Positions 1 to 64,000 of a DNA stretch of 64,000 nucleotides are shown one piece after another; within the stretch, counting starts at the first letter, position 1, and each line of letters opens with the position of its first letter. Origin of the DNA: Achromobacter sp. Marseille-Q4962 (GTDB lineage Bacteria > Pseudomonadota > Gammaproteobacteria > Burkholderiales > Burkholderiaceae_B); NCBI RefSeq assembly GCF_943737005.1, contig NZ_CALSFU010000012.1, positions 1 through 64,000 on the forward strand, read 5' to 3'. The notes under the pieces are model-generated. The model made no database searches and was not told the DNA's origin. It worked only from the letters and a program-made list of their open reading frames with translations. A program made the translations under genes and the position numbers.

Positions 1-157
1 CACAGTGTCACTTCCGTAGGATGGCCTGAGCCCGCAGCATAGGCGCTATTGGGCATGTCTGTCACTTTCCCGACGAAATATGTCAGATCGGCCCAGGGGC
101 ATCTTCCTACACTGTGAGGCAGGTTTTCTCTTATCAGGACTCCTCCGTTCCCCCGTC

Positions 158-1408
158 ATGAATTCCGCCCAGAATCCCGCCCTGGCCCCCGATGGCCGCG
201 CCCCGGCGACCGCGCCGGCTCCGGACGCCGACTCTTCCACCGCCTTCAAGGTGCTGGGAGCGATCAGCGTGGCGCACATGATGAACGACATGATCCAGTC
301 CATCCTGCTGGCCATCTATCCGATGCTCAAGGGATCGTTCGGGCTGTCGTTCGCGCAGATCGGCCTGATCACGCTGGTTTACCAGCTCGCCGCCTCGCTG
401 CTGCAGCCGTTCATCGGGTTCTATACCGACCGCAACCCCAAGCCCTATTCGCTGCCGGTGGGCATGGGCTTCACGCTGGTGGGCCTGCTGACGCTTTCCC
501 TGGCGCCGTCCTTCGGCTGGCTGTTGCTGGCGGCGGTGCTGGTGGGCACGGGCTCGTCGGTGTTCCACCCCGAGTCCTCGCGGGTGGCGCGCATGGCTTC
601 GGGCGGCCGCCACGGCCTGGCGCAATCGCTCTTTCAGGTCGGCGGGAACGTGGGCTCGGCCCTGGGGCCGCTGCTGGCGGCGTTGTTCATCATTCCGCAC
701 GGGCAGGGCAGCGTGGCCTGGTTCTCCCTGGCGGCCCTGTTCGGCATGGTGGTGCTGGTGGGCATCGGGCGCTGGTACGGCCGCAACCGCGAGCGGCTCA
801 AACCCCGGGCGCGGCGCGCCGGCGCGGCCGCCGGACATGGCCTGTCGCGCGGGCAGGTGCTGGGCGCGCTGGCGGTGCTCGGAGTGCTGGTTTTCTCCAA
901 GTACTTCTACCTGGCGAGCCTGAACAGCTATTTCACGTTCTACCTCATCGGCCGTTTCGGGCTGACCGTGCAGCAGGCGCAGATCTACCTGTTCATTTTC
1001 CTGGCGGCGGTGGCCGTGGGCACGGTGGTGGGCGGCCCGGTGGGCGACCGCGTGGGCCGCAAGATCGTGATCTGGGTGTCGATTCTGGGCGTGGCGCCGT
1101 TCACACTGCTGCTGCCCCACGCCGACCTGTTCTGGACCGGCGTGCTGGCGGTGATCATCGGGGTGGTGCTGGCCTCGGCCTTCTCCGCCATCGTGGTGTA
1201 CGCGCAGGAGCTGGTGCCGGGCAAGGTGGGAATGATCGCCGGCCTGTTCTTCGGCTTTGCGTTCGGCATGGGCGGGGTGGGAGCCGCTGCGCTGGGCAAG
1301 CTGGCCGACGCCACCAGCATCGCCTATGTCTACCAGGTCTGCGCCTATCTGCCGCTGCTGGGCATCGTGGCCGCGCTGCTGCCGGATGTGGAGCGCCGGC
1401 GCGCCTGA
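158..1408 (+). CDS. MFS transporter, fosmidomycin-resistance (Fsr)-like
   Basis: A major facilitator superfamily inner-membrane protein of 416 residues, as expected for a 12-helix permease. Two copies of the MFS loop motif are visible: FYTDRNPKP after the second helix and GDRVGRK at the matching place in the second half. The overall pattern (AHMMNDMIQS near the start, long Gly/Ala helices, GTGSSVFHPE in the first half) recalls the Fsr family of proton-driven drug exporters, so efflux of a small compound is likely. The substrate cannot be read from sequence. The ATG at 158 is preferred over an upstream in-frame start at 80, because the extra stretch is rich in Arg and unlike the family. It stands alone, followed by a long non-coding gap. 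Confidence 0.85.
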   Translation: MNSAQNPALAPDGRAPATAPAPDADSSTAFKVLGAISVAHMMNDMIQSILLAIYPMLKGSFGLSFAQIGLITLVYQLAASLLQPFIGFYTDRNPKPYSLPVGMGFTLVGLLTLSLAPSFGWLLLAAVLVGTGSSVFHPESSRVARMASGGRHGLAQSLFQVGGNVGSALGPLLAALFIIPHGQGSVAWFSLAALFGMVVLVGIGRWYGRNRERLKPRARRAGAAAGHGLSRGQVLGALAVLGVLVFSKYFYLASLNSYFTFYLIGRFGLTVQQAQIYLFIFLAAVAVGTVVGGPVGDRVGRKIVIWVSILGVAPFTLLLPHADLFWTGVLAVIIGVVLASAFSAIVVYAQELVPGKVGMIAGLFFGFAFGMGGVGAAALGKLADATSIAYVYQVCAYLPLLGIVAALLPDVERRRA

Positions 1409-1420
1409 GCGTCTCAGGCG
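1402..1420. repeat. Hairpin over the stop codon of the MFS gene
   Basis: Perfect inverted repeat CGCCTGAG / CTCAGGCG (1402-1409 and 1413-1420) with a 3-base loop; the TGA stop lies inside the left arm. There is no T-run after it, so it is not a classical intrinsic terminator, though it could stabilise the 3' end of the message. Confidence 0.5.
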
Positions 1421-1759
1421 GTCAGCGCCAGGAAGGCGGCGAGCAGGAGGGCCGCGAGCAGCAGGCGTATGGGCAGGTTGAGCATGGAGGGGCAGGGCGT
1501 CGGAATCGGGCGGGAGGCGCCGGCGGCGGCCCGCCAGGACCGCCGCCGCATGCCGGCAGGCGGCAAACTGTAGGGGTTTTCTCGCAAATCGACTGTCAAT
1601 TACTGCAAAGAGGATTCCGGCGGGCCATGGCTTGTCGTATTCTTCGTGCCGTGCTCGCGCCATTGTGCCGGCGAGGGCCGCGGCGGGGCAGGAGAAACGC
1701 GTTCCACGGTCCGTCGCGCAAGTAACAAAAAGAGTCAAGCGTGCGTGCCTGTAACGCGA

Positions 1760-1784
1760 GTCATGCCGGCCAGGCCGGCATGAC
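1760..1784. repeat. 25-bp perfect palindrome in diguanylate cyclase leader
   Basis: Arms GTCATGCCGGCC (1760-1771) and GGCCGGCATGAC (1773-1784) around a single A. It abuts a second perfect inverted repeat and lies about 100 bases before the diguanylate cyclase ATG. Confidence 0.85.
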
Positions 1785-1816
1785 GCCTGCGCGGGCTGCC
1801 CTGCCGCGCAGGCGTC
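1782..1816. repeat. Second perfect inverted repeat, 13-bp arms
   Basis: Arms GACGCCTGCGCGG (1782-1794) and CCGCGCAGGCGTC (1804-1816) with a 9-base loop. Its left arm shares three bases with the preceding palindrome, so the two structures meet and could compete or stack. If transcribed they would form strong RNA hairpins in the leader of the gene at 1883. Confidence 0.85.
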
Positions 1817-1882
1817 CCATGAACCCGGTGCAACAGCAGTTCCGAGCGGCCAGGCGCCCGCCAAGATGCCTGCCGTGATGAC

Positions 1883-3125
1883 ATGACGACTTCTTTATTC
1901 TTCCTGGTGTGGGCCCTGGCCACCGCACTGGCCGTGCCGTTGCTGCTGCCGTTCTGCGTGCGCGGCCTGGCCGGCGCGCGCGCCTTCGCCGCCGCCAACG
2001 TGCTGGCGGTGCTGTCGCTGCTGGCCAGCGCCTGCGCCGGGGTCGGCGCGCAGGCGGCCTGTATGGCGGTGGCCGACGCGAGCTGGCTGTTCTCCATGGG
2101 GCTGGTGCACGCGGGGCTGCGGCAGTTCTTCGGCCTGCGCCCGTGGTTCGTCCGCATTTTCGCCCTGGCGGGCGGCTGCCTGGCCGGCATCGGCCTGCTG
2201 GGCATGGAGGCGGGGCACCTGGCCGGGCGCATCGTGCTGTATTCCTCGTACACCTGTGCGGCGATGACGGCCACGGGCGCGCTGATACGGCTGCAGCGCC
2301 ACCAGATCCAGACGCGCGGCGTGGTGCCTTATCTGCTCATTTCCGTATTCGGCCTGGCCGCGCTGCATTTCCTGCGCGTGGTGGTCTACGGCAGCGGCTT
2401 GCAGGCGCCGGGGCCGCTGGAGCAGCCAACGCCCTGGGGGCTGTTTTTCATCGTGTGCGGGTCGGTGACCGTGCCGGCCCTGTTCCTGGCGCTGCTGCTG
2501 CTCCTGCAGACGCGGATGTCGGAGCGCATGCAGGCGGCGCTGACCTTCGACACGCTGACGCAGGCGTATACGCGGGGCAGCATACTGGACGAGCTGGGGC
2601 GCGAGCTGCGGCGCTGCGCCCGGGGCGAGGGCAAGCTGGCCGTGCTGGTGCTCGACATCGATCACTTCAAATCCATCAACGACCGCTACGGACACGCGGC
2701 CGGGGACGCGGCCCTGCGCCATTTCGCGCGGGTGGTGCAGCGGGCGGTGCGCGCGAGCGATCGTTTCGGCCGGCTCGGCGGCGAAGAGTTCGTGCTGCTG
2801 ATGTACGACTGCGAGCCGGCGCGGGCCCTGGTGCACGCACAGCGCGTGTGCGATGCGCTGCGCGACGCGCCGTTCTACCTGCAGGGCATCGAGGTGCCCA
2901 TGACCGCCAGCGGCGGCCTGGCCTCGTACCAGCCGGGCGATACGGCCGACGTCATCCTGGCCAACGCCGACGCGGCCCTCTACCAGGCCAAGCGCCTGGG
3001 CCGCGATCGCGTGGAAATGGCGTGGAAGGGCTGCGGCGCCGGACTGGCGCGGTTCGAGGGGGAGATCGCGCCGGCCGCCCACGCGCCGCTGGCCGCCGCG
3101 CTGGCGGCCGAGAGCCCTTCGGGGA

Positions 3126-3136
<11 letters not shown>
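1883..3136 (+). CDS. Membrane-bound diguanylate cyclase (GGDEF domain)
   Basis: Makes cyclic di-GMP from two GTP. The first ~210 of 417 residues form six or seven hydrophobic segments ending in FLALLLLLQT; the GGDEF domain follows (DTLTQAYTR at 223-231, DIDHFKSIND, signature GGEEF at 299-303). GGEEF is an active variant. An inhibitory I-site RASD (290-293) sits five residues before the signature, so product feedback is expected. The N-terminal sensor matches no named domain I can recall. Its tail overlaps the convergent peptidase gene by 11 bases. Two perfect hairpins precede it and suggest control of the leader. Confidence 0.9.
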
Positions 3137-5030
<1,894 letters not shown>

Positions 5031-5218
5031 GAAAGAGAACAAGGGGAGCCTCCGGTTTGCTGCGTGAACGGCGCCGCCGGCGCGGCGTATGCCCTGGCGA
5101 TGATGCCACACCCGCCGACGCGGTGTCGAACCGGCCGCCCGGGGCCCTGCGGGGCGGGCCGCGCGTGCGCGAAGACGGTTATGCGTGATAATTCCGCCTG
5201 GCAATCTGGAGATTCCTC

Positions 5219-5671
5219 ATGTATAGAAATCTGGTCGCGGCCTCGGCGCTGGCCCTGGGGCTGGCGGGCTGCTCCATCGGCATTTCGCAAGACAGCCATT
5301 CGCCGCGCGCCGAATTCACCGCGCCGGTGGATTACAAAGACGCGTATGACACCGCCGTGCGGCAGGCCAACGCCTGCCTGCGCAGCACCGACAACGCCTA
5401 CCGCGTGTCGGGCCGGCTCGACACTGCCTCGCAGGCGGGCACCGTGCGCGTGCTGGCCCCGTACAGCGACAACGAAATGGCGCTGGTGGATGTGAAGGGC
5501 GCCGGGCCGGGGAAAACGGCCGTGCGCATCGTGATGTGGGGCAAGGGCACCTGGGACGCCGCGGCGGTGCGGGCCATGAGCGACGCCATCGTCTACGGCC
5601 TGACCTCGTGCTCCTCGTACATGCCGCTGGACCCCAAGCCGGTCAAGCCATCGAGGGACCTGCCCAGATAG
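5219..5671 (+). CDS. Putative lipoprotein, unknown function
   Basis: A 150-residue protein with a clear lipoprotein signal: basic start MYRN, hydrophobic stretch, lipobox LAGC with the acylated cysteine at position 18. The mature part begins SIGISQDSHSP and has no domain I recognise; it has Cys residues at ANACLR and TSCSSY that could form a disulfide in the periplasm. It is divergent from the S9 peptidase, with a 188-base gap, and is a single-gene unit. Membrane-anchored periplasmic location is inferred from the signal only. Confidence 0.8.
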   Translation: MYRNLVAASALALGLAGCSIGISQDSHSPRAEFTAPVDYKDAYDTAVRQANACLRSTDNAYRVSGRLDTASQAGTVRVLAPYSDNEMALVDVKGAGPGKTAVRIVMWGKGTWDAAAVRAMSDAIVYGLTSCSSYMPLDPKPVKPSRDLPR

Positions 5672-5683
5672 GGCGGGCCGCGC

Positions 5684-6100
5684 TCAGTCGCCGCCCGGGC
5701 GGCGCTTGATGATCTTGAACGTGGCCGTGGCGCGCGCCACCAGTTCGCCGTCGGCGCGGCGTATGTCGCCTTCGCAGAAGGCGATGGAGGCGCCCCGGCG
5801 CAGGCAGCGCGCCTCGACGGTAAGGTCGCCCGTGCCGGGCGACAGGAAGGTGGTGTTCATGTCGATGGTGGCCATGCCCTCGGCGGCGTCGGCCGAGCCG
5901 CGGGCGGCCGCGCTGAGCACGAAGTCCAGCACGCTCATGAGCGTGCCGCCGTGCACGTCGCCTCGGCTGTTGGTGAGTTCCTGGCGCCAGGGCAGGAAGG
6001 CGCGGGCGTGGCCCGGGGCAATGCTTTCCGGCACCAGGCCGATGTAGCTCATGAAGGGAATGGTCAGGCCGAAATAGTCTTGCGGGGCGCTAGCGGTCAT
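5684..6100 (-). CDS. PaaI-like hotdog-fold thioesterase
   Basis: A 138-residue single hotdog-domain protein of the PaaI/YbgC-type acyl-CoA thioesterases. The family signature is visible in the middle: [17 protein letters not shown], where the HGG turn and following helix form the active site, then [13 protein letters not shown] and a C-terminal strand [10 protein letters not shown]. It should hydrolyse a CoA thioester in the cytoplasm; the acyl group is unknown. The ATG at 6100 is used; an upstream GTG at 6127 would add nine residues. It is convergent with the lipoprotein gene and divergent from dinB. Confidence 0.85.
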
Positions 6101-6215
6101 GGAAACGTCGGGAGCAGGGTTGGACACGGGGCCGGCGCGCGGCGCGCGCGGCGGCCGGTCATAATATCGCTTTTGCGCACCCTCGCCGGCCCGGCCATTC
6201 CGCTTTTTTCATCCC

Positions 6216-7295
6216 ATGCAATTCCAGCGCAAGATCGTGCACATCGACATGGACGCGTTCTACGCGTCGGTGGAGCAGCGCGACAATCCCGAGCTGCGCG
6301 GCAAGCCCGTGGTGGTGGCATGGACCGGCCCGCGCTCCGTGGTGTGCGCCGCCTCGTACGAGGCGCGGCGCTACGGCGTGCATTCGGCCATGGCGGCGGC
6401 CCGCGCGCAGCGCCTCTGTCCGCACGCCATCTACGTGCCGCCCGATTTCAACCGCTACCGCGAGGTGTCGCGCCAGGTGCGCGAGATCTTCTCGCGCCAT
6501 ACCGACCTGATCGAGCCCCTGTCGCTGGATGAGGCCTACCTGGACGTCACCGAGAACAAGGGCGGACTGCCGTCGGCCACGGAAGTGGCCCAGGCCATCC
6601 GCCGCCAGATCCGCGAAGAAACCGGGCTGACCGCCTCGGCGGGCGTGGCGCCCAACAAGTTCCTGGCCAAGATCGCCTCCGACTGGAACAAGCCTGACGG
6701 GCTGTTCGTCATCCGGCCCACGCGGGTGCGGGAGTTCCTGCAGCCGCTGCCGGTGCGCAAGGTGCCGGGCGTGGGCAAGGTGACGCAGGCGCGGCTGCAG
6801 GAGCTGGGCGTGCGTACGGTGGGCGATCTGGCCATGCTGGGCGCGGCCGAGCTGGAGCATTATTTCGGCCGCCACGGCCTGCGGCTGTATGAGCTGGCGC
6901 GCGGCATCGACGAGCGCGAGGTGCAGGCCGACCAGCCGCTGCAGCAGGTATCGGCCGAAACGACGTTCTCGGAAGACCTGCGGCTGGACGCGCTGGGCGA
7001 GGCCATCGACCGCATGGCGGAAAAGGTCTGGGCCCAGGCGCGCCGGAAAGGAGCACTGGGCCGCACGGTGGTGCTCAAGCTCAAGACCGACCGCTTCCGC
7101 ATTCTGACCCGCAGCCAGACCAGCGCGCGGCCGCCGGCCTCGTCCGAAGAGCTGGCGGCGGTGGCCCGCATGCTGTGCGAGCGGGTGGACTTGCCGCCCC
7201 ACACCCTGTATCGGCTGGCCGGCGTCGGGATGAGCAATTTTTCCGATTCCGCCGAGCAGTCGCGCCAGTACGATCTTTTCGGCGGGGCGTTCTAG
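6216..7295 (+). CDS. dinB: DNA polymerase IV (translesion synthesis)
   Basis: A Y-family, error-prone DNA polymerase of 359 residues, the normal DinB length. The palm motifs are intact: HIDMDAFYASVE with metal ligand Asp11, and SLDEAYLDV with Asp105-Glu106. The helix-hairpin-helix region VRKVPGVGKVTQ follows, and the little-finger domain ends the protein. A beta-clamp-binding tail QYDLFGGAF is present at the extreme C-terminus, as in E. coli Pol IV. It acts at stalled replication forks. No clear LexA box is visible upstream by eye, so SOS control is not shown. Confidence 0.97.
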   Translation: MQFQRKIVHIDMDAFYASVEQRDNPELRGKPVVVAWTGPRSVVCAASYEARRYGVHSAMAAARAQRLCPHAIYVPPDFNRYREVSRQVREIFSRHTDLIEPLSLDEAYLDVTENKGGLPSATEVAQAIRRQIREETGLTASAGVAPNKFLAKIASDWNKPDGLFVIRPTRVREFLQPLPVRKVPGVGKVTQARLQELGVRTVGDLAMLGAAELEHYFGRHGLRLYELARGIDEREVQADQPLQQVSAETTFSEDLRLDALGEAIDRMAEKVWAQARRKGALGRTVVLKLKTDRFRILTRSQTSARPPASSEELAAVARMLCERVDLPPHTLYRLAGVGMSNFSDSAEQSRQYDLFGGAF

Positions 7296-7326
7296 GCCGG
7301 CCTCGCATGCGGCCTGCCAGCCCCGG

Positions 7327-7785
7327 CTACAGCCTCGACTTCACCTGCTGCGACAGGGCGCTCATGTCGGCGCGGCCGGCCAGCGACTGCTTCAGGATGG
7401 CCATCACCTTGCCCATGGCGGGCGCGCCGGTGACGCCTTGCGCGGCCACTGCGGCCAGGGCGGCGTCGATGGCGGCATCCACTTCTTCCGGGGTCGCGGC
7501 CTGCGGCAGGAACTCCTGCAGCACGGCCAGCTCGGCCTTTTCCTGCGCGGCGGTTTCGGCGCGGCCCGCCTGCTCGAAGGCGGCGATGGATTCGCGCCGC
7601 TGCTTGACCTGTTTTTCGATGATGGCGGTGATCTCGGCGTCGGTCAGGTCGCGGCGCTCGTCGACCTCCTTCTGCTTGACCGCGGCCAGCAGGAAGCGCA
7701 GCGTGGCCAGGCGCTCGGAGGCCTTGGCGCGCATCGCGTCCTTTACGGAGTCGGACAGACGCGTCTTGAGCGTAGCGGTGCTCAT
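7327..7785 (-). CDS. GatB/YqeY-domain protein
   Basis: A 152-residue protein of the YqeY family, related to the C-terminal tail of the GatB subunit of tRNA amidotransferase. Visible family features are LKTRLSDSVKDAMRAKASERLATLRFLL at the start and EEVDAAIDAALAA plus GKVMAILKQSLAGRADM near the end. The stand-alone proteins are thought to bind tRNA or support translation, but their function is not settled. It is convergent with dinB and divergent from hmp. Confidence 0.9.
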   Translation of the reverse strand: MSTATLKTRLSDSVKDAMRAKASERLATLRFLLAAVKQKEVDERRDLTDAEITAIIEKQVKQRRESIAAFEQAGRAETAAQEKAELAVLQEFLPQAATPEEVDAAIDAALAAVAAQGVTGAPAMGKVMAILKQSLAGRADMSALSQQVKSRL

Positions 7786-7850
7786 GGGTGAACCTTTCTG
7801 ATGAGATGTTGCGGCGGAACGCCAAGTTTAAACCGCGGCGCCCGGCCGTT

Positions 7851-7879
7851 TTGCGCGCCGCTTTTTAAACATGTATTAT
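7851..7879 (+). promoter_or_regulatory. Predicted sigma-70 promoter of hmp
   Basis: A -35 element TTGCGC (7851-7856) and a -10 element TATTAT (7874-7879) are separated by 17 bases, about 50 bases before the hmp ATG. The -10 element lies inside the predicted NsrR operator. Confidence 0.5.
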
Positions 7880-7890
7880 TCGCACATCTT
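7868..7890 (-). promoter_or_regulatory. Predicted NsrR operator
   Basis: On the minus strand this 23-bp site begins AAGATGT and ends ATACATGTT, matching both half-sites of the known NsrR consensus (AAGATGYATTT-N-AAATRCATCTT) at most informative positions. It covers the -10 element of hmp, the ideal place for repression that is relieved by nitric oxide. The nsrR gene itself lies just downstream of hmp. Confidence 0.65.
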
Positions 7891-7927
7891 TTAACGCCGC
7901 ATTGCCGCGGCAAGCCAGGAGTCGTAG

Positions 7928-9148
7928 ATGTTGAGCCCTGAAGTCCGTGCGCTGGTGAAGGCCACCGCGCCCGTCCTGAAAACCCACGGCGTCGATCTCA
8001 CCCGCCATTTCTATGCCCGCATGTTCCGCCACAACCCGGAACTGCGCCAGATCTTCAACCAGGGCCACCAGGCCGGCGGCCAGCAGCAGCACGCGCTGGC
8101 CGGCGCCGTGACGGCGTATGCCGAGCACATCGACGATCCCTCCGTGCTGCTGCCGGTGCTGGAACGCATCGCCCACAAGCACGTGAGCCTGGGCATCCGG
8201 GCCGAACACTACGCCATCGTGGGCAAGCACCTGCTGGCGTCCATCCGCGAAGTGCTGGGCGCGGAAGCGGCCACGGACGAGCTCATCGGCGCCTGGGCGG
8301 CCGCCTACGGCCAGCTCGCCGACGTGCTGGTGAAAATGGAATCGGAGCTGTATGCCGAAGCGGCCGCCCGCCCGGGCGGCTGGACCGGCTGGCGGGCTTT
8401 CCGCGTGGCGGGCAAGCAGCGCGAAAGCGCCGAGATCACGTCTTTCTATCTGGCGCCCGCCGACGGCGGCCCGGTGCCGGAATACCGTCCCGGCCAGTAC
8501 GTCTCGGTGCGCGTCTACGTGCCCGAGCTGGGCCTGATGCAGCCTCGGCAGTACACGCTGTCGGACGCGCCGGGCCAGGGGCGCCTGCGCATTTCCGTCA
8601 AGCGCGAGGCCGCCACGGATGCCACGCCGGCCGGCATGGTTTCCAACACCCTGCATGACCGTTTCGAGGAGGGCAGCGTGCTGGACGTGGCGCCGCCGCA
8701 GGGCGATTTCTACCTGCGCGAAGACGACAAGCGTCCGGTGGTGCTGCTGAGCGGCGGCGTGGGCGTGACCCCCATGCTGTCCATCCTGAACCACCTCGTG
8801 CGCAACGACGACGACCGCCAGATCCGCTTCGTGCACGGCTGTCGCAATGCTTCGGTGCACGCCATGAAGGAGCACGTCAACGAAGTGGCCGCGTCGCGCG
8901 CCAACGTGCGCAAGACGGTGTTCTACGAAGAAGTGGGCCACGGCGACCAGCGCGGCCGCGACTACGACCACCAGGGCCGCGTCGACCTGCGCGCCATCCG
9001 CGACGAAGCCATCCTGCCGGACGCGGATTATTATCTGTGCGGTCCGGCCGGCTTCATGCGCGCCCAGCGCGAAGCCTTGCTGGAACTGGGCGTGCCCGCC
9101 TCGCGCATCCATGCCGAGGCCTTCGGCACGGGCGGCGTGCCGGCCTGA
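7928..9148 (+). CDS. hmp: Flavohemoprotein, nitric oxide dioxygenase
   Basis: Converts NO plus O2 to nitrate using NAD(P)H, protecting the cell from nitrosative stress. The 406 residues show the three expected modules: an N-terminal globin (Tyr29 on helix B, proximal haem ligand His85 in IAHKHVSLG), a FAD-binding ferredoxin-reductase domain with RQYTLSD, and an NAD(P)-binding domain with SGGVGVTPMLS and a C-terminal FGTGG. All key residues are present. It is followed after 44 bases by nsrR in the same direction, and its promoter carries an NsrR-like site, so it is probably NO-induced. Confidence 0.97.
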   Translation: MLSPEVRALVKATAPVLKTHGVDLTRHFYARMFRHNPELRQIFNQGHQAGGQQQHALAGAVTAYAEHIDDPSVLLPVLERIAHKHVSLGIRAEHYAIVGKHLLASIREVLGAEAATDELIGAWAAAYGQLADVLVKMESELYAEAAARPGGWTGWRAFRVAGKQRESAEITSFYLAPADGGPVPEYRPGQYVSVRVYVPELGLMQPRQYTLSDAPGQGRLRISVKREAATDATPAGMVSNTLHDRFEEGSVLDVAPPQGDFYLREDDKRPVVLLSGGVGVTPMLSILNHLVRNDDDRQIRFVHGCRNASVHAMKEHVNEVAASRANVRKTVFYEEVGHGDQRGRDYDHQGRVDLRAIRDEAILPDADYYLCGPAGFMRAQREALLELGVPASRIHAEAFGTGGVPA

Positions 9149-9192
9149 GCGGTGTATGCTGGCGCCCCGCCGTTTCGCATCGTGACACTGCC

Positions 9193-9630
9193 ATGCAACT
9201 GACCCGCTTTACCGACTTCGGCCTGCGCGTGTTGATGTATCTCACGCAATGCCGCGACCGCCCCGCGCCGGTGACGATTCCGGAGATTTCGGAGCGGTTC
9301 GGCGTGTCGCGCAACCACCTGGTCAAGGTGGTGCATTTCATGGCGCGGCGGGGTTGGGTGCGCACCGCGCGGGGCAAGGGCGGCGGGCTGGCGCTGGCGC
9401 GTCCGGCCGGCGAATACCGGCTGGGCGAGATCGTGCGCGAGCTCGAAGGGCAGGGGCCGCTGGTCGACTGTCGCCAGCCGCCCTGCGCGCTGGACGGTTC
9501 CTGCCTGCTGGCGGGCGCGCTGGCGCGGTCGCTGCAGGCTTTCTACGCGGCCCTGGACGCCCACACCCTGGCCGACCTGGTGCGCGAACCCACCGCCGCC
9601 GCCATCATCACGCTGCACCGCGCGGCCTGA
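9193..9630 (+). CDS. nsrR: Rrf2-family NO-sensing repressor NsrR
   Basis: A 145-residue winged-helix regulator. MQLTRFTDFGLRVLMYL at the N-terminus is the signature of NsrR, followed by the DNA-binding helix VSRNHLVKVVHFM. The [2Fe-2S]/[4Fe-4S] cluster cysteines are Cys93, Cys98 and Cys104, with the same spacing as in E. coli NsrR. NO attacks the cluster and releases DNA. Its position right after hmp and the NsrR-like site at the hmp promoter support the name strongly. It probably shares the hmp transcript, giving autoregulation. Confidence 0.95.
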   Translation: MQLTRFTDFGLRVLMYLTQCRDRPAPVTIPEISERFGVSRNHLVKVVHFMARRGWVRTARGKGGGLALARPAGEYRLGEIVRELEGQGPLVDCRQPPCALDGSCLLAGALARSLQAFYAALDAHTLADLVREPTAAAIITLHRAA

Positions 9631-9657
9631 GTCCGCCGTCGGCATGCCCGCTTTTTT

Positions 9658-9683
9658 CCGCCCGCGCCGTGCGGCGCGGGCGG
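9658..9683. repeat. Strong hairpin between nsrR and dadA
   Basis: Perfect 11-bp stem (9658-9668 with 9673-9683) and GTGC loop. The six-T run lies before it on the plus strand rather than after, so it does not fit an intrinsic terminator in either direction, but it marks the boundary of the hmp-nsrR unit. Confidence 0.5.
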
Positions 9684-9791
9684 GCTCCGCCCCATGATGT
9701 TTTGTTATGGCTCCCCGCGAGTTTGCTATTTGCCGCGGGGGACGGCCCGGTTCAGAATCGGCGGGACATTCAGCTTTTTCTCGGGAGCGGT

Positions 9792-11039
9792 ATGCGGGTT
9801 TGCGTGATCGGCGCGGGCGTGGTGGGCGTCACCTCGGCTTATTTCCTGGCGCGCCAGGGCCACGACGTGATCCTGGTGGACAGCCAGGCGCGGCCCGCCG
9901 AAGTCTCCAGCTACGCCAACGGCGGCCAGCTAAGCTACAGCTACGTGGCGCCCCTGGCCGGCCCCGGCGTGCTCTCCAGCGTGCCCGGCTGGCTGCTGCG
10001 CGACGATTCCCCGCTGCGTTTCCGTCCCCGGCTCGATCCTCATCAATGGCGCTGGTGCCTGCAGTTCGCGCTGGCCTGCCGCGCTTCGGTGGCCCGCGCC
10101 TCCACCGCCGAGATGCTGACGCTTTCCTATCTGAGCCGCGACGTCATGCATCGCCTGCTCGAGCAGGAAGACCTGGATTTCGGCCATCTCACGAACGGCA
10201 AGCTGATCGCCTATCGCAGCCCCCCGCTGCTGGAGAAGGCGCGCGCGCTGGTGGCCTACCAGGCCGAGCACGGCGCCGAGCAGCGCGTGCTGGACGCCGA
10301 CGAGACCCTGGCGCTGGAGCCCGCCCTGGCCGGCATGGGCGGCAGCCTGGCCGGCGCCATCTATACGCCCAGCGAAGAGGCGGGCGATTGCCGCCAGTTC
10401 ACCGAGGCGCTGTTCGAACGCCTCGGCACGCTGGGCAACGCCGAATGCGTCATGTCCAATCCGGTGTCGGGTCTGCGCCGCGAGGGCGGGCGCATCGTCG
10501 CCGTCGACACGCGCCAGGGCGACATCGCGGCCGACGCCGTGGTGCTGGCCACCGGCATCGGCACCCGCGCGCTGCTCGAGCCCCTGGGCGAAGACGTGCC
10601 GCTCTATCCGCTCAAGGGCTACAGCCTGAGCGTGCCGCTGGCGGCCGGCGACCGTGTCGCGCCTTCCATCAGCGTGACCGACTACGAGCGCCGCATCGTG
10701 TATGCGCGCGTGGGCAACGTGCTGCGCATCGCCGCCATGGTGGACATCGGCAGCCGCGATGCCGAGATCGACCCGGCCCGCGTGGCGCTGCTCAAGCGCC
10801 AGGTGAGCGAGGCTTTTCCCGCGCTGGACTTGCGCCAGGCCATACCCTGGGCGGGCCTGCGGCCGGCCACGCCGACCGGCAAGCCCCTCATCGGGCGCAG
10901 CCGCGCGGCGAGCAATCTCTGGCTCAACATCGGACAGGGCGCGCTGGGCTTCACGCTGGCCTGCGGCAGCGCGGCGCTGCTGAGCGCCCAGATCGGCGGG
11001 GTCGAACTGCCGCTCGACCCGGCGCCGTTCCGGCCCTGA
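9792..11039 (+). CDS. dadA: D-amino acid dehydrogenase (DadA-like)
   Basis: FAD-dependent oxidase-fold dehydrogenase that turns D-amino acids into 2-oxo acids and ammonia, feeding electrons to the respiratory chain at the inner face of the membrane. The protein (415 residues) opens with the dinucleotide-binding motif VIGAGVVGVTSAY, and has SYANGGQLSYSYV (a DadA hallmark after the first FAD segment) and the C-terminal WAGLRPATPTGKPLIG. The start MRVCVIG at 9792 follows GGAGCGGT, a fair ribosome-binding site. No alanine racemase is adjacent, so its exact substrate range and whether it is the main DadA are uncertain. Confidence 0.88.
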   Translation: MRVCVIGAGVVGVTSAYFLARQGHDVILVDSQARPAEVSSYANGGQLSYSYVAPLAGPGVLSSVPGWLLRDDSPLRFRPRLDPHQWRWCLQFALACRASVARASTAEMLTLSYLSRDVMHRLLEQEDLDFGHLTNGKLIAYRSPPLLEKARALVAYQAEHGAEQRVLDADETLALEPALAGMGGSLAGAIYTPSEEAGDCRQFTEALFERLGTLGNAECVMSNPVSGLRREGGRIVAVDTRQGDIAADAVVLATGIGTRALLEPLGEDVPLYPLKGYSLSVPLAAGDRVAPSISVTDYERRIVYARVGNVLRIAAMVDIGSRDAEIDPARVALLKRQVSEAFPALDLRQAIPWAGLRPATPTGKPLIGRSRAASNLWLNIGQGALGFTLACGSAALLSAQIGGVELPLDPAPFRP

Positions 11040-11059
11040 CTGAAGGTGAAGGCGCGCCT

Positions 11060-11698
11060 TCAGGCCGGCGCCCACACGGCGTGGCTGCGCGGGGTGTCGA
11101 TGGCGTAGTCGGAATATTTGCGGGCGAAGAATTCGACGCCCAGGGTGTGCGCCGCGCGCAGCGGCTGGCGCGGATCGCCGGCAATCTCGCCACGCAGGTT
11201 GCCGGCGCCATGCACGTAGCCCACGAATGCGGAGTGCGAGTACCGCGCGTACTCCTGCAACTGGTGCACGATGCCCAGCGCCGCGCCCGGATAGGTTTCC
11301 TCGGAAGCCAGCGCCAGTCCCAGCCGCTTGCCTGCCATGCGCCGGCGCACCCGCGCGGCCTCGTCGGAATCGCCCGCGTAGTGGGCGAACGAGCGGTCGA
11401 AAAACGCCTTGGTCTGGGCCGACATGCCATACCAATAGATGGGCGTGGCGAAGAGCACGCCGTCGGCGGGCAGGAAGTGCTCCAGGAACAGCTCGGCATA
11501 TCGGTCGTCGGGCGCCGGCCGGTGGCGCAGATCCGTCAGGAAGCCGTTCAGGTAGTCGTCCAGGAACAGCAGTTCGGCGCTCGTGCCGGCCTGGCGGGCG
11601 CCCTCCAGCGCGGCGACCGCGAGCGCGGCGCTGTTGCCGTCGCGCCGCGGACTGCCCACCAGCACGAGCAGCCGTTGGGTATGATGACCTGAATTCAT
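11060..11698 (-). CDS. NAD(P)H-dependent FMN reductase / flavodoxin-fold oxidoreductase
   Basis: A 212-residue flavodoxin-like protein. The FMN phosphate loop is visible right after the start as VGSPRRDGNSAALA, followed by ADGVLFATPIYWYGMSAQTKAFFDRS, typical of the NADPH-dependent FMN reductase / iron-sulfur flavoprotein family. It probably reduces flavin, quinone or a nitro compound in the cytoplasm. An extended frame reaches 11941, but the ATG at 11698 starts directly before the flavin loop. It is divergent from a LysR regulator, with a 21-bp palindrome between the two; regulation by that LysR is likely. Confidence 0.85.
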   Translation of the reverse strand: MNSGHHTQRLLVLVGSPRRDGNSAALAVAALEGARQAGTSAELLFLDDYLNGFLTDLRHRPAPDDRYAELFLEHFLPADGVLFATPIYWYGMSAQTKAFFDRSFAHYAGDSDEAARVRRRMAGKRLGLALASEETYPGAALGIVHQLQEYARYSHSAFVGYVHGAGNLRGEIAGDPRQPLRAAHTLGVEFFARKYSDYAIDTPRSHAVWAPA

Positions 11699-11790
11699 GG
11701 TTCTCTCCTCGGAAGCAAAAGGCGGTTGCCTTCCATCAGGGAGAACTCTAGGGCGTCCGCAGGGCCGCCACAAACGACGATTCCTATATC

Positions 11791-11811
11791 TGGATGAATT
11801 CAATTCATCCA
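11791..11811. promoter_or_regulatory. 21-bp perfect palindrome, probable LysR operator
   Basis: Arms TGGATGAATT (11791-11800) and AATTCATCCA (11802-11811) flank one base. It sits between the divergent flavin reductase (start 11698) and the LysR gene (start 11841), 30 bases before the LysR ATG, where an autoregulatory site is expected. Confidence 0.65.
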
Positions 11812-11840
11812 TAGCGGGGCTGTGCCCCAGGGAGCATGCC

Positions 11841-12767
11841 ATGTTCGCCGCCATGCCCATCACCGCCCTGCGCGCGTTCGAGGCGGCCGCGCGCCTGCGC
11901 AGCTTCAAGCTGGCGGCGGCCGAGCTGGCCGTCACGCCCACGGCCGTGTCGCATCAGGTGCGCGCCCTGGAAGAACACCTGGGCGCGCCGCTGTTCGAGC
12001 GGGTGCCGCGCGGAGTGAGACTGACCGCGGCAGGCGGGAGCCTGTTCCAGTCGGTGCATGCCGCGCTGCTCGACGTGGCCCGCGCCATGGACGCGTTGCG
12101 GCCCAGGCCGGCCGCCGGCGCGCTGACGGTTTCCGTTACGCATTCCTTTGCCGCGCTGTGGCTGGTGCCTCGTCTCGGGCGCTTCTACGCGGCGTTTCCG
12201 CAATACCGCCTGCGCCTGGACGCGCGCAGCGAGCCGGTGGACCTGCTGCAGGACGCCAGCGTGGACGTGGCCGTGCGCTACAGCCGGCGGCGCTACCCTG
12301 CGCTGCGCGAAGCCGCGCGGCTGCCCGAGGTGTTCCGCGTGTATGGCGCGCCGGCGCTGCTGGCCAGGCTGGACGCCGGCCCGCCGCCGCTGGTGACGGT
12401 GCGGTGGCGCGATTCGGCGCTGTACGACGAGGGCTGGCGCGACTGGTGCGCGGCGGCGGACCGGCCGGGCTGGCGCGAGCCGGCCCTGGTGCTGCCTTAC
12501 GCCGAGGAGCACTACGCCCTGCAGGCCGCCACGGCCGGGCAGGGGCTGGTGCTGGCCAGCTCCGTGATGGTGTCGGACTGCGTGCGGGGCGGCGCGCTGG
12601 CCCCGTACCGGCCCGAGGTGAGCGTGCCCGGCGCGGCGTATACGGCCTTGTGCGCGCCGGGCCGGGAGCGTCACGCGCCCGTGCGGGCCTTCCTGGATTG
12701 GCTGGAGCGCGAGTTCGCGGCGGAAGCGGGGTCCGCCGCGAGCCCGCCTCAGGGCTCGACCTCGTAA
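11841..12767 (+). CDS. LysR-family regulator, GcvA-like
   Basis: A 308-residue LysR-type regulator. The helix-turn-helix occupies about residues 8-65 (ITALRAFEAAARLRSFKLAA, then VTPTAVSHQVRALEEHLG), with the GcvA-subgroup features SHQVRALE and LFERVPRGVRLT. The C-terminal half is a periplasmic-binding-protein-like effector domain. GcvA-like members often control a divergently transcribed neighbour, here the flavin reductase. Its last 19 bases overlap the convergent acyl-CoA dehydrogenase gene. The inducer is unknown. Confidence 0.92.
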   Translation: MFAAMPITALRAFEAAARLRSFKLAAAELAVTPTAVSHQVRALEEHLGAPLFERVPRGVRLTAAGGSLFQSVHAALLDVARAMDALRPRPAAGALTVSVTHSFAALWLVPRLGRFYAAFPQYRLRLDARSEPVDLLQDASVDVAVRYSRRRYPALREAARLPEVFRVYGAPALLARLDAGPPPLVTVRWRDSALYDEGWRDWCAAADRPGWREPALVLPYAEEHYALQAATAGQGLVLASSVMVSDCVRGGALAPYRPEVSVPGAAYTALCAPGRERHAPVRAFLDWLEREFAAEAGSAASPPQGSTS

Positions 12768-14518
12768 TCGGCCGAGCCCAGCACCGCCGCCGCCATGCCG
12801 GGCGCCTGGCTCAGCTTGTGCAGGGCGTAGCACTGGGCCGTGGCGATCTTGGCCTCGTGGAATGCCGGATCTTCGGCCTTGAGGTCGAGGCTGGCGAGCA
12901 GCGCCCGCGCCATCTGCCAGCCGGCCAGCGTGGTGCCGGCCAGCAGCAGATAGGGCACGGCCGCGCCGAACACGGCATTGGGGGCGGAGGCGGCGTGCTC
13001 CAGCACGAAGCCGACGGCGCTGGCCAGCGCCTCGCGCGCCTGGCGCAGCGGAGCCAGCATGCGCCTGGCCTGCGGTTCGGCGCGGGCCTGCAGGTCGTGC
13101 TCGGTCTTGGCGATTTCGTCCAGCAGCCAGCGCGCCGTCGCGCCGCCGTCGCGCAGCGTCTTGCGCCCCACCAGGTCGTTGGCCTGGATGGCCGTGGTGC
13201 CTTCGTAGATGGGCAGGATGCGCGCATCGCGGTAGTACTGGGCCGCGCCGGTTTCCTCGATGTAGCCCATGCCGCCATGCACCTGCACGCCCAGGCTGGC
13301 GACCTCGACGGACATCTCGGTGCACCAGCCCTTGACGATGGGAACCAGGAATTCCTGCACCGCGCGGTGGCGCTTGCGCGCCTCCGGATCTGGGCTGGCG
13401 TGGGCCAGGTCGGCGTGGCCGGCCGTGTAGTAGCCCAGGGCGCGCCCGGCTTCGGTGAGGGCGCGCATGGTGCCCAGCATGCGGCGCACGTCGGGGTGGC
13501 GGATGATGGGCACGGCCTCGCGCGAGGAGCCGTCCACCGGGCGGCTCTGCACCCGTTCGGCGGCATAGGCCAGCGCGTGCTGGTGGGCGCGCTCGGCCAC
13601 AGCCACGCCCTGCATGCCCACGGCGAAGCGGGCGGCGTTCATCATGATGAACATGGCGTCCAGCCCGCGGTTTTCTTCGCCCACGATATAGCCCACCGCG
13701 CCGCCCGCGTCGCCGTACTGCAGCGTGCAGGTGGGGCTGGCCTTGATGCCCAGCTTATGTTCGATGGAGACACAGCGCACGTCGTTGCGCTCGCCCAGGC
13801 TGCCGTCTTCGTTGACCAGGAACTTCGGCACCAGGAAGAGCGAGATGCCTTTCACGCCTTCGGGCGCGCCGGGCACGCGGGCCAGCACGAGGTGGATGAT
13901 GTTCTCGGCCAGGTCGTGTTCCCCGTAGGTGATGAAGATCTTGGTGCCGCTGATGCGGTAGGTGCCGTCGCCGGCGGGTTCGGCGCGGGTGCGCAGCAGG
14001 GCCAGGTCGGACCCGGCCTGCGGCTCGGTCAGGTTCATGGTGCCGGTCCAGCGGCCGGAGATCATGGGCTCGATGTAGCGCTGGCGCAATGCCGGCGAGC
14101 CCGCGGTGAGCAGCGCTTCGATGGCGCCGTTGGTCAGCAGCGGGCAGAGCGCGAAGGACAGGTTGGCCGAATTGAGCATTTCGGCGCAGGCCGCGCCCAG
14201 CAGGCCCGGCAGGCCCTGGCCGCCGTATTCGGCGGGATGGTTCATGCCCTGCCAGCCGGATTCGGCGTACAGGCGGAAAGCCTGCTTGAAGCCGGCCGCG
14301 GTGCTGACCTCGCCGTCGCGCCAGCCGCCGGGGTCGCGGTCGGCGGTCTGGTTCAGGGGCGCCAGCACGTCGGCGGCGAAATGCGCGGACTCGTCCAGCA
14401 CGGCCCGCACGGTGTCGGCGGTGGCGTCCTCGAAGCCGGGCAGGGCGGCCACCTGCGGCAGGCCCGCCAGGTGGTTCAGCACAAACAGCATGTCCTTGAC
14501 GGGGGCTTGGTACGGCAT
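12749..14518 (-). CDS. Acyl-CoA dehydrogenase with C-terminal extension
   Basis: FAD enzyme that introduces the alpha,beta double bond in an acyl-CoA. At 589 residues it is longer than short/medium-chain enzymes (~380) and matches the ~590-residue subfamily that includes DmdC-like proteins. Visible motifs are MNLTEPQAGSD, GTKIFITYGEHD, GIKASPTCTLQYGDA and QVHGGMGYIEETGA, then ILPIYEGTTAIQANDL with the likely catalytic Glu in YEGT. The start MPYQAPVKDM at 14518 follows the acyl-CoA ligase stop by 34 bases, so both are probably one transcript and act in sequence on the same acid. Confidence 0.92.
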   Translation of the reverse strand: MPYQAPVKDMLFVLNHLAGLPQVAALPGFEDATADTVRAVLDESAHFAADVLAPLNQTADRDPGGWRDGEVSTAAGFKQAFRLYAESGWQGMNHPAEYGGQGLPGLLGAACAEMLNSANLSFALCPLLTNGAIEALLTAGSPALRQRYIEPMISGRWTGTMNLTEPQAGSDLALLRTRAEPAGDGTYRISGTKIFITYGEHDLAENIIHLVLARVPGAPEGVKGISLFLVPKFLVNEDGSLGERNDVRCVSIEHKLGIKASPTCTLQYGDAGGAVGYIVGEENRGLDAMFIMMNAARFAVGMQGVAVAERAHQHALAYAAERVQSRPVDGSSREAVPIIRHPDVRRMLGTMRALTEAGRALGYYTAGHADLAHASPDPEARKRHRAVQEFLVPIVKGWCTEMSVEVASLGVQVHGGMGYIEETGAAQYYRDARILPIYEGTTAIQANDLVGRKTLRDGGATARWLLDEIAKTEHDLQARAEPQARRMLAPLRQAREALASAVGFVLEHAASAPNAVFGAAVPYLLLAGTTLAGWQMARALLASLDLKAEDPAFHEAKIATAQCYALHKLSQAPGMAAAVLGSADYEVEP

Positions 14519-14552
14519 GGCGTAATGGCTCCTGGAAAAAACGGGTTGGGGC

Positions 14553-16208
14553 TCAGGCGGGCCGCTTGGGGTCGGCCAGGTCGATGGCCCGCGTGGCGCC
14601 CACCGCGGCGCGCAGCTCGAACTTCTGGATCTTGCCGGTGGAGGTCTTGGGCAGTTCGCCAAAGCGTACCGCGCGCGGCACCTTGAAGCCAGGCAGCAGC
14701 AGCTTGCAGTGGGCGATGATCTCCTCCTGCGTGGCGGCGCAGCCGGGCTTGAGTTCCACGAAGGCGCAGGGCGTTTCGCCCCACTTGGGGTCGGGCATGG
14801 CCACCACCGCCACGGCGGCCACGGCCGGGTGCCGGTACAGCGCGTCCTCGACCTCGATGCTGGAGATGTTCTCGCCGCCGGAAATGATGATGTCCTTGCT
14901 GCGGTCCTTGATGCGCACGTAGCCGTCGGCGGTCATGACGCCCAGGTCGCCGGTGTGGAACCACCCGCCGCGCAAGGCTTCCTCGGTGGCGCGCTCGTTC
15001 TTCAGATAGCCCTTCATGCAGATATTGCCGCGGAACATGATCTCGCCCACGGTCTGTTCGTCGGCCGGCACGGGCTCCATGGTGTCGGGGTGGCGCACCG
15101 AGACGCCGGCCTGCAGGTGATAGCGCACGCCTTGGCGCGCGGTAAGCAGGACGCGGCGCTCGTCGTCCAGCGCGTCCCAGGATTCCTGCCGCGCGCAGAC
15201 GGCGGCCGGCCCGTAGACTTCGGTGAGGCCGTACACGTGCGTCAGCTCGAAGCCGATTTCGCGCATCTTGGCGATGACCGACGGCGCGGGCGCGGCGCCG
15301 GCGACCATGGTGCGCACCGTATGCGCGATGCCCTCGCGCAGGGCGGCGGGCGCGTTGGCCAGGGCGCTCTGCACGATGGGTGCGCCGCAGTAATGGGTGA
15401 CGCCCTCGGCGCGGATCAGGTCGAAGACGGTCTGCGGGTCGAACTTGCGCAGGCACACGTTGACACCGGCGCGCGCCGCGACGGTCCAGGCGAAACACCA
15501 GCCGTTGCAGTGAAAGAGCGGCAGGGTCCAGAGATACACCGGGTGCTTGGGCATGTCCCATTCGAGGATGTTGGACAGCGCGTTGAGATAGGCGCCCCGG
15601 TAGTGGTAGACCACGCCTTTGGGATCGCCCGTCGTGCCGGAGGTGTAGTTCAGGGCGATGGCGTCCCATTCGTCGGGCGGAGGCTGCCAGTCGTAGCGGG
15701 CATCGGCCGCGGCCAGGAATTCCTCGTAATCGACGGCGCCGGGCAGGGCGGCCGGCGCGCCGTCCAGATCGTGCACCGAGATCAGCTTGATCTGGGGAAA
15801 CTCGGCGCGGGCGCGCTGGGCGATCTCGGCGTATTCGGTGTCGATGATGAGGGCGCGGGCCTCGCCGTGGCCCAGCATGAAGAGCACGCTGGCCGTGTCC
15901 AGGCGGGTGTTGAGGGTGTTGAGCACCGCACCCAGCATGGGCACGCCGAAATGGGCTTCGATCATGGCCGGAATGTTGGGCAGCATGACGGCGACGGTGT
16001 CGCCGCGCCCGATGCCGGCGCGCTCCAGCGCGCTGGCCAGGCGTTGCGCGCGTTCGTAGGTCTGGCCCCAGGTCCGGCGCACCCGGCCATGGACCACGGC
16101 CAGCCGGTGGCCGTAGACCTCGGCCGCGCGGGCGATGAAATCCACCGGGGTGAGAGCTTGGTAGTTGGCCTCGCGGCGCGCCAGGCCATGTTCGAACATG
16201 CCGCTCAT
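14553..16208 (-). CDS. Acyl-CoA ligase (AMP-forming), medium/long-chain type
   Basis: Activates a carboxylic acid to its CoA thioester with ATP. The 551 residues hold the adenylate-forming signature YTSGTTGDPKGVVYHYRG near residue 175, the GLTEVYGPA motif, and the C-terminal GGWFHTGDLGVMTADGY plus KDIIISGGENISS hinge and final catalytic Lys in TGKIQKFELR. Length and TLPLFHCNGW resemble the AlkK-type ligases. It is the first gene of a two-gene unit with the acyl-CoA dehydrogenase and is divergent from a Crp/Fnr regulator, with a tandem repeat in between. Confidence 0.92.
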   Translation of the reverse strand: MSGMFEHGLARREANYQALTPVDFIARAAEVYGHRLAVVHGRVRRTWGQTYERAQRLASALERAGIGRGDTVAVMLPNIPAMIEAHFGVPMLGAVLNTLNTRLDTASVLFMLGHGEARALIIDTEYAEIAQRARAEFPQIKLISVHDLDGAPAALPGAVDYEEFLAAADARYDWQPPPDEWDAIALNYTSGTTGDPKGVVYHYRGAYLNALSNILEWDMPKHPVYLWTLPLFHCNGWCFAWTVAARAGVNVCLRKFDPQTVFDLIRAEGVTHYCGAPIVQSALANAPAALREGIAHTVRTMVAGAAPAPSVIAKMREIGFELTHVYGLTEVYGPAAVCARQESWDALDDERRVLLTARQGVRYHLQAGVSVRHPDTMEPVPADEQTVGEIMFRGNICMKGYLKNERATEEALRGGWFHTGDLGVMTADGYVRIKDRSKDIIISGGENISSIEVEDALYRHPAVAAVAVVAMPDPKWGETPCAFVELKPGCAATQEEIIAHCKLLLPGFKVPRAVRFGELPKTSTGKIQKFELRAAVGATRAIDLADPKRPA

Positions 16209-16259
16209 GCGTTGTCTCCTGCGGGGCGCTGCGGCGCCCCTTATTGCTGTGCCGGACTT

Positions 16260-16295
16260 GTTTGATCTGGGCAGATCGTTTGATCCGGGCCGATT
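16260..16295. promoter_or_regulatory. Two tandem 18-bp repeats, possible operator
   Basis: GTTTGATCTGGGCAGATC (16260-16277) is followed at once by a second copy differing at two or three positions (GTTTGATCCGGGCCGATT). The first copy holds a small dyad GATCT-GGGC-AGATC. They lie in the divergent region between the acyl-CoA ligase and the Crp/Fnr-family gene. Confidence 0.55.
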
Positions 16296-16390
16296 GCCCT
16301 AGCTTAACCAGGCGTCGAAAATGCAGTCTGTCGCCTGCATGACAGACGCTTTTACGCTTCGGCAATCCCGAGTTTTACACGGATCTCAGC

Positions 16391-17101
16391 ATGTCCGACG
16401 TTTCAAACATCGTTTCCCCGGCGGAACGGGAGGCGCTTTTCCGCGCCTGTGCCTGGTTCCGGGCCCTGGCGCCGGCGCACCAGGCGCTGGTGCTGGGCGC
16501 GGCGCGCGCCGAGCGGGTGCCCGACGGCGCCTGTGTGGCCCGGCGCAACGCGCCCGCGGATTTCTGGCTGGGCGTGCACACCGGCCTGCTCAAGCTGGCG
16601 ATCTACAACGAGTCCGGCCGCAGCTGCACCTTCTCGGGCGTGCCGCCCGGCGGCTGGTTCGGCGAGGGCAGCGTCATCAAGCGCGAGCTGCGCAAGTACG
16701 ATGTGGTGGCCATCCAGCCTTCGCTGGTCATGCAGGTGCCCGCGCACACTTTTCACGAGCTGCTGGCCTCCAGCCTGCCGTTCTCGCGCTTCGTCATCGA
16801 CCAGCTCAACAATCGCATGGGCGAGTTCATCGCCTCTATCCAGAATCACCGGCTGCTCGACCCCGATGCGCGGGTGGCGCAATCGCTGGCGCAGTTGTTC
16901 AACCCCAATCTTTATCCGTCCACCGACCTCGCCCTGCCCATTTCGCAGGAGGAGCTGGGCTATCTCACCGGCCTGTCGCGCCAGCGCGTGAACCAGGCCC
17001 TGCAGTCGCTGGCCGACCAGGGCATGCTGGCGCTGGCCTACAACCAGATCCGGGTGCTGGACCTGGAGCGGCTGCGCCGGCACGGACTGGATCAGCTCTG
17101 A
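16391..17101 (+). CDS. Crp/Fnr-family transcriptional regulator
   Basis: A 236-residue protein with an N-terminal cyclic-nucleotide-binding-fold domain (about 20-140, including [12 protein letters not shown]) and a C-terminal winged helix with [29 protein letters not shown], the recognition helix lying in [10 protein letters not shown]. It lacks the N-terminal cysteine cluster of Fnr, so it is not an oxygen sensor of that type; a small-molecule ligand is possible. It is divergent from the acyl-CoA ligase/dehydrogenase pair and is the obvious candidate regulator. Its end overlaps the convergent racemase gene by 10 bases. Confidence 0.9.
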
Positions 17102-17787
17102 CCGGCCGCCCGCGCCAGCGCCGCGCGGGCCAGGATGCGGGTGGAATCCAGCACGGGCAGCCCGCAGCCGGCCTCGTCCAACACCAGCGGCAGCTCGGTG
17201 CAGCCCAGCACCACGGCGTCGCAGCCGGCGTTGGCCAGCCGCCGGGCCACCGCCTGCAGCGCCCGTACCGAGTCGGGCTCGAAGCGGCCGTAGACGAGTT
17301 CGTCCATGATGATGCGCGCGACCCGGTCGCGGTCGGCCTGGTCGGGGCGGAGGAAGTCCAGCCCGCGGGCGCGCAGCGCGTGCGGATAGACGCTGCTGTC
17401 GACCAGCCAGCGCGTGCCCATCAGGCCGAGCCGGCGATGGCCCCGGCCGGAGGCCTGGGCGGCGACTTCCTCGGCGATATGCAGCCAGGGCAGGGGCGAG
17501 CGGGGCAGCGCCAGCGGCAGCGCCTGGTGGATGGTGTTGTCGGGGCAGACGAGGAAGTCCGCCCCGGCGCGCGCCAGCTTCTGCGCCGACGACAGCATCA
17601 GCTCGGCCACGCCCTGCATGTCGCCGGCGTCGAGGCAGCGCACGTAGTCCGCCAGCGAATGCGAGTGCAGCGAGACTTCGGGGTGGGCATGCGGACCGAG
17701 CCGGGCGGCGCCCTCGGCGCAGAGGGTGCGATAGCAGAGGGCTGCTCCTTCGGCGGAGCAGGCCACGATGCCGATGTGGCGTGTCAT
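17092..17787 (-). CDS. Aspartate/glutamate racemase family protein
   Basis: A 231-residue protein of the cofactor-independent Asp/Glu racemase superfamily. Both catalytic cysteines are present, Cys81 in [10 protein letters not shown] and Cys196 in [11 protein letters not shown], which are the two acid/base residues of the family. It should racemise a dicarboxylic amino acid, or act on a related acid such as a hydantoin or maleate-type substrate, in the cytoplasm. The ATG at 17787 begins directly at the first strand ([10 protein letters not shown]). It is single, divergent from gor and convergent with the Crp/Fnr gene. Confidence 0.88.
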
Positions 17788-17895
17788 TGCGTCTCCTTTG
17801 TTCCGTCGCGCCCGGGCAGGGGCGCACTGCCATGCCGCCGCCCGTCGCCGGTGTTTAAATACAGGCTTTCCCGCATTGAGGATGCAAGGTACATC

Positions 17896-19254
17896 ATGGC
17901 ATTCGATTTTGACCTGTTTGTGGTGGGCGCCGGTTCCGGCGGCGTGCGCGCGGCGCGTTTCGCGGCCGGTTTCGGCGCCAGGGTGGCCGTGGCCGAGAGC
18001 CGCTACCTGGGCGGCACCTGCGTGAACGTGGGCTGCGTGCCCAAGAAACTGCTGGTCTACGGCGCGCACTACGGCGAAGACTTCGAGCAGGCCGGCGCCT
18101 TCGGCTGGACGGCGGGCGAGCCGCGGTTCGACTGGCCCACGCTGATCGCCAACAAGAACCGCGAAATCGCGCGCCTCAACGGCATCTACCGCAACCTGCT
18201 GGTCAATAGCGGCGTCACGCTGCTGGAAGGCCATGCCCGCATCCGCGATCCGCATACGGTGGAGGTCGACGGCAAGCCATGCACCGCCGAGCACATCCTG
18301 GTGGCCACGGGCGGCTGGCCCAAGGTGCCTGAGATCCCCGGCAAGGAATACGCCATTACCTCCAACGAGGCGTTTCACCTGGAGGCGCTGCCCCGCCGCG
18401 TGCTGGTGGTGGGCGGCGGCTACATCGCCGTGGAGTTCGCGTCGATCTTCAACGGCATGGGCGCGCAGACCACGCAGGTCTACCGCGGCCCCCTGTTCCT
18501 GCGCGGCTTCGACCAGGGCGTGCGCGAGCACCTGCGCGACGAACTCGTCAAGAAGGGCATCGCGCTGCGCTTCAATACCGACGTGGCGCGCATCGACAAG
18601 CGCGCGGACGGCTCGCTGGCCGCCACCCTGAAAGACGGCGAAGTCATCGAGACGGATTGCGTGTTCTACGCCACGGGCCGCCGCCCCATGCTGGACGGCC
18701 TGGGCCTGGAGAACACGGCCGTCAAGCTGAACGCGCATGGCTTCATCGCCGTGGATGACGAGTATCGCACGGACGAGCCCTCCATCCTGGCCATCGGCGA
18801 TGTGATCGGCCGCGTGGCGCTCACCCCGGTGGCGCTGGCCGAGGGCATGGCCGTGGCGCGCCGGCTGTTCCGCCCCGAGGAATACCGCAAGGTGGACTAC
18901 CGGCTCATTCCCACCGCGGTGTTCAGCCTGCCGAACATCGGCACGGTGGGGCTTACCACCGAGCAGGCGCGCGAGGCGGGCCACGAGGTGAAGATCTTCG
19001 AGAGCCGTTTCCGCCCCATGAAACTGACGCTGACGGACTCGCAGGAAAAGACCCTGATGAAGCTGGTGGTGGACGCCGCCACCGACCGCGTGCTGGGCGT
19101 GCACATGGTGGGGCCGGAGGCCGGCGAGATCGTGCAGGGCCTGGCGGTGGCGCTCAAGGCGGGCGCCACCAAGTGCGTCTTCGACGAAACCATCGGCATC
19201 CATCCCACGGCAGCCGAAGAGTTCGTCACCATGCGCACGCCGGTGGCGCAGTAG
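17896..19254 (+). CDS. gor: Glutathione-disulfide reductase
   Basis: FAD flavoenzyme that reduces glutathione disulfide with NADPH in the cytoplasm. The 452 residues show the FAD motif [13 protein letters not shown], redox-active pair Cys42-Cys47 in [14 protein letters not shown], the NADPH motif [13 protein letters not shown], the second FAD contact [17 protein letters not shown], and the interface His436-Glu441 in [20 protein letters not shown] followed by LLVYGAHY is typical of glutathione reductase rather than dihydrolipoamide dehydrogenase. It stands alone. Confidence 0.93.
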
Positions 19255-19279
19255 GGCAGGCCCGGCGCGCCGGCCGGCC

Positions 19280-20098
19280 CTACAGCCTGTCGAGCAGGGC
19301 CAGCGCGCCCGCGGGGGCGCGTTCCTTGGCGCCGTTGATGAAAAAAGCGTAGACCTCGCCATGGCCGCCCGCCCGCGCGGGCGGCGCGTCCTCCACGTGC
19401 GGCAGGTCGGGCGGCTCGCCCGCCGCCCAGGCGCGCAGGCGCTTTTCCCATTCGGCCAGCGCGTGCGGCGCATAGCCCGCCTTGTAGGCGGTGCTGGCGC
19501 GCATCAGCCGCACGTAGGCGAAGCTGCCCGTGCGGTCGGCGATGGAAGGGTAGTCGTCGCTGTCCGTGTATACCGTGGCGGCGCCGCGCTGCCGCGCCAG
19601 CGCCAGGTATTCCGGGCAGGCAAAACTGGGATGCCGCACGTCCAGCGCGTGGCGCAGCGCGATTCCGTCCACGGCGTCGGGAAGCTGGTCGAGAAAGGCG
19701 CCGAAATCGCCGGCGTCGAACACCTTGGTCGGCGCGAACTGCCATACGATGGGGCCCAGCTTCGGGCCCAGCTCGGCGATGCCGCTGTGCACGAAGCGGC
19801 GTATGGATTCGCCCGCCTCGGCGAGCTTGCGGCGGTTGGTGGCGTAGCGCGAGGCCTTGAGGGTGAACACGAAGCTCGCGGGCGTCTCATCGCGCCATTT
19901 GGCGTAGGTGGCGGGTTTTTGGGCGCCGTAGTAGGTGCCGTTGACTTCGATGGCCGTCAGCCGGCTGCTCGCGTATTCCAGCTCGCGGGCCTGGGGCAGG
20001 CCCTCGGGGTAGAAGGTGCCGCGCCAGGGCTCGTAGGTCCAGCCGCCGATGCCGACGCGGATGGCGCCGGCGCGCGGCGCGGGGTTGCGGGAAGTCAC
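19280..20098 (-). CDS. DUF72 domain-containing protein
   Basis: A 272-residue member of the DUF72 (YecE) family, recognised by VGIGGWTYEPWRGTFYP at the start, the EVNGTYYG segment, and LDVRHPSF in the barrel. The fold is thought to be a TIM barrel; the biochemical role is unknown. The GTG at 20098 is chosen because a strong ribosome-binding site (GGAAGGAGG) lies seven bases before it and the family sequence begins right after; the longer frame to 20416 is unsupported. It is convergent with gor. Confidence 0.85.
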   Translation of the reverse strand: MTSRNPAPRAGAIRVGIGGWTYEPWRGTFYPEGLPQARELEYASSRLTAIEVNGTYYGAQKPATYAKWRDETPASFVFTLKASRYATNRRKLAEAGESIRRFVHSGIAELGPKLGPIVWQFAPTKVFDAGDFGAFLDQLPDAVDGIALRHALDVRHPSFACPEYLALARQRGAATVYTDSDDYPSIADRTGSFAYVRLMRASTAYKAGYAPHALAEWEKRLRAWAAGEPPDLPHVEDAPPARAGGHGEVYAFFINGAKERAPAGALALLDRL

Positions 20099-20125
20099 GG
20101 GTTGCGCCTCCTTCCTGGTGGGGGG

Positions 20126-20180
20126 CCGGCCATCCGGGGGCCGGCCATCCGGGGCCGGCCATCCGGGGCCGGCCGTCGGG
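20126..20180. repeat. Short GC-rich tandem repeat
   Basis: The unit CCGGCCATCCGGGG is present three times in a row (20126-20140, 20141-20154, 20155-20168; the first copy has one extra G) and a degenerate fourth begins at 20169. It lies just upstream of the DUF72 ribosome-binding site, in the 290-base gap before the small membrane protein. Confidence 0.85.
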
Positions 20181-20388
20181 CTACTGTATCGCCGGCCGGC
20201 GCGGCAAAGGGTAACAAAGGAAAAAAAGCGGTACGCGGCCCGCCGCGCCACGGCGGACGCTTTTGCGCTATGGTGGGTGTCCCCGTGTTTCCTAAGGCGC
20301 ATGCCGTTCCGTTTCCGATGCCCCATCGCCATTTTCGCCCGGACCCGTCCGCTCGCGTCCCGAGCTTTCCCGACCGCGAGGCGGCCTG

Positions 20389-20688
20389 ATGCCGGCGGAA
20401 GAAGGGTTTTTCGCATCGCTGGGCGGCATGATCGGCGGCGCGCTGCGCAGCGTGGTCGCCGGCCTGAAGTGGCTGCTGGGCGGGCTGGGCGAGGCGCTCG
20501 GCGACTTCTTTTCCGGCCTGTCCAGCGCCCTGGGCATGAGCCCCTCCCTCTTTCATTTCGCGCTGCTGGCGCTGGGGCTGACGTTTCTGTGGGCGGCGGT
20601 CAAGGCGCTGCTGCGCAGCGCGTTCCTGGCCTGCCTGTTCTGGCTGGTGCTGGCCGTGCTGCTGCTGGGCGGGCTGATCGGGGCGTGA
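20389..20688 (+). CDS. Small hydrophobic membrane protein, unknown
   Basis: Ninety-nine residues with no recognised domain. The first half is an amphipathic Gly-rich region (GGMIGGALRSVVAGLKWLLGG); the second half has two clear transmembrane helices (about 53-72 and 76-98). It has normal host codon use and a clean ATG, and no other reading frame explains the region. A small two-helix inner-membrane protein is the most that can be said. It is convergent with the MocR regulator gene. Confidence 0.6.
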   Translation: MPAEEGFFASLGGMIGGALRSVVAGLKWLLGGLGEALGDFFSGLSSALGMSPSLFHFALLALGLTFLWAAVKALLRSAFLACLFWLVLAVLLLGGLIGA

Positions 20689-20703
20689 GGCCGCGCGGGC
20701 CCG

Positions 20704-22155
20704 CTACGTCATCTGCCTGAGCAACCGGGCCAGGCGCTTGACCAGGGCGGGGTAGCGGCTGGCGTCCGTGTTGCCGTAGCCCAGCACCAGGCCGTTGTCT
20801 TCGGGGCGCGGCGCCAGCGCGAACGATGACAGCGCGCCCGGGTTCATGCCCGCCTGGCGCGCCTGGGCCGCCAGCGCGCGGTCGGGGAATTCCGGCGGCA
20901 GCCGCAACGTGAGATGCAGCCCGCCGTGCCCGCCCAGCACCTCGTGGTCCACGCCCAGGTGCGCGGCCAGCGCGTCGCGCAGCGCCGCCTGGCGCTCGCG
21001 GTACAGCCGGCGCATGCGGCCCAGGTGGCGCGCGAACTGCCCATTGCCGATAAAGGCCGCCATGGAGAGCTGGTCCAGCCGCCGGCCGCCGCGCAGCATC
21101 TCGGCGGCCGCCGTCAGCGTGGCGCCCGCGATGGCTTGCGGCAGCACCAGGAACCCCAGGCGCAGGGAAGGGAACATGGTCTTGCTGAACGTGCCCACGT
21201 AGAGCACGGGCGCGTCGGGCAACAGGCCCTGCATGGCCGCGATGGGTTCGCCCAGGTGGCGGAACTCGCTGTCATAGTCGTCTTCGATGATCCAGGCGCC
21301 GGCCCGCCGGGCGCGCTCCAGCAGGTCGAGGCGGCGGGCGAGCGACAGCACCGCGCCCGTGGGGTACTGGTGCGAGGGCGTGGTCTGGATAAGGCGCGGC
21401 GGCCGGGTCCATGCCGACTCCGGAATGACGATGCCGTCGGCGTCCACCCGCATGCCGGTCACGTCCAGGTCGCCGGCGTAGAAAGCCGCCTTGGCGCCGC
21501 GATAGCCCGGGTCTTCCAGCCACGCCGCGTCGCCGGGGTTGGTGAGCAGCTGCACGCAGAGCGACAGCGCGCCCTGCGCGCCTTCGGTAATGACGACGCC
21601 GGCGGCTTCGCAGCGCACGCCGCGCGATACGCGCAAATGCTGGGCTATGGCTTCGCGCAGAGCGGGCTCGCCCAGCGGGTCGCCGTAGTCCAGCGTGGCC
21701 GCGGGCGATTCGCGCAGCGCCCGCTCCAGCGCGCGCCGCCACGCGCCGAGCGGAAACTGGTCCAGCGCGGGCGTGCCGGCGGTGAAGGGCGGAGAGCCTG
21801 CGCGGGGCTGGCGGGCCTGGGTGATGCGTTCCAGGCGCCGGGCGGCGGCCGCCGCGGGAGCGGCCGGCCCGGGCGCACTGCGGACCGGCGCGCGCGACAG
21901 CGCGGCCACGCGGGTGCCCTGGCGGTCGGCCACCACATAGCCTTCGGCGGTGAGCTGTTCGTAAGCGATGAGCACGGTGTTGCGCGAAATGCCCAGCTCT
22001 TCGGACAGCGTGCGCGACGACGGCAGGCGGGCGCCCGCGGGAAACTGCCCGGCCAGGATGGCCGAGCGCAGCCGCTGGATGAGCTGGCGTTGGCGGGGCG
22101 GGGCGCCCGGTCGGCGGTCGAGCGGGCTGGCGAGCAGGGCGGCGGGAGAGATCAT
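20704..22155 (-). CDS. MocR-type regulator (GntR HTH + aminotransferase domain)
   Basis: A PLP-dependent fusion regulator of about 483 residues. The N-terminal GntR winged helix (GQFPAGARLPSSRTLSEELGISRNTVLIAYEQL) is joined to a fold-type I aminotransferase domain; the PLP-binding Lys lies in YVGTFSKTMFPSLRLGF and the cofactor ring contact in WIIEDDYDSEFR. MocR proteins sense PLP or an amine and usually control a neighbour. An in-frame ATG at 22173 is possible, but GGAG precedes the ATG at 22155. An inverted repeat just upstream, in the gap to the divergent GNAT gene, is a likely binding site. Confidence 0.9.
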   Translation of the reverse strand: MISPAALLASPLDRRPGAPPRQRQLIQRLRSAILAGQFPAGARLPSSRTLSEELGISRNTVLIAYEQLTAEGYVVADRQGTRVAALSRAPVRSAPGPAAPAAAAARRLERITQARQPRAGSPPFTAGTPALDQFPLGAWRRALERALRESPAATLDYGDPLGEPALREAIAQHLRVSRGVRCEAAGVVITEGAQGALSLCVQLLTNPGDAAWLEDPGYRGAKAAFYAGDLDVTGMRVDADGIVIPESAWTRPPRLIQTTPSHQYPTGAVLSLARRLDLLERARRAGAWIIEDDYDSEFRHLGEPIAAMQGLLPDAPVLYVGTFSKTMFPSLRLGFLVLPQAIAGATLTAAAEMLRGGRRLDQLSMAAFIGNGQFARHLGRMRRLYRERQAALRDALAAHLGVDHEVLGGHGGLHLTLRLPPEFPDRALAAQARQAGMNPGALSSFALAPRPEDNGLVLGYGNTDASRYPALVKRLARLLRQMT

Positions 22156-22176
22156 GGCTCCATCGAATATCATTGT

Positions 22177-22200
22177 CGTGGCACTTTTTATGATGCCACG
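22177..22200. promoter_or_regulatory. Inverted repeat between MocR and GNAT genes
   Basis: CGTGGCA (22177-22183) and TGCCACG (22194-22200) with a 10-base AT-rich spacer. It lies immediately before the MocR start and about 50 bases before the divergent acetyltransferase, the expected place for a MocR operator. Confidence 0.5.
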
Positions 22201-22252
22201 GTTTCGCTATCGTGCCCGCATGCGCCAGGCGCGCGCCAACCGGAAGAACGAC

Positions 22253-22996
22253 ATGAAAGACTCTCCTGTCAGCCCAGTCCGCCTCAACGAATACCGGCAG
22301 CCCATCGGCCCGGATGTGCCCGGCTGGACGCCGCGCGCGCGTCCCCCGCGCGAGCCGGCGGCGGGCCGCTACTGCCGCCTGGAGCCGCTGTCGGCCGCGC
22401 GCCACGCGGCCGATCTATACCGCGCCTTCAGCCAGGCGCCCGACGGCCGCGACTGGACCTACATGGGCGTGGGGCCGTTCGCCAGCGAAGGGGACTACCG
22501 CGCCTTCGCCGAAAAGGCCGAGCGCGACGACGACCCGCTGCACCATGCCGTGATCGAACTGTCCACCGGCCGTGCCCTGGGCTCGCTGGCGCTGATGCGG
22601 GCAGACCCGGCGGCCGGCTCCATCGAGGTGGGTTTCGTCTCGTATTCGCCGGCGCTCAAGCGCACCCGCGCGGCCACCGAGGCCCAGTATTTGCTGATGC
22701 GGCGGGCCTTCGACGAGCTGGGCTACCGGCGCTACGAATGGAAGTGCGATGCGCTGAACGCGCCGTCGCGCTCGGCGGCGGCGCGGCTGGGGTTCCAGTA
22801 CGAAGGCGTCTTCCGGCAGGCCACGGTCTACAAGGGCCGCAGCCGCGACACGGCCTGGTTTTCCATCATCGACCGCGAGTGGCCGGCGCTGCGCGCGGCG
22901 TACGAACGCTGGCTGGATCCCGCCAATTTCGACGCGGCGGGCGGCCAGCGCGCAACCCTGGCCCGCCTGATCGAGGAAGAAAAGGCGCGGCGCTAG
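22253..22996 (+). CDS. GNAT-family N-acetyltransferase (RimJ/RimL-like)
   Basis: A 247-residue acetyltransferase. The N-terminal segment RLNEYRQPIGPDVPGW and the later GSIEVGFVSYSPALKRTRAATEAQYLLMRRAFDELGYRRYEWKC region match the RimJ/RimL-like GNATs that modify protein N-termini or small amines with acetyl-CoA. The late motif ALNAPSRSAAARLGFQYEGVFR is the classical closing GNAT motif. The ATG at 22253 starts the conserved region; the longer upstream frame overlaps the MocR gene. Control by the divergent MocR protein is possible. Confidence 0.88.
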   Translation: MKDSPVSPVRLNEYRQPIGPDVPGWTPRARPPREPAAGRYCRLEPLSAARHAADLYRAFSQAPDGRDWTYMGVGPFASEGDYRAFAEKAERDDDPLHHAVIELSTGRALGSLALMRADPAAGSIEVGFVSYSPALKRTRAATEAQYLLMRRAFDELGYRRYEWKCDALNAPSRSAAARLGFQYEGVFRQATVYKGRSRDTAWFSIIDREWPALRAAYERWLDPANFDAAGGQRATLARLIEEEKARR

Positions 22997-23070
22997 GGCG
23001 TGTTGACGCTGAAAGGGGCCGTGCAAGGCGCCCGGGGCCTTGCGGCCGCGTCCGGCAGCCGCGCGGCGGA

Positions 23071-24015
23071 TCAGTGCGCGCGGGCGCGCAGTTTCTCGCG
23101 CAGCAGCTCCGAGCCGCTTACCAGCGTGATGCCCGCCAGCACCAGCAGGGCCCCGGTCACGAAGGCGGCGTCCAGCGGTTCGTCCAGGATGAGCACGCCG
23201 AAGCTTACGCCGAAAATGGGCGTCATGAACGACAGCACCGACAGGCGCGAAGCCAGGTACCGCCGCAGCAGCCAGAACCAGGCCAGGTAACTGGTCAACG
23301 CGACCGCCACGGCCTGGAAGGCCACGCTGGCCACGGCCGGCGCGGTCGGGCGAAAACCCGCCTGGCCGGTGGCGGCGGCGTAGCCGATCAGCACGACCGC
23401 GGCCAGCGCCATCTGGTAGAAGAGCGTCTTGGCGGGCGCCGCCTCGGACAGGGCGGTGCGGCGGATGGCCACGGTGGTCGAGCCCCACAGCAGGCCGGCC
23501 AGCAGGCCCATGGCGTCGCCCAGCAGCATGTCGGCAGACGACGCGGCCGGGTCGCCGCCCCTGCCCAGGAACGCGATGGCGATGCCGCCGAAGGCCACGG
23601 CCACGCCCGCCCACTGCAGGGGCTTCATGCGTTCTTCGGGCAGGAGCGCGTGCAGCCCCAGCGCGGCGAAGATGGGCGCGGTATAGAGGAACACCGACAT
23701 GTGCGAGGCGGTGGTGAGGTTCAGCCCCAGCGCCACGAAGACGAATTCGGCCGCGAACAGCGCGCCCACCGCCAGGCCCGCGCCCAGCGTGCCGTCGGAC
23801 AGGGCGCGCCAGCCTTCGGCGCGCCACACCACGCACGCCAGCACCAGCGCGGCGAAGGCCGAGCGCAGGCCGATCTGCATGATGGGCGACACATCGGCGG
23901 CCACCAGCTTGATGGCGATCTGCTGGAACCCCCAGCAGACGCACAGCGCCAGCATGGCGCTGGCGGCCAGCGCGTCCAGGGGCAGGCGGGCCGGGCGGGC
24001 CAGGGGCGCGGCCAT
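23071..24015 (-). CDS. EamA/DMT-superfamily transporter
   Basis: A 314-residue inner-membrane carrier with ten predicted helices in two EamA repeats. Features include WGFQQIAIKLVAADVSPIMQIGLRSAFAAL in the first repeat and LGDAMGLLAGLLWGSTTVAIRR in the second. DMT members export metabolites or amino acids; the substrate is unknown. The start ATG overlaps the stop of the thioredoxin-like gene (ATGA), so the two are translationally coupled. It is the last gene of a likely four-gene unit beginning at 26494. Confidence 0.88.
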   Translation of the reverse strand: MAAPLARPARLPLDALAASAMLALCVCWGFQQIAIKLVAADVSPIMQIGLRSAFAALVLACVVWRAEGWRALSDGTLGAGLAVGALFAAEFVFVALGLNLTTASHMSVFLYTAPIFAALGLHALLPEERMKPLQWAGVAVAFGGIAIAFLGRGGDPAASSADMLLGDAMGLLAGLLWGSTTVAIRRTALSEAAPAKTLFYQMALAAVVLIGYAAATGQAGFRPTAPAVASVAFQAVAVALTSYLAWFWLLRRYLASRLSVLSFMTPIFGVSFGVLILDEPLDAAFVTGALLVLAGITLVSGSELLREKLRARAH

Positions 24016-24350
24016 CAGGGCAGCTCCGCCGGATAGCTGTCCAGCGCCAGGCCGATCTGCCGGCGCAAATCCCATTCGGCCAGCGCGGCCTGCACCGGAC
24101 CGTAGAAGGCGCCGTCGCGCACGGCGTACATGGCGGGCAGGTGAAAGACCTCGTAGCGCTCGACCAGGCCGCCGTTTTCGCCGGCGTCCACCCAGCACAG
24201 GCGCTGCACCGGCAGCTCCAGGCGCGGCAGCTGTTCGCGCGCGATGCGGCAGTTGCCGCAGGTGCGGCTGTAAAACACCAGCAGCGACAGGCCGGGCGCG
24301 TCCAGCAGATAGCGGTCGGCGTTGCCGTCGTTGAGTTCGATTTCTTCCAT
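24015..24350 (-). CDS. Thioredoxin-fold protein with CGNC motif
   Basis: A 111-residue, single-domain thioredoxin-like protein with no signal peptide. The redox pair is Cys31-Cys34 in YSRTCGNCRIAREQL, and the cis-Pro lies in FHLPAMYAV. CGNC is not the standard CGPC, so its redox potential and partner may differ from housekeeping thioredoxin. It probably reduces a cytoplasmic disulfide. It lies 14 bases after the M20 amidohydrolase and overlaps the transporter start by four bases, indicating a common transcript. Confidence 0.8.
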   Translation of the reverse strand: MEEIELNDGNADRYLLDAPGLSLLVFYSRTCGNCRIAREQLPRLELPVQRLCWVDAGENGGLVERYEVFHLPAMYAVRDGAFYGPVQAALAEWDLRRQIGLALDSYPAELP

Positions 24351-24364
24351 GCGGCCTCGCAGGG

Positions 24365-25630
24365 TCAGGCGCCGGCCAGGCGGCGGTCCAGTTCCAGCAC
24401 GGTTTCATACAGCACGCAGGTCCCGTCCAGCAATTGCTGTGGCGTGATCGCCTCTTCGGGGCAGTGGCTGCGGCCGTCCAGGCAGGGAATGAAGATCATG
24501 CCCACGGGGCCGGTGCTCGCCATGTAGACGGCGTCGTGGCCGGCGCCGCTGGGCAGCCGCATGGACGCGTAGCCCAGGCGGTCGGCCGCGGCCTGCACCG
24601 CATCCATGACCAGGGGCGCGCAATCGGTGGGCCGGGCGCGGCTCAGGGGCGCCATGTCCGCCTCCAGCCGCAGGGCGCGCAGATCCTGCGCCACCTCGGC
24701 CATGACCGCTTCCGGAAACGCCTCCAGCAGCGCGTCGCTGTCGCTGCGCACTTCCAGCGTCATTTCCACCCGGCCAGGCACGGCATTGGCGGCGTTGGGC
24801 GTGAGCGCCAGCCTGCCCACGGTGGCCACCACGTAATGCGGATTGCCGCTGGCCAGGCTGGCGCGGCGGTGCGCCGCCTCGATGACACGCGCCGCGCCCA
24901 CCAGGGCGTCGCGGCGGATGTCCATGGGCGTGGTGCCGGCGTGGTCGGGCTGCCCGCGCACCGTGATCTGCACCCGGCGGATGCCCACGATGTTGGTCAC
25001 GACGCCGATGGGCAGGTCGCGCGATTCCAGCACGGGGCCCTGCTCGATGTGCAGTTCCACGAAGGCCGCGGTGCCGTCCGGACCGCGCAGCGGCGCGGAG
25101 AGGGCGGAGGGGTCGCCGCCGACGCGGGCGATGCCCGCGGCCAGCGTCTCGCCCTCGGGGTTGCGGGCCTGCAGCATGTCGGCCGAGAGCTGGCCGGCGA
25201 GCGCGCGGCTGCCGACACAGGAAATGCCGTAGTCGCTGGGCTCCTCGGAGAGAAAATCGATGACCTCGAAATCGTGCGCGAGCTGCACGCCGTGATCGCG
25301 CAGCGCATGGGCCACCTCGATGCCCGCCAGCACGCCGATGATGCCGTCGTAGCGGCCGCCGCTCATTACGGTGTCGCTGTGCGAGCCGGTGCTAATGGGC
25401 TTGCGGCGACCGTCCCGGCCGGGCAGCGTGCCCACCAGGTTGCCGCCGGCGTCCAGCCGCGTCCGCAGGCCGGCGGCCTCGAACTCGCGCCGCAGCCACA
25501 GGCGCGCCTCGTCGAACAGCGGCGTGAAGGCGCGGCGGGTCCAGGGCTGCCCGGGCAGCGTGTAGCGGGACAGGGTTTCGACGCGCGCCCAGAGGCGGTC
25601 CGCGTCCAGCGGGGGAAAAACGTGGGGCAT
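24365..25630 (-). CDS. M20 amidohydrolase (hydantoinase/carbamoylase or allantoate type)
   Basis: A zinc- or manganese-dependent hydrolase of 421 residues that cleaves N-carbamoyl amino acids, allantoate or ureidoglycolate-like compounds. The metal-binding set is visible: STGSHSDTVMSGGRYDG, FLSEEPSDYG, ELHIEQGPVLE and the late GAGHDAVYMA. GTTPMDIRRDALVGAARVI marks the dimerisation domain. Substrate choice among the family cannot be decided from sequence. It lies 54 bases after the enoyl-CoA hydratase gene and 14 before the thioredoxin-like gene. Confidence 0.88.
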   Translation of the reverse strand: MPHVFPPLDADRLWARVETLSRYTLPGQPWTRRAFTPLFDEARLWLRREFEAAGLRTRLDAGGNLVGTLPGRDGRRKPISTGSHSDTVMSGGRYDGIIGVLAGIEVAHALRDHGVQLAHDFEVIDFLSEEPSDYGISCVGSRALAGQLSADMLQARNPEGETLAAGIARVGGDPSALSAPLRGPDGTAAFVELHIEQGPVLESRDLPIGVVTNIVGIRRVQITVRGQPDHAGTTPMDIRRDALVGAARVIEAAHRRASLASGNPHYVVATVGRLALTPNAANAVPGRVEMTLEVRSDSDALLEAFPEAVMAEVAQDLRALRLEADMAPLSRARPTDCAPLVMDAVQAAADRLGYASMRLPSGAGHDAVYMASTGPVGMIFIPCLDGRSHCPEEAITPQQLLDGTCVLYETVLELDRRLAGA

Positions 25631-25684
25631 GGCACTTCCTGAAAAATCGCCGCCGATTATGGCATGCGGCGGCAGGCCGCTCCG

Positions 25685-26494
25685 CTACCGCGGCGCCGCG
25701 CCGGGCGCGGCGGTCCAGGCCGGCCGGCGCTTTTCCAGGAAGGCGCTCACGCCTTCGCGCGCCTCGGCCGATTCGCGGATGGCCGCGATGCGCTCCACGG
25801 TATCGGCGATGAGGGCGCCGTCGATCGCGCGGCCGGCCACGTCGCGCAGCAGCCGCTTGCTGGCGCGCACCGCCTGCGGGCCGTTGCCGCACAGGGCGCG
25901 GCACACGGCCTCGGCGCGCTCGGCCAGGGCCTCGGCCGGACAGGTTTCGTGGACCAGCCCCAGGCGCAGCGCGGTGCCGGCGTCGAAGCGCTCGGCCGTC
26001 AGGAAATAGCGCGACGCCGCGCGTTCGCCGATCGCGCGCAGCACGTAGGGGCTGATGGTGGCCGGCAGCAGCCCCAGCCTGGCTTCGGAGAGGCAGAAGT
26101 GGGCCGAGTCGGCCGCGATGGCGATGTCGCAGGCCGCCGCCAGCCCCATGCCGCCCGCATAGGCGTCGCCGTTGACGGCGGCCACGACCGGTTTGGGGCA
26201 GGACCACACCGCGTGCAGCATGTCGGCCAGGCGCGCCGCGTCTTCGCGGTTCTGCTGGGGGGTGAGCGAGCCCATCTGGCGCATCCAGTTCAGGTCGCCG
26301 CCGGCGCAGAACGCCTTGCCCGCGCCGGTCAGCAGCAGCACGCGGACGGCTTCGTCGTCGGCCGCTTGCCGCACGGCCTGCGTCAGCGCGGCGATGAGGG
26401 TTTCGTCGAAGGCGTTGCGCACGTCGGGGCGGTTCAGGGTCAGCCGGGCCACCGGGCCTTCGCGCACGACGATCAGGGGCGGGTTGGGGCGCAT
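25685..26494 (-). CDS. Enoyl-CoA hydratase/isomerase family protein
   Basis: A crotonase-fold enzyme of 269 residues that hydrates or rearranges an unsaturated acyl-CoA. The oxyanion-hole segments are present: CAGGDLNWMRQMGS and NGDAYAGGMGLAAACDIAIA, then SEARLGLLPATISPYVLRAIG containing the catalytic Glu region. The pattern DLNWM is common in methylglutaconyl-CoA hydratase-like members, which suggests branched-chain acyl-CoA breakdown, though this is not decisive. It is divergent from the SDR gene at 26629 and begins the minus-strand unit running to 23071. Confidence 0.9.
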   Translation of the reverse strand: MRPNPPLIVVREGPVARLTLNRPDVRNAFDETLIAALTQAVRQAADDEAVRVLLLTGAGKAFCAGGDLNWMRQMGSLTPQQNREDAARLADMLHAVWSCPKPVVAAVNGDAYAGGMGLAAACDIAIAADSAHFCLSEARLGLLPATISPYVLRAIGERAASRYFLTAERFDAGTALRLGLVHETCPAEALAERAEAVCRALCGNGPQAVRASKRLLRDVAGRAIDGALIADTVERIAAIRESAEAREGVSAFLEKRRPAWTAAPGAAPR

Positions 26495-26594
26495 CGCGGG
26501 TCTCCGTTTTGAATTTGTCTCAACTCTCCGTTCCCGGATGATAAGGGGGAAGGGGAAACCCGATGTTCGTTCAAAGGCGTCTGCGGGTCAAATA

Positions 26595-26609
26595 TTGAGT
26601 TATCCTCAA
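26595..26609. promoter_or_regulatory. Small dyad before SDR gene
   Basis: TTGAG-N5-CTCAA, 20 bases before the SDR start, next to its GGAG ribosome-binding site, in the divergent region with the enoyl-CoA hydratase gene. It is a candidate operator for the nearby TetR protein, without further support. Confidence 0.3.
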
Positions 26610-26628
26610 AAAAACAAAGGAGCGAGAC

Positions 26629-27543
26629 ATGAGCAGGGATGCGGATCCGGCGCGCCGCCCGGGCGCGCGCTACGCCTCGGTATTCCGGCCCGGGCTGTTC
26701 GAGGGGCGCACCGTCCTCGTGACGGGCGGCGGCAGCGGCCTGGGTCGCTGCACGGCGCACGAGCTGGCATCGCTGGGCGCCGGCCTGGCGCTGGTGGGCC
26801 GCAAGCCCGAGAAGCTGCAGGCGGTGCGCGACGAGATCGCCGGCATCTATCCCGAGGCGGCCGGCCGCCTCAGCGTGCATGCCTGCGACATCCGCGACGA
26901 GGCGGGCGTGCGCGCCACGGTGGGCGCGGCGCTGCAACGCCACGGCGCGCTCCACGGCCTTTTCAACTGCGCCGGCGGGCAGTTTCCCGCGCCCCTGGAG
27001 CGCATCAGCCACAACGGCTTCGACGCGGTGGTGCGCAACAACCTGCACGGCACGTTCCTGATGTCGCGCGAGGTGTACACGCAATACATGCGCGGGCACG
27101 GCGGCGCCATCGTGAACATGCTGGCCGACATCTGGGGCGGCATGCCGGGCATGGGGCATTCCGGGGCGGCGCGCGCGGGCGTCTGGAATCTCACCGAGAC
27201 GGCCGCCTGCGAATGGGCGCACGCCGGCGTGCGGGTGAACGCCGTGGCGCCGGGCTGGATCGCCTCCAGCGGCATGGACAGCTACGACGAGGACTACCGG
27301 GCCGTGCTGCGCGGGCTGCGCGACAAGGTGCCGCTGTCGCGCTTCGGCACCGAAGCCGAGGTGGCGGCGGCCGTGGTGTTTCTGCTGTCGCCCGCGTCGG
27401 CCTTCATCAACGGCACGGTGATGCGCGTCGACGGCGGCGTGCCCAACGCGCGCCATTCATGGACGCTGGCCCCGGCCGAGCGCGGCGAGACTTTCGACGG
27501 GTTTCCTCAGTATGCGCCGCCGTCGCTGTTCTCGGAGGCATGA
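26629..27543 (+). CDS. Short-chain dehydrogenase/reductase with altered active site
   Basis: A 304-residue SDR. The NAD(P)-binding motif is clear at TGGGSGLGRCTA (32-43), with NCAGG at 113-117. The usual Ser-Tyr-Lys triad is missing: around residues 164-182 the sequence is MLADIW...GHSGAAR, where Ala/Asp replaces Ser and SxxxR (Ser178, Arg182) replaces YxxxK. This recalls the 2,4-dienoyl-CoA-reductase-like branch and the proteins next to acyclic-terpene (Atu) genes. It is therefore probably an acyl-CoA reductase rather than an alcohol dehydrogenase. Its tail overlaps the convergent TetR gene by 37 bases. Confidence 0.85.
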   Translation: MSRDADPARRPGARYASVFRPGLFEGRTVLVTGGGSGLGRCTAHELASLGAGLALVGRKPEKLQAVRDEIAGIYPEAAGRLSVHACDIRDEAGVRATVGAALQRHGALHGLFNCAGGQFPAPLERISHNGFDAVVRNNLHGTFLMSREVYTQYMRGHGGAIVNMLADIWGGMPGMGHSGAARAGVWNLTETAACEWAHAGVRVNAVAPGWIASSGMDSYDEDYRAVLRGLRDKVPLSRFGTEAEVAAAVVFLLSPASAFINGTVMRVDGGVPNARHSWTLAPAERGETFDGFPQYAPPSLFSEA

Positions 27544-28256
27544 AAGCGGTGCAGCGCTTCTTCGACGTCGGCGCGAAAGCGCGCCAGCGCGAGCGTGTCG
27601 CGCGGCGGCGGCTGCAGGGCCTGCCAGAGGAAATCGGTGAGCTGGTCGGCCGTGGCCGCCACGTCCACGCGCCGCTCGCGCAGGATCGCGTCCCAGAGCA
27701 CGTGCTCCATGGGGCCGTACACCGACGAGCGCAGCAGCCGCAGGGGCATGTCGCGGCGGATCTGCCCTTCGGCCTGGCCCTGGGCCAGGATGCGCATGAG
27801 CGGGGCGGTGTAGCGCCGCTGCAGCTGGGCGTAGATGTCGGCGAATTCGTCGTCGCGCGCGCGGCCTTCCGACAGGATGAACGCGCACAGGCCCGGCCCC
27901 TCCGCCAGCAGGTGGCGCAAGTGGGCGTGCACCAGGTAGCGCAGCCGGGCGCGCGTGCCCTGCACACGCGGCAGGTCGTCTTCGACCTTGGCGATGATCT
28001 CGTCGTACCAGTCGCTGATGACGCGCACGCAGAGTTCGCGCTTGCCGCCGAAGTACGTGAAGATGGTGGCTTCGGACACGCCCAGCCGCTGCGCGATCTC
28101 GGTGGTGGTGCCGGCCTGGAAGCCGGCTTCGGCGAATACCTGGCGGGCGGTGCGCAGGATGTCGCGGATGCGCTGCTCGGACTTGGCGCTGGCGGGCGCG
28201 CGGCGCATCGGGGTGCGGGGCGGCGGGGCGGCGGATTTTTCCATGCGTGGATGCAT
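27507..28256 (-). CDS. TetR/AcrR-family regulator
   Basis: A 249-residue TetR-type repressor. The helix-turn-helix occupies about residues 25-75 (EQRIRDILRTARQVFAEAGFQAGTTTEIAQRLGVSEATIFTYFGGKREL), preceded by a Pro/Ala/Arg-rich N-terminal arm. The rest is the ligand-binding helical domain. ATG codons at 28256 and 28244 are both possible starts. It is divergent from an acyl-CoA synthetase gene and convergent with the SDR, so control of fatty-acyl-type catabolism is likely. Confidence 0.9.
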   Translation of the reverse strand: MHPRMEKSAAPPPRTPMRRAPASAKSEQRIRDILRTARQVFAEAGFQAGTTTEIAQRLGVSEATIFTYFGGKRELCVRVISDWYDEIIAKVEDDLPRVQGTRARLRYLVHAHLRHLLAEGPGLCAFILSEGRARDDEFADIYAQLQRRYTAPLMRILAQGQAEGQIRRDMPLRLLRSSVYGPMEHVLWDAILRERRVDVAATADQLTDFLWQALQPPPRDTLALARFRADVEEALHRFHASENSDGGAY

Positions 28257-28354
28257 TGGTGCGGGAAAGGCGGGGCTTATTATTGGACTGCGGCGTCCAT
28301 GGCGGCAAGCCGGCCTTCCGCTGATTTTTCATAACGACGATACGAGACAAGATC

Positions 28355-29983
28355 ATGCTGTCCAGAGCGCAATCCTACACAACCCTGGTTTCCGGATTCC
28401 GTTGGGAGGTTCCGCAACGGTACAACATCGGCGTGGACGTCTGCGCCAAATGGGCCGACGGCAGCGGACGGCTGGCCCTCATCTACGAGAAGAGCGACGG
28501 TTCCCAGGCGCGCTACAGTTTCGACGACATCCACGAGCAGTCCAATCGCCTGGCCCGCAGCCTGGAGCGCAATGGCGTGCGGCGCGGCGACCGGGTGGCG
28601 GTGTACCTGCCGCAGGCCCCCGAAACCGCCGTGACGCACATCGCCGTCTACAAGATGGGCGCGGTGGCCGTGCCGCTCTTCACCCTGTTCGGCGTGGACG
28701 CCATTCAGTACCGGCTGCAGAACAGCGGCGCGGCCGCGCTGGTGACGGACGCCGAGGGCGTGCGCCGGCTGGCGCAGATCCGCGACAGCCTGCCCGACCT
28801 CAAGGTGGTGTACTGCGTGGACGGGCCGGTTGCCGGCGGCCAGGCGCTGTCGTTCCACGACGCGCTGGCCGCCGAAAGCGGCGATTACACCGCCGTCGAC
28901 ACCGCGGCCGACGACCCGGCCGTCATCATCTACACCTCGGGCACCACGGGCAAGCCCAAGGGCGCGCTGCACGCGCACCGCGTGTTGCTCGGCCACCTGC
29001 CGGGGGTGGAGATGTCGCACGAGTTCTTTCCCGAGCACGCCCGCCTCATGTGGACGCCCGCCGACTGGGCATGGATCGGCGGCTTGCTGGACGTGCTGCT
29101 GCCGTCCTGGCACCACGGCGTGCCGGTGCTGGCGCGGCGCTTCGAGAAGTTCGACGGCGAGTCCGCCTTCGACCTGATGGCGCGCCATGGCGTCACCCAC
29201 ACCTTCCTGCCGCCCACGGCCCTGAAGATGATGCGCGCTTCGGCGCCGCCGGCGGCCGGCAGCCTCGGCCTGCGCTCGGTGGCCAGCGGCGGCGAGTCGC
29301 TGGGCGCGGAACTCATCGACTGGGGGCGGCGCGTGCTGGGCGTGACCATCAACGAGTTCTACGGGCAGACCGAGTGCAACATGCTGGTGTCTTCGTGCTC
29401 GTCGCTGTTCGAGCCGCGCATCGGCTCCATCGGCCGCGCGGTGCCCGGCCACCGCGTGGACATCGTGGACGACGCGGGCCGCCTCCTGCCCGACGGCGAA
29501 GAGGGCAACATCGGCGTGCTGCGGCCCGATCCGGTCATGTTCCTCGGATACTGGAACAACCCCGAGGCCACCCGGGAAAAGTTCGCGGGCGAGTACCTGC
29601 TGACCGGCGACCAGGGCGTGCGCGACGCCGACGGGTTCATCCGCTTCGTGGGCCGCAAGGACGACGTGATCACCAGCGCGGGCTACCGCATCGGCCCGGC
29701 GCCGATCGAAGACTGCCTCATTTCGCATCCGGCGGTGCGGATGGCCGCGGTGGTGGGCATGCCGGATGCGCAGCGCACGGAGATCGTGGCCGCCTTCGTC
29801 GTGCTCAACGACGGCTACGAGGGCAGCGACGAGCTGGCCCGCGCGCTGCAGGATCACGTGCGCACCCGGCTGGCGGCGCACGAGTATCCGCGCCTCATCC
29901 GGTTTGTAACCAGTTTGCCCACCACGGCCACCGGAAAGATCATCCGCAAGGCGCTGCGCGATGCCAGCGCCGGCCAGGGCTGA
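28355..29983 (+). CDS. Acyl-CoA synthetase (AMP-forming), acetyl/medium-chain type
   Basis: A 542-residue adenylate-forming ligase. Signature IIYTSGTTGKPKGALHAHRV is near residue 190, followed by WTPADWAWIGGLLDVLLPSW (an acetyl/propionyl/medium-chain ACS hallmark), NEFYGQTECN, YLLTGDQG, GRKDDVITSAGYRIGPAPIED, and catalytic Lys in TATGKIIRKALR. It activates a short or medium carboxylic acid with CoA and ATP. It is divergent from the TetR regulator and close to the SDR and enoyl-CoA hydratase genes, forming a local acyl-CoA degradation cluster. Confidence 0.92.
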   Translation: MLSRAQSYTTLVSGFRWEVPQRYNIGVDVCAKWADGSGRLALIYEKSDGSQARYSFDDIHEQSNRLARSLERNGVRRGDRVAVYLPQAPETAVTHIAVYKMGAVAVPLFTLFGVDAIQYRLQNSGAAALVTDAEGVRRLAQIRDSLPDLKVVYCVDGPVAGGQALSFHDALAAESGDYTAVDTAADDPAVIIYTSGTTGKPKGALHAHRVLLGHLPGVEMSHEFFPEHARLMWTPADWAWIGGLLDVLLPSWHHGVPVLARRFEKFDGESAFDLMARHGVTHTFLPPTALKMMRASAPPAAGSLGLRSVASGGESLGAELIDWGRRVLGVTINEFYGQTECNMLVSSCSSLFEPRIGSIGRAVPGHRVDIVDDAGRLLPDGEEGNIGVLRPDPVMFLGYWNNPEATREKFAGEYLLTGDQGVRDADGFIRFVGRKDDVITSAGYRIGPAPIEDCLISHPAVRMAAVVGMPDAQRTEIVAAFVVLNDGYEGSDELARALQDHVRTRLAAHEYPRLIRFVTSLPTTATGKIIRKALRDASAGQG

Positions 29984-30042
29984 CGGCGCGCACGCCCCGC
30001 GGGGCCGTCTCAACCCGTGACAAACTCCCCCATAAGGATGGG

Positions 30043-30073
30043 TTGACGGGCAGCCCTGCGCTGCCGGTATGAT
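30043..30073 (+). promoter_or_regulatory. Possible promoter of pckG
   Basis: TTGACG (30043-30048) and TATGAT (30068-30073) separated by 19 bases, about 75 bases before the pckG ATG. The spacing is long by two bases, so the assignment is tentative. Confidence 0.3.
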
Positions 30074-30146
30074 GGCCTCACACACGATGCGGCCGCCTCC
30101 GGTTGGGGGCCGCATCATCCCTATTCTTTGTATGGAGACAGGTCCG

Positions 30147-32003
<1,857 letters not shown>

Positions 32004-32005
32004 GG

Positions 32006-32533
32006 GTGGACGCGCCGCCCTCCCGCGGCGCGGTCCAGGGCTTCGCTCCCGTGGCCGCGCCGGATGCGCGGATCCTGGTGCTGGGGTCCATGCCCGGGGT
32101 CGCGTCGCTGCGGCGCGCGCAGTACTACGCGCATCCGCGCAATGCGTTCTGGCCCATCGCGGCGGACGCGCTGGGCTTCGATGCCGCGCTGCATTACGAC
32201 GCCCGGCTGCGGGCGCTGCGGGCGGCCGGCGTGGCGTTGTGGGACGTGCTTGCCGGCTGCGTGCGCCCCGGCAGCCTGGACGCCGACATCCGCCGCGAGG
32301 GCCTGGCGCCCAATGATTTTCCGGCGTTTCTGGCGGCGCATGCCGGCATACGGCGCATCTGCTTCAACGGAGCCAAGGCGGCGGCGCTTTTCGCGCGGCA
32401 TGTGCGGCCCGCGCTGCCGCCGCGGGCGCAGGCCCTGGAATTCGTGGCGCTGCCGTCCACCAGTCCGGCGCATGCGGCCATGCCTTACGAAGAAAAACGC
32501 CGGCGCTGGCGCGAGGCGCTGACCGGCGTCTGA
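32006..32533 (+). CDS. DNA-deoxyinosine glycosylase (HDG, UDG superfamily)
   Basis: A 175-residue member of the hypoxanthine-DNA glycosylase branch of the uracil-DNA glycosylase fold. It shows LVLGSMPGVASLRRAQYYAHPRNAFWP, the characteristic first motif and water-activating region, then ICFNGAKAAALF and the closing LPSTSPAHAAMPYEEKRRRW. It should excise deaminated adenine (hypoxanthine) from DNA. The GTG at 32006 is used because an ATG occurs only within the first motif. It starts two bases after pckG stops, so the repair gene probably rides on the pckG transcript. Confidence 0.85.
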   Translation: MDAPPSRGAVQGFAPVAAPDARILVLGSMPGVASLRRAQYYAHPRNAFWPIAADALGFDAALHYDARLRALRAAGVALWDVLAGCVRPGSLDADIRREGLAPNDFPAFLAAHAGIRRICFNGAKAAALFARHVRPALPPRAQALEFVALPSTSPAHAAMPYEEKRRRWREALTGV

Positions 32534-32616
32534 GCCGGCCCGGGCGGGCCTCGGCAGGCCCGGGAAACGGACCCGGCAAGGCCGCGGCGCAGGGCTGCGG
32601 GCGTTTCCCGGCGGCC

Positions 32617-33936
32617 CTAGCGCGCGCCCGCGCCTTCGGCGGGGCCTGCCTTCAGTTCCAGCCCCTCGGCGGGCACCGGCACGTTTTCCACGATGCCCGC
32701 CAGGTCGCCCGGCTGCGCCATGGCGTTGCCGCTGCGGCTCACGCGGATCTCCACGTCGACCCGCTGGGCGCCGGACAGCCGCGCCTGCGGCGACATCGCC
32801 AGGCTGTCGTCCAGCACGAAGTCGCGCGGCAGGTCCGCCGCGCGCAGCCGCAGCACGGCCAGCGGCATGCGGGATCCCCCGGCCGGGCGGGCGAGAATGA
32901 ATACCGTATCGTCCGGCCGGACCCGCGCGGCGGCGGCGGGCGCGATGCTCGCGCGCCCCGCGATGCGGGCGGCGGCGCCCGGGCGGGCCGGGGAGGCGGA
33001 ACCGGTGCCGGTCCCGGCGTTGGCGGCGGCCGGGCCTTCGGCCCTGGCAGCGGCTTCGCGCGCGGGCAGCGGTCGCGCCATCGGGTCCGGGCCGGCGGCG
33101 GCCCTGGCCCGGGCGATGTTGGACTCGATCTGGCGGCTGGCTTCGGAGCCGGGCGGCAGCTGGGGGCGCAGGCGTTCCCAGTAGGCCAGCGCCTCGACCG
33201 GATCGCCGCGGCGCAGCGCCATCATGCCCGCCAGGGCGAGCGCCTTGGGCTGGTCGGGCTGCGCGGCGAGCGCCTGCGCCACCGCGGCCACCGACTCGGC
33301 GTCGGGCTGGCCGCCCTGTTGCGACAGCCTGGCATCGGCCAGGTCCGCCAGCACCGCGGGCTGGCCCGGCACCAGGCGCAGCACTTCGCGGTAGGCGGCC
33401 ACCGCGTCGCCGTAGCGTCCCAGGGTTTCGTACGAGCGGGCCAGCGTGTACCAGCCGTCGGCGTCGTCCGGCGCGGCGCGCAGGCGCCGCGCCAGCGCGA
33501 AGATGGCGAGGTCCATGTCGTCTTCGGAGCCGGCGTGGGCGGGCGCGCCCTGGGCCGCGGCGGCGCTGGCGGCCGCGCGCGGGTTGCCCAGCTTGCCATA
33601 GAGCAGCGCGGCCGCCAGGGGCAGGCCCAGCGCCAGCGCGCAGGCGGCGGCCAGGCTGGCCCGGCGGCCGGCCGGGCCGCCGCCGGGGGCGTCGCGCCGG
33701 GCCATGTCCTGCAGCAGGTCGCGCTGCAGTTCTTCTTCGGCGCGCATGTGCGCGTCCGCGCTGAGCGCGCCTTGCTGCCGGTCGCGCCGCAGTTGTTCGC
33801 GCTGGGCCGCATAAAAAGCCCGCAGGCTGTCGGCGGAGCGGGGGCCCGCGGGCGGCCCGCGGCGCAACAGCGGCACGATGAGACAGCACAGGCTGCCCAG
33901 CAGCAGGGCCACGACGGCAAGCCAGAGCGCGTTCAT
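32617..33936 (-). CDS. ccmI: Cytochrome c biogenesis protein CcmI
   Basis: Apocytochrome chaperone of the System I haem-ligation machinery. The 439-residue protein begins with a transmembrane helix and a cytoplasmic loop with ADSLRAFYAAQREQLRRDRQ, then a second helix near residue 95, then periplasmic TPR repeats (DADGWYTLARSYETLGRYGDAVAAYREVLRL). The C-terminal domain after the Pro/Ala linker binds apocytochrome in characterised members. Its ATG overlaps the ccmH stop (ATGA). It is the last gene of the nap-ccm run. Confidence 0.93.
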   Translation of the reverse strand: MNALWLAVVALLLGSLCCLIVPLLRRGPPAGPRSADSLRAFYAAQREQLRRDRQQGALSADAHMRAEEELQRDLLQDMARRDAPGGGPAGRRASLAAACALALGLPLAAALLYGKLGNPRAAASAAAAQGAPAHAGSEDDMDLAIFALARRLRAAPDDADGWYTLARSYETLGRYGDAVAAYREVLRLVPGQPAVLADLADARLSQQGGQPDAESVAAVAQALAAQPDQPKALALAGMMALRRGDPVEALAYWERLRPQLPPGSEASRQIESNIARARAAAGPDPMARPLPAREAAARAEGPAAANAGTGTGSASPARPGAAARIAGRASIAPAAAARVRPDDTVFILARPAGGSRMPLAVLRLRAADLPRDFVLDDSLAMSPQARLSGAQRVDVEIRVSRSGNAMAQPGDLAGIVENVPVPAEGLELKAGPAEGAGAR

Positions 33937-34385
33937 GGGCCGGAATCCAGGTAGCGGGCGGCGCGCGCCCGTTCGTCGGCGGTGAGCGGCGCGCGCGAGG
34001 CCGGCCGGCGCGCCACGGCGCGCCACAGCGCCGCCAGGCCCAGCGCCAGCAGGGCGAAGGGGCCGATCCACAGGAGCCAGGTCAGGGGCTTGAACGGCGG
34101 GTCGTAGCGCACGAAATCGCCGTAGCGCGCCTGGAAGAAGCGCATGATCTCCTCATCGCTGCGGCCCTGCGCGAGCTGGTCGCGGATGATCCGGCGCATG
34201 TCGCGCGCCAGCGGCGCGTTCGATTCGGCCAGGGTCTGGTTCTGGCACACCATGCAGCGCAGGCCGTGCGCGAGCCGGTCGGCCCGTTCGCGCAGCGCGG
34301 CGTCGGCCGGCGCGCCGGGGGCCGCGGGCGCGGGCGAGGGGCCGAACAGCGCCAGGCAGAGCAGCAGGGCGGGCCAGGTTTTCAT
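33933..34385 (-). CDS. ccmH: Cytochrome c maturation thiol-disulfide protein CcmH
   Basis: A 150-residue membrane-anchored periplasmic protein that reduces or holds the cysteines of apocytochrome c. After a signal peptide (to about residue 22) comes the signature LRCMVCQNQTLAES with redox pair Cys44-Cys47, then the three-helix domain and a C-terminal transmembrane helix WLLWIGPFALLALGLAALW. CcmH and CcmI are separate here, unlike the E. coli fusion. Both ends overlap neighbours by four bases. Confidence 0.95.
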   Translation of the reverse strand: MKTWPALLLCLALFGPSPAPAAPGAPADAALRERADRLAHGLRCMVCQNQTLAESNAPLARDMRRIIRDQLAQGRSDEEIMRFFQARYGDFVRYDPPFKPLTWLLWIGPFALLALGLAALWRAVARRPASRAPLTADERARAARYLDSGP

Positions 34386-34903
34386 CGCAGCGCCTCTATT
34401 ATCGGCAGCAGGCGCTTTTCCCAGATGCCGGGCGTGATGACGCCGAGCTGCTTGTAGCGGATGCGGCCGTTGCCGTCGATGAGAAAGGTTTCCGGCACGC
34501 CATACACGCCGTACTCGATGCCGACCCGGCCGTCGGTGTCGCTGGCCGAGGCGCGGTAGGGGTTGCCGTTGCGCCGCAGCCATTCGGCCGCGGCCCGGGG
34601 GTCGTCCTTGTAGTTCAGGCCGTAGATGGGAATGCCGGCGCGCTGGCCGAGGTCGCGCAGCACGGGCAGTTCCTGGCGGCAGGGTTCGCACCACGAGGCC
34701 CATACATTGAGCAGCCACACCTGTCCGCGCAGGGACTGCACCTCCAGCCGCTGTTCCGGGGCCTGCAGCAAGGGCAGCCCGATGGGCGGGGCGGGGTGGT
34801 CGATGAGCGCGGAGGGCACCGCGCGCGGATCGCGCGACAGGCCCATGCCCAGCAGCAGCGCCAGGGCCAGGAACACGGCCAGGGGCAGCAGGGTGCGGCG
34901 CAT
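34382..34903 (-). CDS. ccmG: Thiol:disulfide interchange protein CcmG/DsbE
   Basis: A 173-residue membrane-tethered periplasmic thioredoxin that keeps apocytochrome CxxCH cysteines reduced. N-terminal anchor helix at about 5-22, then the thioredoxin fold with WASWCEPCRQELP (Cys72, Cys75) and the acidic insertion and cis-Pro region YGVYGVPETFLID. WCEPC is the typical CcmG active site. Start and stop overlap ccmF and ccmH (ATGA and ATCA-type junctions), so it belongs to the same message. Confidence 0.96.
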   Translation of the reverse strand: MRRTLLPLAVFLALALLLGMGLSRDPRAVPSALIDHPAPPIGLPLLQAPEQRLEVQSLRGQVWLLNVWASWCEPCRQELPVLRDLGQRAGIPIYGLNYKDDPRAAAEWLRRNGNPYRASASDTDGRVGIEYGVYGVPETFLIDGNGRIRYKQLGVITPGIWEKRLLPIIEALR

Positions 34904-36909
34904 CAGCCGCCCTCCCGCGCCGAGGCCGGCAGCGAGGCCGGGCGCAGGCGCTGCGATGCGTCGGCCGCGCGGGCCTGCCGGTAGCGCCGGTCGGCGGCGG
35001 CCAGCACGCCGCCCGCGGCCATCAACAGGCAGCCGCCCCAGATCCAGGCCATGAAAGGCTTGACCTGGATGCGCACGGTCCAGGCTTGCGCGCCCACCGG
35101 CTCGCCCAGCGCCACGAACAGGTCGCGCGTGAAGCCGCTGTCGATGCCGGCCTGGCTGAGCGCCATGTTCTGCACCGTGTAGAGGCGTTTCTCGGGGTAG
35201 AGCGTGACCGCCGGCCGGCCGTCGCGCGTGACGCGGAACACGGCGCGCTGGGCGCTGTAGTTGGGGCCGGCGGCCGGCCCCACGCTTTCGAAGAGATAGC
35301 GGTAGCCGCCGGCCTGCGCGCTTGCGCCGATTTCCAGCTTGAGTTCCTGCCGGTCCTCGTAGCCGTTGGCGAGCGTGACGCCGGCGATGAACACGCCCAC
35401 CCCCGCATGGGCCAGCAGCATGCCGTACCAGGCGCGCGGCTGGCGGCGCAGCCGCAGCGCCCAGCGTCCGTCGCCGTCGGTGAGCCGTTGCCAGGCATGC
35501 GTCCAGGCGCTGGCGACGGACCACGCCGCCAGCCACAGGCCCAGCACGATGGGCAGCGAGGCGTGCCAGGCGCGGCCCGGCAGCGCGAAAGGCAGCAGCA
35601 GGGCCGTGGCCAGGCTGACGGCGAAGGCGATGCGCAGGCGCTGCGCGAGTTCGGGCACGTGCGCCTGCTTCCAGCGCGCCACCGGCCCCACGCCCATGAG
35701 GAAAACGGCCGGCGTCATGAGGGGCACGAACACGGCCTCGAAATAGGGCGGCCCGATGGATATCTTGCCCAGCTCCAGCACGTCGAGCACCACCGGGTAC
35801 AGGGTGCCCAGCAGCACCGACGCGGCCGCCACCGTCAGCACCACGTTGTTGACCAGCAGCAGCGATTCGCGCGACAGCACGGCAAAACCGCCGCCCAGCC
35901 CGACCGTGGGCGCGCGCCAGGCGTACAGCGCCAGCGAGCCGCCCACCGCCACGGTCATGAAGCCCAGGATGTACAGCCCGCGTCCCGGATCCACGGCGAA
36001 GGCGTGCACCGAGGTCAGCACGCCCGAGCGGACCAGGAAGGTGCCCAGCAGGCTCAACGAAAAGGCGCAGATGGCCAGCAGCACGGTCCAGCTCCGGAAG
36101 GCGCCGCGCCGCTCGGTGACGATGAGCGAATGGATGAGCGCGGTGCCGGCCAGCCAGGGCATGAAAGAGGCGTTTTCCACCGGATCCCAGAACCACCATC
36201 CGCCCCAGCCCAGCACGTAGTAGGCCCAGGCGCTGCCCAGCAGGATGCCCAGCGTCAGGAAGGTCCAGGCCGCCAGCGTCCAGGGACGCACCCAGCGCGC
36301 CCAGAGTGCGTCCAGCTCGCCCGAGAGCAGCGCGGCGATGGCGAAAGCAAACGCCACGGAAAAACCCACATAACCCATGTACAGCATGGGCGGATGCACG
36401 ATCATGCCCGGATCCTGCAGCAGGGGGTTCAGATCGCGCCCGGCCATGGCCGGCGGCACCAGGCGCTCGAACGGGTTGGAAAGAAAGAGCAGGAAGAGCA
36501 GGAATCCCACGCTGATCCAGCCCATCACGGCCAGCACACGGGCGGCGAAGGCCGGCGGCAGGCCGCGGCTGCACAACGCTACCGCGAGGGTCCAGGCCGA
36601 CAGCAGCAACAGCCACAGCAGCACCGAGCCCTCGTGTCCGCCCCAGACCGCGGCAAAACGGTACGCGGCGGGCAGGTCGGCATGCGAATTCGCGGCCACG
36701 TAGACCACCGAATAGTCGTTGTCCAGAAAGCTCCAGGCCAGGCAGCCGAAGGCCAGGGCCACCAGCAGGAACTGCCCGGCGGCGGCGGGCCGCGCGACGT
36801 TCATGCCGGGCGCCCAGCCCGCCGCCGCGCCCGCGAGCGGCAGCACGCCCTGGGCCAGCGCCACCAGCAGGGCCAGGATGAGGCTGAAAAGCCCGATCTC
36901 GGGAATCAT
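34903..36909 (-). CDS. ccmF: Haem lyase subunit CcmF
   Basis: Large polytopic membrane protein that ligates haem from holo-CcmE to apocytochrome c. The 668 residues begin [17 protein letters not shown], and the WWD motif that holds haem is seen as [19 protein letters not shown] near residue 250. Additional conserved signatures include [14 protein letters not shown] and the C-terminal [19 protein letters not shown] periplasmic region. Many helices precede and follow. It overlaps ccmE at its start and ccmG at its stop. Confidence 0.96.
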
Positions 36910-37406
36910 CGGGCCTCTCCTGGCCGCGGGCCGGGCGCCGAGGCCCGCCGTACCGCGTCGGCGGCCTGGGGCGGCATGTAGTTTTCGTCGTGCTTGGCCA
37001 GCACCTCGGTGGCGCGGAACACGCCGTCGGGCTCCAGCCGGCCCGCCACCACCACGCCCTTGCCCTCGCGGAACAGGTCCGGCAGCAGGCCCTGGTAGCG
37101 CACCGGCACCGCGTGCGCCGTATCGGTGACCACGAAGCGCAGCGTGACGCCGTCGGCCTCGCGCCGCAGCGAGCCGCGTTCCACCAGGCCGCCCAGGCGG
37201 TAGCTGCCGCTCTGGGGCGCTTCGCGCGCCGCCACCTGGCTGGGGCTGAAGAAGAAGACCAGGTTCGATTGCAGCGCGTTGAGCACCAGGGCGACAGCCA
37301 GGGCCAGCAGGCCCAGTCCGCCCGCCAGCGCGAGCGCGCGCCGCGCGCGCGGGCTCATCGGAGCTTCGCCGCGCCGCGCGTTCCCCGGCGGCCGGGCGAG
37401 GCTCAT
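36906..37406 (-). CDS. ccmE: Periplasmic haem chaperone CcmE
   Basis: A 166-residue membrane-anchored protein that carries haem covalently to CcmF. A single N-terminal helix (about 22-45) precedes an OB-fold beta barrel; the haem-binding His139 is in [12 protein letters not shown], the invariant HxxxY motif. The strand [12 protein letters not shown] is also typical. The ATG at 37406 forms an ATGA junction with ccmD; an internal ATG at 37358 (MSPRARR) would also keep the full anchor and domain. Confidence 0.95.
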
Positions 37407-37567
37407 GATGGTTCTCCCGCGCGCCGGCGGGAACCGGCGCGCCGGCGGCGCCGGCCCGCGCGCCACAGCATCCATGCCTCCAGCCCCAGCAGGGCCAGGA
37501 AGACGCCATAGGCTCCCAGGAGGTAAGGGCCGTGGCCGCCCGGCGAGAACAGCGCGTCCCAGCTCAT
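37403..37567 (-). CDS. ccmD: Haem exporter accessory protein CcmD
   Basis: A 54-residue single-helix membrane protein that releases holo-CcmE from the CcmABC complex. The pattern [25 protein letters not shown] followed by an Arg-rich cytoplasmic tail is standard for CcmD. It is found inside a longer frame; the ATG at 37567 gives a normal-length product and a four-base overlap with ccmC, as at the other junctions. Confidence 0.9.
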
Positions 37568-38328
37568 GGCCGCTCCCGCGCCGCCGGGGGGTCGCGCCGG
37601 GCGATCAGGGTTCTGGCCCGCGCCAGCGCCGCCGCGGCGCTGTACAGCCAGCACGCGGCCAGCATCAGCAGCGTGGCCGCGAGCATGATGCGCGTCATGC
37701 TGGGGGCGCTGTCCAGGCGGATGGACGCGCCCTGGTGCAGCGTGCTCCACCACTGCACCGAGAAATAGATGATGGGGATGTTGACGACGCCGGCCAGCGC
37801 CAGAATGGCGCCGCCGCGGTCGGCGCGCGCCTCGTCGTCCGCGGCCGCGGCCTGCAAGGCCATGAAGCCCAGGTACAGGAACAGCAGGATCAGTTCGGAA
37901 GTCAGGCGCGCGTCCCACACCCACCACGTGCCCCAGGTGGGTTTGCCCCAGAGCGCGCCGGTCCAGAGCGTGAGAAAGGTGAAGAGCGCGCCCGTGGGCG
38001 CCAGCGCGCGCATCATCACGAACGACAGCCGGGTATGGAACACCAGGCCCAGCGCGCCGTACAGCGCCGTCAGCACGTAGAGGAACATCGACATCCAGGC
38101 CGCCGGGACGTGGATGAACAGAATGCGGTAGACCTCGCCCTGCTGGCTGTCCACCGGCGCCACCGCCAGCCCCAGATACAGGCCCGCCACGGCCAGCACG
38201 GCCGCTGCCGCGGCGAACCGCCGCGCCAGCCGGCCGGCCAGCGGATAGAAGTGGACGGGGGAGGCATAGCGCAGCCAGCGGCCGGAGGCGGAAGCGCGGG
38301 ATTGCGGCAGGGCGGGATGTTTCTGCAT
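37564..38328 (-). CDS. ccmC: Haem handling protein CcmC
   Basis: A 254-residue six-helix inner-membrane protein that loads haem onto CcmE. The tryptophan-rich WWD motif is [20 protein letters not shown], and the two conserved periplasmic His-containing helices are present ([12 protein letters not shown]). It begins MQKHPALPQ at 38328, eight bases after the ccmB stop, and overlaps ccmD by four bases. Confidence 0.95.
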
Positions 38329-38335
38329 GCGCGCC

Positions 38336-39001
38336 TCAGTCCAGCGCCACGCGCAGCGCGGCCGCCGCGCTCCAGGGGCAGAGCAGGATCGCCAGGCACA
38401 GGAACGCGCCCAGCAGGGACAACTGCGGCCCGGCGCCCAGGCCCGCGCTGGTGGCCGAGACGGCGCCGCTGCCGAAGATCAGCACGGGCGCGTACAGGGG
38501 CAGCACCAGCAGCGGCAGCAGCGCGCCGCCGCGCAGGCCGAGCGTAAGCGCCGCGCCCAGGCCGCCGATGAGCGCGAGCGTGGGCGTGCCCAGCAGCAGG
38601 GACAGGGCCAGCACCGCCAGCGCGGACGGCGGCAGGCCGAACTGCAGGGCCACCACGGGGCTGGCGAGCACCAGGGGCAGGCATGCGCTGAGCCAGTTGG
38701 CCGCCAGCTTCACGCCCACCAGGAGCGGCAGGGGCAGGGGCGAGAGCAGCCATTGCTCCAGCGCGCCGCTGTCGTGGTCCTGCGCGAAGGGCCGCTGCAG
38801 CGTGAGCAGAATGCCCAGCAGCGCGCAGACCCAGAGCACGCCCGGGCCGATGGCGGCCAGGCGTTGCGGGTCGGGGCCCACGGCCAGCGGAAACAGGCTC
38901 GCGGCCACCACGAAGAACAGCGCGGCCCCCAGCGTTTCCGCGGGCCGTCTCCAGGACAGTCGGATTTCACGCAGCGTGAGCTGCGACAGCGTGGCCAGCA
39001 T
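38336..39001 (-). CDS. ccmB: Haem exporter membrane subunit CcmB
   Basis: A 221-residue six-helix membrane partner of the CcmA ATPase in the complex that frees holo-CcmE. Family signatures include QPFAQDHDSGALEQWLLSPLPLP near residue 65 and LALIGGLGAALTLGLRGGALLPLLVLPLYAPVLIFG in the second half. It overlaps the ccmA gene by 35 bases. Confidence 0.94.
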   Translation of the reverse strand: MLATLSQLTLREIRLSWRRPAETLGAALFFVVAASLFPLAVGPDPQRLAAIGPGVLWVCALLGILLTLQRPFAQDHDSGALEQWLLSPLPLPLLVGVKLAANWLSACLPLVLASPVVALQFGLPPSALAVLALSLLLGTPTLALIGGLGAALTLGLRGGALLPLLVLPLYAPVLIFGSGAVSATSAGLGAGPQLSLLGAFLCLAILLCPWSAAAALRVALD

Positions 39002-39629
39002 CCGGTTCGTCCATGTCCAGGGTTTGCGCGCCGGCGGCGGCCAGCCTGTGCGAGGCCAGCACCGCCACGCCGCCTTCGGCGCGGTGCGCGGCCAGCGCCG
39101 CGTCCAGCAGCGCCAGGCCGTCGGCGTCCAGGCCGGCGTCGGGTTCGTCGAGCAGCCACAGCGGTTTGCCGCTGCCGGCGATGGCCGCCAGCGCCAGCCG
39201 GCGCCGCTGTCCCTGCGACAGCCTGCCGGCCGGCAGGTCTGCGCAGGCCGCCAGCCGCCAGCGTTCCAGCGCCGCCTCCAGCCGCGCGGCGGGCAGCGGC
39301 GCGCCGGCCACGTGCAGCGCGCAGGCGAGGTTCTCGCGCGCGCTCAATTCGGGGCTGAGGCCGTTGGCGTGCGCCAGATAGGCCATCTGCGCGCGGTAGG
39401 CGCCCGCTTCGCGGGCCGTGTCCAGGCCGCGCCAGCGCAGGCTGCCCTGCGCGGGCCGCAGCAGCCCGGCCAGGGTGCGCAGCAGGCTGGTCTTGCCGCT
39501 GCCGTTGGGGCCGCGCACCAGCAGCAGCTGGCCGCCGGGCAGCTCGAAGTCCAGCGCGCGGCCGCAGCCGCGCCGGCAGCGCAGCCCGCGCGCCGCCAGC
39601 AGGGGCGGGCCGGCCTCAATGGGGCGCAT
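38967..39629 (-). CDS. ccmA: Haem exporter ATP-binding protein CcmA
   Basis: A 220-residue ABC ATPase. Walker A is GPNGSGKT (40-47), the signature is [12 protein letters not shown], and Walker B is [12 protein letters not shown], all intact. It drives release of haem-loaded CcmE with CcmB, CcmC and CcmD. The first 14 bases overlap the end of napC, so the cytochrome maturation genes are translationally tied to the nitrate reductase genes. Confidence 0.95.
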
Positions 39630-40242
39630 TGCCCGTCTCCGCGCCCATGCCCAGCTTGGAGGCCAGGTCGGGCGGTATGGGCGGCAGCGTGTGGGCGATG
39701 CCCTTGTGGCAGTCGATGCAGGTCTTGCTTTTGTCGGCCAGGTAGGTCGAGTGCATGTTCTGCGCCCGCACGCTCTGCCGCGTGAAGTCCATGGAGTCGT
39801 AGTTGTGGCAGTTGCGGCATTCCAGCGAATCGTTGGCCTTGAGGCGGGCCCACTCGTGCTGCGCCAGTTCCAGCCGCTTCTCCACGAACTTCTCGCGGGT
39901 GTCGATGGTGCCGAAGATCTTGCCCCACACTTCCTTGGATGCCTGCATCTTGCGCGCGATCTTGTCGGTCCAGTTGTGCGGCACGTGGCAGTCGGAGCAG
40001 ATGGCCCGCACGCCGGAACGGTTCGTGTAATGGATGGTGCTCTTGAGCTCGGCGAAGACGTTGTCGCGCATCTCGTGGCAGCCGGTGCAGAATTTCTCCG
40101 TGTTGGTCAGTTCCATGGCGGTGTTGAACGCGCCCCAGAACAGCACGCCGCCGATGAAACCGCCCACCGTCAGAAAGCCCAGGCTGAAGTGCACGCTGGG
40201 GCGGGTGATGACTTTCCAGTAGCGCTTGATGAGATCGAGCAT
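39616..40242 (-). CDS. napC: Tetrahaem quinol dehydrogenase NapC
   Basis: A 208-residue NapC/NirT-family protein that takes electrons from quinol in the inner membrane and passes them to NapB. One N-terminal transmembrane helix (about 18-38) is followed by four CxxCH haem sites: CTGCH, CSDCH, CRNCH and CIDCH. No napGH genes are present, so NapC is probably the sole electron entry to this reductase. It ends within the ccmA start. Confidence 0.96.
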
Positions 40243-40257
40243 GGCGGGCTCCGTGCC

Positions 40258-40734
40258 TTATTTCTGCGCGGGCGCCGGGGCGGTCAGCCGCTTCAGGATC
40301 ACGTCGATGTCCTGGTAGGTGTTGGACACCAGCGGCCTGGCCTCGGCCTGCGGCACGTGGCACTGCGTACAGAAATACCGCCGCGGCGAGACTTCGGCCA
40401 GCACGTTGCTGTCGCGGTCCATGTAGTGCGTCACGCTCAGGGGCGGGGCCTGGGTGGCCTCGGTGTTCACCCGGGCGTGGCAGGCCAGGCAGCGGTTGAA
40501 GCTGCGGTCGACCTGGTAGCCGTCGATCTTGTGCGGAATGGTGGGCGGCTGCATGGAATAGCTGCGCACCCGCTTGATGTCCTTGTTCTCGATCGGGCTG
40601 ATGAGCGGCGGATCGGTCTCGTCGGCCACCGGCGTGGGCCCGCGCATGGGGTCTTCCACGTCCTGGGGCGGCGCGGCCAGGGCCGGCCAGGCCAGCAGCA
40701 GGGCAAGCGCGATGGCGGGGGCTCGGATCTTCAT
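40258..40734 (-). CDS. napB: Dihaem cytochrome c subunit NapB
   Basis: A 158-residue periplasmic electron-transfer subunit. It has a signal peptide ending near ALAAP and two haem sites, CLACH and CTQCH, with conserved spacing, plus upstream RSYSMQPPTIPHKIDGYQ, which contains the distal histidine region. It accepts electrons from NapC and feeds NapA. It lies 18 bases after napA and 15 before napC. Confidence 0.96.
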   Translation of the reverse strand: MKIRAPAIALALLLAWPALAAPPQDVEDPMRGPTPVADETDPPLISPIENKDIKRVRSYSMQPPTIPHKIDGYQVDRSFNRCLACHARVNTEATQAPPLSVTHYMDRDSNVLAEVSPRRYFCTQCHVPQAEARPLVSNTYQDIDVILKRLTAPAPAQK

Positions 40735-40752
40735 GGCTGTCTCCCGGCGATC

Positions 40753-43248
40753 TCAGGCCTTGACGATCTTGACCGCGCACTTCTTGAAGTCGGTCTGGAA
40801 CGAGATGGGGTCGGTGGCGTCCAGCGTGACCTTGTTGATGAGCTGGCCGGCGTCGAACCAGGGCACGAAGACCAGGCCGCGCGGCGGCTTGTCGCGGCCC
40901 CGCGTCTCCAGCCGCGAGCGCATCCGCTCGCGCCGCGACACGATCTCCACCTCGTCGCCGCGCCGCAGGCCCAGCTTCTGCGCATCGTCGGGGTGCATGA
41001 AACAGACTGCGTTGGGAAAGGCGCGGTAAAGCTCGGGCACGCGCCGCGTCATGGACCCGGAATGCCAGTGCTCCAGCACGCGGCCGGTAGACAGCCAGAA
41101 CGGATACTCTTCGTCGGGCGATTCGGGCGGCGGCTCGTAGGGCAGCGCGTAGATGATGGCGCGGCCGTCGGGGTTGCCGTAGAACTCGAAGCCCTTGCCG
41201 GCCTTCACGTATGGGTCGCTGCCCTCGCGGTAGCGCCACAGGGTTTCCTTGCCGTCGACCACCGGCCAGCGCAGGCCGCGCACCTGGTGGTAGGTGTCGA
41301 AAGGCGCGAGGTCGTGCCCGTGGCCGCGCCCGAAGGCCGCGTATTCCTCGAACAGGCCCTTCTGCACGTAGAAGCCGAAGGCGTCGGATTCCTGGTTGGC
41401 GTAACCGGGATCGCGCTCGGAGTTCGGATACCGGTTTACCTGGCCGTTGGCGAACAGCACGTCGTACAGCGTCTTGCCGCGGTACTCGGGTTTCTTGGCG
41501 AGCAGGTCGGCGGGCCAGACTTCCTCCACCTTGAATCGCTTGGAGAACTCCATCAGTTGCCACAGGTCGGAGCGGGCCTGTCCCGGCGCATCGACCAGCT
41601 GGTGCCAGAACTGCGTGCGGCGCTCGGCGTTGCCGTAGGCTCCTTCCTTTTCCACCCACATGGCCGCCGGCAGGATCAGGTCGGCCGAGATGGTCGTGAC
41701 CGTGGGGTAGGCGTCCGACACCACGATGAAGTTGTCGGGATTGCGGTAGCCCGGCAGCCCTTCGTTCATGAGGTTGGCGGCCGCCTGCATGTTGTTGTTG
41801 ACCATCACCCAATAGGCGTTGATGGAGCCGTCCTTGAGCATGCGGTTCTGCAGCACGGCGTGCGCGCCCACCTTGTCGGGAATGGTGCCCTCGGGCAGCT
41901 GCCAGAGTTCTTCCGCGTGGGCGCGGTGCTTGGGATTGGTGACCACCAGGTCGGCCGGCAGCCGGTGCGAGAACGTGCCTACTTCGCGCGCCGTGCCGCA
42001 GGCCGAGGGCTGGCCCGTGAGCGAGAAGGGGCTGTTGCCCGGCGTGGAGATCTTGCCCGTCAGCAGGTGGATGTTGTAGACGAGATTGTTGGCCCACACG
42101 CCGCGCGTGTGCTGGTTGAACCCCATGGTCCAGAACGAGGTCACGCGCACCTTCGGGTCGGCGTACATCTCGGCCAGTTCTTCCAGCCGGTTCTTGGGCA
42201 CGCCGCTCAGCTTGGCCGTGTAGTCCAGGTCGTACTTGGAGACGAAGCGCGCGTACTCCTCGAAATCGATGGGCTTGGACGCGCCGGGGTTGGCGGCGTT
42301 CTTGGCGGCCTTCTGCAGCGGATGATCGGGCCGCAGCCCGTAGCCGATGTCGGTCACGCCCTGGTGGAAGACCGTGTGCTTGTCCACGAAGTCGCGGTTC
42401 ACGCGCTTGGTCTTGATGATGTGGTTCGCGATGTAGTTCAGGATCGCCAGGTCGGTCTGCGGCGTGAAGGTGAGCGTCAGGTCGGCCAGGTCGTAGGAAC
42501 GGTGCTCGAAGGTGGACAGCACCGCCACCCGGGTCTTGGGCGCGGACAGGCGCCGGTCGGTCACGCGGGTCCACAGAATGGGATGCATCTCCGCCATGTT
42601 GGAGCCCCACAGCACGAAGGCGTCGGCGTTCTCGATGTCGTCGTAGCAGCCCATGGGCTCGTCGGCCCCGAAGGTGCGCATGAACCCCACGGCGGCCGAG
42701 GCCATGCAATGGCGCGCGTTGGGGTCGAGGTTGTTGGACCGGAAGCCCGCCTTCATGAGCTTGAGCGCGGCGTAGCCTTCCCATACCGTCCATTGCCCCG
42801 AGCCGAACATGCCCACGGCGGTGGGGCCTTTGTCGCGCAGCACGCGCTTGAACTGCTCGGCCATGACGTCGAACGCCTGGTCCCACGACACCGGCGCGAA
42901 TTCTCCGTCCTTGGCGTACCGCCCGTTCTTCATGCGCAGCAGCGGCTGCGTGAGGCGGTCGGCGCCGTACATGATCTTGGACAGGAAATAGCCCTTGACG
43001 CAGTTCAGGCCCTTGTTGACCTCGGCGTTGAAATCGCCGTGCGTGGCCACGACCTGGTTGTCCTTGACCGCCACGTTCACGCCGCAACCCGTGCCGCAGA
43101 ATCTACAGGGCGCCTTGGACCATTTCAGCTTGGCGGCCTCGGATTCGGTCACGATGTTCTGCGCGTAGCCGACGATCGGAATGCCCGCCACCGTGGCGGC
43201 GGCCGCGGCGGCCGATTGCTTGATGAATTCCCTACGGGGCATTGCCAT
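40753..43248 (-). CDS. napA: Periplasmic nitrate reductase catalytic subunit NapA
   Basis: A 831-residue molybdenum enzyme that reduces nitrate to nitrite. A Tat signal begins the protein (RREFIK at 5-10). The [4Fe-4S] cluster cysteines are 48, 51, 55 and 83 ([14 protein letters not shown]), and the Mo-ligating Cys181 lies in NARHCMAS. The bis-MGD binding domains follow through to the C-terminus. A later ATG at residue 3 (MPRREF) is possible. The Tat chaperone napD overlaps its start by 17 bases. Confidence 0.98.
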
Positions 43249-43558
43249 CGTCGATCTCCTCGTTCATGGCGTCCAGCGTCTCGGCGTGCTGGTACACCAG
43301 CGCGGACGCGAGCACGCCGTCGAGGCGCTGTATCTCGGAGATGCGCGCCATCATTTGCTCGGTGGAGGGGGCTTCCAGGGTGACGACTATCTTGCCGGCG
43401 CCGGAAACGGCATGGATCTCCGCGCCTTCGACGGCGAGGATGCCGGCGCGCACGGTGTCGAGCTTGCGCACCAGCGCATGCACCACCATGCTGGCGATGT
43501 GCAGCTCGGCGGGCGGAGGACAGGGGGAACAGGAAAGCGCGTGCATGGCTGGCTCCAT
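43232..43558 (-). CDS. napD: NapA-specific chaperone NapD
   Basis: A 108-residue cytoplasmic chaperone that binds the NapA Tat signal and prevents premature export. The ferredoxin-like fold is seen as [46 protein letters not shown], and the C-terminal DDGNAP tail overlaps napA. An internal ATG at 43546 (MHALS) is an alternative start, since the first residues are Cys/Pro-rich and not conserved. Confidence 0.93.
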
Positions 43559-43567
43559 GACGGCGTT

Positions 43568-43726
43568 TCAGGAGCCCGGAGGGCCCGCGAGCATCTGATA
43601 GAACCAGACCAGGAACCCGTAGCCCGCGACGATGACGACCGCCAGCACGGGAGCAATGATCGCCGCCAGGAACACGAAGCTGCGCAGTTCCTGGGACTTG
43701 GTCAGCGCATCGGAATCGTTTGACAC
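43568..43726 (-). CDS. napE: Nitrate reductase accessory protein NapE
   Basis: A 52-residue single-helix membrane protein at the head of nap operons. Pattern: KSQELRSFVFLAAIIAPVLAVVIVAGYGFLVWFYQML, with the conserved LRSF before the helix and the GYGFLVWFYQ end. The GTG at 43726 is chosen because GAGGTG lies just before it and the preceding frame (to 43810) is unlike the family. Its role is unknown. Confidence 0.88.
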   Translation of the reverse strand: MSNDSDALTKSQELRSFVFLAAIIAPVLAVVIVAGYGFLVWFYQMLAGPPGS

Positions 43727-43780
43727 ACACCACCTCACTGGAAAGGTCGGGGTATTGCGTTCAACGTGCGGATTCGTGAA

Positions 43781-43810
43781 TTTGTAGCAGCGCGGGGGAC
43801 GGCGCGTCAA
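43781..43810 (-). promoter_or_regulatory. Predicted promoter of the nap-ccm operon
   Basis: On the minus strand TTGACG (43805-43810) and TACAAA (43781-43786) are 18 bases apart, giving a start near 43775 and a leader of about 50 bases to napE. No convincing Fnr or NarL site is seen by eye. Confidence 0.45.
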
Positions 43811-43822
43811 CGCCGCGCCGCG

Positions 43823-43850
43823 AAAAAAAAGCGCGCCGTCGGGCGCGCGC
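43823..43850 (-). terminator. Intrinsic terminator of the BKACE operon
   Basis: On the minus strand GCGCGC-CCGACG-GCGCGC is followed by eight T residues (43830 to 43823). It lies after the gene at 43899 and before the nap promoter, insulating the two same-strand operons. Confidence 0.75.
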
Positions 43851-43898
43851 GAAATGAGGTTTGGTATATGGCGAGCGCGTCCGGCGCGCGGTTTCCGG

Positions 43899-44753
43899 TC
43901 AGCGCACCTGGCCGTAGATGAGGCGCGCGTCGGCGGCGGTGGCCAGCGGGCGGCCCAGGGCGCGGGCGCCTTCGGCCGCCTGGCGCACCAGGTCCGCGTT
44001 GCCGGCCGCGATGGCCCCGTCGCGCAGCCTGAGGTTGTTCTCGAAGCCCACGCGCATGTGGCCGCCGAAGGCCGCCGCCGTGGCGACGCAGGCGTTTTCC
44101 TCGGGGCCGAACGCGCACACCGCCCAGGGCAGGGAGTGGTCGTAGGCCTGCAGGAACGGCAGCAGGTCGTAGGCCGACGACACCTGGCCCGCGCTGTAGC
44201 GGCCCAGCACGAAGAGCACCGACCATGCGCCGGGAGGCGCCAGGCCGCGGGCGCGCAGCGCGAGCCAGCGCCGCACGTCGCCTTCGTCGTAGAGAATGAT
44301 CTGCGTCATGATGCGGCGTTCGGCCAGCCATGCCAGGAACGCCGCGAGCTCGGCCTCCGCGATCTCGGGCACCGCGATCTCGCGCAGCCCGATGGACACG
44401 GCCTCGGGCGCCAGCTCGCGCACCACCGCCATCTGTTCGGCGGCGCGGTAGACGCCGGCCGCCTCGCTGGTCACCTGCACCAGCATCTCGTCGCCCACGG
44501 CCTCGCGCACGGCGGCCAGCGCCTCGCGGTAGGCGCCGGCGTCGAGCAGGTGGCTGCCGTCGGGCTTGCGCACGTGCATGTGCATCATGGCCGCGCCCGC
44601 CTCAAGGCAGGCGCGCGCTTCGCGGGCCAGCGCCTCGGGGGTCGTCGGCACGGCGGGATGGTCGGCGGCTTTCTTGTACGCGCCGTTGGGCGCGACGGTA
44701 ATGATGACGGGCGATTGCGCCAGGGGCTGGCGCGTCGTGGCGGCGGCGTTCAA
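43899..44753 (-). CDS. Beta-keto acid cleavage enzyme (BKACE/DUF849)
   Basis: A 284-residue TIM-barrel enzyme of the 3-keto-5-aminohexanoate cleavage (Kce/BKACE) family, which condenses a beta-keto acid with acetyl-CoA and cleaves it to acetoacetate or acetoacetyl-CoA plus a CoA ester or amine. The start region PVIITVAPNGAYKK, the metal ligands MHMHVRKPDG, and the late FGGHMRVGFENNLRLRDG are visible. The TTG at 44753 overlaps the stop of the upstream dehydrogenase by four bases and has GGAG eight bases before it. The dehydrogenase probably makes its keto-acid substrate. Confidence 0.85.
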   Translation of the reverse strand: MNAAATTRQPLAQSPVIITVAPNGAYKKAADHPAVPTTPEALAREARACLEAGAAMMHMHVRKPDGSHLLDAGAYREALAAVREAVGDEMLVQVTSEAAGVYRAAEQMAVVRELAPEAVSIGLREIAVPEIAEAELAAFLAWLAERRIMTQIILYDEGDVRRWLALRARGLAPPGAWSVLFVLGRYSAGQVSSAYDLLPFLQAYDHSLPWAVCAFGPEENACVATAAAFGGHMRVGFENNLRLRDGAIAAGNADLVRQAAEGARALGRPLATAADARLIYGQVR

Positions 44754-45712
44754 GGCTGGATCTCCGGCAGTTCGGGGGCAATCAGGTCCAGGCCCGCGCA
44801 CAGCAGCCTGTCGTAGCGGGCGCGCTCGGCGGCGATAGTCTCGGGCGTCCATTCATAGAAGCCCGCGCCCGCCTTCATGCCGTGGCGGCCGTCGCGGGCG
44901 CGCTCGGCCAGGCAGCGCGCGGGATGGTCCGCATTGCAGAAGGTGGGGTACATGGTCGCGCCGGCGGCCGCATGCACGTCGATGCCGGCGTGGTCGCGCT
45001 GCATGACGGGCCCGGCCGCCAGGAAGCGGAAGCCGAAGCCGAAACGCACCGCCGCGTCCACATCCTCGGGCGAGGCGATGCCGCGGTCGATGAGGTCGAA
45101 GGCCTCGCGCGAAAGCGCGTGCTGCAGCCGGTTGGCCAGAAAGCCCGGCAGGTCCTGGCGCACCTTCACCGGCACGCTGCCGCAGCGGCGCATGAAGGCG
45201 ATGAGCGCATCGGCGCGGCTCTCGTCGGACGACTCGCCCATGACGACCTCCACCAGCGGCACCAGGTGGGCGGGCATGAAGAAATGCAGGCCCAGCATGC
45301 GGGCGCCGGTGCCCAGGCCCCGGCCGATCGCGCTGATGGGAAAGCTGGAGCTGTTGCTGGCCAGGATGGCGTCGGGCCGGGCCCGGCGCTCCAGCTCGGC
45401 AAAGAGCGCCTGCTTGATGTCCAGCCGTTCGGGAATGCACTCGATGACGAGGTCCACGCCGGACCAGTCCACGTCGTCCAGGCCGGCGGCCACCGCCAGC
45501 CGGCCGGCGTTGCCTTCGCGCCCGATGGCGCGCAGGTTCTCCGCCACGCGCGCCGGCAGGCCCGCGGCGCGGGCGGCATCGGGTTCGACGATGGTGGTGC
45601 GGCATTGCGCGCGGGTCAGCACCACGGCCACGTCGGCGCCCATGGTGCCGCCGCCCACCACCACGGCGTGCGCCGCGCCGGGGTTGGGCAGCGGGGTTGT
45701 ATTGCTCTGCAT
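44750..45712 (-). CDS. 3-hydroxyacyl-CoA dehydrogenase family protein
   Basis: A 320-residue NAD-dependent dehydrogenase of the beta-hydroxyacyl-CoA/carnitine dehydrogenase fold. The Rossmann motif VVGGGTMGADVAVVL is near the start; catalytic elements include IECIPERLDIKQALFAELE, LGLHFFMPAHLVPLVEVV with the catalytic His, and FLANRLQHALSREAF. Paired with a BKACE enzyme, it may oxidise a hydroxy acid (for example carnitine-like or hydroxy-amino acids) to the keto form that BKACE cleaves. The natural substrate is not shown by sequence. Confidence 0.86.
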   Translation of the reverse strand: MQSNTTPLPNPGAAHAVVVGGGTMGADVAVVLTRAQCRTTIVEPDAARAAGLPARVAENLRAIGREGNAGRLAVAAGLDDVDWSGVDLVIECIPERLDIKQALFAELERRARPDAILASNSSSFPISAIGRGLGTGARMLGLHFFMPAHLVPLVEVVMGESSDESRADALIAFMRRCGSVPVKVRQDLPGFLANRLQHALSREAFDLIDRGIASPEDVDAAVRFGFGFRFLAAGPVMQRDHAGIDVHAAAGATMYPTFCNADHPARCLAERARDGRHGMKAGAGFYEWTPETIAAERARYDRLLCAGLDLIAPELPEIQP

Positions 45713-45770
45713 GTTCGGCTCCTTGCTCGGAATTCTGGGTTGCGCCGGCGACGAGTGTAGAGAAGCCGAT

Positions 45771-45800
45771 TTGATTGATGAATCAGATTTTTTTTATAGA
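45771..45800 (+). promoter_or_regulatory. LysR promoter with overlapping dyad; element copy 1
   Basis: TTGATT (45771-45776), 18 bases and TATAGA (45795-45800) resemble a promoter for the LysR gene. A dyad TGATT-GATG-AATCA covers 45772-45785. The minus-strand reading of 45771-45797 matches 49351-49377 at 24 of 27 bases. Confidence 0.55.
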
Positions 45801-45836
45801 ATGATCGAAATTCACGATTAATGTGGCGGGGGACTC

Positions 45837-46745
45837 ATGCAGATCAACCTGTCGATGCGCGACATCGACACCACGCTGGTGCTGGGGCGCACGCTCAATT
45901 TCCGGCAGGCGGCGGCGCAGTTGCACCTGTCGCAATCGGCGCTGTCCACGCAGGTGCAGCGCATCGAGGACGCGCTGGGCGTGCGCCTGTTCGACCGCAC
46001 CACCCGCACCGTGCGGCTGACGGCGGCGGGGCAGGCCTTCATGCAGCAGGCCGCCAGCCTGCAGGCCGCGTTTCGCGACGCCATCGCGGCGGTGGGCGCC
46101 ATCGCCAGCGCCGAGCACGGCGAGGTTTCCGTGGCGGCGCTGCCTTCCTTGGCGGCGCGGCTGCTGCCGCGCGTGCTCATGGCATACCGCCAGGCCCATC
46201 CGCACGTGGCGCTCAAGGTGCGCGACACGCTTTCCGGCCCGGCGTTCGACCTGGTGCGCGCGGGCGAGGTGGACTTCGCGCTGACCGCGGCCGACCCCCA
46301 GCAGGCCGACCTGCATTACGTGCCGCTGATGTCCGACAGCTTTCTGCTCCTGATTCCCGAGGCGCACGCGCTGGCCCGCGCGCAGGGGCCGCTGCGCTGG
46401 GCCGACACCGCGGGCGCGGCGCACGTCTCCATGGTGCATCCCAGCAGTGTGCGGCAGTACACCGAATGGGCCTTTCTGCAGAACCGCATCCGCTTCGTTC
46501 CGGCCTTCGAGGCCGAGCACTTGACCACCATCGTGGCCATGGTGGAATGCGGCTTCGGGGTGGCGGCGCTGCCGGAGATCGCGGCCGGGGCCGTGGCCCA
46601 GCGCGGCATCGTGCAGCGGCCGCTCGTCGGGCCGGTGGCCGAGCGGTCCATCGGGCTGGTCACGGCGCGCAACCGCAGCCTGGCGCCGGCTGCCGCCGCG
46701 CTGGTGCGCATGCTGCGCGAATCGCTGGCGGACGCACCGCGCTGA
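45837..46745 (+). CDS. LysR-family transcriptional regulator
   Basis: A 302-residue regulator. Helix-turn-helix at about 15-60: TLNFRQAAAQLHLSQSALSTQVQRIEDALGVRLFDRTTRTVRLT. The C-terminal effector domain contains DLVRAGEVDFALTAADPQQADLHYVPL. It is divergent from the dehydrogenase/BKACE pair, with a TGATT-N4-AATCA dyad in between, and is the natural candidate for controlling both. The same element in front of the Bug gene at 49456 suggests a wider role. Confidence 0.93.
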   Translation: MQINLSMRDIDTTLVLGRTLNFRQAAAQLHLSQSALSTQVQRIEDALGVRLFDRTTRTVRLTAAGQAFMQQAASLQAAFRDAIAAVGAIASAEHGEVSVAALPSLAARLLPRVLMAYRQAHPHVALKVRDTLSGPAFDLVRAGEVDFALTAADPQQADLHYVPLMSDSFLLLIPEAHALARAQGPLRWADTAGAAHVSMVHPSSVRQYTEWAFLQNRIRFVPAFEAEHLTTIVAMVECGFGVAALPEIAAGAVAQRGIVQRPLVGPVAERSIGLVTARNRSLAPAAAALVRMLRESLADAPR

Positions 46746-46761
46746 GCGGCCGAGCCAGGCC

Positions 46762-47454
46762 CTAGCCGAGACGGGCGGCTTCGGCCGCCAGATAGGCGTC
46801 GCGCGAGGGCAGCAGGTGTTCGCGGCACACGGCCGCCAGCGCCTGGCGGTTGCCTTCGCGCAGGGCCTGGATCATGGCCCAGTGCTCCTGACGCGAACGC
46901 TCGCGCCAGGCTGGCGAGGTCAGCGTGCCGAAGCGGATGGGATGGGTGCGGCGCGCGTACTCCTCGATGGCCTGGGCCAGCACGGCGTTGTCCATGAGGG
47001 CGAAGAACTCGCGGTGGAACCGCTGGTTGCTGCGGAACACGCGCGGCGCGTCGCCGTCGGCCACCGCCTCGTCGTGTTCGCGCTGCACCGCGATCAGGGC
47101 CGCCAGGCGGGCGGGCGGAACGGGCAGCGCAATGAGGCCGGCCGCATGCACTTCCAGCACTTCGCGCAGGGCATACAGCTCGCTCACTTCGCGGGCCGTG
47201 TAGGCCCGCACCACCGCGCCCACGTTGCGCCGCCGCTCCACCACGCCCAGCTGCTCCAGCTCGGCCAGCGCCTGGCGTACTACGTGCCGCTTCAGGCCAA
47301 AGCGGGCCATGAGCTCGTCTTCGGTGAGCCGCTGGCGCGGATGCAGCCGGCCGAAGACGATGTCTTCTTCCAGGGTCTCGATGGCGGCCTGCAGCGCGTC
47401 CCGCGAGGCGGCGGGCGCGGCGGCCCGGGAGGCCGACGGGTCGATGGCGTTCAT
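46762..47454 (-). CDS. GntR-family regulator (FCD subgroup)
   Basis: A 230-residue FadR-like regulator. The winged helix (about 20-80) includes GRLHPRQRLTEDELMARFGLKRHVVRQALAELEQLGVVERRRNVGAVV; the C-terminal all-helical FCD domain includes LREVLEVHAAGLIA and RFHREFFALMDN with the metal/ligand-binding His residues. It starts eight bases after the dehydratase gene in the same direction, so it is co-transcribed and probably controls that gene in response to a sugar acid or other carboxylate. Confidence 0.92.
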   Translation of the reverse strand: MNAIDPSASRAAAPAASRDALQAAIETLEEDIVFGRLHPRQRLTEDELMARFGLKRHVVRQALAELEQLGVVERRRNVGAVVRAYTAREVSELYALREVLEVHAAGLIALPVPPARLAALIAVQREHDEAVADGDAPRVFRSNQRFHREFFALMDNAVLAQAIEEYARRTHPIRFGTLTSPAWRERSRQEHWAMIQALREGNRQALAAVCREHLLPSRDAYLAAEAARLG

Positions 47455-47462
47455 GGGCGGGA

Positions 47463-49235
47463 TCAGGGCTTGGGCACCGTGTCGCGGGTGACGGCGGCGC
47501 GCAGGAAGTCGAAGTCCACGCCCTGGTCGGCTTGCGTCACCGCCTGCATGAAAAGCCTGCGGTAGCCGCGCTCGGCCGACGGGCGCTCTACCGGCCCGGC
47601 CGCCGCGCGCCGCGCCAGCTCGGCATCGTCGACCAGCAGGCTGATTTCGCGCCGGGCCACCGACAGGCGGATGCGATCCCCCGTCTGCACATAGGCCAGC
47701 GGCCCGCCGATGGCGGCCTCGGGCGTGACGTGCAGCACGATGGTGCCGGCCGCCGTGCCGCTCATGCGGCCGTCGGAAATGCGCACCATGTCCTTCACGC
47801 CGGCGCGCGCCAGCTTCTTGGGAATGGGCATGTAGCCGGCCTCGGGCATGCCGGGCGCGCCCGTGGGCCCGATGCGCTTGAGCACCAGGATGTCGTCGGC
47901 GTTCACGTCGAGGGTGTCGTCGTCGATGCGGCGCGCCATGTCTTCGGCGTCTTCGAACACCACCGCGCGGCCTTCGTGCTCCATCAGTTGCGGGTTGGCG
48001 GCCGACTGCTTGATGATGGCGCCGCCGGGGGCGAGATTGCCGCGCAGCACGGCCAGGCCGCCAGCGGGATAGATGGGGGAGGCCGGCGTGCGGATCACGT
48101 CTTGCGCGAAGGGGGGCGGGGCGTCGTCCAGCTCTTCGCCCAGCGTGCGGCCCGAGACCGTCAGCGCGTCCAGGTGCAGCAGGGGGCGCAGTTCGCGCAG
48201 CAGGGCGGGCATGCCGCCGGCATGGTGGAAGTCTTCCATGTAGTGCTGGCCGGAGGGCTTGAGGTCGACCAGCACCGGGGTTTCGCGGCTCAGGCGGTCC
48301 AGTCCGGCCAGGTCGATGTCGATGCCCAGGCGGCCGGCGATGGCGGTCAGGTGCACGATGCCGTTGGTGGAGCCGCCGATGGCCAGCAGCACGCGCAGCG
48401 CGTTCTCGATGGACTTGCCCGTAATGATGCGCTCGGGCGTGAGGCGCGAGGCGGCCATGGCCACGGCGGTGGCGCCGGTGCGCTCGGCGGCCCGGATGCG
48501 GTCGGCGGTGACGGCCGGCGCCGAGGCGCCGCCCGACACCATCATGCCCAGCGCCTCGGTCAGGCAGGCCATGGTGCTGGCCGTGCCCATGACGGAACAG
48601 GTGCCCACGCTGGCCACCAGCTGGTTGTTCACGTCGGCGATCTCCTGCGCGTCGATTTCCTCGGCGCGGTAGCGGCCCCAGTAGCGGCGGCAGTCCGTGC
48701 AGGCGCCCACGCGCTCGCCGCGATGCGAGCCGGTGAGCATGGAGCCCGTCACGAGCTGGATCGCCGGCACCCCGGCCGAGGAAGCGCCCATGAGCTGGGC
48801 CGGAACGGTCTTGTCGCAGCCGCCGATCAGCACCACCGCATCCATGGGCTGGGCGCGGATCATTTCCTCGGTGTCCATGGACATGAGGTTGCGCAGGTAC
48901 ATGCTGGTGGGCTGCGAGAAGCTTTCGTGCACCGAGATGGTGGGGAAGTCCATGGGCAGCCCGCCCGCCAGCATGACGCCGCGCTTCACCGCCTCGATGA
49001 GCTGGGGCGCGTTGCCGTGGCAGGGGTTGTAGCTGCTGCCGGTATTGACGATGCCGATGATGGGGCGCGAGAGCGCGTCGTCCGTGTAGCCCGCGCCCTT
49101 GATGAAGGCTTTGCGCAGAAACAGCGAGAAGCCGCGGTCGCCGTAGTTGGTCAGGCCGCGGGCCACGCCGCGCGCGTCGTCGGCGCTATCGAAAGGGCCG
49201 TTTCCAGGCTGGCCGCGCTTGATCTCATCCGTCAT
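47463..49235 (-). CDS. IlvD/Edd-family dehydratase
   Basis: A 590-residue iron-sulfur dehydratase related to dihydroxy-acid dehydratase and phosphogluconate dehydratase. Cluster cysteines are Cys72 (YNPCHG), Cys140 (GGCDKTVPAQLMG) and Cys213 (GTCSVMGTASTM); three cysteines are expected for a [2Fe-2S] enzyme of the sugar-acid (arabinonate/xylonate) type. IlvD for branched-chain amino acid synthesis is less likely because the gene sits with a GntR regulator and opposite a Bug uptake protein rather than with ilv genes. It probably removes water from a sugar acid. Confidence 0.85.
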   Translation of the reverse strand: MTDEIKRGQPGNGPFDSADDARGVARGLTNYGDRGFSLFLRKAFIKGAGYTDDALSRPIIGIVNTGSSYNPCHGNAPQLIEAVKRGVMLAGGLPMDFPTISVHESFSQPTSMYLRNLMSMDTEEMIRAQPMDAVVLIGGCDKTVPAQLMGASSAGVPAIQLVTGSMLTGSHRGERVGACTDCRRYWGRYRAEEIDAQEIADVNNQLVASVGTCSVMGTASTMACLTEALGMMVSGGASAPAVTADRIRAAERTGATAVAMAASRLTPERIITGKSIENALRVLLAIGGSTNGIVHLTAIAGRLGIDIDLAGLDRLSRETPVLVDLKPSGQHYMEDFHHAGGMPALLRELRPLLHLDALTVSGRTLGEELDDAPPPFAQDVIRTPASPIYPAGGLAVLRGNLAPGGAIIKQSAANPQLMEHEGRAVVFEDAEDMARRIDDDTLDVNADDILVLKRIGPTGAPGMPEAGYMPIPKKLARAGVKDMVRISDGRMSGTAAGTIVLHVTPEAAIGGPLAYVQTGDRIRLSVARREISLLVDDAELARRAAAGPVERPSAERGYRRLFMQAVTQADQGVDFDFLRAAVTRDTVPKP

Positions 49236-49246
49236 TTGTCATCCTG

Positions 49247-49256
49247 ATAATATTAT
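49247..49256. promoter_or_regulatory. AT-rich palindrome before the dehydratase gene
   Basis: ATAATATTAT is a perfect palindrome, embedded in GATAATATTATTGATAATC, 11 bases upstream of the dehydratase ATG. It is a candidate site for the co-transcribed GntR (FCD) protein, whose family uses short AT-rich dyads. Confidence 0.35.
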
Positions 49257-49350
49257 TGATAATCTGGACCGGCCATCATACTCACGCCGGGAAAGCGCGC
49301 GCAAGAAATTTTCCTTGGCCGATTTATTGATATCAGAACAAGATCAGTCG

Positions 49351-49377
49351 ATAGAAAAATTCTGATTCATCTATCAA
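49351..49377 (+). promoter_or_regulatory. Element copy 2, shared with 45771-45797
   Basis: Core CTGATTCATCTATCAA (49362-49377), preceded by ATAGAAAAATT. It matches the minus strand of 45797-45771 at 24 of 27 positions and has the same orientation and similar distance to its downstream gene (79 bases to the Bug ATG; 59 bases to the dehydrogenase ATG for copy 1). Confidence 0.6.
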
Positions 49378-49455
49378 GTTCCGGCCCCTAAACTTGGGGC
49401 CGTCGACGAACCGGGCGTCGCTTTCATTCCTATACCACCCCGGCAGGAGACCCCT

Positions 49456-50454
49456 ATGTTCCCACTGCGCTCGCGGCCGCGCCGCACCCTGCTCGTCTCG
49501 CTGCTCGCCGCCTGTGCCGGGCTGTGCGCGCCGGCCCTGGCCGCCGCGGACGGCTATCCCGACAAGCCCGTGCGCCTCATCGTGCCTTACCCGCCCGGCG
49601 GCGCCACCGACGTCATCGGCCGCGTGCTGGCGCAGGAACTGACCGGCTCGCTGGGCCAGTCCGTCATCGTGGAAAACCGCGCCGGCGCGGCCGGCAACAT
49701 CGGAGCGGACCAGGTCGCCAAGGCCGCGCCCGACGGCTACACGCTGCTCATGGGCGCGCTGACCAGCCACTCGATCAATGCCGCCCTCTACAAGGGCCGC
49801 GTCAGTTATGACGTGGAAAAGAGCTTCGCGCCGGTGTCCATCGTGGGCACGGTGCCCCTGGTCTTCGTGGTCAACCCGTCGGTGCCGGCCAAGAGCCTGC
49901 AGGAGCTGGTCGCGCTGGCCAAGTCCAAGCCCGGCTACGTCACCATGGCCTCGGCCGGCAACGGCTCGCCCCAGCACCTGGCGGGCGAGATGTTCAAGCG
50001 CATGGCCGGGGTGGACATCCTGCACGTGCCCTATAAGGGCAGCGGCCCGGCCATGACCGACCTGATGGGCGGGCAGGTGCTCAGCATGATCGAAACCGTG
50101 CCCGCCGCGCAGGCCAACATCAAGGCGGGCAAGCTGCGCGCCCTGGCGGTGGCTTCCGCCGAGCGCGTCGAGGCGCTGCCGGACGTGCCCACCGCCAGCC
50201 AGGCCGGCCTGCCCGGCTTCGAGGTGAGCTCGATGTTCGGCATCGTGGCCCCGGCCGGCACGCCGGCGCCCGTGATCGGACGGCTCAACGGCGACCTGAA
50301 GAAGATCCTGGCCAAGCCGGACGTGCAGGCGTCGCTGCTCAAGCAGGGCGCCATCGCCACCTGGACCTCGCCGGCCGATGCCCGCGCCCGCGTGTCGGCG
50401 GAAGTGGCGCGCTGGACCAAGGTCATCGACGAGGCGGGGGTCAAGCCGGAGTAA
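49456..50454 (+). CDS. Bug-type tripartite tricarboxylate transporter binding protein
   Basis: A 332-residue periplasmic solute-binding protein. Signal peptide to about residue 30 (ending ALAA), then YPDKPVRLIVPYPPGGATDVIGR, the hallmark start of Bug proteins, and later LHVPYKGSGPAMTDLMGGQV. Bug proteins bind carboxylates and similar small acids for tripartite transporters; most, like this one, have no TctAB membrane genes beside them. AGGAGA lies before the ATG. It is divergent from the dehydratase-GntR pair, so its ligand may be that pathway's acid. Confidence 0.92.
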   Translation: MFPLRSRPRRTLLVSLLAACAGLCAPALAAADGYPDKPVRLIVPYPPGGATDVIGRVLAQELTGSLGQSVIVENRAGAAGNIGADQVAKAAPDGYTLLMGALTSHSINAALYKGRVSYDVEKSFAPVSIVGTVPLVFVVNPSVPAKSLQELVALAKSKPGYVTMASAGNGSPQHLAGEMFKRMAGVDILHVPYKGSGPAMTDLMGGQVLSMIETVPAAQANIKAGKLRALAVASAERVEALPDVPTASQAGLPGFEVSSMFGIVAPAGTPAPVIGRLNGDLKKILAKPDVQASLLKQGAIATWTSPADARARVSAEVARWTKVIDEAGVKPE

Positions 50455-50579
50455 ACCGGCCCGGCCCGGCCCGTCGCGGCCCCGGCTCCGCTTGCGCGGG
50501 GCCGGCCCGTTGACGCAGCGCCGCATGGCGCGCCGGCCCGTGCCTGGGCGCCGCGCCTTTGCCGCAATGCACATTGTGG

Positions 50580-50608
50580 TTGACCCCGGAAGGACTAGGC
50601 CGTAATGT
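50580..50608 (+). promoter_or_regulatory. Predicted promoter of rpfR with upstream dyad
   Basis: TTGACC (50580-50585) and TAATGT (50603-50608) with exactly 17 bases between them, leaving a leader of about 31 bases. Just upstream lies a perfect inverted repeat CAATG-CA-CATTG (50565-50576), a possible regulator site. Confidence 0.5.
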
Positions 50609-50645
50609 ACTTTGCGAGCCATCCAAGGACGGCGGGGGGATACCA

Positions 50646-52640
50646 ATGACTGAGCATCAGGACGACAAAGCGGTCCTGTATACGCATTTCGGTACACACA
50701 GCCCATATTGGCGGCTAGCCGGCGACAGCGATGCCATCGAGCTCGCCGCCGTGAAGGGGGCCACCAACATCGCGATGGCGCTGCGCCCCGAACAGGCCGA
50801 CAGCATCCGTTCGCTCACGGGCATCACTTCCAGCCTGCGCATCGACGTCACGCTTTACGGCGACCCGATCCGCCTGCACCTCGTCGGCCGGAAAATCGGC
50901 CCCAACGAATGGGCCGGCACCGCATCCGCCCTGGCCGACACCGAATCCGTGGCAAAAGACCTGGTCGAGGGCCTTTCGTTTGCCGAGACGGTGGTGTCCG
51001 AGGCCAACTCCGTCATCGTCATCGTCGACCAGCACGGCCGCGTCCAGCGCTTTAACAAGCTCAGCGAGGAATACACCGGCAAGCGCGAGCAGGACATCGT
51101 GGGCCGCAGCGTCTTCGAGATGTTCATGACGCGCGAGGAAGCGGCCGCGTCCCGCCGCAACATCGCCGCCTTCTACCGGCACGGCCATTCCTACGAGGTC
51201 GAGCGCCTCATCAACACCGTGAAGGGGCCGCGGCTCTTCCTGTTCCGCAACAAGTTCGTCACCAGCGGCAGCGGCGAGAAGCGCGTCTACCTCATCTGCT
51301 CGGGCACCGACATCACCGAAGAGCGCCAGGCGCAGGAGCGGCTGCGGGTGCTGGCCAATACCGACATGCTCACTGACCTGCCCAACCGCCATGCCATCAC
51401 GGAGCGGCTGAAGCGGGCGCTTTCCGCGGGCGGGGGCGGACGCGGCGGGGTGCTGTTCCTCGACCTGGACAACTTCAAGCGCGTCAACGACCACTACGGC
51501 CACGGTTTCGGCGACCACCTGCTGAAAACCGTGTCGGTGGCCATTTCGAGCTGCCTCTCGGAAGGCCAGACGCTGGCCCGCCTGGGCGGCGACGAGTTCA
51601 TCGTGCTGCAGGAACACGCCCAGGTCTGGGAGCTGGAGGCCACCGCGCAGCGCATCATCGAGCGTCTGCGCGAGCCATTCCGGCAGGGCCTGATCGAGGT
51701 CTACACGAGCTGCTCCATCGGCATCGCCATGTATCCCGACCATGGCGCCGACCTGGACAGCGTCGTGCGCAGCGCCGACATCGCCATGTACGTGGCGAAG
51801 GAAGCGGGCCGCCACACCTACCGGGTCTTCCAGCCCGATATGGACCGCCGCAACGCCGACTACGTATGGCTGGACACCAACCTGCGCAAGGCGCTGGCCG
51901 AAAACCACCTGATGCTCTACTACCAGCCCAAGCTGGCCAGCCGCACGGGCGAAGTCGACGGCGTGGAAGCCCTGGTGCGGTGGCGCTCGCCCGAGCGCGG
52001 CCTCATCGGCCCCGACGTGTTCATTCCCTATGCCGAGGAATCGGGCCTTATCTCGCAGCTCGGCGTGTGGGTCATGCGCGAGGCGGCGCGCCAGGCCGCC
52101 GAATGGCGCAGGCAGGGCCTGGACATCCGCATCGCGATCAACATGTCGGCGCGGCAGCTCGACGACAAGGGCGTGGTCAGCGATTTCATGCGGGCCATCA
52201 GCGACGCAGGCGGCGAGTGCATGCTCGACATCGAGCTTACGGAGAGCTGCCTGGTCGAAGACGAAGACGCGGCCATCGGGCTCATCAAGCAGTTCCGCCA
52301 GCTCGGCGCGCGCGTGCACATGGACGACTTCGGCACCGGCTATTCGTCGCTGTCGCAACTGGCGCGCCTGCCGCTGGACGCCATCAAGCTCGACGCCAGC
52401 TTCGTGCGCGGCGTCAACGAAAACCCCGTTTCGCAGGCCCTGGCGCGCGCCATCGTGGCGGTGGCCCGCACCCTGGAGCTCAAGGTGATCGCCGAAGGGG
52501 TGGAAACCCACGAAGAAACGGCGTTCCTGGATACGCTGGGCGTGGACGCCAAGCAGGGCTACCTGTACGCCAAGCCCATGCCCGGGCCGGAGTTCACGGC
52601 CTGGCTCAACCGGCGCAGCCGCCTGCACCTCATTGCCTGA
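50646..52640 (+). CDS. rpfR: DSF receptor RpfR (FI-PAS-GGDEF-EAL)
   Basis: A 664-residue cytoplasmic c-di-GMP enzyme. The first ~100 residues (THFGTHSPYWRL at 13-24, HLVGRKIGPNEWAGTASA at 78-95) are the FI domain seen in RpfR/PdeR proteins. A PAS domain follows (about 108-228, where BDSF-type cis-2 fatty acids bind in Burkholderia RpfR), then GGDEF (motif at 314-318) and EAL (Glu-Ala-Leu at 441-443, ELTES 530-534, DDFGTG 560-565, EGVE 617-620). Both catalytic motifs are intact; no RxxD I-site precedes GGDEF. It resembles E. coli PdeR, but adjacency to a DSF synthase argues for RpfR. It is convergent with rpfF. Confidence 0.92.
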   Translation: MTEHQDDKAVLYTHFGTHSPYWRLAGDSDAIELAAVKGATNIAMALRPEQADSIRSLTGITSSLRIDVTLYGDPIRLHLVGRKIGPNEWAGTASALADTESVAKDLVEGLSFAETVVSEANSVIVIVDQHGRVQRFNKLSEEYTGKREQDIVGRSVFEMFMTREEAAASRRNIAAFYRHGHSYEVERLINTVKGPRLFLFRNKFVTSGSGEKRVYLICSGTDITEERQAQERLRVLANTDMLTDLPNRHAITERLKRALSAGGGGRGGVLFLDLDNFKRVNDHYGHGFGDHLLKTVSVAISSCLSEGQTLARLGGDEFIVLQEHAQVWELEATAQRIIERLREPFRQGLIEVYTSCSIGIAMYPDHGADLDSVVRSADIAMYVAKEAGRHTYRVFQPDMDRRNADYVWLDTNLRKALAENHLMLYYQPKLASRTGEVDGVEALVRWRSPERGLIGPDVFIPYAEESGLISQLGVWVMREAARQAAEWRRQGLDIRIAINMSARQLDDKGVVSDFMRAISDAGGECMLDIELTESCLVEDEDAAIGLIKQFRQLGARVHMDDFGTGYSSLSQLARLPLDAIKLDASFVRGVNENPVSQALARAIVAVARTLELKVIAEGVETHEETAFLDTLGVDAKQGYLYAKPMPGPEFTAWLNRRSRLHLIA

Positions 52641-52657
52641 ACGGCGTGTTCGCGATC

Positions 52658-52681
52658 GCGGAGCCGCCGGGGCGGCTCCGC
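52658..52681. terminator. Hairpin between convergent rpfR and rpfF
   Basis: Perfect inverted repeat GCGGAGCCGCC / GGCGGCTCCGC (52658-52668, 52671-52681). There is no T-run on either side, but its placement between the two stops suggests a bidirectional transcription end or mRNA 3' stabiliser. Confidence 0.5.
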
Positions 52682-52700
52682 AGGCCGGTCCGCGCCGCGC

Positions 52701-53585
52701 TCAGTGCATGGTCGCCTCCATGGCGGTTTCACCGCTGGCCGCGCTGCGGCGGTTCTGGGCGATCACCAGCCGTTCCATATAGGCCCGGTCTTTCGGGTCG
52801 ATGGAGAAGGCGGCTTCCACCCAGTCTTCGGTGATGTCCATCAGTTCCGAGCGCGACAGCGCCAGCACGCGCTGGCGCGCGCGCAGCATGGCGCGCATGC
52901 CGTTGAGCTTGGGCCGCATCACGTCGATGAAGGTGCGCGTGGCCCGGTAGGCCTCGCCGGGTTCGAACAGCACGTCCACCAGCCCGCGCGCATGGAACCA
53001 TTCGGCCGTGTGCGATTCGCCGGTGCCGATCAGCTCTTCGGCCAGCTTCATGCCCGAGCGGCGCGCCACCAAAGAGTAGCCGCCCATGCCCGGGAACAGA
53101 TTGAAGGCGATTTCCGGAAAGCCCAGGCGCGCGTTGTTCTGGGACAGCACGAAGTGGTGCGCCAGCGCCGCCTCGAAGCCGCCGCCCAGCGCCGTGCCTT
53201 CGATCATGGCCAGCGAGATGGCGCCCGTGTCGAAGCCGCGGGTGGCTGCGTGCACGCAATCCACGCACGCGCGGGCATAGGCCCGCAGCGCTTCGCGCTT
53301 GCCGTTGCGGATGGCTTCGGCGAAAAAGTTCAGGTCGCCGCCGACGTTGTAGATCTGGGGCACCAGCGAGCCCGTGACCCAGAAGTCGATCGGCAGGCCG
53401 GAGTCCTTGGCGGCGCGCGCCAGCGTCATGATCTCGTCGATCAGTTCATGATTGAAGCAGGGCCGCGGCTGCGCTCGCAGCATCATCCACATGACGCGTC
53501 GTCCCTCCTCGTAGTACGCGGAGATCTGTTTCAGATTGCCGGCGGCGGTAAAGGGGTGGCAGTCCTGATGAATGAATTGATTCAT
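52701..53585 (-). CDS. rpfF: DSF synthase RpfF
   Basis: A 294-residue crotonase-fold enzyme that makes cis-2-unsaturated fatty-acid signals from acyl-ACP by dehydration and thioester cleavage. Family features: YNVGGDLNFF at 79-88, EGTALGGGFEAAL (Glu138) and GFPEIAFNLFPGMGGYS (Glu158). The two glutamates are 20 residues apart, as are the catalytic Glu141 and Glu161 of Xanthomonas RpfF. The C-terminal ITEDWVEAAF and RLVIAQNRRS also match RpfF and not ordinary hydratases. Located tail-to-tail with the PAS-GGDEF-EAL receptor. Confidence 0.9.
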   Translation of the reverse strand: MNQFIHQDCHPFTAAGNLKQISAYYEEGRRVMWMMLRAQPRPCFNHELIDEIMTLARAAKDSGLPIDFWVTGSLVPQIYNVGGDLNFFAEAIRNGKREALRAYARACVDCVHAATRGFDTGAISLAMIEGTALGGGFEAALAHHFVLSQNNARLGFPEIAFNLFPGMGGYSLVARRSGMKLAEELIGTGESHTAEWFHARGLVDVLFEPGEAYRATRTFIDVMRPKLNGMRAMLRARQRVLALSRSELMDITEDWVEAAFSIDPKDRAYMERLVIAQNRRSAASGETAMEATMH

Positions 53586-53929
53586 TTGCTTTCGTCCAAT
53601 CGGTCAAGGTGAGTCGAAGTACTGCGTAATCAGACTAATCCAGAGAACTCGTCCTTCGTCTCATGCAAAACTCCGCCGGTTGGCCAGACTTGTCCGTAGG
53701 CCAAAGTCGGGAGTGAAACCGCCGGGAAACGCCGCCGCGCCGCGGCGCCCTCCCACCGTTGGCGGAAGGGCGGGTGGAGAAAAAGGATGAGGCGCCGCCC
53801 GAGAACCCGCATGGCGCCGCGCACGCGCGGAACGGGGCCGGCAAGCCCGCGGTTCATGCATAGGGAGGAGTCGGGAAATCGGGTGCGCCGGCCGGTCTTC
53901 CCCGCCGCCGGCCCAGATTCTTCCTATAT
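53586..53929. other. Intergenic region between rpfF and the TonB receptor
   Basis: About 340 bases before the Fur box. Overlapping minus-strand frames exist in all three phases around 53630-53861, but none has a ribosome-binding site or a recognisable product, so I read none as a gene. The right end carries the receptor's control region. Confidence 0.6.
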
Positions 53930-53948
53930 ACTAATGATTATCATTATC
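53930..53948. promoter_or_regulatory. Fur box
   Basis: Read on the minus strand, the site is GATAATGATAATCATTAGT, matching the 19-bp consensus GATAATGATAATCATTATC at the first 17 positions. It overlaps a TATACT promoter-like element, 42 bases before the receptor ATG, so iron-replete Fur should repress the gene. Confidence 0.88.
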
Positions 53949-53989
53949 TATAGCATCGCGACTCGCATCACCACACAACGAGGCTCGCG

Positions 53990-56086
53990 ATGTCTGTTTC
54001 CACTCTCTCCCGCGCCCTGGGCCTGGGCACGCTAATTCTTGCCCTGCCTTTGCCGCCGGCTCATGCGGCCACGGCGCACCTGCCCGCGATCCGCGTCGAC
54101 GGCGCGGACGCCGACGATCCGCGCGTGTCCGAGGTCGACACGGCGACCCGCACGCGCACGCCGGCGCGCGAGGTGCCGCAGGCCATCGACGCGGTCAAGC
54201 TCGACGAACTGCGCAAGTACGGCGCGTCCACGCTGGGCGAGGCGCTGGCCGGCATCCCGAACGTGTCCAGCGCACAGGACACGCGCTTTGACGCGCTGCG
54301 CATCCGCGGCTTCGCTGCCGGCAGCGATTTCTATCTCGACGGCATCCGCGACGACAGCCAGTACGTGCGCGACCTGCGCAATATCGAGCGGGTGGAGGTG
54401 CTCAAGGGGCCGGCGGCCGTGCTCTATGGACGCGGAAGCCAGGGCGGCATCGTCAACCGGGTGAGCAAGGCGCCGCAGCCCGGCCGCGAATCCAGTCTCG
54501 AAGCGCAGGCGGGCAGTTGGAACCTGCGCAGCTTCTACGCGGACCTGAGCGCCGATCCCGGCGACTCGGTCAGCCTCCGCCTGAACGCGGGCCAGGAAGA
54601 GCAGGACAGCTTCCGCCGCCGCATCGAGGGCACGCGGCAGCTCTTCGCGCCTTCGGTCCATTGGCGCGTCGCGCCGGGCCTGGACTGGGTGGCCCAGTAC
54701 GAATACAGCCGCTACCGGCGCACGCCCGACCGGGGCGTGCCCGGCGTGGACGGCCGCCCGGCCGATGTGGGCCGCCGCGCCACCTACGGCGACCCCGGGC
54801 GCGACTACATCGACGACCGCGCGCGCGGCTTCCGCTCGCGGCTCGCCTACCGCCTCTCGCCCGATTGGCAGGTGCGCCACACGCTGGGCGTCTTCCGGCT
54901 GCACAGCGAGTTCGACAATACCTACCTCACCGGCTATCGCGCGGCCACCGGCAAGGTAGGCCGCGTACGCTGGCAGCAGGACCTCAACACCCGCAACATC
55001 GTCAACAACCTGGAAACGGAAGGGCGGTTCCATACCGCGGGCATCGAGCATCGCGTGCTTGCGGGGCTGGAGTTCGGCGACCAGCAACGTTCTCCCACGC
55101 TGCATCGGGCGGCGTCGCGGGGCCCGGGCGCGCGGCCGGTGCCCCAGCTCGATCTGTACCGCCCCGATCTGTCGCAGCAGCACCAGGGCGCCATGGAGCT
55201 TGCCAGCGACGCCCGCCACCAGGCGGAAAGCCGCGGCTTCTATCTGCAGGACCAGATCCGCTTCAGCGGGGCGTGGAGCGTGCTGGCCGGGGTGCGCCTG
55301 GACCGCTTCCGCATCGAATCCGCCAACCGCGTGCTCGGCATGTCGGCTTCGCACCGCAGCCGCGGCGTGAGTCCCCGCCTGGGCGTGGTCTGGAGCCCGC
55401 TGCCCGCGCATTCGTTCTATGCCTCATACAGCAAGACCTTCTCGCCCACCGGCGGCGGCACGATCGGCATCGCGCCCAACGCCCGGGGCAACGCCAACCG
55501 CCTTCCGCCGGAGCACACCCGCCAGTACGAGGCGGGCGTCAAGAGCGACTGGCTGGGCGGCGGCCTGAGCACCACGCTGGCGGTCTATCAGCTCGAACTC
55601 TACAACCGGCGCACGCGCGACCCGGACGATCCCTCCTTCATCCGGCTCACCGGCCTGCAGCGTTCGCGCGGGCTGGAGCTCACCGCCGCCGGCCGGCTGG
55701 CCGCGAACTGGTACCTGCGCGGCGGGCTGGGCCTGCAGCATGCCTCCATCGTGAAGGACGGCAACGGCATGGCCGGCCGGCGCGTGGGCAATGTGGCGCA
55801 GCGCAACGGCGGCATCTACCTGGCTTACCGGCCCGCCGAGGGCTGGCATGGCGAAATCGGCGCCACGTTCATGGGCCAGCGCTATGCCGACAGCGCCAAT
55901 ACCGTGACGCTGCCGGGCTACGCGCGCTGGGACGCGGCGGTGGGCTACCGACAGGCGCGCTGGGACTGGACCCTGGCCATGCGCAACCTGGCCGACAAGA
56001 CCTACTACGCCTCGGCCGCCAGCGCCGGCCAGATCCGGCCGGGCGAGCCGCGCACCGTGGTGGCCACCGCCAGGTACCGCTTCTGA
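53990..56086 (+). CDS. TonB-dependent siderophore receptor
   Basis: An outer-membrane receptor of 698 residues for a ferric siderophore. Signal peptide 1-26 (ending PPAHA), then a plug domain at about 50-160 (REVPQAIDAVKLDELRKYG, IRGFAAGSDFYLDGIRDD, RVEVLKGPAAVLYGRGSQGGIVN), then a 22-strand barrel ending in the typical terminal Phe (ATARYRF). The plug motifs are of the catecholate/hydroxamate FhuA-FepA-like group. A near-perfect Fur box precedes it. No ABC transporter or siderophore biosynthesis genes are nearby, so it is an orphan receptor. Confidence 0.93.
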   Translation: MSVSTLSRALGLGTLILALPLPPAHAATAHLPAIRVDGADADDPRVSEVDTATRTRTPAREVPQAIDAVKLDELRKYGASTLGEALAGIPNVSSAQDTRFDALRIRGFAAGSDFYLDGIRDDSQYVRDLRNIERVEVLKGPAAVLYGRGSQGGIVNRVSKAPQPGRESSLEAQAGSWNLRSFYADLSADPGDSVSLRLNAGQEEQDSFRRRIEGTRQLFAPSVHWRVAPGLDWVAQYEYSRYRRTPDRGVPGVDGRPADVGRRATYGDPGRDYIDDRARGFRSRLAYRLSPDWQVRHTLGVFRLHSEFDNTYLTGYRAATGKVGRVRWQQDLNTRNIVNNLETEGRFHTAGIEHRVLAGLEFGDQQRSPTLHRAASRGPGARPVPQLDLYRPDLSQQHQGAMELASDARHQAESRGFYLQDQIRFSGAWSVLAGVRLDRFRIESANRVLGMSASHRSRGVSPRLGVVWSPLPAHSFYASYSKTFSPTGGGTIGIAPNARGNANRLPPEHTRQYEAGVKSDWLGGGLSTTLAVYQLELYNRRTRDPDDPSFIRLTGLQRSRGLELTAAGRLAANWYLRGGLGLQHASIVKDGNGMAGRRVGNVAQRNGGIYLAYRPAEGWHGEIGATFMGQRYADSANTVTLPGYARWDAAVGYRQARWDWTLAMRNLADKTYYASAASAGQIRPGEPRTVVATARYRF

Positions 56087-56104
56087 ACGGACAACGGCCG
56101 GCGT

Positions 56105-56848
56105 TCAGGCCAGCCCGCCATTGGCGCGCAGGATCTGGCCGTTGATCCAGCCGCCGTCGGGGCCGGCCAGGAACGACACCACGCCCGCGATGTCCTCGGG
56201 CTGGCCCAGGCGTTCCAGCGGCGGCATCTTCGCATAGCGTTCGATGAGCTCCGCGCTCTTGTCCTTGAGGAAAAGCTCCGTGGCCACCGGCCCCGGCGCC
56301 ACGGCGTTCACGGTGATCCGGCGGCCGCGCAGCTCATTGGCCAGCACGCGGGTAAAGCCTTCCACTGCCGCCTTGCTGGCGATGTAGGCGCCGTAGCCCG
56401 GCAGGTTCAGCGCCAGCGTGGTGCTCGACACGTTGATGATGCGGCCGCCCTCGGCAAGGCGCGTGGCCGCCAGGCGCAGCGTATTGAACGTGCCGCGCGT
56501 GTTGAGGTCGAAGGCCTGGTCGTACAGCGCATCGCTGGTGTCGGCCAGCGGCGCCAGCTTGAGCATGCCCGCGCTGTTGACCAGCACGTCGATCCTGCCT
56601 AGCTGGCGTTCCACCTCGTCGAACAAGTTACGCACCTCGTCGGGGCGGGCGACGTCGGCGCGCAGGGGCAGGGCGCGTCCGCCGGCCTGGCGGATTTCCT
56701 CGGCCAGCGCTTCGGCGCGGTCGGCGCTGGAGGCATAGTTGATGGCGACCGCCATGCCGTCGCGGGCCAGGCGGCGCGCGATGGCCGCGCCGATGCCTCG
56801 GGAGGCGCCGGTGACCAGGGCGGTGCGGGGAGAAGTCGGTGTCGTCAT
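56105..56848 (-). CDS. SDR family oxidoreductase
   Basis: A 247-residue short-chain dehydrogenase with a normal active site. Nucleotide motif TGASRGIGAAIARRL, NSAG at the fourth strand, Ser in INVSSTT, catalytic YIASK (YxxxK) and the NAVAPGPVATEL loop. It resembles 3-oxoacyl-ACP reductase / glucose or 3-hydroxybutyrate dehydrogenases, which cannot be told apart here. The gene starts at 56848, 68 bases after the GntP permease stop in the same direction, suggesting the permease supplies its hydroxy-acid substrate. Confidence 0.88.
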   Translation of the reverse strand: MTTPTSPRTALVTGASRGIGAAIARRLARDGMAVAINYASSADRAEALAEEIRQAGGRALPLRADVARPDEVRNLFDEVERQLGRIDVLVNSAGMLKLAPLADTSDALYDQAFDLNTRGTFNTLRLAATRLAEGGRIINVSSTTLALNLPGYGAYIASKAAVEGFTRVLANELRGRRITVNAVAPGPVATELFLKDKSAELIERYAKMPPLERLGQPEDIAGVVSFLAGPDGGWINGQILRANGGLA

Positions 56849-56916
56849 TTCGGGGGGGCTCCATGAGCGGAAAACCGGGAAAGGGGCGGCTGCGCGACGG
56901 GCTGCCCGGCCGCGGC

Positions 56917-58311
56917 TCAGACCAGGCCGGTCAGGTAATACACGCCGATCACCAGGAATACGGAAAGCGTGGATATCAGCGTAATGGCAAAAATGTCGCC
57001 GTACGACTGGCGGTGGGTGAGGCCGGTGACGGCCAGCAGCGTGATCACCGCGCCGTTGTGGGGCAGCGTGTCCATGCCGCCGCTGGCCATGGCCGCCACG
57101 CGGTGCAGCACGTCCATGGGAATGCCGGCCGCCCGGGCGTTCTCGGCAAAGGTCTGCGCCATCGCGGCCAGCGCGATGCTCATGCCGCCCGAGGCCGAAC
57201 CCGTGATGCCGGCCAGCGCGGTGACGGCCACCGCTTCGCCCGCCAGCGGGTCGGGAATGGCCTTCAGGCCATCGGCCACCAGCAGAAAGCCCGGCAGCGC
57301 CGCGATGACGCCGCCGAAGCCATACTCCGCGGCGGTGTTCATGGAGGCCAGCAGTGCGCCCGATACCGCGCTCTTGCTGCCTTCGGCGAAATGCGCCCTG
57401 ACGCTTTTGAACGAGAACAGCAGAATGGTCGCGATGCCCGCGATCAGCGCGCCCATGACGGCCCACAGCGCCACGCGGTCGCTGGCGTTGGCCGGCAGCG
57501 GCGCGGGCAGGCCGGGCAGTTCCACCGCGGCGTCGGCCGGATACCAGGCGGGTATCCAGCGGGTGAGCAGGAAGTTCGCCACGCCCACGACCACCAGCGG
57601 CAGCAGGGCGACCAGCGGATGGTGCGCGGGCTGGCCTTCGGGCGTGACCGGCTCGTTGCGCAATTCCGCGCCGTAGGATTCGCCCGCGGCGGCGGCGCGG
57701 CGGCGCCGCCATTCGAGGTAGGCCAGGCCGGCGGCCAGCGTGAACAGCGCGCCGGTCAGCCCGAGCCAGGGCGCCGACCACGTCGTGGTGTCAAAAAACG
57801 TGGTGGGAATGATGTTCTGGATCTGCGGCGTGCCGGGCAGCGCCGTCATGGTGAAGGTGAAGGCGCCCAGCGCGATGGCGCCCGGCATCAGCCGCTTGGG
57901 GATGCCGCCTTGCCGGAACATCTCGGCGGCGAAGGGGTAGACCGCGAACACCACCACGAAGAGCGATACGCCGCCATAGGTGAGCACCGCGCACACCAGC
58001 ACGATGGCCGCGATGGCGCGCTCGGCCCCGATCAGGCGCAGCACGGCCTGCACGATGGCGCGCGAGAAGCCGGAGATCTCGATCAGCTTGCCGAATACCG
58101 CGCCCAGCAGGAACACCGGAAAGTAGAGCTGGGCGAAGCCCGCCATGCGCTCCATGAACACGCCCGAGAAAACCGGCGCCACGGCGGAAGGATCGGTGAG
58201 CAGCACGGCGCCCATGGCCGCGATGGGGGCGCACAGGATCACGCTGTAGCCCCGGTAGGCCGCCAGCATCAGGAAGGCCAGCGCCGCCACCACGATAAAC
58301 AGTCCAGTCAT
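56917..58311 (-). CDS. GntP-family carboxylate permease
   Basis: A 464-residue inner-membrane transporter with about twelve helices. The family pattern is seen in ISGFSRAIVQAVLRLIGAERAIAAIVLVCAVLTYGGVSLFVVVF and AGITGSASGGMSIALAAM plus LPHNGAVITLLAVTGLTH. GntP proteins take up gluconate or other hydroxy acids such as 3-hydroxybutyrate with protons. It precedes an SDR gene, and together they fit uptake plus oxidation of a hydroxy acid. Confidence 0.88.
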   Translation of the reverse strand: MTGLFIVVAALAFLMLAAYRGYSVILCAPIAAMGAVLLTDPSAVAPVFSGVFMERMAGFAQLYFPVFLLGAVFGKLIEISGFSRAIVQAVLRLIGAERAIAAIVLVCAVLTYGGVSLFVVVFAVYPFAAEMFRQGGIPKRLMPGAIALGAFTFTMTALPGTPQIQNIIPTTFFDTTTWSAPWLGLTGALFTLAAGLAYLEWRRRRAAAAGESYGAELRNEPVTPEGQPAHHPLVALLPLVVVGVANFLLTRWIPAWYPADAAVELPGLPAPLPANASDRVALWAVMGALIAGIATILLFSFKSVRAHFAEGSKSAVSGALLASMNTAAEYGFGGVIAALPGFLLVADGLKAIPDPLAGEAVAVTALAGITGSASGGMSIALAAMAQTFAENARAAGIPMDVLHRVAAMASGGMDTLPHNGAVITLLAVTGLTHRQSYGDIFAITLISTLSVFLVIGVYYLTGLV

Positions 58312-58398
58312 TCGGTGCTCCGGAAAAGAATGAGGTCCAGGTCGGCTGGGCTACACCTTACTTCATTCGTTTCCGGAAATGGGCGCGCCGGCGCGGCT

Positions 58399-58836
58399 TC
58401 AGGCGGCGTCGAGCAGCGCGGCCGCGCGCCGCGCCAGGCCGGCCACGCCCAGGCTCGTGGCCAGGGCATGGCGGTCGAGATCGGCCAGAGGCGTCCAGCG
58501 GGCTTGCAGCGCGTCGTCGCCCGCCCTGGGCTCGCCCGACACCCAGCGGCAGGCGACGGCGATCAGCACGTAGTGCCGGCGCAGCCGGCCGGCGTCGTCG
58601 AGGTCGCGCACGTCCATCGCGTCGAAAACGGCCAGGGCCCGGGCCCGCACGCCGGTTTCTTCCTCCAGCTCGCGCAGCGCGGCGGCGCGCACGTCTTCGC
58701 CCCAATGGATCTTGCCGCCCGGAAAGGCCCATTTTCCCTGGTCCGGCGGATGCGCGCGCCGCACCAGCAGCACCTGCCCGTTGCGCACGACGGCGGCAAT
58801 GGTGGCGGGAATGGGGTAGAGCGGCGCGGCTTCCAT
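58399..58836 (-). CDS. Nudix hydrolase
   Basis: A 145-residue Nudix protein that hydrolyses a nucleoside diphosphate linked to another group. The Nudix box is complete: GKIHWGEDVRAAALRELEEETGV fits GX5EX7REUXEEXGU. The N-terminal strand IAAVVRNGQVLLVRRAHPPDQGKWAFPGG precedes it. Family members of this length include 8-oxo-dGTP-like and ADP-ribose pyrophosphatases; the substrate is open. It begins 11 bases after the ABC binding protein gene. Confidence 0.9.
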   Translation of the reverse strand: MEAAPLYPIPATIAAVVRNGQVLLVRRAHPPDQGKWAFPGGKIHWGEDVRAAALRELEEETGVRARALAVFDAMDVRDLDDAGRLRRHYVLIAVACRWVSGEPRAGDDALQARWTPLADLDRHALATSLGVAGLARRAAALLDAA

Positions 58837-58847
58837 GGGGCGCGGTC

Positions 58848-60098
58848 CTAGTGCTTGACCAGCGGGCAGCTCGAGCGCGACAGGGGCATGAAGGCCTGGT
58901 CGCCCGGCAGCGTCGCCACCAGCTTGTAGTAGTCCCAGGGCCGCCTGGACTCCGACGGCTTTTTCACCTCGAAGAGGTACATGTCGTGCACCATGCGGCC
59001 GTCCTCGCGGATGCGGCCGTTGGGGGCGAAGAAGTCGTGGATGGGCATGGCCTTCATTTGCTTCATGACGGCGGCGGTTTCGTCCGTGCCGGCCGCCTGC
59101 ACCGCTTTCAGGTAATGCATGACGGAGGAGTAGGTGCCGGCCTGGCTCATGTTGGGCATTTTCTTGAGCTTGTCATAGTAGCGCTGCGACCATGCCCGGG
59201 TCTGGTCGTTCATGTCCCAGTAGAACGCCTCGGTCAGGGTGAGGCCCTGGGTGGCTTCCAGGCCGATGGCATGGATGTCGTTGATGTACAGCAGCAGGCC
59301 GGCCATTTTCTGTCCGCCCTTGGTGAGGCCGAACTCGCTGGCGGCCTTGATGGCGTTGACGGTGTCGCCGCCGGCGTTGGCCAGGCCGATGATCTGGGCC
59401 TTGCTCGCCTGGGCCTGCAGCAGGTACGAGGCGAAATCGCTGGCGCCCATGGGGTGCCGCGAGGCGCCCAGCACCTTGCCGCCGTGCTGCTCGATGACCT
59501 CGGTGGCCGAAGCCTGCAGCGTGTGCCCGAAAGCATAGTCGGCCGTCAGGAAATACCAGGTCTTGCCGCCATGCTCCACGTTGGCGCGCGCCGTGGTGTT
59601 GGCCAGCGACCAGGTGTCGTAGGTGTAGTGGACCGAATACGGCGAGCACAAGTCGTTGGTGATGCGCTCGGTGCCGGGCCCGCTGAACATCACGATTTTC
59701 TTCTTCTCGCGCGCCACTTCCAGCACGGCCAGGGCCGGCGCGGAACCGGCCACGTCCATGATGGCGTCCAGGTGCTGCGTGTCGAACCACTCGCGCGCCT
59801 TGGCCGAGGCGAGGTCGGCCTTGTTCTGGTGATCGACGGTAAGCAATTCGATCTTCTTGCCGAGCACGGCGCCGCCGAAATCGGCGATGGCCATCTCGGC
59901 GGCCGTGACGCTGCCCTTGCCGGTCACGTCGGCGTAGACGCCGCTCATGTCCAGAATCAGGCCCAGCCGCACCACGTCATCGGAAATCGCGGGCGCGGGC
60001 TGTGCGTGGGCGGGCAGGGCCGGCAGGGCGGCCAGGGACAGGACGGCGAGGGTGCTGCGTAACGGCTGCGAAATCCGGGGCTTCTTTCGATGAAACAT
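58848..60098 (-). CDS. ABC transporter substrate-binding protein (branched-chain amino acid type)
   Basis: A 416-residue periplasmic protein of the LivK-like fold. MFHRKKPRISQPLRSTLAVLSLAALPALPAHA is a long signal peptide; the mature part has VRLGLILDMSGVYADVTGKGSVTAAEMAIADFGGAVLGKKIELLTVDHQNKADL, the standard first lobe. No permease or ATPase genes are adjacent, so it must share a transporter encoded elsewhere. Ligands of this class range from amino acids to aromatic acids and amides. GGGAGA lies before the ATG at 60098. Confidence 0.9.
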   Translation of the reverse strand: MFHRKKPRISQPLRSTLAVLSLAALPALPAHAQPAPAISDDVVRLGLILDMSGVYADVTGKGSVTAAEMAIADFGGAVLGKKIELLTVDHQNKADLASAKAREWFDTQHLDAIMDVAGSAPALAVLEVAREKKKIVMFSGPGTERITNDLCSPYSVHYTYDTWSLANTTARANVEHGGKTWYFLTADYAFGHTLQASATEVIEQHGGKVLGASRHPMGASDFASYLLQAQASKAQIIGLANAGGDTVNAIKAASEFGLTKGGQKMAGLLLYINDIHAIGLEATQGLTLTEAFYWDMNDQTRAWSQRYYDKLKKMPNMSQAGTYSSVMHYLKAVQAAGTDETAAVMKQMKAMPIHDFFAPNGRIREDGRMVHDMYLFEVKKPSESRRPWDYYKLVATLPGDQAFMPLSRSSCPLVKH

Positions 60099-60212
60099 GG
60101 CTTGTCTCCCGTTATGCGGATTTATGGTTCGAAGCGGCGGTTGCTGCGGCATGTCGCAAATGACGATGGCGGGCGGCGGTCTCCTGGGTAGTGGAAAAGA
60201 AAAGGGGCGGGT

Positions 60213-60956
60213 TCAGCGGTCCGACAGCAGGTCGAACTCCATGCGCACCTTGCGGAACGGGAACTCGAGGCGGGCGTAGTACACCACCCGGCCGTCGATG
60301 CAGGCGTAGCGGCGGATCTCGGCCACCGGCGAGGACACCGGAATGCCCAGCGATTCGGCGGACTCCTGGCCGGCCTCGATCACGTTGAGCACCTGCCTGG
60401 CCTCGCTGATGCGCGCGCCGTAGTATTGGTCGAGCACCGGCGCCACGGTGCTTTTCTGCATGCGGGCGCGATGCTTGCGGAAGAGCCCGCTGTCGATGAA
60501 CACCTCGCTGTAGCAGAAGGGGCCGGCCTGCGCGGTGTGGACGCGGCGCAGGTACTGGAAGCGGCCGTCGCGCCGCGCCGCGCAGGGCATGCCCAGCGTG
60601 TCGGGCAGCGGCGAGTCCGCGCTCGATTCCACCAGCGCCACGGTGCCGAGCTGGTTGCTGAGTTCCACGGTTTCGGCCCAGGTCTTGGGAATGAGCAGCG
60701 TGGGGGTTTCGGGCAGCGCCGCGTTGACGAAAGTGCCCGAGCCGCGTGAGCGGCGGATCAGGCCGTCTTCTTCCAGCATGCCCAGCGCCTGGCGCACCGT
60801 GGCGCGCGAAATGCCGTAGGTCTGCGTCAGCGACTCCAGCGGCGGAATCTGCTGTCCCGGCTTCCACGTCCGGTTCTGGATGTGGCTGCGGAACAAAGCG
60901 GCCGCCTGCAGATACAGGGGCTGGGGGCTGTGCGAGAAGAGTTTGCGCGCGGACAT
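60213..60956 (-). CDS. GntR-family regulator with UTRA domain (HutC subgroup)
   Basis: A 247-residue regulator. The N-terminal winged helix has GQQIPPLESLTQTYGISRATVRQALGMLEEDGLIRRSRGSGTFV; the C-terminal UTRA ligand-binding domain follows, with CYSEVFIDSGLFRKH and YARLEFPFRKVRMEFDL. It lies 15 bases after the acyl-CoA ligase gene in the same direction and so is part of the cyclase-ligase operon it probably controls, likely through the 18-bp palindrome at 63675. Confidence 0.92.
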   Translation of the reverse strand: MSARKLFSHSPQPLYLQAAALFRSHIQNRTWKPGQQIPPLESLTQTYGISRATVRQALGMLEEDGLIRRSRGSGTFVNAALPETPTLLIPKTWAETVELSNQLGTVALVESSADSPLPDTLGMPCAARRDGRFQYLRRVHTAQAGPFCYSEVFIDSGLFRKHRARMQKSTVAPVLDQYYGARISEARQVLNVIEAGQESAESLGIPVSSPVAEIRRYACIDGRVVYYARLEFPFRKVRMEFDLLSDR

Positions 60957-60971
60957 GGAAAAGGCCGGGGG

Positions 60972-62573
60972 TCAGGGCGAGGCCGCCAGCATAGCCTCGG
61001 CCATCTCGCGCAGTCTATGTTTCTGGATCTTGACCGAGTTGGCGCTTTCCACGGAAGGGAACGCCTGCAGCGCCGAGAAGCCCGCGGGCACCTTGAAGCC
61101 GGCCATGGCCGCCTTGCAGGCGGCCGTCCAGCCGGCCGGATCGGGCTGGGCGCCGTCGTGCAGCAGCACGAAAGCATAGGGCACGGTCTTGCCCTGCTTC
61201 ATGGCGCCCACCACCTGGCAGGCGCGCACGCCGGGCAGCGATTCCACCACCTGCTCGATCTCCACCGGGTTCACCAGGAAGCCCGCCAGGCGCAGGGAAT
61301 CGCCCATGCGGGTCTGGAACACGAACTGGCGCGGCGAGAGCGTGTAGCCCAGATCTCCCGTCTTGAAATAGCCATCCTCGGTGCAGGCGGCCGCCGTGGC
61401 TTCGGGGTTGTCCAGATAGCCCAGCATCAGGCTGGGCGAGAGGATTTCGATTTCGCCCGATTCGCCGTGCGGCAGGATCTGGCCGGTGGCCGGATCGCGC
61501 GCGCGCACGCGGGCCTCGGGGTAGATGAGCGTGCCGCCCGGCAGGTAGCGGGCGGCGGTGTCGCCTTCGGCCGGCGTGCGCGGCTGGGCGGCCACCAGCG
61601 CGATCAGCTCGCTGGACCCGTACAGCCCGGTCAGCGGCACGCGGGCGTCGCGGGCCAGGTCCAGCAGGTTGTCCAGTGCCGGCGTGAAGCTGGCGAATCC
61701 GAACAGCCGGGCCGAGGAGAAATCGTCCGGGCCGGCGGCGGCCTGCATCATGCCGACCAGCGCCTCGTTGTTGGCGTAGGTGTGCGTGACCCGATGGCGC
61801 TTGACCGCCCGCGCCGCGCCGGCGGCGTCGAACACCGGCTCGCACGCGACCGGCACGCCGGCCGCCAGGCCGCCCGCCAGCGTGGCGAAGCCGAAGGCGC
61901 CGCAGAACGGCGCGCTGGCGAGCACGCAGGCATCGTCGCTGTAGCCGTAGGCCCGCGCGATGGCGTCGCCGTGCGCGAGCAGGGTGCGCTGGTCGTGCAG
62001 TACGAACTTGGGCTTGGAGGTGGTGCCGGACGTGGTGAAGCACAGCACGCCGGCGTTGGGCGCGGCCGCGGGCGGCTGCTGCGGGGCGCGCAGCAGCTCG
62101 TCATAGCGATAGGCCGGCAGGCCGTGCGCCTGCGGCAAGGGCGCGCCTCCCTGTTCGTCCACCGCCACCAGTCCGCGCAGCCGGCCCAGGCGTTCCGGCG
62201 GCACGCCGTTGAGAATGCCGGTGAAATCAATGGCCTTGAAGCCCGGCCAATAGATCAGCCAGTCGGCCCGGCCCCGGCCGAGAATGTCCGCCAGTTCGAG
62301 GGCGCGGAACCGCGTGTTCACGGCCAGCGCCAGCGCGCCCAGGTGCGCGCAGGCCAGGAAGGATTCCACCCAGGCCGCGCAGTTGGGCAGCCACAGCGCC
62401 ACGCGGTGGCCGGACCCGACGCCCAGGCTGGCCAGCCCCGCGGCCAGCGCGCGGCTGCGGCCGAACAGCGCGGCGCGGCTCAGGGGGCGGTCGCGGTCGA
62501 TGAGGGCGACGGCGTCGGGGCGGCTGGCCGCCAGCGCGGCCAGGCGCTCGGAAAACGTATCGGAGTCGGACAT
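60972..62573 (-). CDS. Class I adenylate-forming acyl-CoA ligase
   Basis: A 533-residue acid:CoA ligase. The AMP-binding signature is FTTSGTTSKPKFVLHDQ near residue 180; further motifs are LYGSSELIAL, GYFKTGDLGYTL and FLVNPVEIEQVVESLPGV, but the usual last catalytic Lys lies in a diverged end SVKIQKHRLREM. It could act on an aromatic or medium-chain acid. It lies between the cyclase and GntR genes, in a compact operon. Start ATG at 62573 (62582 also possible). Confidence 0.85.
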   Translation of the reverse strand: MSDSDTFSERLAALAASRPDAVALIDRDRPLSRAALFGRSRALAAGLASLGVGSGHRVALWLPNCAAWVESFLACAHLGALALAVNTRFRALELADILGRGRADWLIYWPGFKAIDFTGILNGVPPERLGRLRGLVAVDEQGGAPLPQAHGLPAYRYDELLRAPQQPPAAAPNAGVLCFTTSGTTSKPKFVLHDQRTLLAHGDAIARAYGYSDDACVLASAPFCGAFGFATLAGGLAAGVPVACEPVFDAAGAARAVKRHRVTHTYANNEALVGMMQAAAGPDDFSSARLFGFASFTPALDNLLDLARDARVPLTGLYGSSELIALVAAQPRTPAEGDTAARYLPGGTLIYPEARVRARDPATGQILPHGESGEIEILSPSLMLGYLDNPEATAAACTEDGYFKTGDLGYTLSPRQFVFQTRMGDSLRLAGFLVNPVEIEQVVESLPGVRACQVVGAMKQGKTVPYAFVLLHDGAQPDPAGWTAACKAAMAGFKVPAGFSALQAFPSVESANSVKIQKHRLREMAEAMLAASP

Positions 62574-62599
62574 GGAAGGCATGGAAAGACAGGAAAAAA

Positions 62600-63634
62600 T
62601 CAGACCGTGGCGATGGGCGTGACGGGCGAGCCCACCGCGCCGGGCATGCGCAGCGGGGGTGCGGTGAGCAGGAAGCGGGAGCGTCCGTTGGCATGCAGCC
62701 AGTCGGCCAGCTCTTTCAGGTACCAGAGCTCGGCCAACGGCACGCCCAGCTTGAACAGGCAGTGGTGATGCAGCGGCAGCACGGAATGCGAGGAGCCCGC
62801 GCCGCGGGCCGGATAGGCTTCCACGGCGTAGTTGTCGGCGCAGATGGCGGCCACTCCCGAATCGGTGATCCATTGCAGCAAGGCGGGGTCGGAGCCGTCG
62901 AGCACCGCGCCGGTCTGCTCCAGCGCGTGCGCGTCCGGCTCGCCGTTCATCGCCAGCACGGCCTCGGCGAACCCGGTGCGCAACACGAGCATGTCGCCCG
63001 GCTCCACCACCGCGCCCTGGGCGCGCATGGCCGTCTGCAGGCCGGCATGGTCCACCACGGTGCGGCCCGGGCCGAACGCGCGCTCCAGGTCCACCAGCAC
63101 GCCGCGGCCCTGCATGCCCTTCTCGGCGTAGCGGTTGATGCCGAGCCGGCGGGCATACGAGCGGCCAGGCGGGCAGCACGCGTCGCCGCCCGCATCTGCG
63201 CCGCCCAGCACGTCCACCCCGGCCGCGTAGCCGTTGTAATACACGCGGCGGGGTTCGCCGTCGCCCTGGATGTCGAACAGCGCGCCCACGTGGCACAGGC
63301 CGTCCCATTGGGTGGAGTACTGCATCGACAGGGTGACCTGGTCGTCCGACAGCACGTCCACCGCGCCCGGCTGCACGGCCGACATGGCGAAATTGAGATA
63401 AGGCGTGCCCTCGCGCGTGGTGGGCGCGAGAATGGGCGCGTGGCGGCGGGGGTTGAGCACGTTGCCGCCCGGCAGGTCCAGCGGCAGCGACAGGCAGAAC
63501 GCCTGTCCGGCGCGCACCTCGCGCACGCCCTGCAGCACTTTCTCGGGCGTGAGCAGGTTGAGGCGGCCGATCTCGTCGTCGGGGCCGAAATCGCCCCAGG
63601 TGGAGCCTTCGGGGCGGTGTTTCCAGCGTTTCAT
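62600..63634 (-). CDS. Cyclase family protein (kynurenine formamidase-like)
   Basis: A 344-residue metal-dependent hydrolase of the cyclase/kynurenine formamidase superfamily. After MKRWKHRPEGSTWGDFGPDDEIGRLNLL comes STQWDGLCHVGALFD, the place of the metal-binding HxGTH motif, here changed to CHVG, and later VLRTGFAEAVL and AAICADNYAVEAYP. Members hydrolyse amides or lactones of aromatic or cyclic compounds. It starts the cyclase-ligase-GntR operon and is divergent from a Bug protein. Confidence 0.82.
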   Translation of the reverse strand: MKRWKHRPEGSTWGDFGPDDEIGRLNLLTPEKVLQGVREVRAGQAFCLSLPLDLPGGNVLNPRRHAPILAPTTREGTPYLNFAMSAVQPGAVDVLSDDQVTLSMQYSTQWDGLCHVGALFDIQGDGEPRRVYYNGYAAGVDVLGGADAGGDACCPPGRSYARRLGINRYAEKGMQGRGVLVDLERAFGPGRTVVDHAGLQTAMRAQGAVVEPGDMLVLRTGFAEAVLAMNGEPDAHALEQTGAVLDGSDPALLQWITDSGVAAICADNYAVEAYPARGAGSSHSVLPLHHHCLFKLGVPLAELWYLKELADWLHANGRSRFLLTAPPLRMPGAVGSPVTPIATV

Positions 63635-63674
63635 CGGATTGTCTCCTCGAGGGTTTTCGTGTTCATATGAATAT

Positions 63675-63692
63675 AGTACGTATTTACGTACT
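63675..63692. promoter_or_regulatory. 18-bp palindrome, probable GntR operator
   Basis: Arms AGTACGTA (63675-63682) and TACGTACT (63685-63692) around TT. It sits in the divergent control region of the cyclase operon (start 63634) and the Bug gene (start 63742). The short, near-symmetric core fits GntR-type sites, and the operon encodes a GntR regulator. Confidence 0.6.
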
Positions 63693-63741
63693 TTTAGAAC
63701 AGCATAAATCCGCCGCAGCGGATCCGACAAGGAGACAGTCC

Positions 63742-64000
63742 ATGAAGCATTTCCCGCACCCGCTGGCCGGCCGCCGCCGGCTGGCGGCGGCCCTGGCCGC
63801 CACGCTCGGCCTGCTGGCCCTGTCCGGCGCGCACGCGGCAGGCTATCCGGAGCATCCCGTCACCGTGGTGGTGCCGTATCCGCCGGGCGGCGGCGCCGAC
63901 ATCTTCGGCCGGGCCATCGCGCACGCCATGGAGCCCGGCCTGAAGCAGACCGTGCTGGTGGAAAACAAGCCCGGCGCGGGCGGCAACGTCGGCATGGCCT
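63742..64000 (+). CDS. Bug-type solute-binding protein, cut by the window edge
   Basis: Only the first 86 codons are present; the frame is open to the right edge. A signal peptide (ending near GAHAA) precedes YPEHPVTVVVPYPPGGGADIFGR, the Bug-family opening, and VLVENKPGAGGNVG, a second conserved block. GGAGA stands before the ATG. It is divergent from the cyclase-ligase-GntR operon and probably binds that pathway's substrate. The gene continues beyond the window. Confidence 0.9.
   Translation, partial: MKHFPHPLAGRRRLAAALAATLGLLALSGAHAAGYPEHPVTVVVPYPPGGGADIFGRAIAHAMEPGLKQTVLVENKPGAGGNVGMA

Follow-up and report, generated by a model that had tools for sequence, protein, structure and literature searches.

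The question raised by this locus is whether the two facing genes in the window, which is the whole analysed stretch of 64,000 nucleotides, form a module that makes and senses a DSF-type fatty-acid signal, or whether they are neighbours by accident. With high confidence, the pair represents the BDSF-type RpfF/RpfR quorum-sensing module as carried by Achromobacter, its predicted function included. The identity proposed in the initial annotation was supported by the domain order, the active-site and BDSF-contact residues, the layout and the similarity scores. The module of Achromobacter is already known, and the finding is the correct reading of a described system. Achromobacter was named among the genera with RpfF and RpfR in PMC4504480 and PMC4698668, and among the carriers of an RpfF homologue in PMC12838280. 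Achromobacter is an opportunist of cystic-fibrosis lungs, and the RpfF/RpfR pair is its natural candidate for a DSF-type synthase and sensor because the pair was found genus-wide and beside one and the same gene block.

Table 1. Coordinates of the rpfR/rpfF pair, of the RpfR domains and of the gap between the genes.
Feature	Position	Strand	Description
rpfR	50646..52640	+	664 aa, FI-PAS-GGDEF-EAL; DSF receptor, predicted c-di-GMP phosphodiesterase
rpfF	52701..53585	-	294 aa, crotonase-fold DSF synthase (predicted); E138, E158, F44, F88
FI domain of RpfR	50664..50930	+	residues 7-95; PDB 6dga/6dgn match; predicted RpfF binder/restrainer
PAS domain of RpfR	50991..51317	+	residues 116-224; BDSF-contact residues S169, N172, Y183, R187, N202
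GGDEF domain of RpfR	51354..51815	+	residues 237-390; Pfam; motif GGDEF intact
EAL domain of RpfR	51879..52577	+	residues 412-644; Pfam; signature motifs present
Gap between stop codons	52641..52700	.	60 bases; GC-rich hairpin without T-run

Both open reading frames had been placed at these positions and strands in the initial annotation, convergent and tail to tail, and the placement held. A longer TTG-started frame of rpfR was also found to be open from position 50559, and in the protein that starts from ATG the similarity to the solved FI domain was found to set in at residue 7. A terminator shared by the two genes was considered for the gap and rejected, the hairpin being without a T-run and its fold not unusual (z-score -1.37, not significant; 21 of 200 shuffles were equally good). 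The scan of positions 50400-54100 gave no promoter-like sites and one terminator-like match, located within rpfF, shuffled sequences containing 2.3 on average. No Rfam families were found in 44000-60000. The start region of rpfF at 53571-53586 was found to read AATGAATTGATTCATT, which is palindromic except for the two central bases and covers the start codon, possibly by chance.

The order FI-PAS-GGDEF-EAL, which had been read from the letters of the window, was borne out by Pfam and by matches to solved chains. Searches of the FI part (first 104 residues; residues 7-95 aligned) and of the PAS part were made at a threshold of E 0.001. The FI part matched only 6dga/6dgn among the solved chains (5.5e-22), followed by the PAS part, for which the PAS domain of RpfR in 6dgg/6dgj was the sole match (1.8e-47). 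The whole protein scored 1070 bits against NCBIfam PRK10060, the cut-off of which is 782. The entry 6dgn was taken as an RpfF-FI complex because both chains are present in it, and a complex of Burkholderia cenocepacia RpfF with the Cronobacter FI domain has been described (PMC6361424).

The polar contacts of BDSF in the PAS domain of RpfR were given as S169, N172, Y183, R187 and N202 (PMC6361424), and all five were found in the window RpfR with identical numbering. Across the aligned loci S, N, R and N were found to be invariant in 94 of 94 rows, whereas the tyrosine was found in 90 of 94, the other four having F instead; a contig end truncates the remaining row of the 95 (L053). The EAL domain was found to contain its signature motifs. 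No RxxD inhibitory site was found ahead of the GGDEF motif of the window RpfR. At the near-invariant positions, defined as conserved in at least 97% of the other rows, the window RpfR was found to depart at 0 of 25 in FI, 0 of 40 in PAS and 0 of 43 in GGDEF, and at one of the 73 in EAL, where M replaces L, a mild test because many of the rows are close relatives. The FI domain was the least conserved of the compared domains, with 76-84% identity among Achromobacter against 92-96% for PAS.

The GGDEF motif was found to be lost in three of the 95 RpfR rows (L132, L136 and L137), all from family genomes other than that of the window, which contained GGAAF or GGASF and lay beside an RpfF. The loss suggests, from the motif, that these proteins are phosphodiesterase-only receptors. 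One genome (G146, 4% contamination) was found to contain two RpfF/RpfR pairs (L131 and L132) on separate contigs, with the GGDEF motif intact in one and lost in the other.

In the family survey, rpfF was found in 43 of 43 Achromobacter genomes and the front part of RpfR in 42 of 43, the exception (G033) being a 57%-complete genome. A first survey contained RpfF in 37 of 37 Achromobacter genomes and in none of the 24 genomes by which the other families of the order were represented. The 268 family genomes were found to contain RpfF in 56 (E 1e-60) and the RpfR front part in 55 (E 1e-20), each in 9 of the 43 genera, and the two sets of genomes were identical save for one 57%-complete genome. Genomes without an RpfF/RpfR match were listed for the nearest 20 kin, and no further Achromobacter was among those listed.

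The initial annotation had proposed related genomes as a place to look for the pair, and there it was found to be convergent in 93 of the 93 loci with both genes. The 95 loci taken (RpfR cut in L053) comprised the best 80 of 357 confirmed named-genome matches and 15 stretches of 13 family genomes, a sample that leans to close relatives because the 80 are the best of 357. The remaining two loci are contig ends in one genome (G209). The match ends of rpfF and rpfR were found to lie 22-233 bases apart over the 93 loci with one exception (L088, 1673). The best 28 named matches were all Achromobacter, and the gntR-ilvD-tctC block of the window was found on the rpfR side in 26 of these 28 loci, the other two being cut at contig ends.

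By analogy with the described systems, RpfF would dehydrate 3-hydroxyacyl-ACP to cis-2-enoyl-ACP and would then set a cis-2 fatty acid free by thioester cleavage. To judge from B. cenocepacia and Cronobacter, BDSF (cis-2-dodecenoic acid) or a closely related acid is the probable signal. The cis-2 acid would bind the PAS domain of RpfR, which would raise the phosphodiesterase activity of the EAL domain and lower c-di-GMP. The FI domain of RpfR would bind RpfF next to the substrate tunnel and would limit the output of signal; this FI-RpfF feedback was described in PMC6361424.

Two of the most similar described systems are RpfF/RpfR pairs themselves. The B. cenocepacia pair RpfF-Bc/RpfR (BCAM0581/BCAM0580) was found to have in common with the window the convergent genes, the domains, the catalytic residues and the PAS contacts; this layout was stated in PMC6361424 and PMC4504480. 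The B. cenocepacia system also has a partner, GtrR, and a companion sensor, BCAM0227, described as restricted to that species (PMC4504480). The RpfF/RpfR pair of Cronobacter turicensis, which belongs to a different bacterial class from Achromobacter, supplies solved domains matched by the FI and PAS of the window and the same numbering of the five contacts. Relative to the wild type, c-di-GMP in Cronobacter was 3.9-fold in the rpfR mutant and 3.4-fold in the rpfF mutant (PMC4698668).

It is also conceivable that RpfR senses mainly dodecanoic acid and other fatty acids of common occurrence, and that RpfF is a local source of ligand or a binding partner, in which case the pair would not serve quorum sensing in the strict sense. 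Other PAS ligands are possible because dodecanoic acid was recovered along with the purified PAS domain (PMC6361424); in addition, an RpfR homologue of E. coli stands without a synthase (PMC6361424) and the signal of wild-type Cronobacter was below detection in the bioassay (PMC4698668). However, each of the 55 family genomes with the RpfR front part also had RpfF, so that none of the 268 contained RpfR without RpfF at E 1e-60/1e-20, extracellular BDSF of B. cenocepacia was followed in PMC6361424, and dodecanoic acid was termed the inactive isomer in the same paper. Such a role for the pair is held to be improbable.

The second protein was compared with crotonases of known structure. The window RpfF was found to score 444 bits with 6dgn and 442 bits with 5fus, aligned without gaps over residues 5-281. 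It scored 162 and 157 bits with the RpfF-like chains 7zq7 and 3m6m, the latter of which we take to be Xanthomonas RpfF, and 56 bits with the best other crotonase of known structure. The chain 5FUS is the RpfF of B. cenocepacia (PMC6361424). The two RpfF-type glutamates noted in the initial annotation, at 138 and 158, were both present in the window protein, and its C-terminal end, likewise named there as conserved in RpfF, was alike in the alignments with the solved RpfF chains. The residues F44, F88, E138 and E158 were found to be conserved in 95 of 95 rows, the window included; F44 and F88 are the phenylalanines that move upon binding of FI. The near-invariant positions of RpfF were kept except at 1 of 127 (A to S).

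The window RpfF scored 183 bits against the RpfF equivalog of NCBIfam (NF053515), below its cut-off of 550, and the RpfF proteins of three other RpfR-paired loci were likewise below it (191, 181 and 172 bits). The broader PRK08788 was passed with 409 bits against a cut-off of 177. Ten other crotonase matches to RpfF in the own genome reached at most 56 bits, and placement among the ordinary enoyl-CoA hydratases, named beforehand as what would speak against the module, was not seen, the scores of RpfF being unlike those of such hydratases. A tree built from 35 RpfF proteins of such pairs separated two hydratases of the own genome, set as outgroup, with 100/100 support; this is a weak test because only two hydratases were used, as outgroup, and the bit scores are the better evidence. 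A reading of RpfF as a common enoyl-CoA hydratase that serves fatty-acid breakdown and was set beside a c-di-GMP enzyme by chance would agree with the match of general crotonase Pfam domains to RpfF and with the many NCBI records of its kin named crotonase or enoyl-CoA hydratase (JGI names them DSF synthase; best 120 of 3273 matches), but in view of the 444 against 56 bits, the fixed pairing with RpfR and, more weakly, the tree, its probability is close to negligible.

The RpfF/RpfR module has a homologous synthase in the RpfF/RpfC/RpfG system of Xanthomonas (157 bits, 3m6m), for which the same chemistry would be expected, whereas the receptor is a PAS-GGDEF-EAL protein in the window and a hybrid kinase with an HD-GYP regulator in Xanthomonas. 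The RpfC/RpfG phosphorelay had been called absent in the initial annotation, and for RpfG this agrees with a search of the whole genome, which is 99.98% complete: with Pfam HD_5 (HD-GYP-type), no RpfG-type gene with receiver and HD-GYP domains was found. The one HD_5 gene of the genome is not of the RpfG type because its product of about 224 aa leaves no room for a receiver domain as well. A wider search for HD domains gave six matches, namely the HD_5 gene and five others without an HD_5 report.

A gene of A. xylosoxidans MN001 has been linked to a cis-2 fatty acid under another name. The gene echA (Axylo_0405) was described as a putative enoyl-CoA hydratase, its deletion weakened the biofilm and cis-2-decenoic acid rescued the biofilm partly, while the signal and sensor of Achromobacter were left open (PMC6684605). 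A 2021 review credited echA as the first quorum-sensing gene of A. xylosoxidans, with no earlier description of quorum sensing in that species (PMC8142972). As putative enoyl-CoA hydratases, echA and DspI of Pseudomonas aeruginosa can be likened to the window RpfF. Among the titles and abstract openings that full-text searches gave, subscription journals lying mostly outside them, none concerned a functional test in Achromobacter of a gene called rpfF or rpfR, and rpfF was not found in the passages of PMC7513574 that were covered.

The gene echA is probably another gene than rpfF because the span of its transposon hits exceeds rpfF and its map place is far from flgB. The hits were given at 458026, 458180 and 458968, followed by a flgB hit at 3820439 (PMC6684605). 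The echA hits span 942 bases against the 885 bases of rpfF, the longest listed frame at Achromobacter rpfF being 310 codons; insertions were mapped by arbitrary PCR, which may give inexact coordinates. The distance from echA to flgB in MN001 is about 3.36 Mb, or at least about 2.48 Mb round the other way (hit at 5841569). Of 13 complete Achromobacter genomes, 12 were found to have rpfF 169-309 kb from flgB, and the other (G006) 1154 kb. Gene order differs in MN001, where BamD and FlgB lie 2.2 Mb apart against about 0.85-1.2 Mb in 11 of the 13; in the two genomes with MN001-like spacing (G004 and G020), the distance between rpfF and flgB was still about 190 and 253 kb.

Should echA be distinct from rpfF, the obvious RpfF/RpfR module was overlooked in the 2021 review (PMC8142972). 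Achromobacter might then have two routes to cis-2 fatty acids, the genus-wide RpfF/RpfR and a DspI-like echA, both of which could feed one RpfR; we put this forward tentatively and consider it possible but somewhat doubtful. If true, studies ascribed to "the" DSF synthase of Achromobacter would concern a different enzyme from RpfF.

The Achromobacter pair, together with one further genome (G226), was found to adjoin the Enterobacterales in both the RpfF and the RpfR tree. The PAS domain of the window was 74-79% identical to that of Serratia against 61-67% for Paraburkholderia, the latter mostly from partial alignments. An RpfF tree with all Burkholderiales constrained together withstood the test (p-AU 0.119, no rejection). 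For RpfR, whose tree is unrooted, the Burkholderiales were found together on one side of a branch (support 96), and so were the Enterobacterales with Achromobacter and L123 (support 99). Transfer from enterobacteria was considered and dropped, a grouping of the Burkholderiales being compatible with both trees. Gain and loss are indistinguishable in the absence of a root.

On the rpfF side, a TonB receptor like that of the window (66-73% identity, some partial) was found within 6 kb in 9 of the 28 named Achromobacter loci. In the window, the palindrome AATGATTATCATT was found at 53933-53945, about 45 bases ahead of the TonB-dependent receptor gene (53990-56083), and resembles a Fur box. The open reading frame at 56917-58311 was found to encode a hydrophobic, permease-like protein of 464 aa without a Pfam match at E 0.001, and relatives of it with 88-89% identity were found near rpfF in 17 of the 28 loci.
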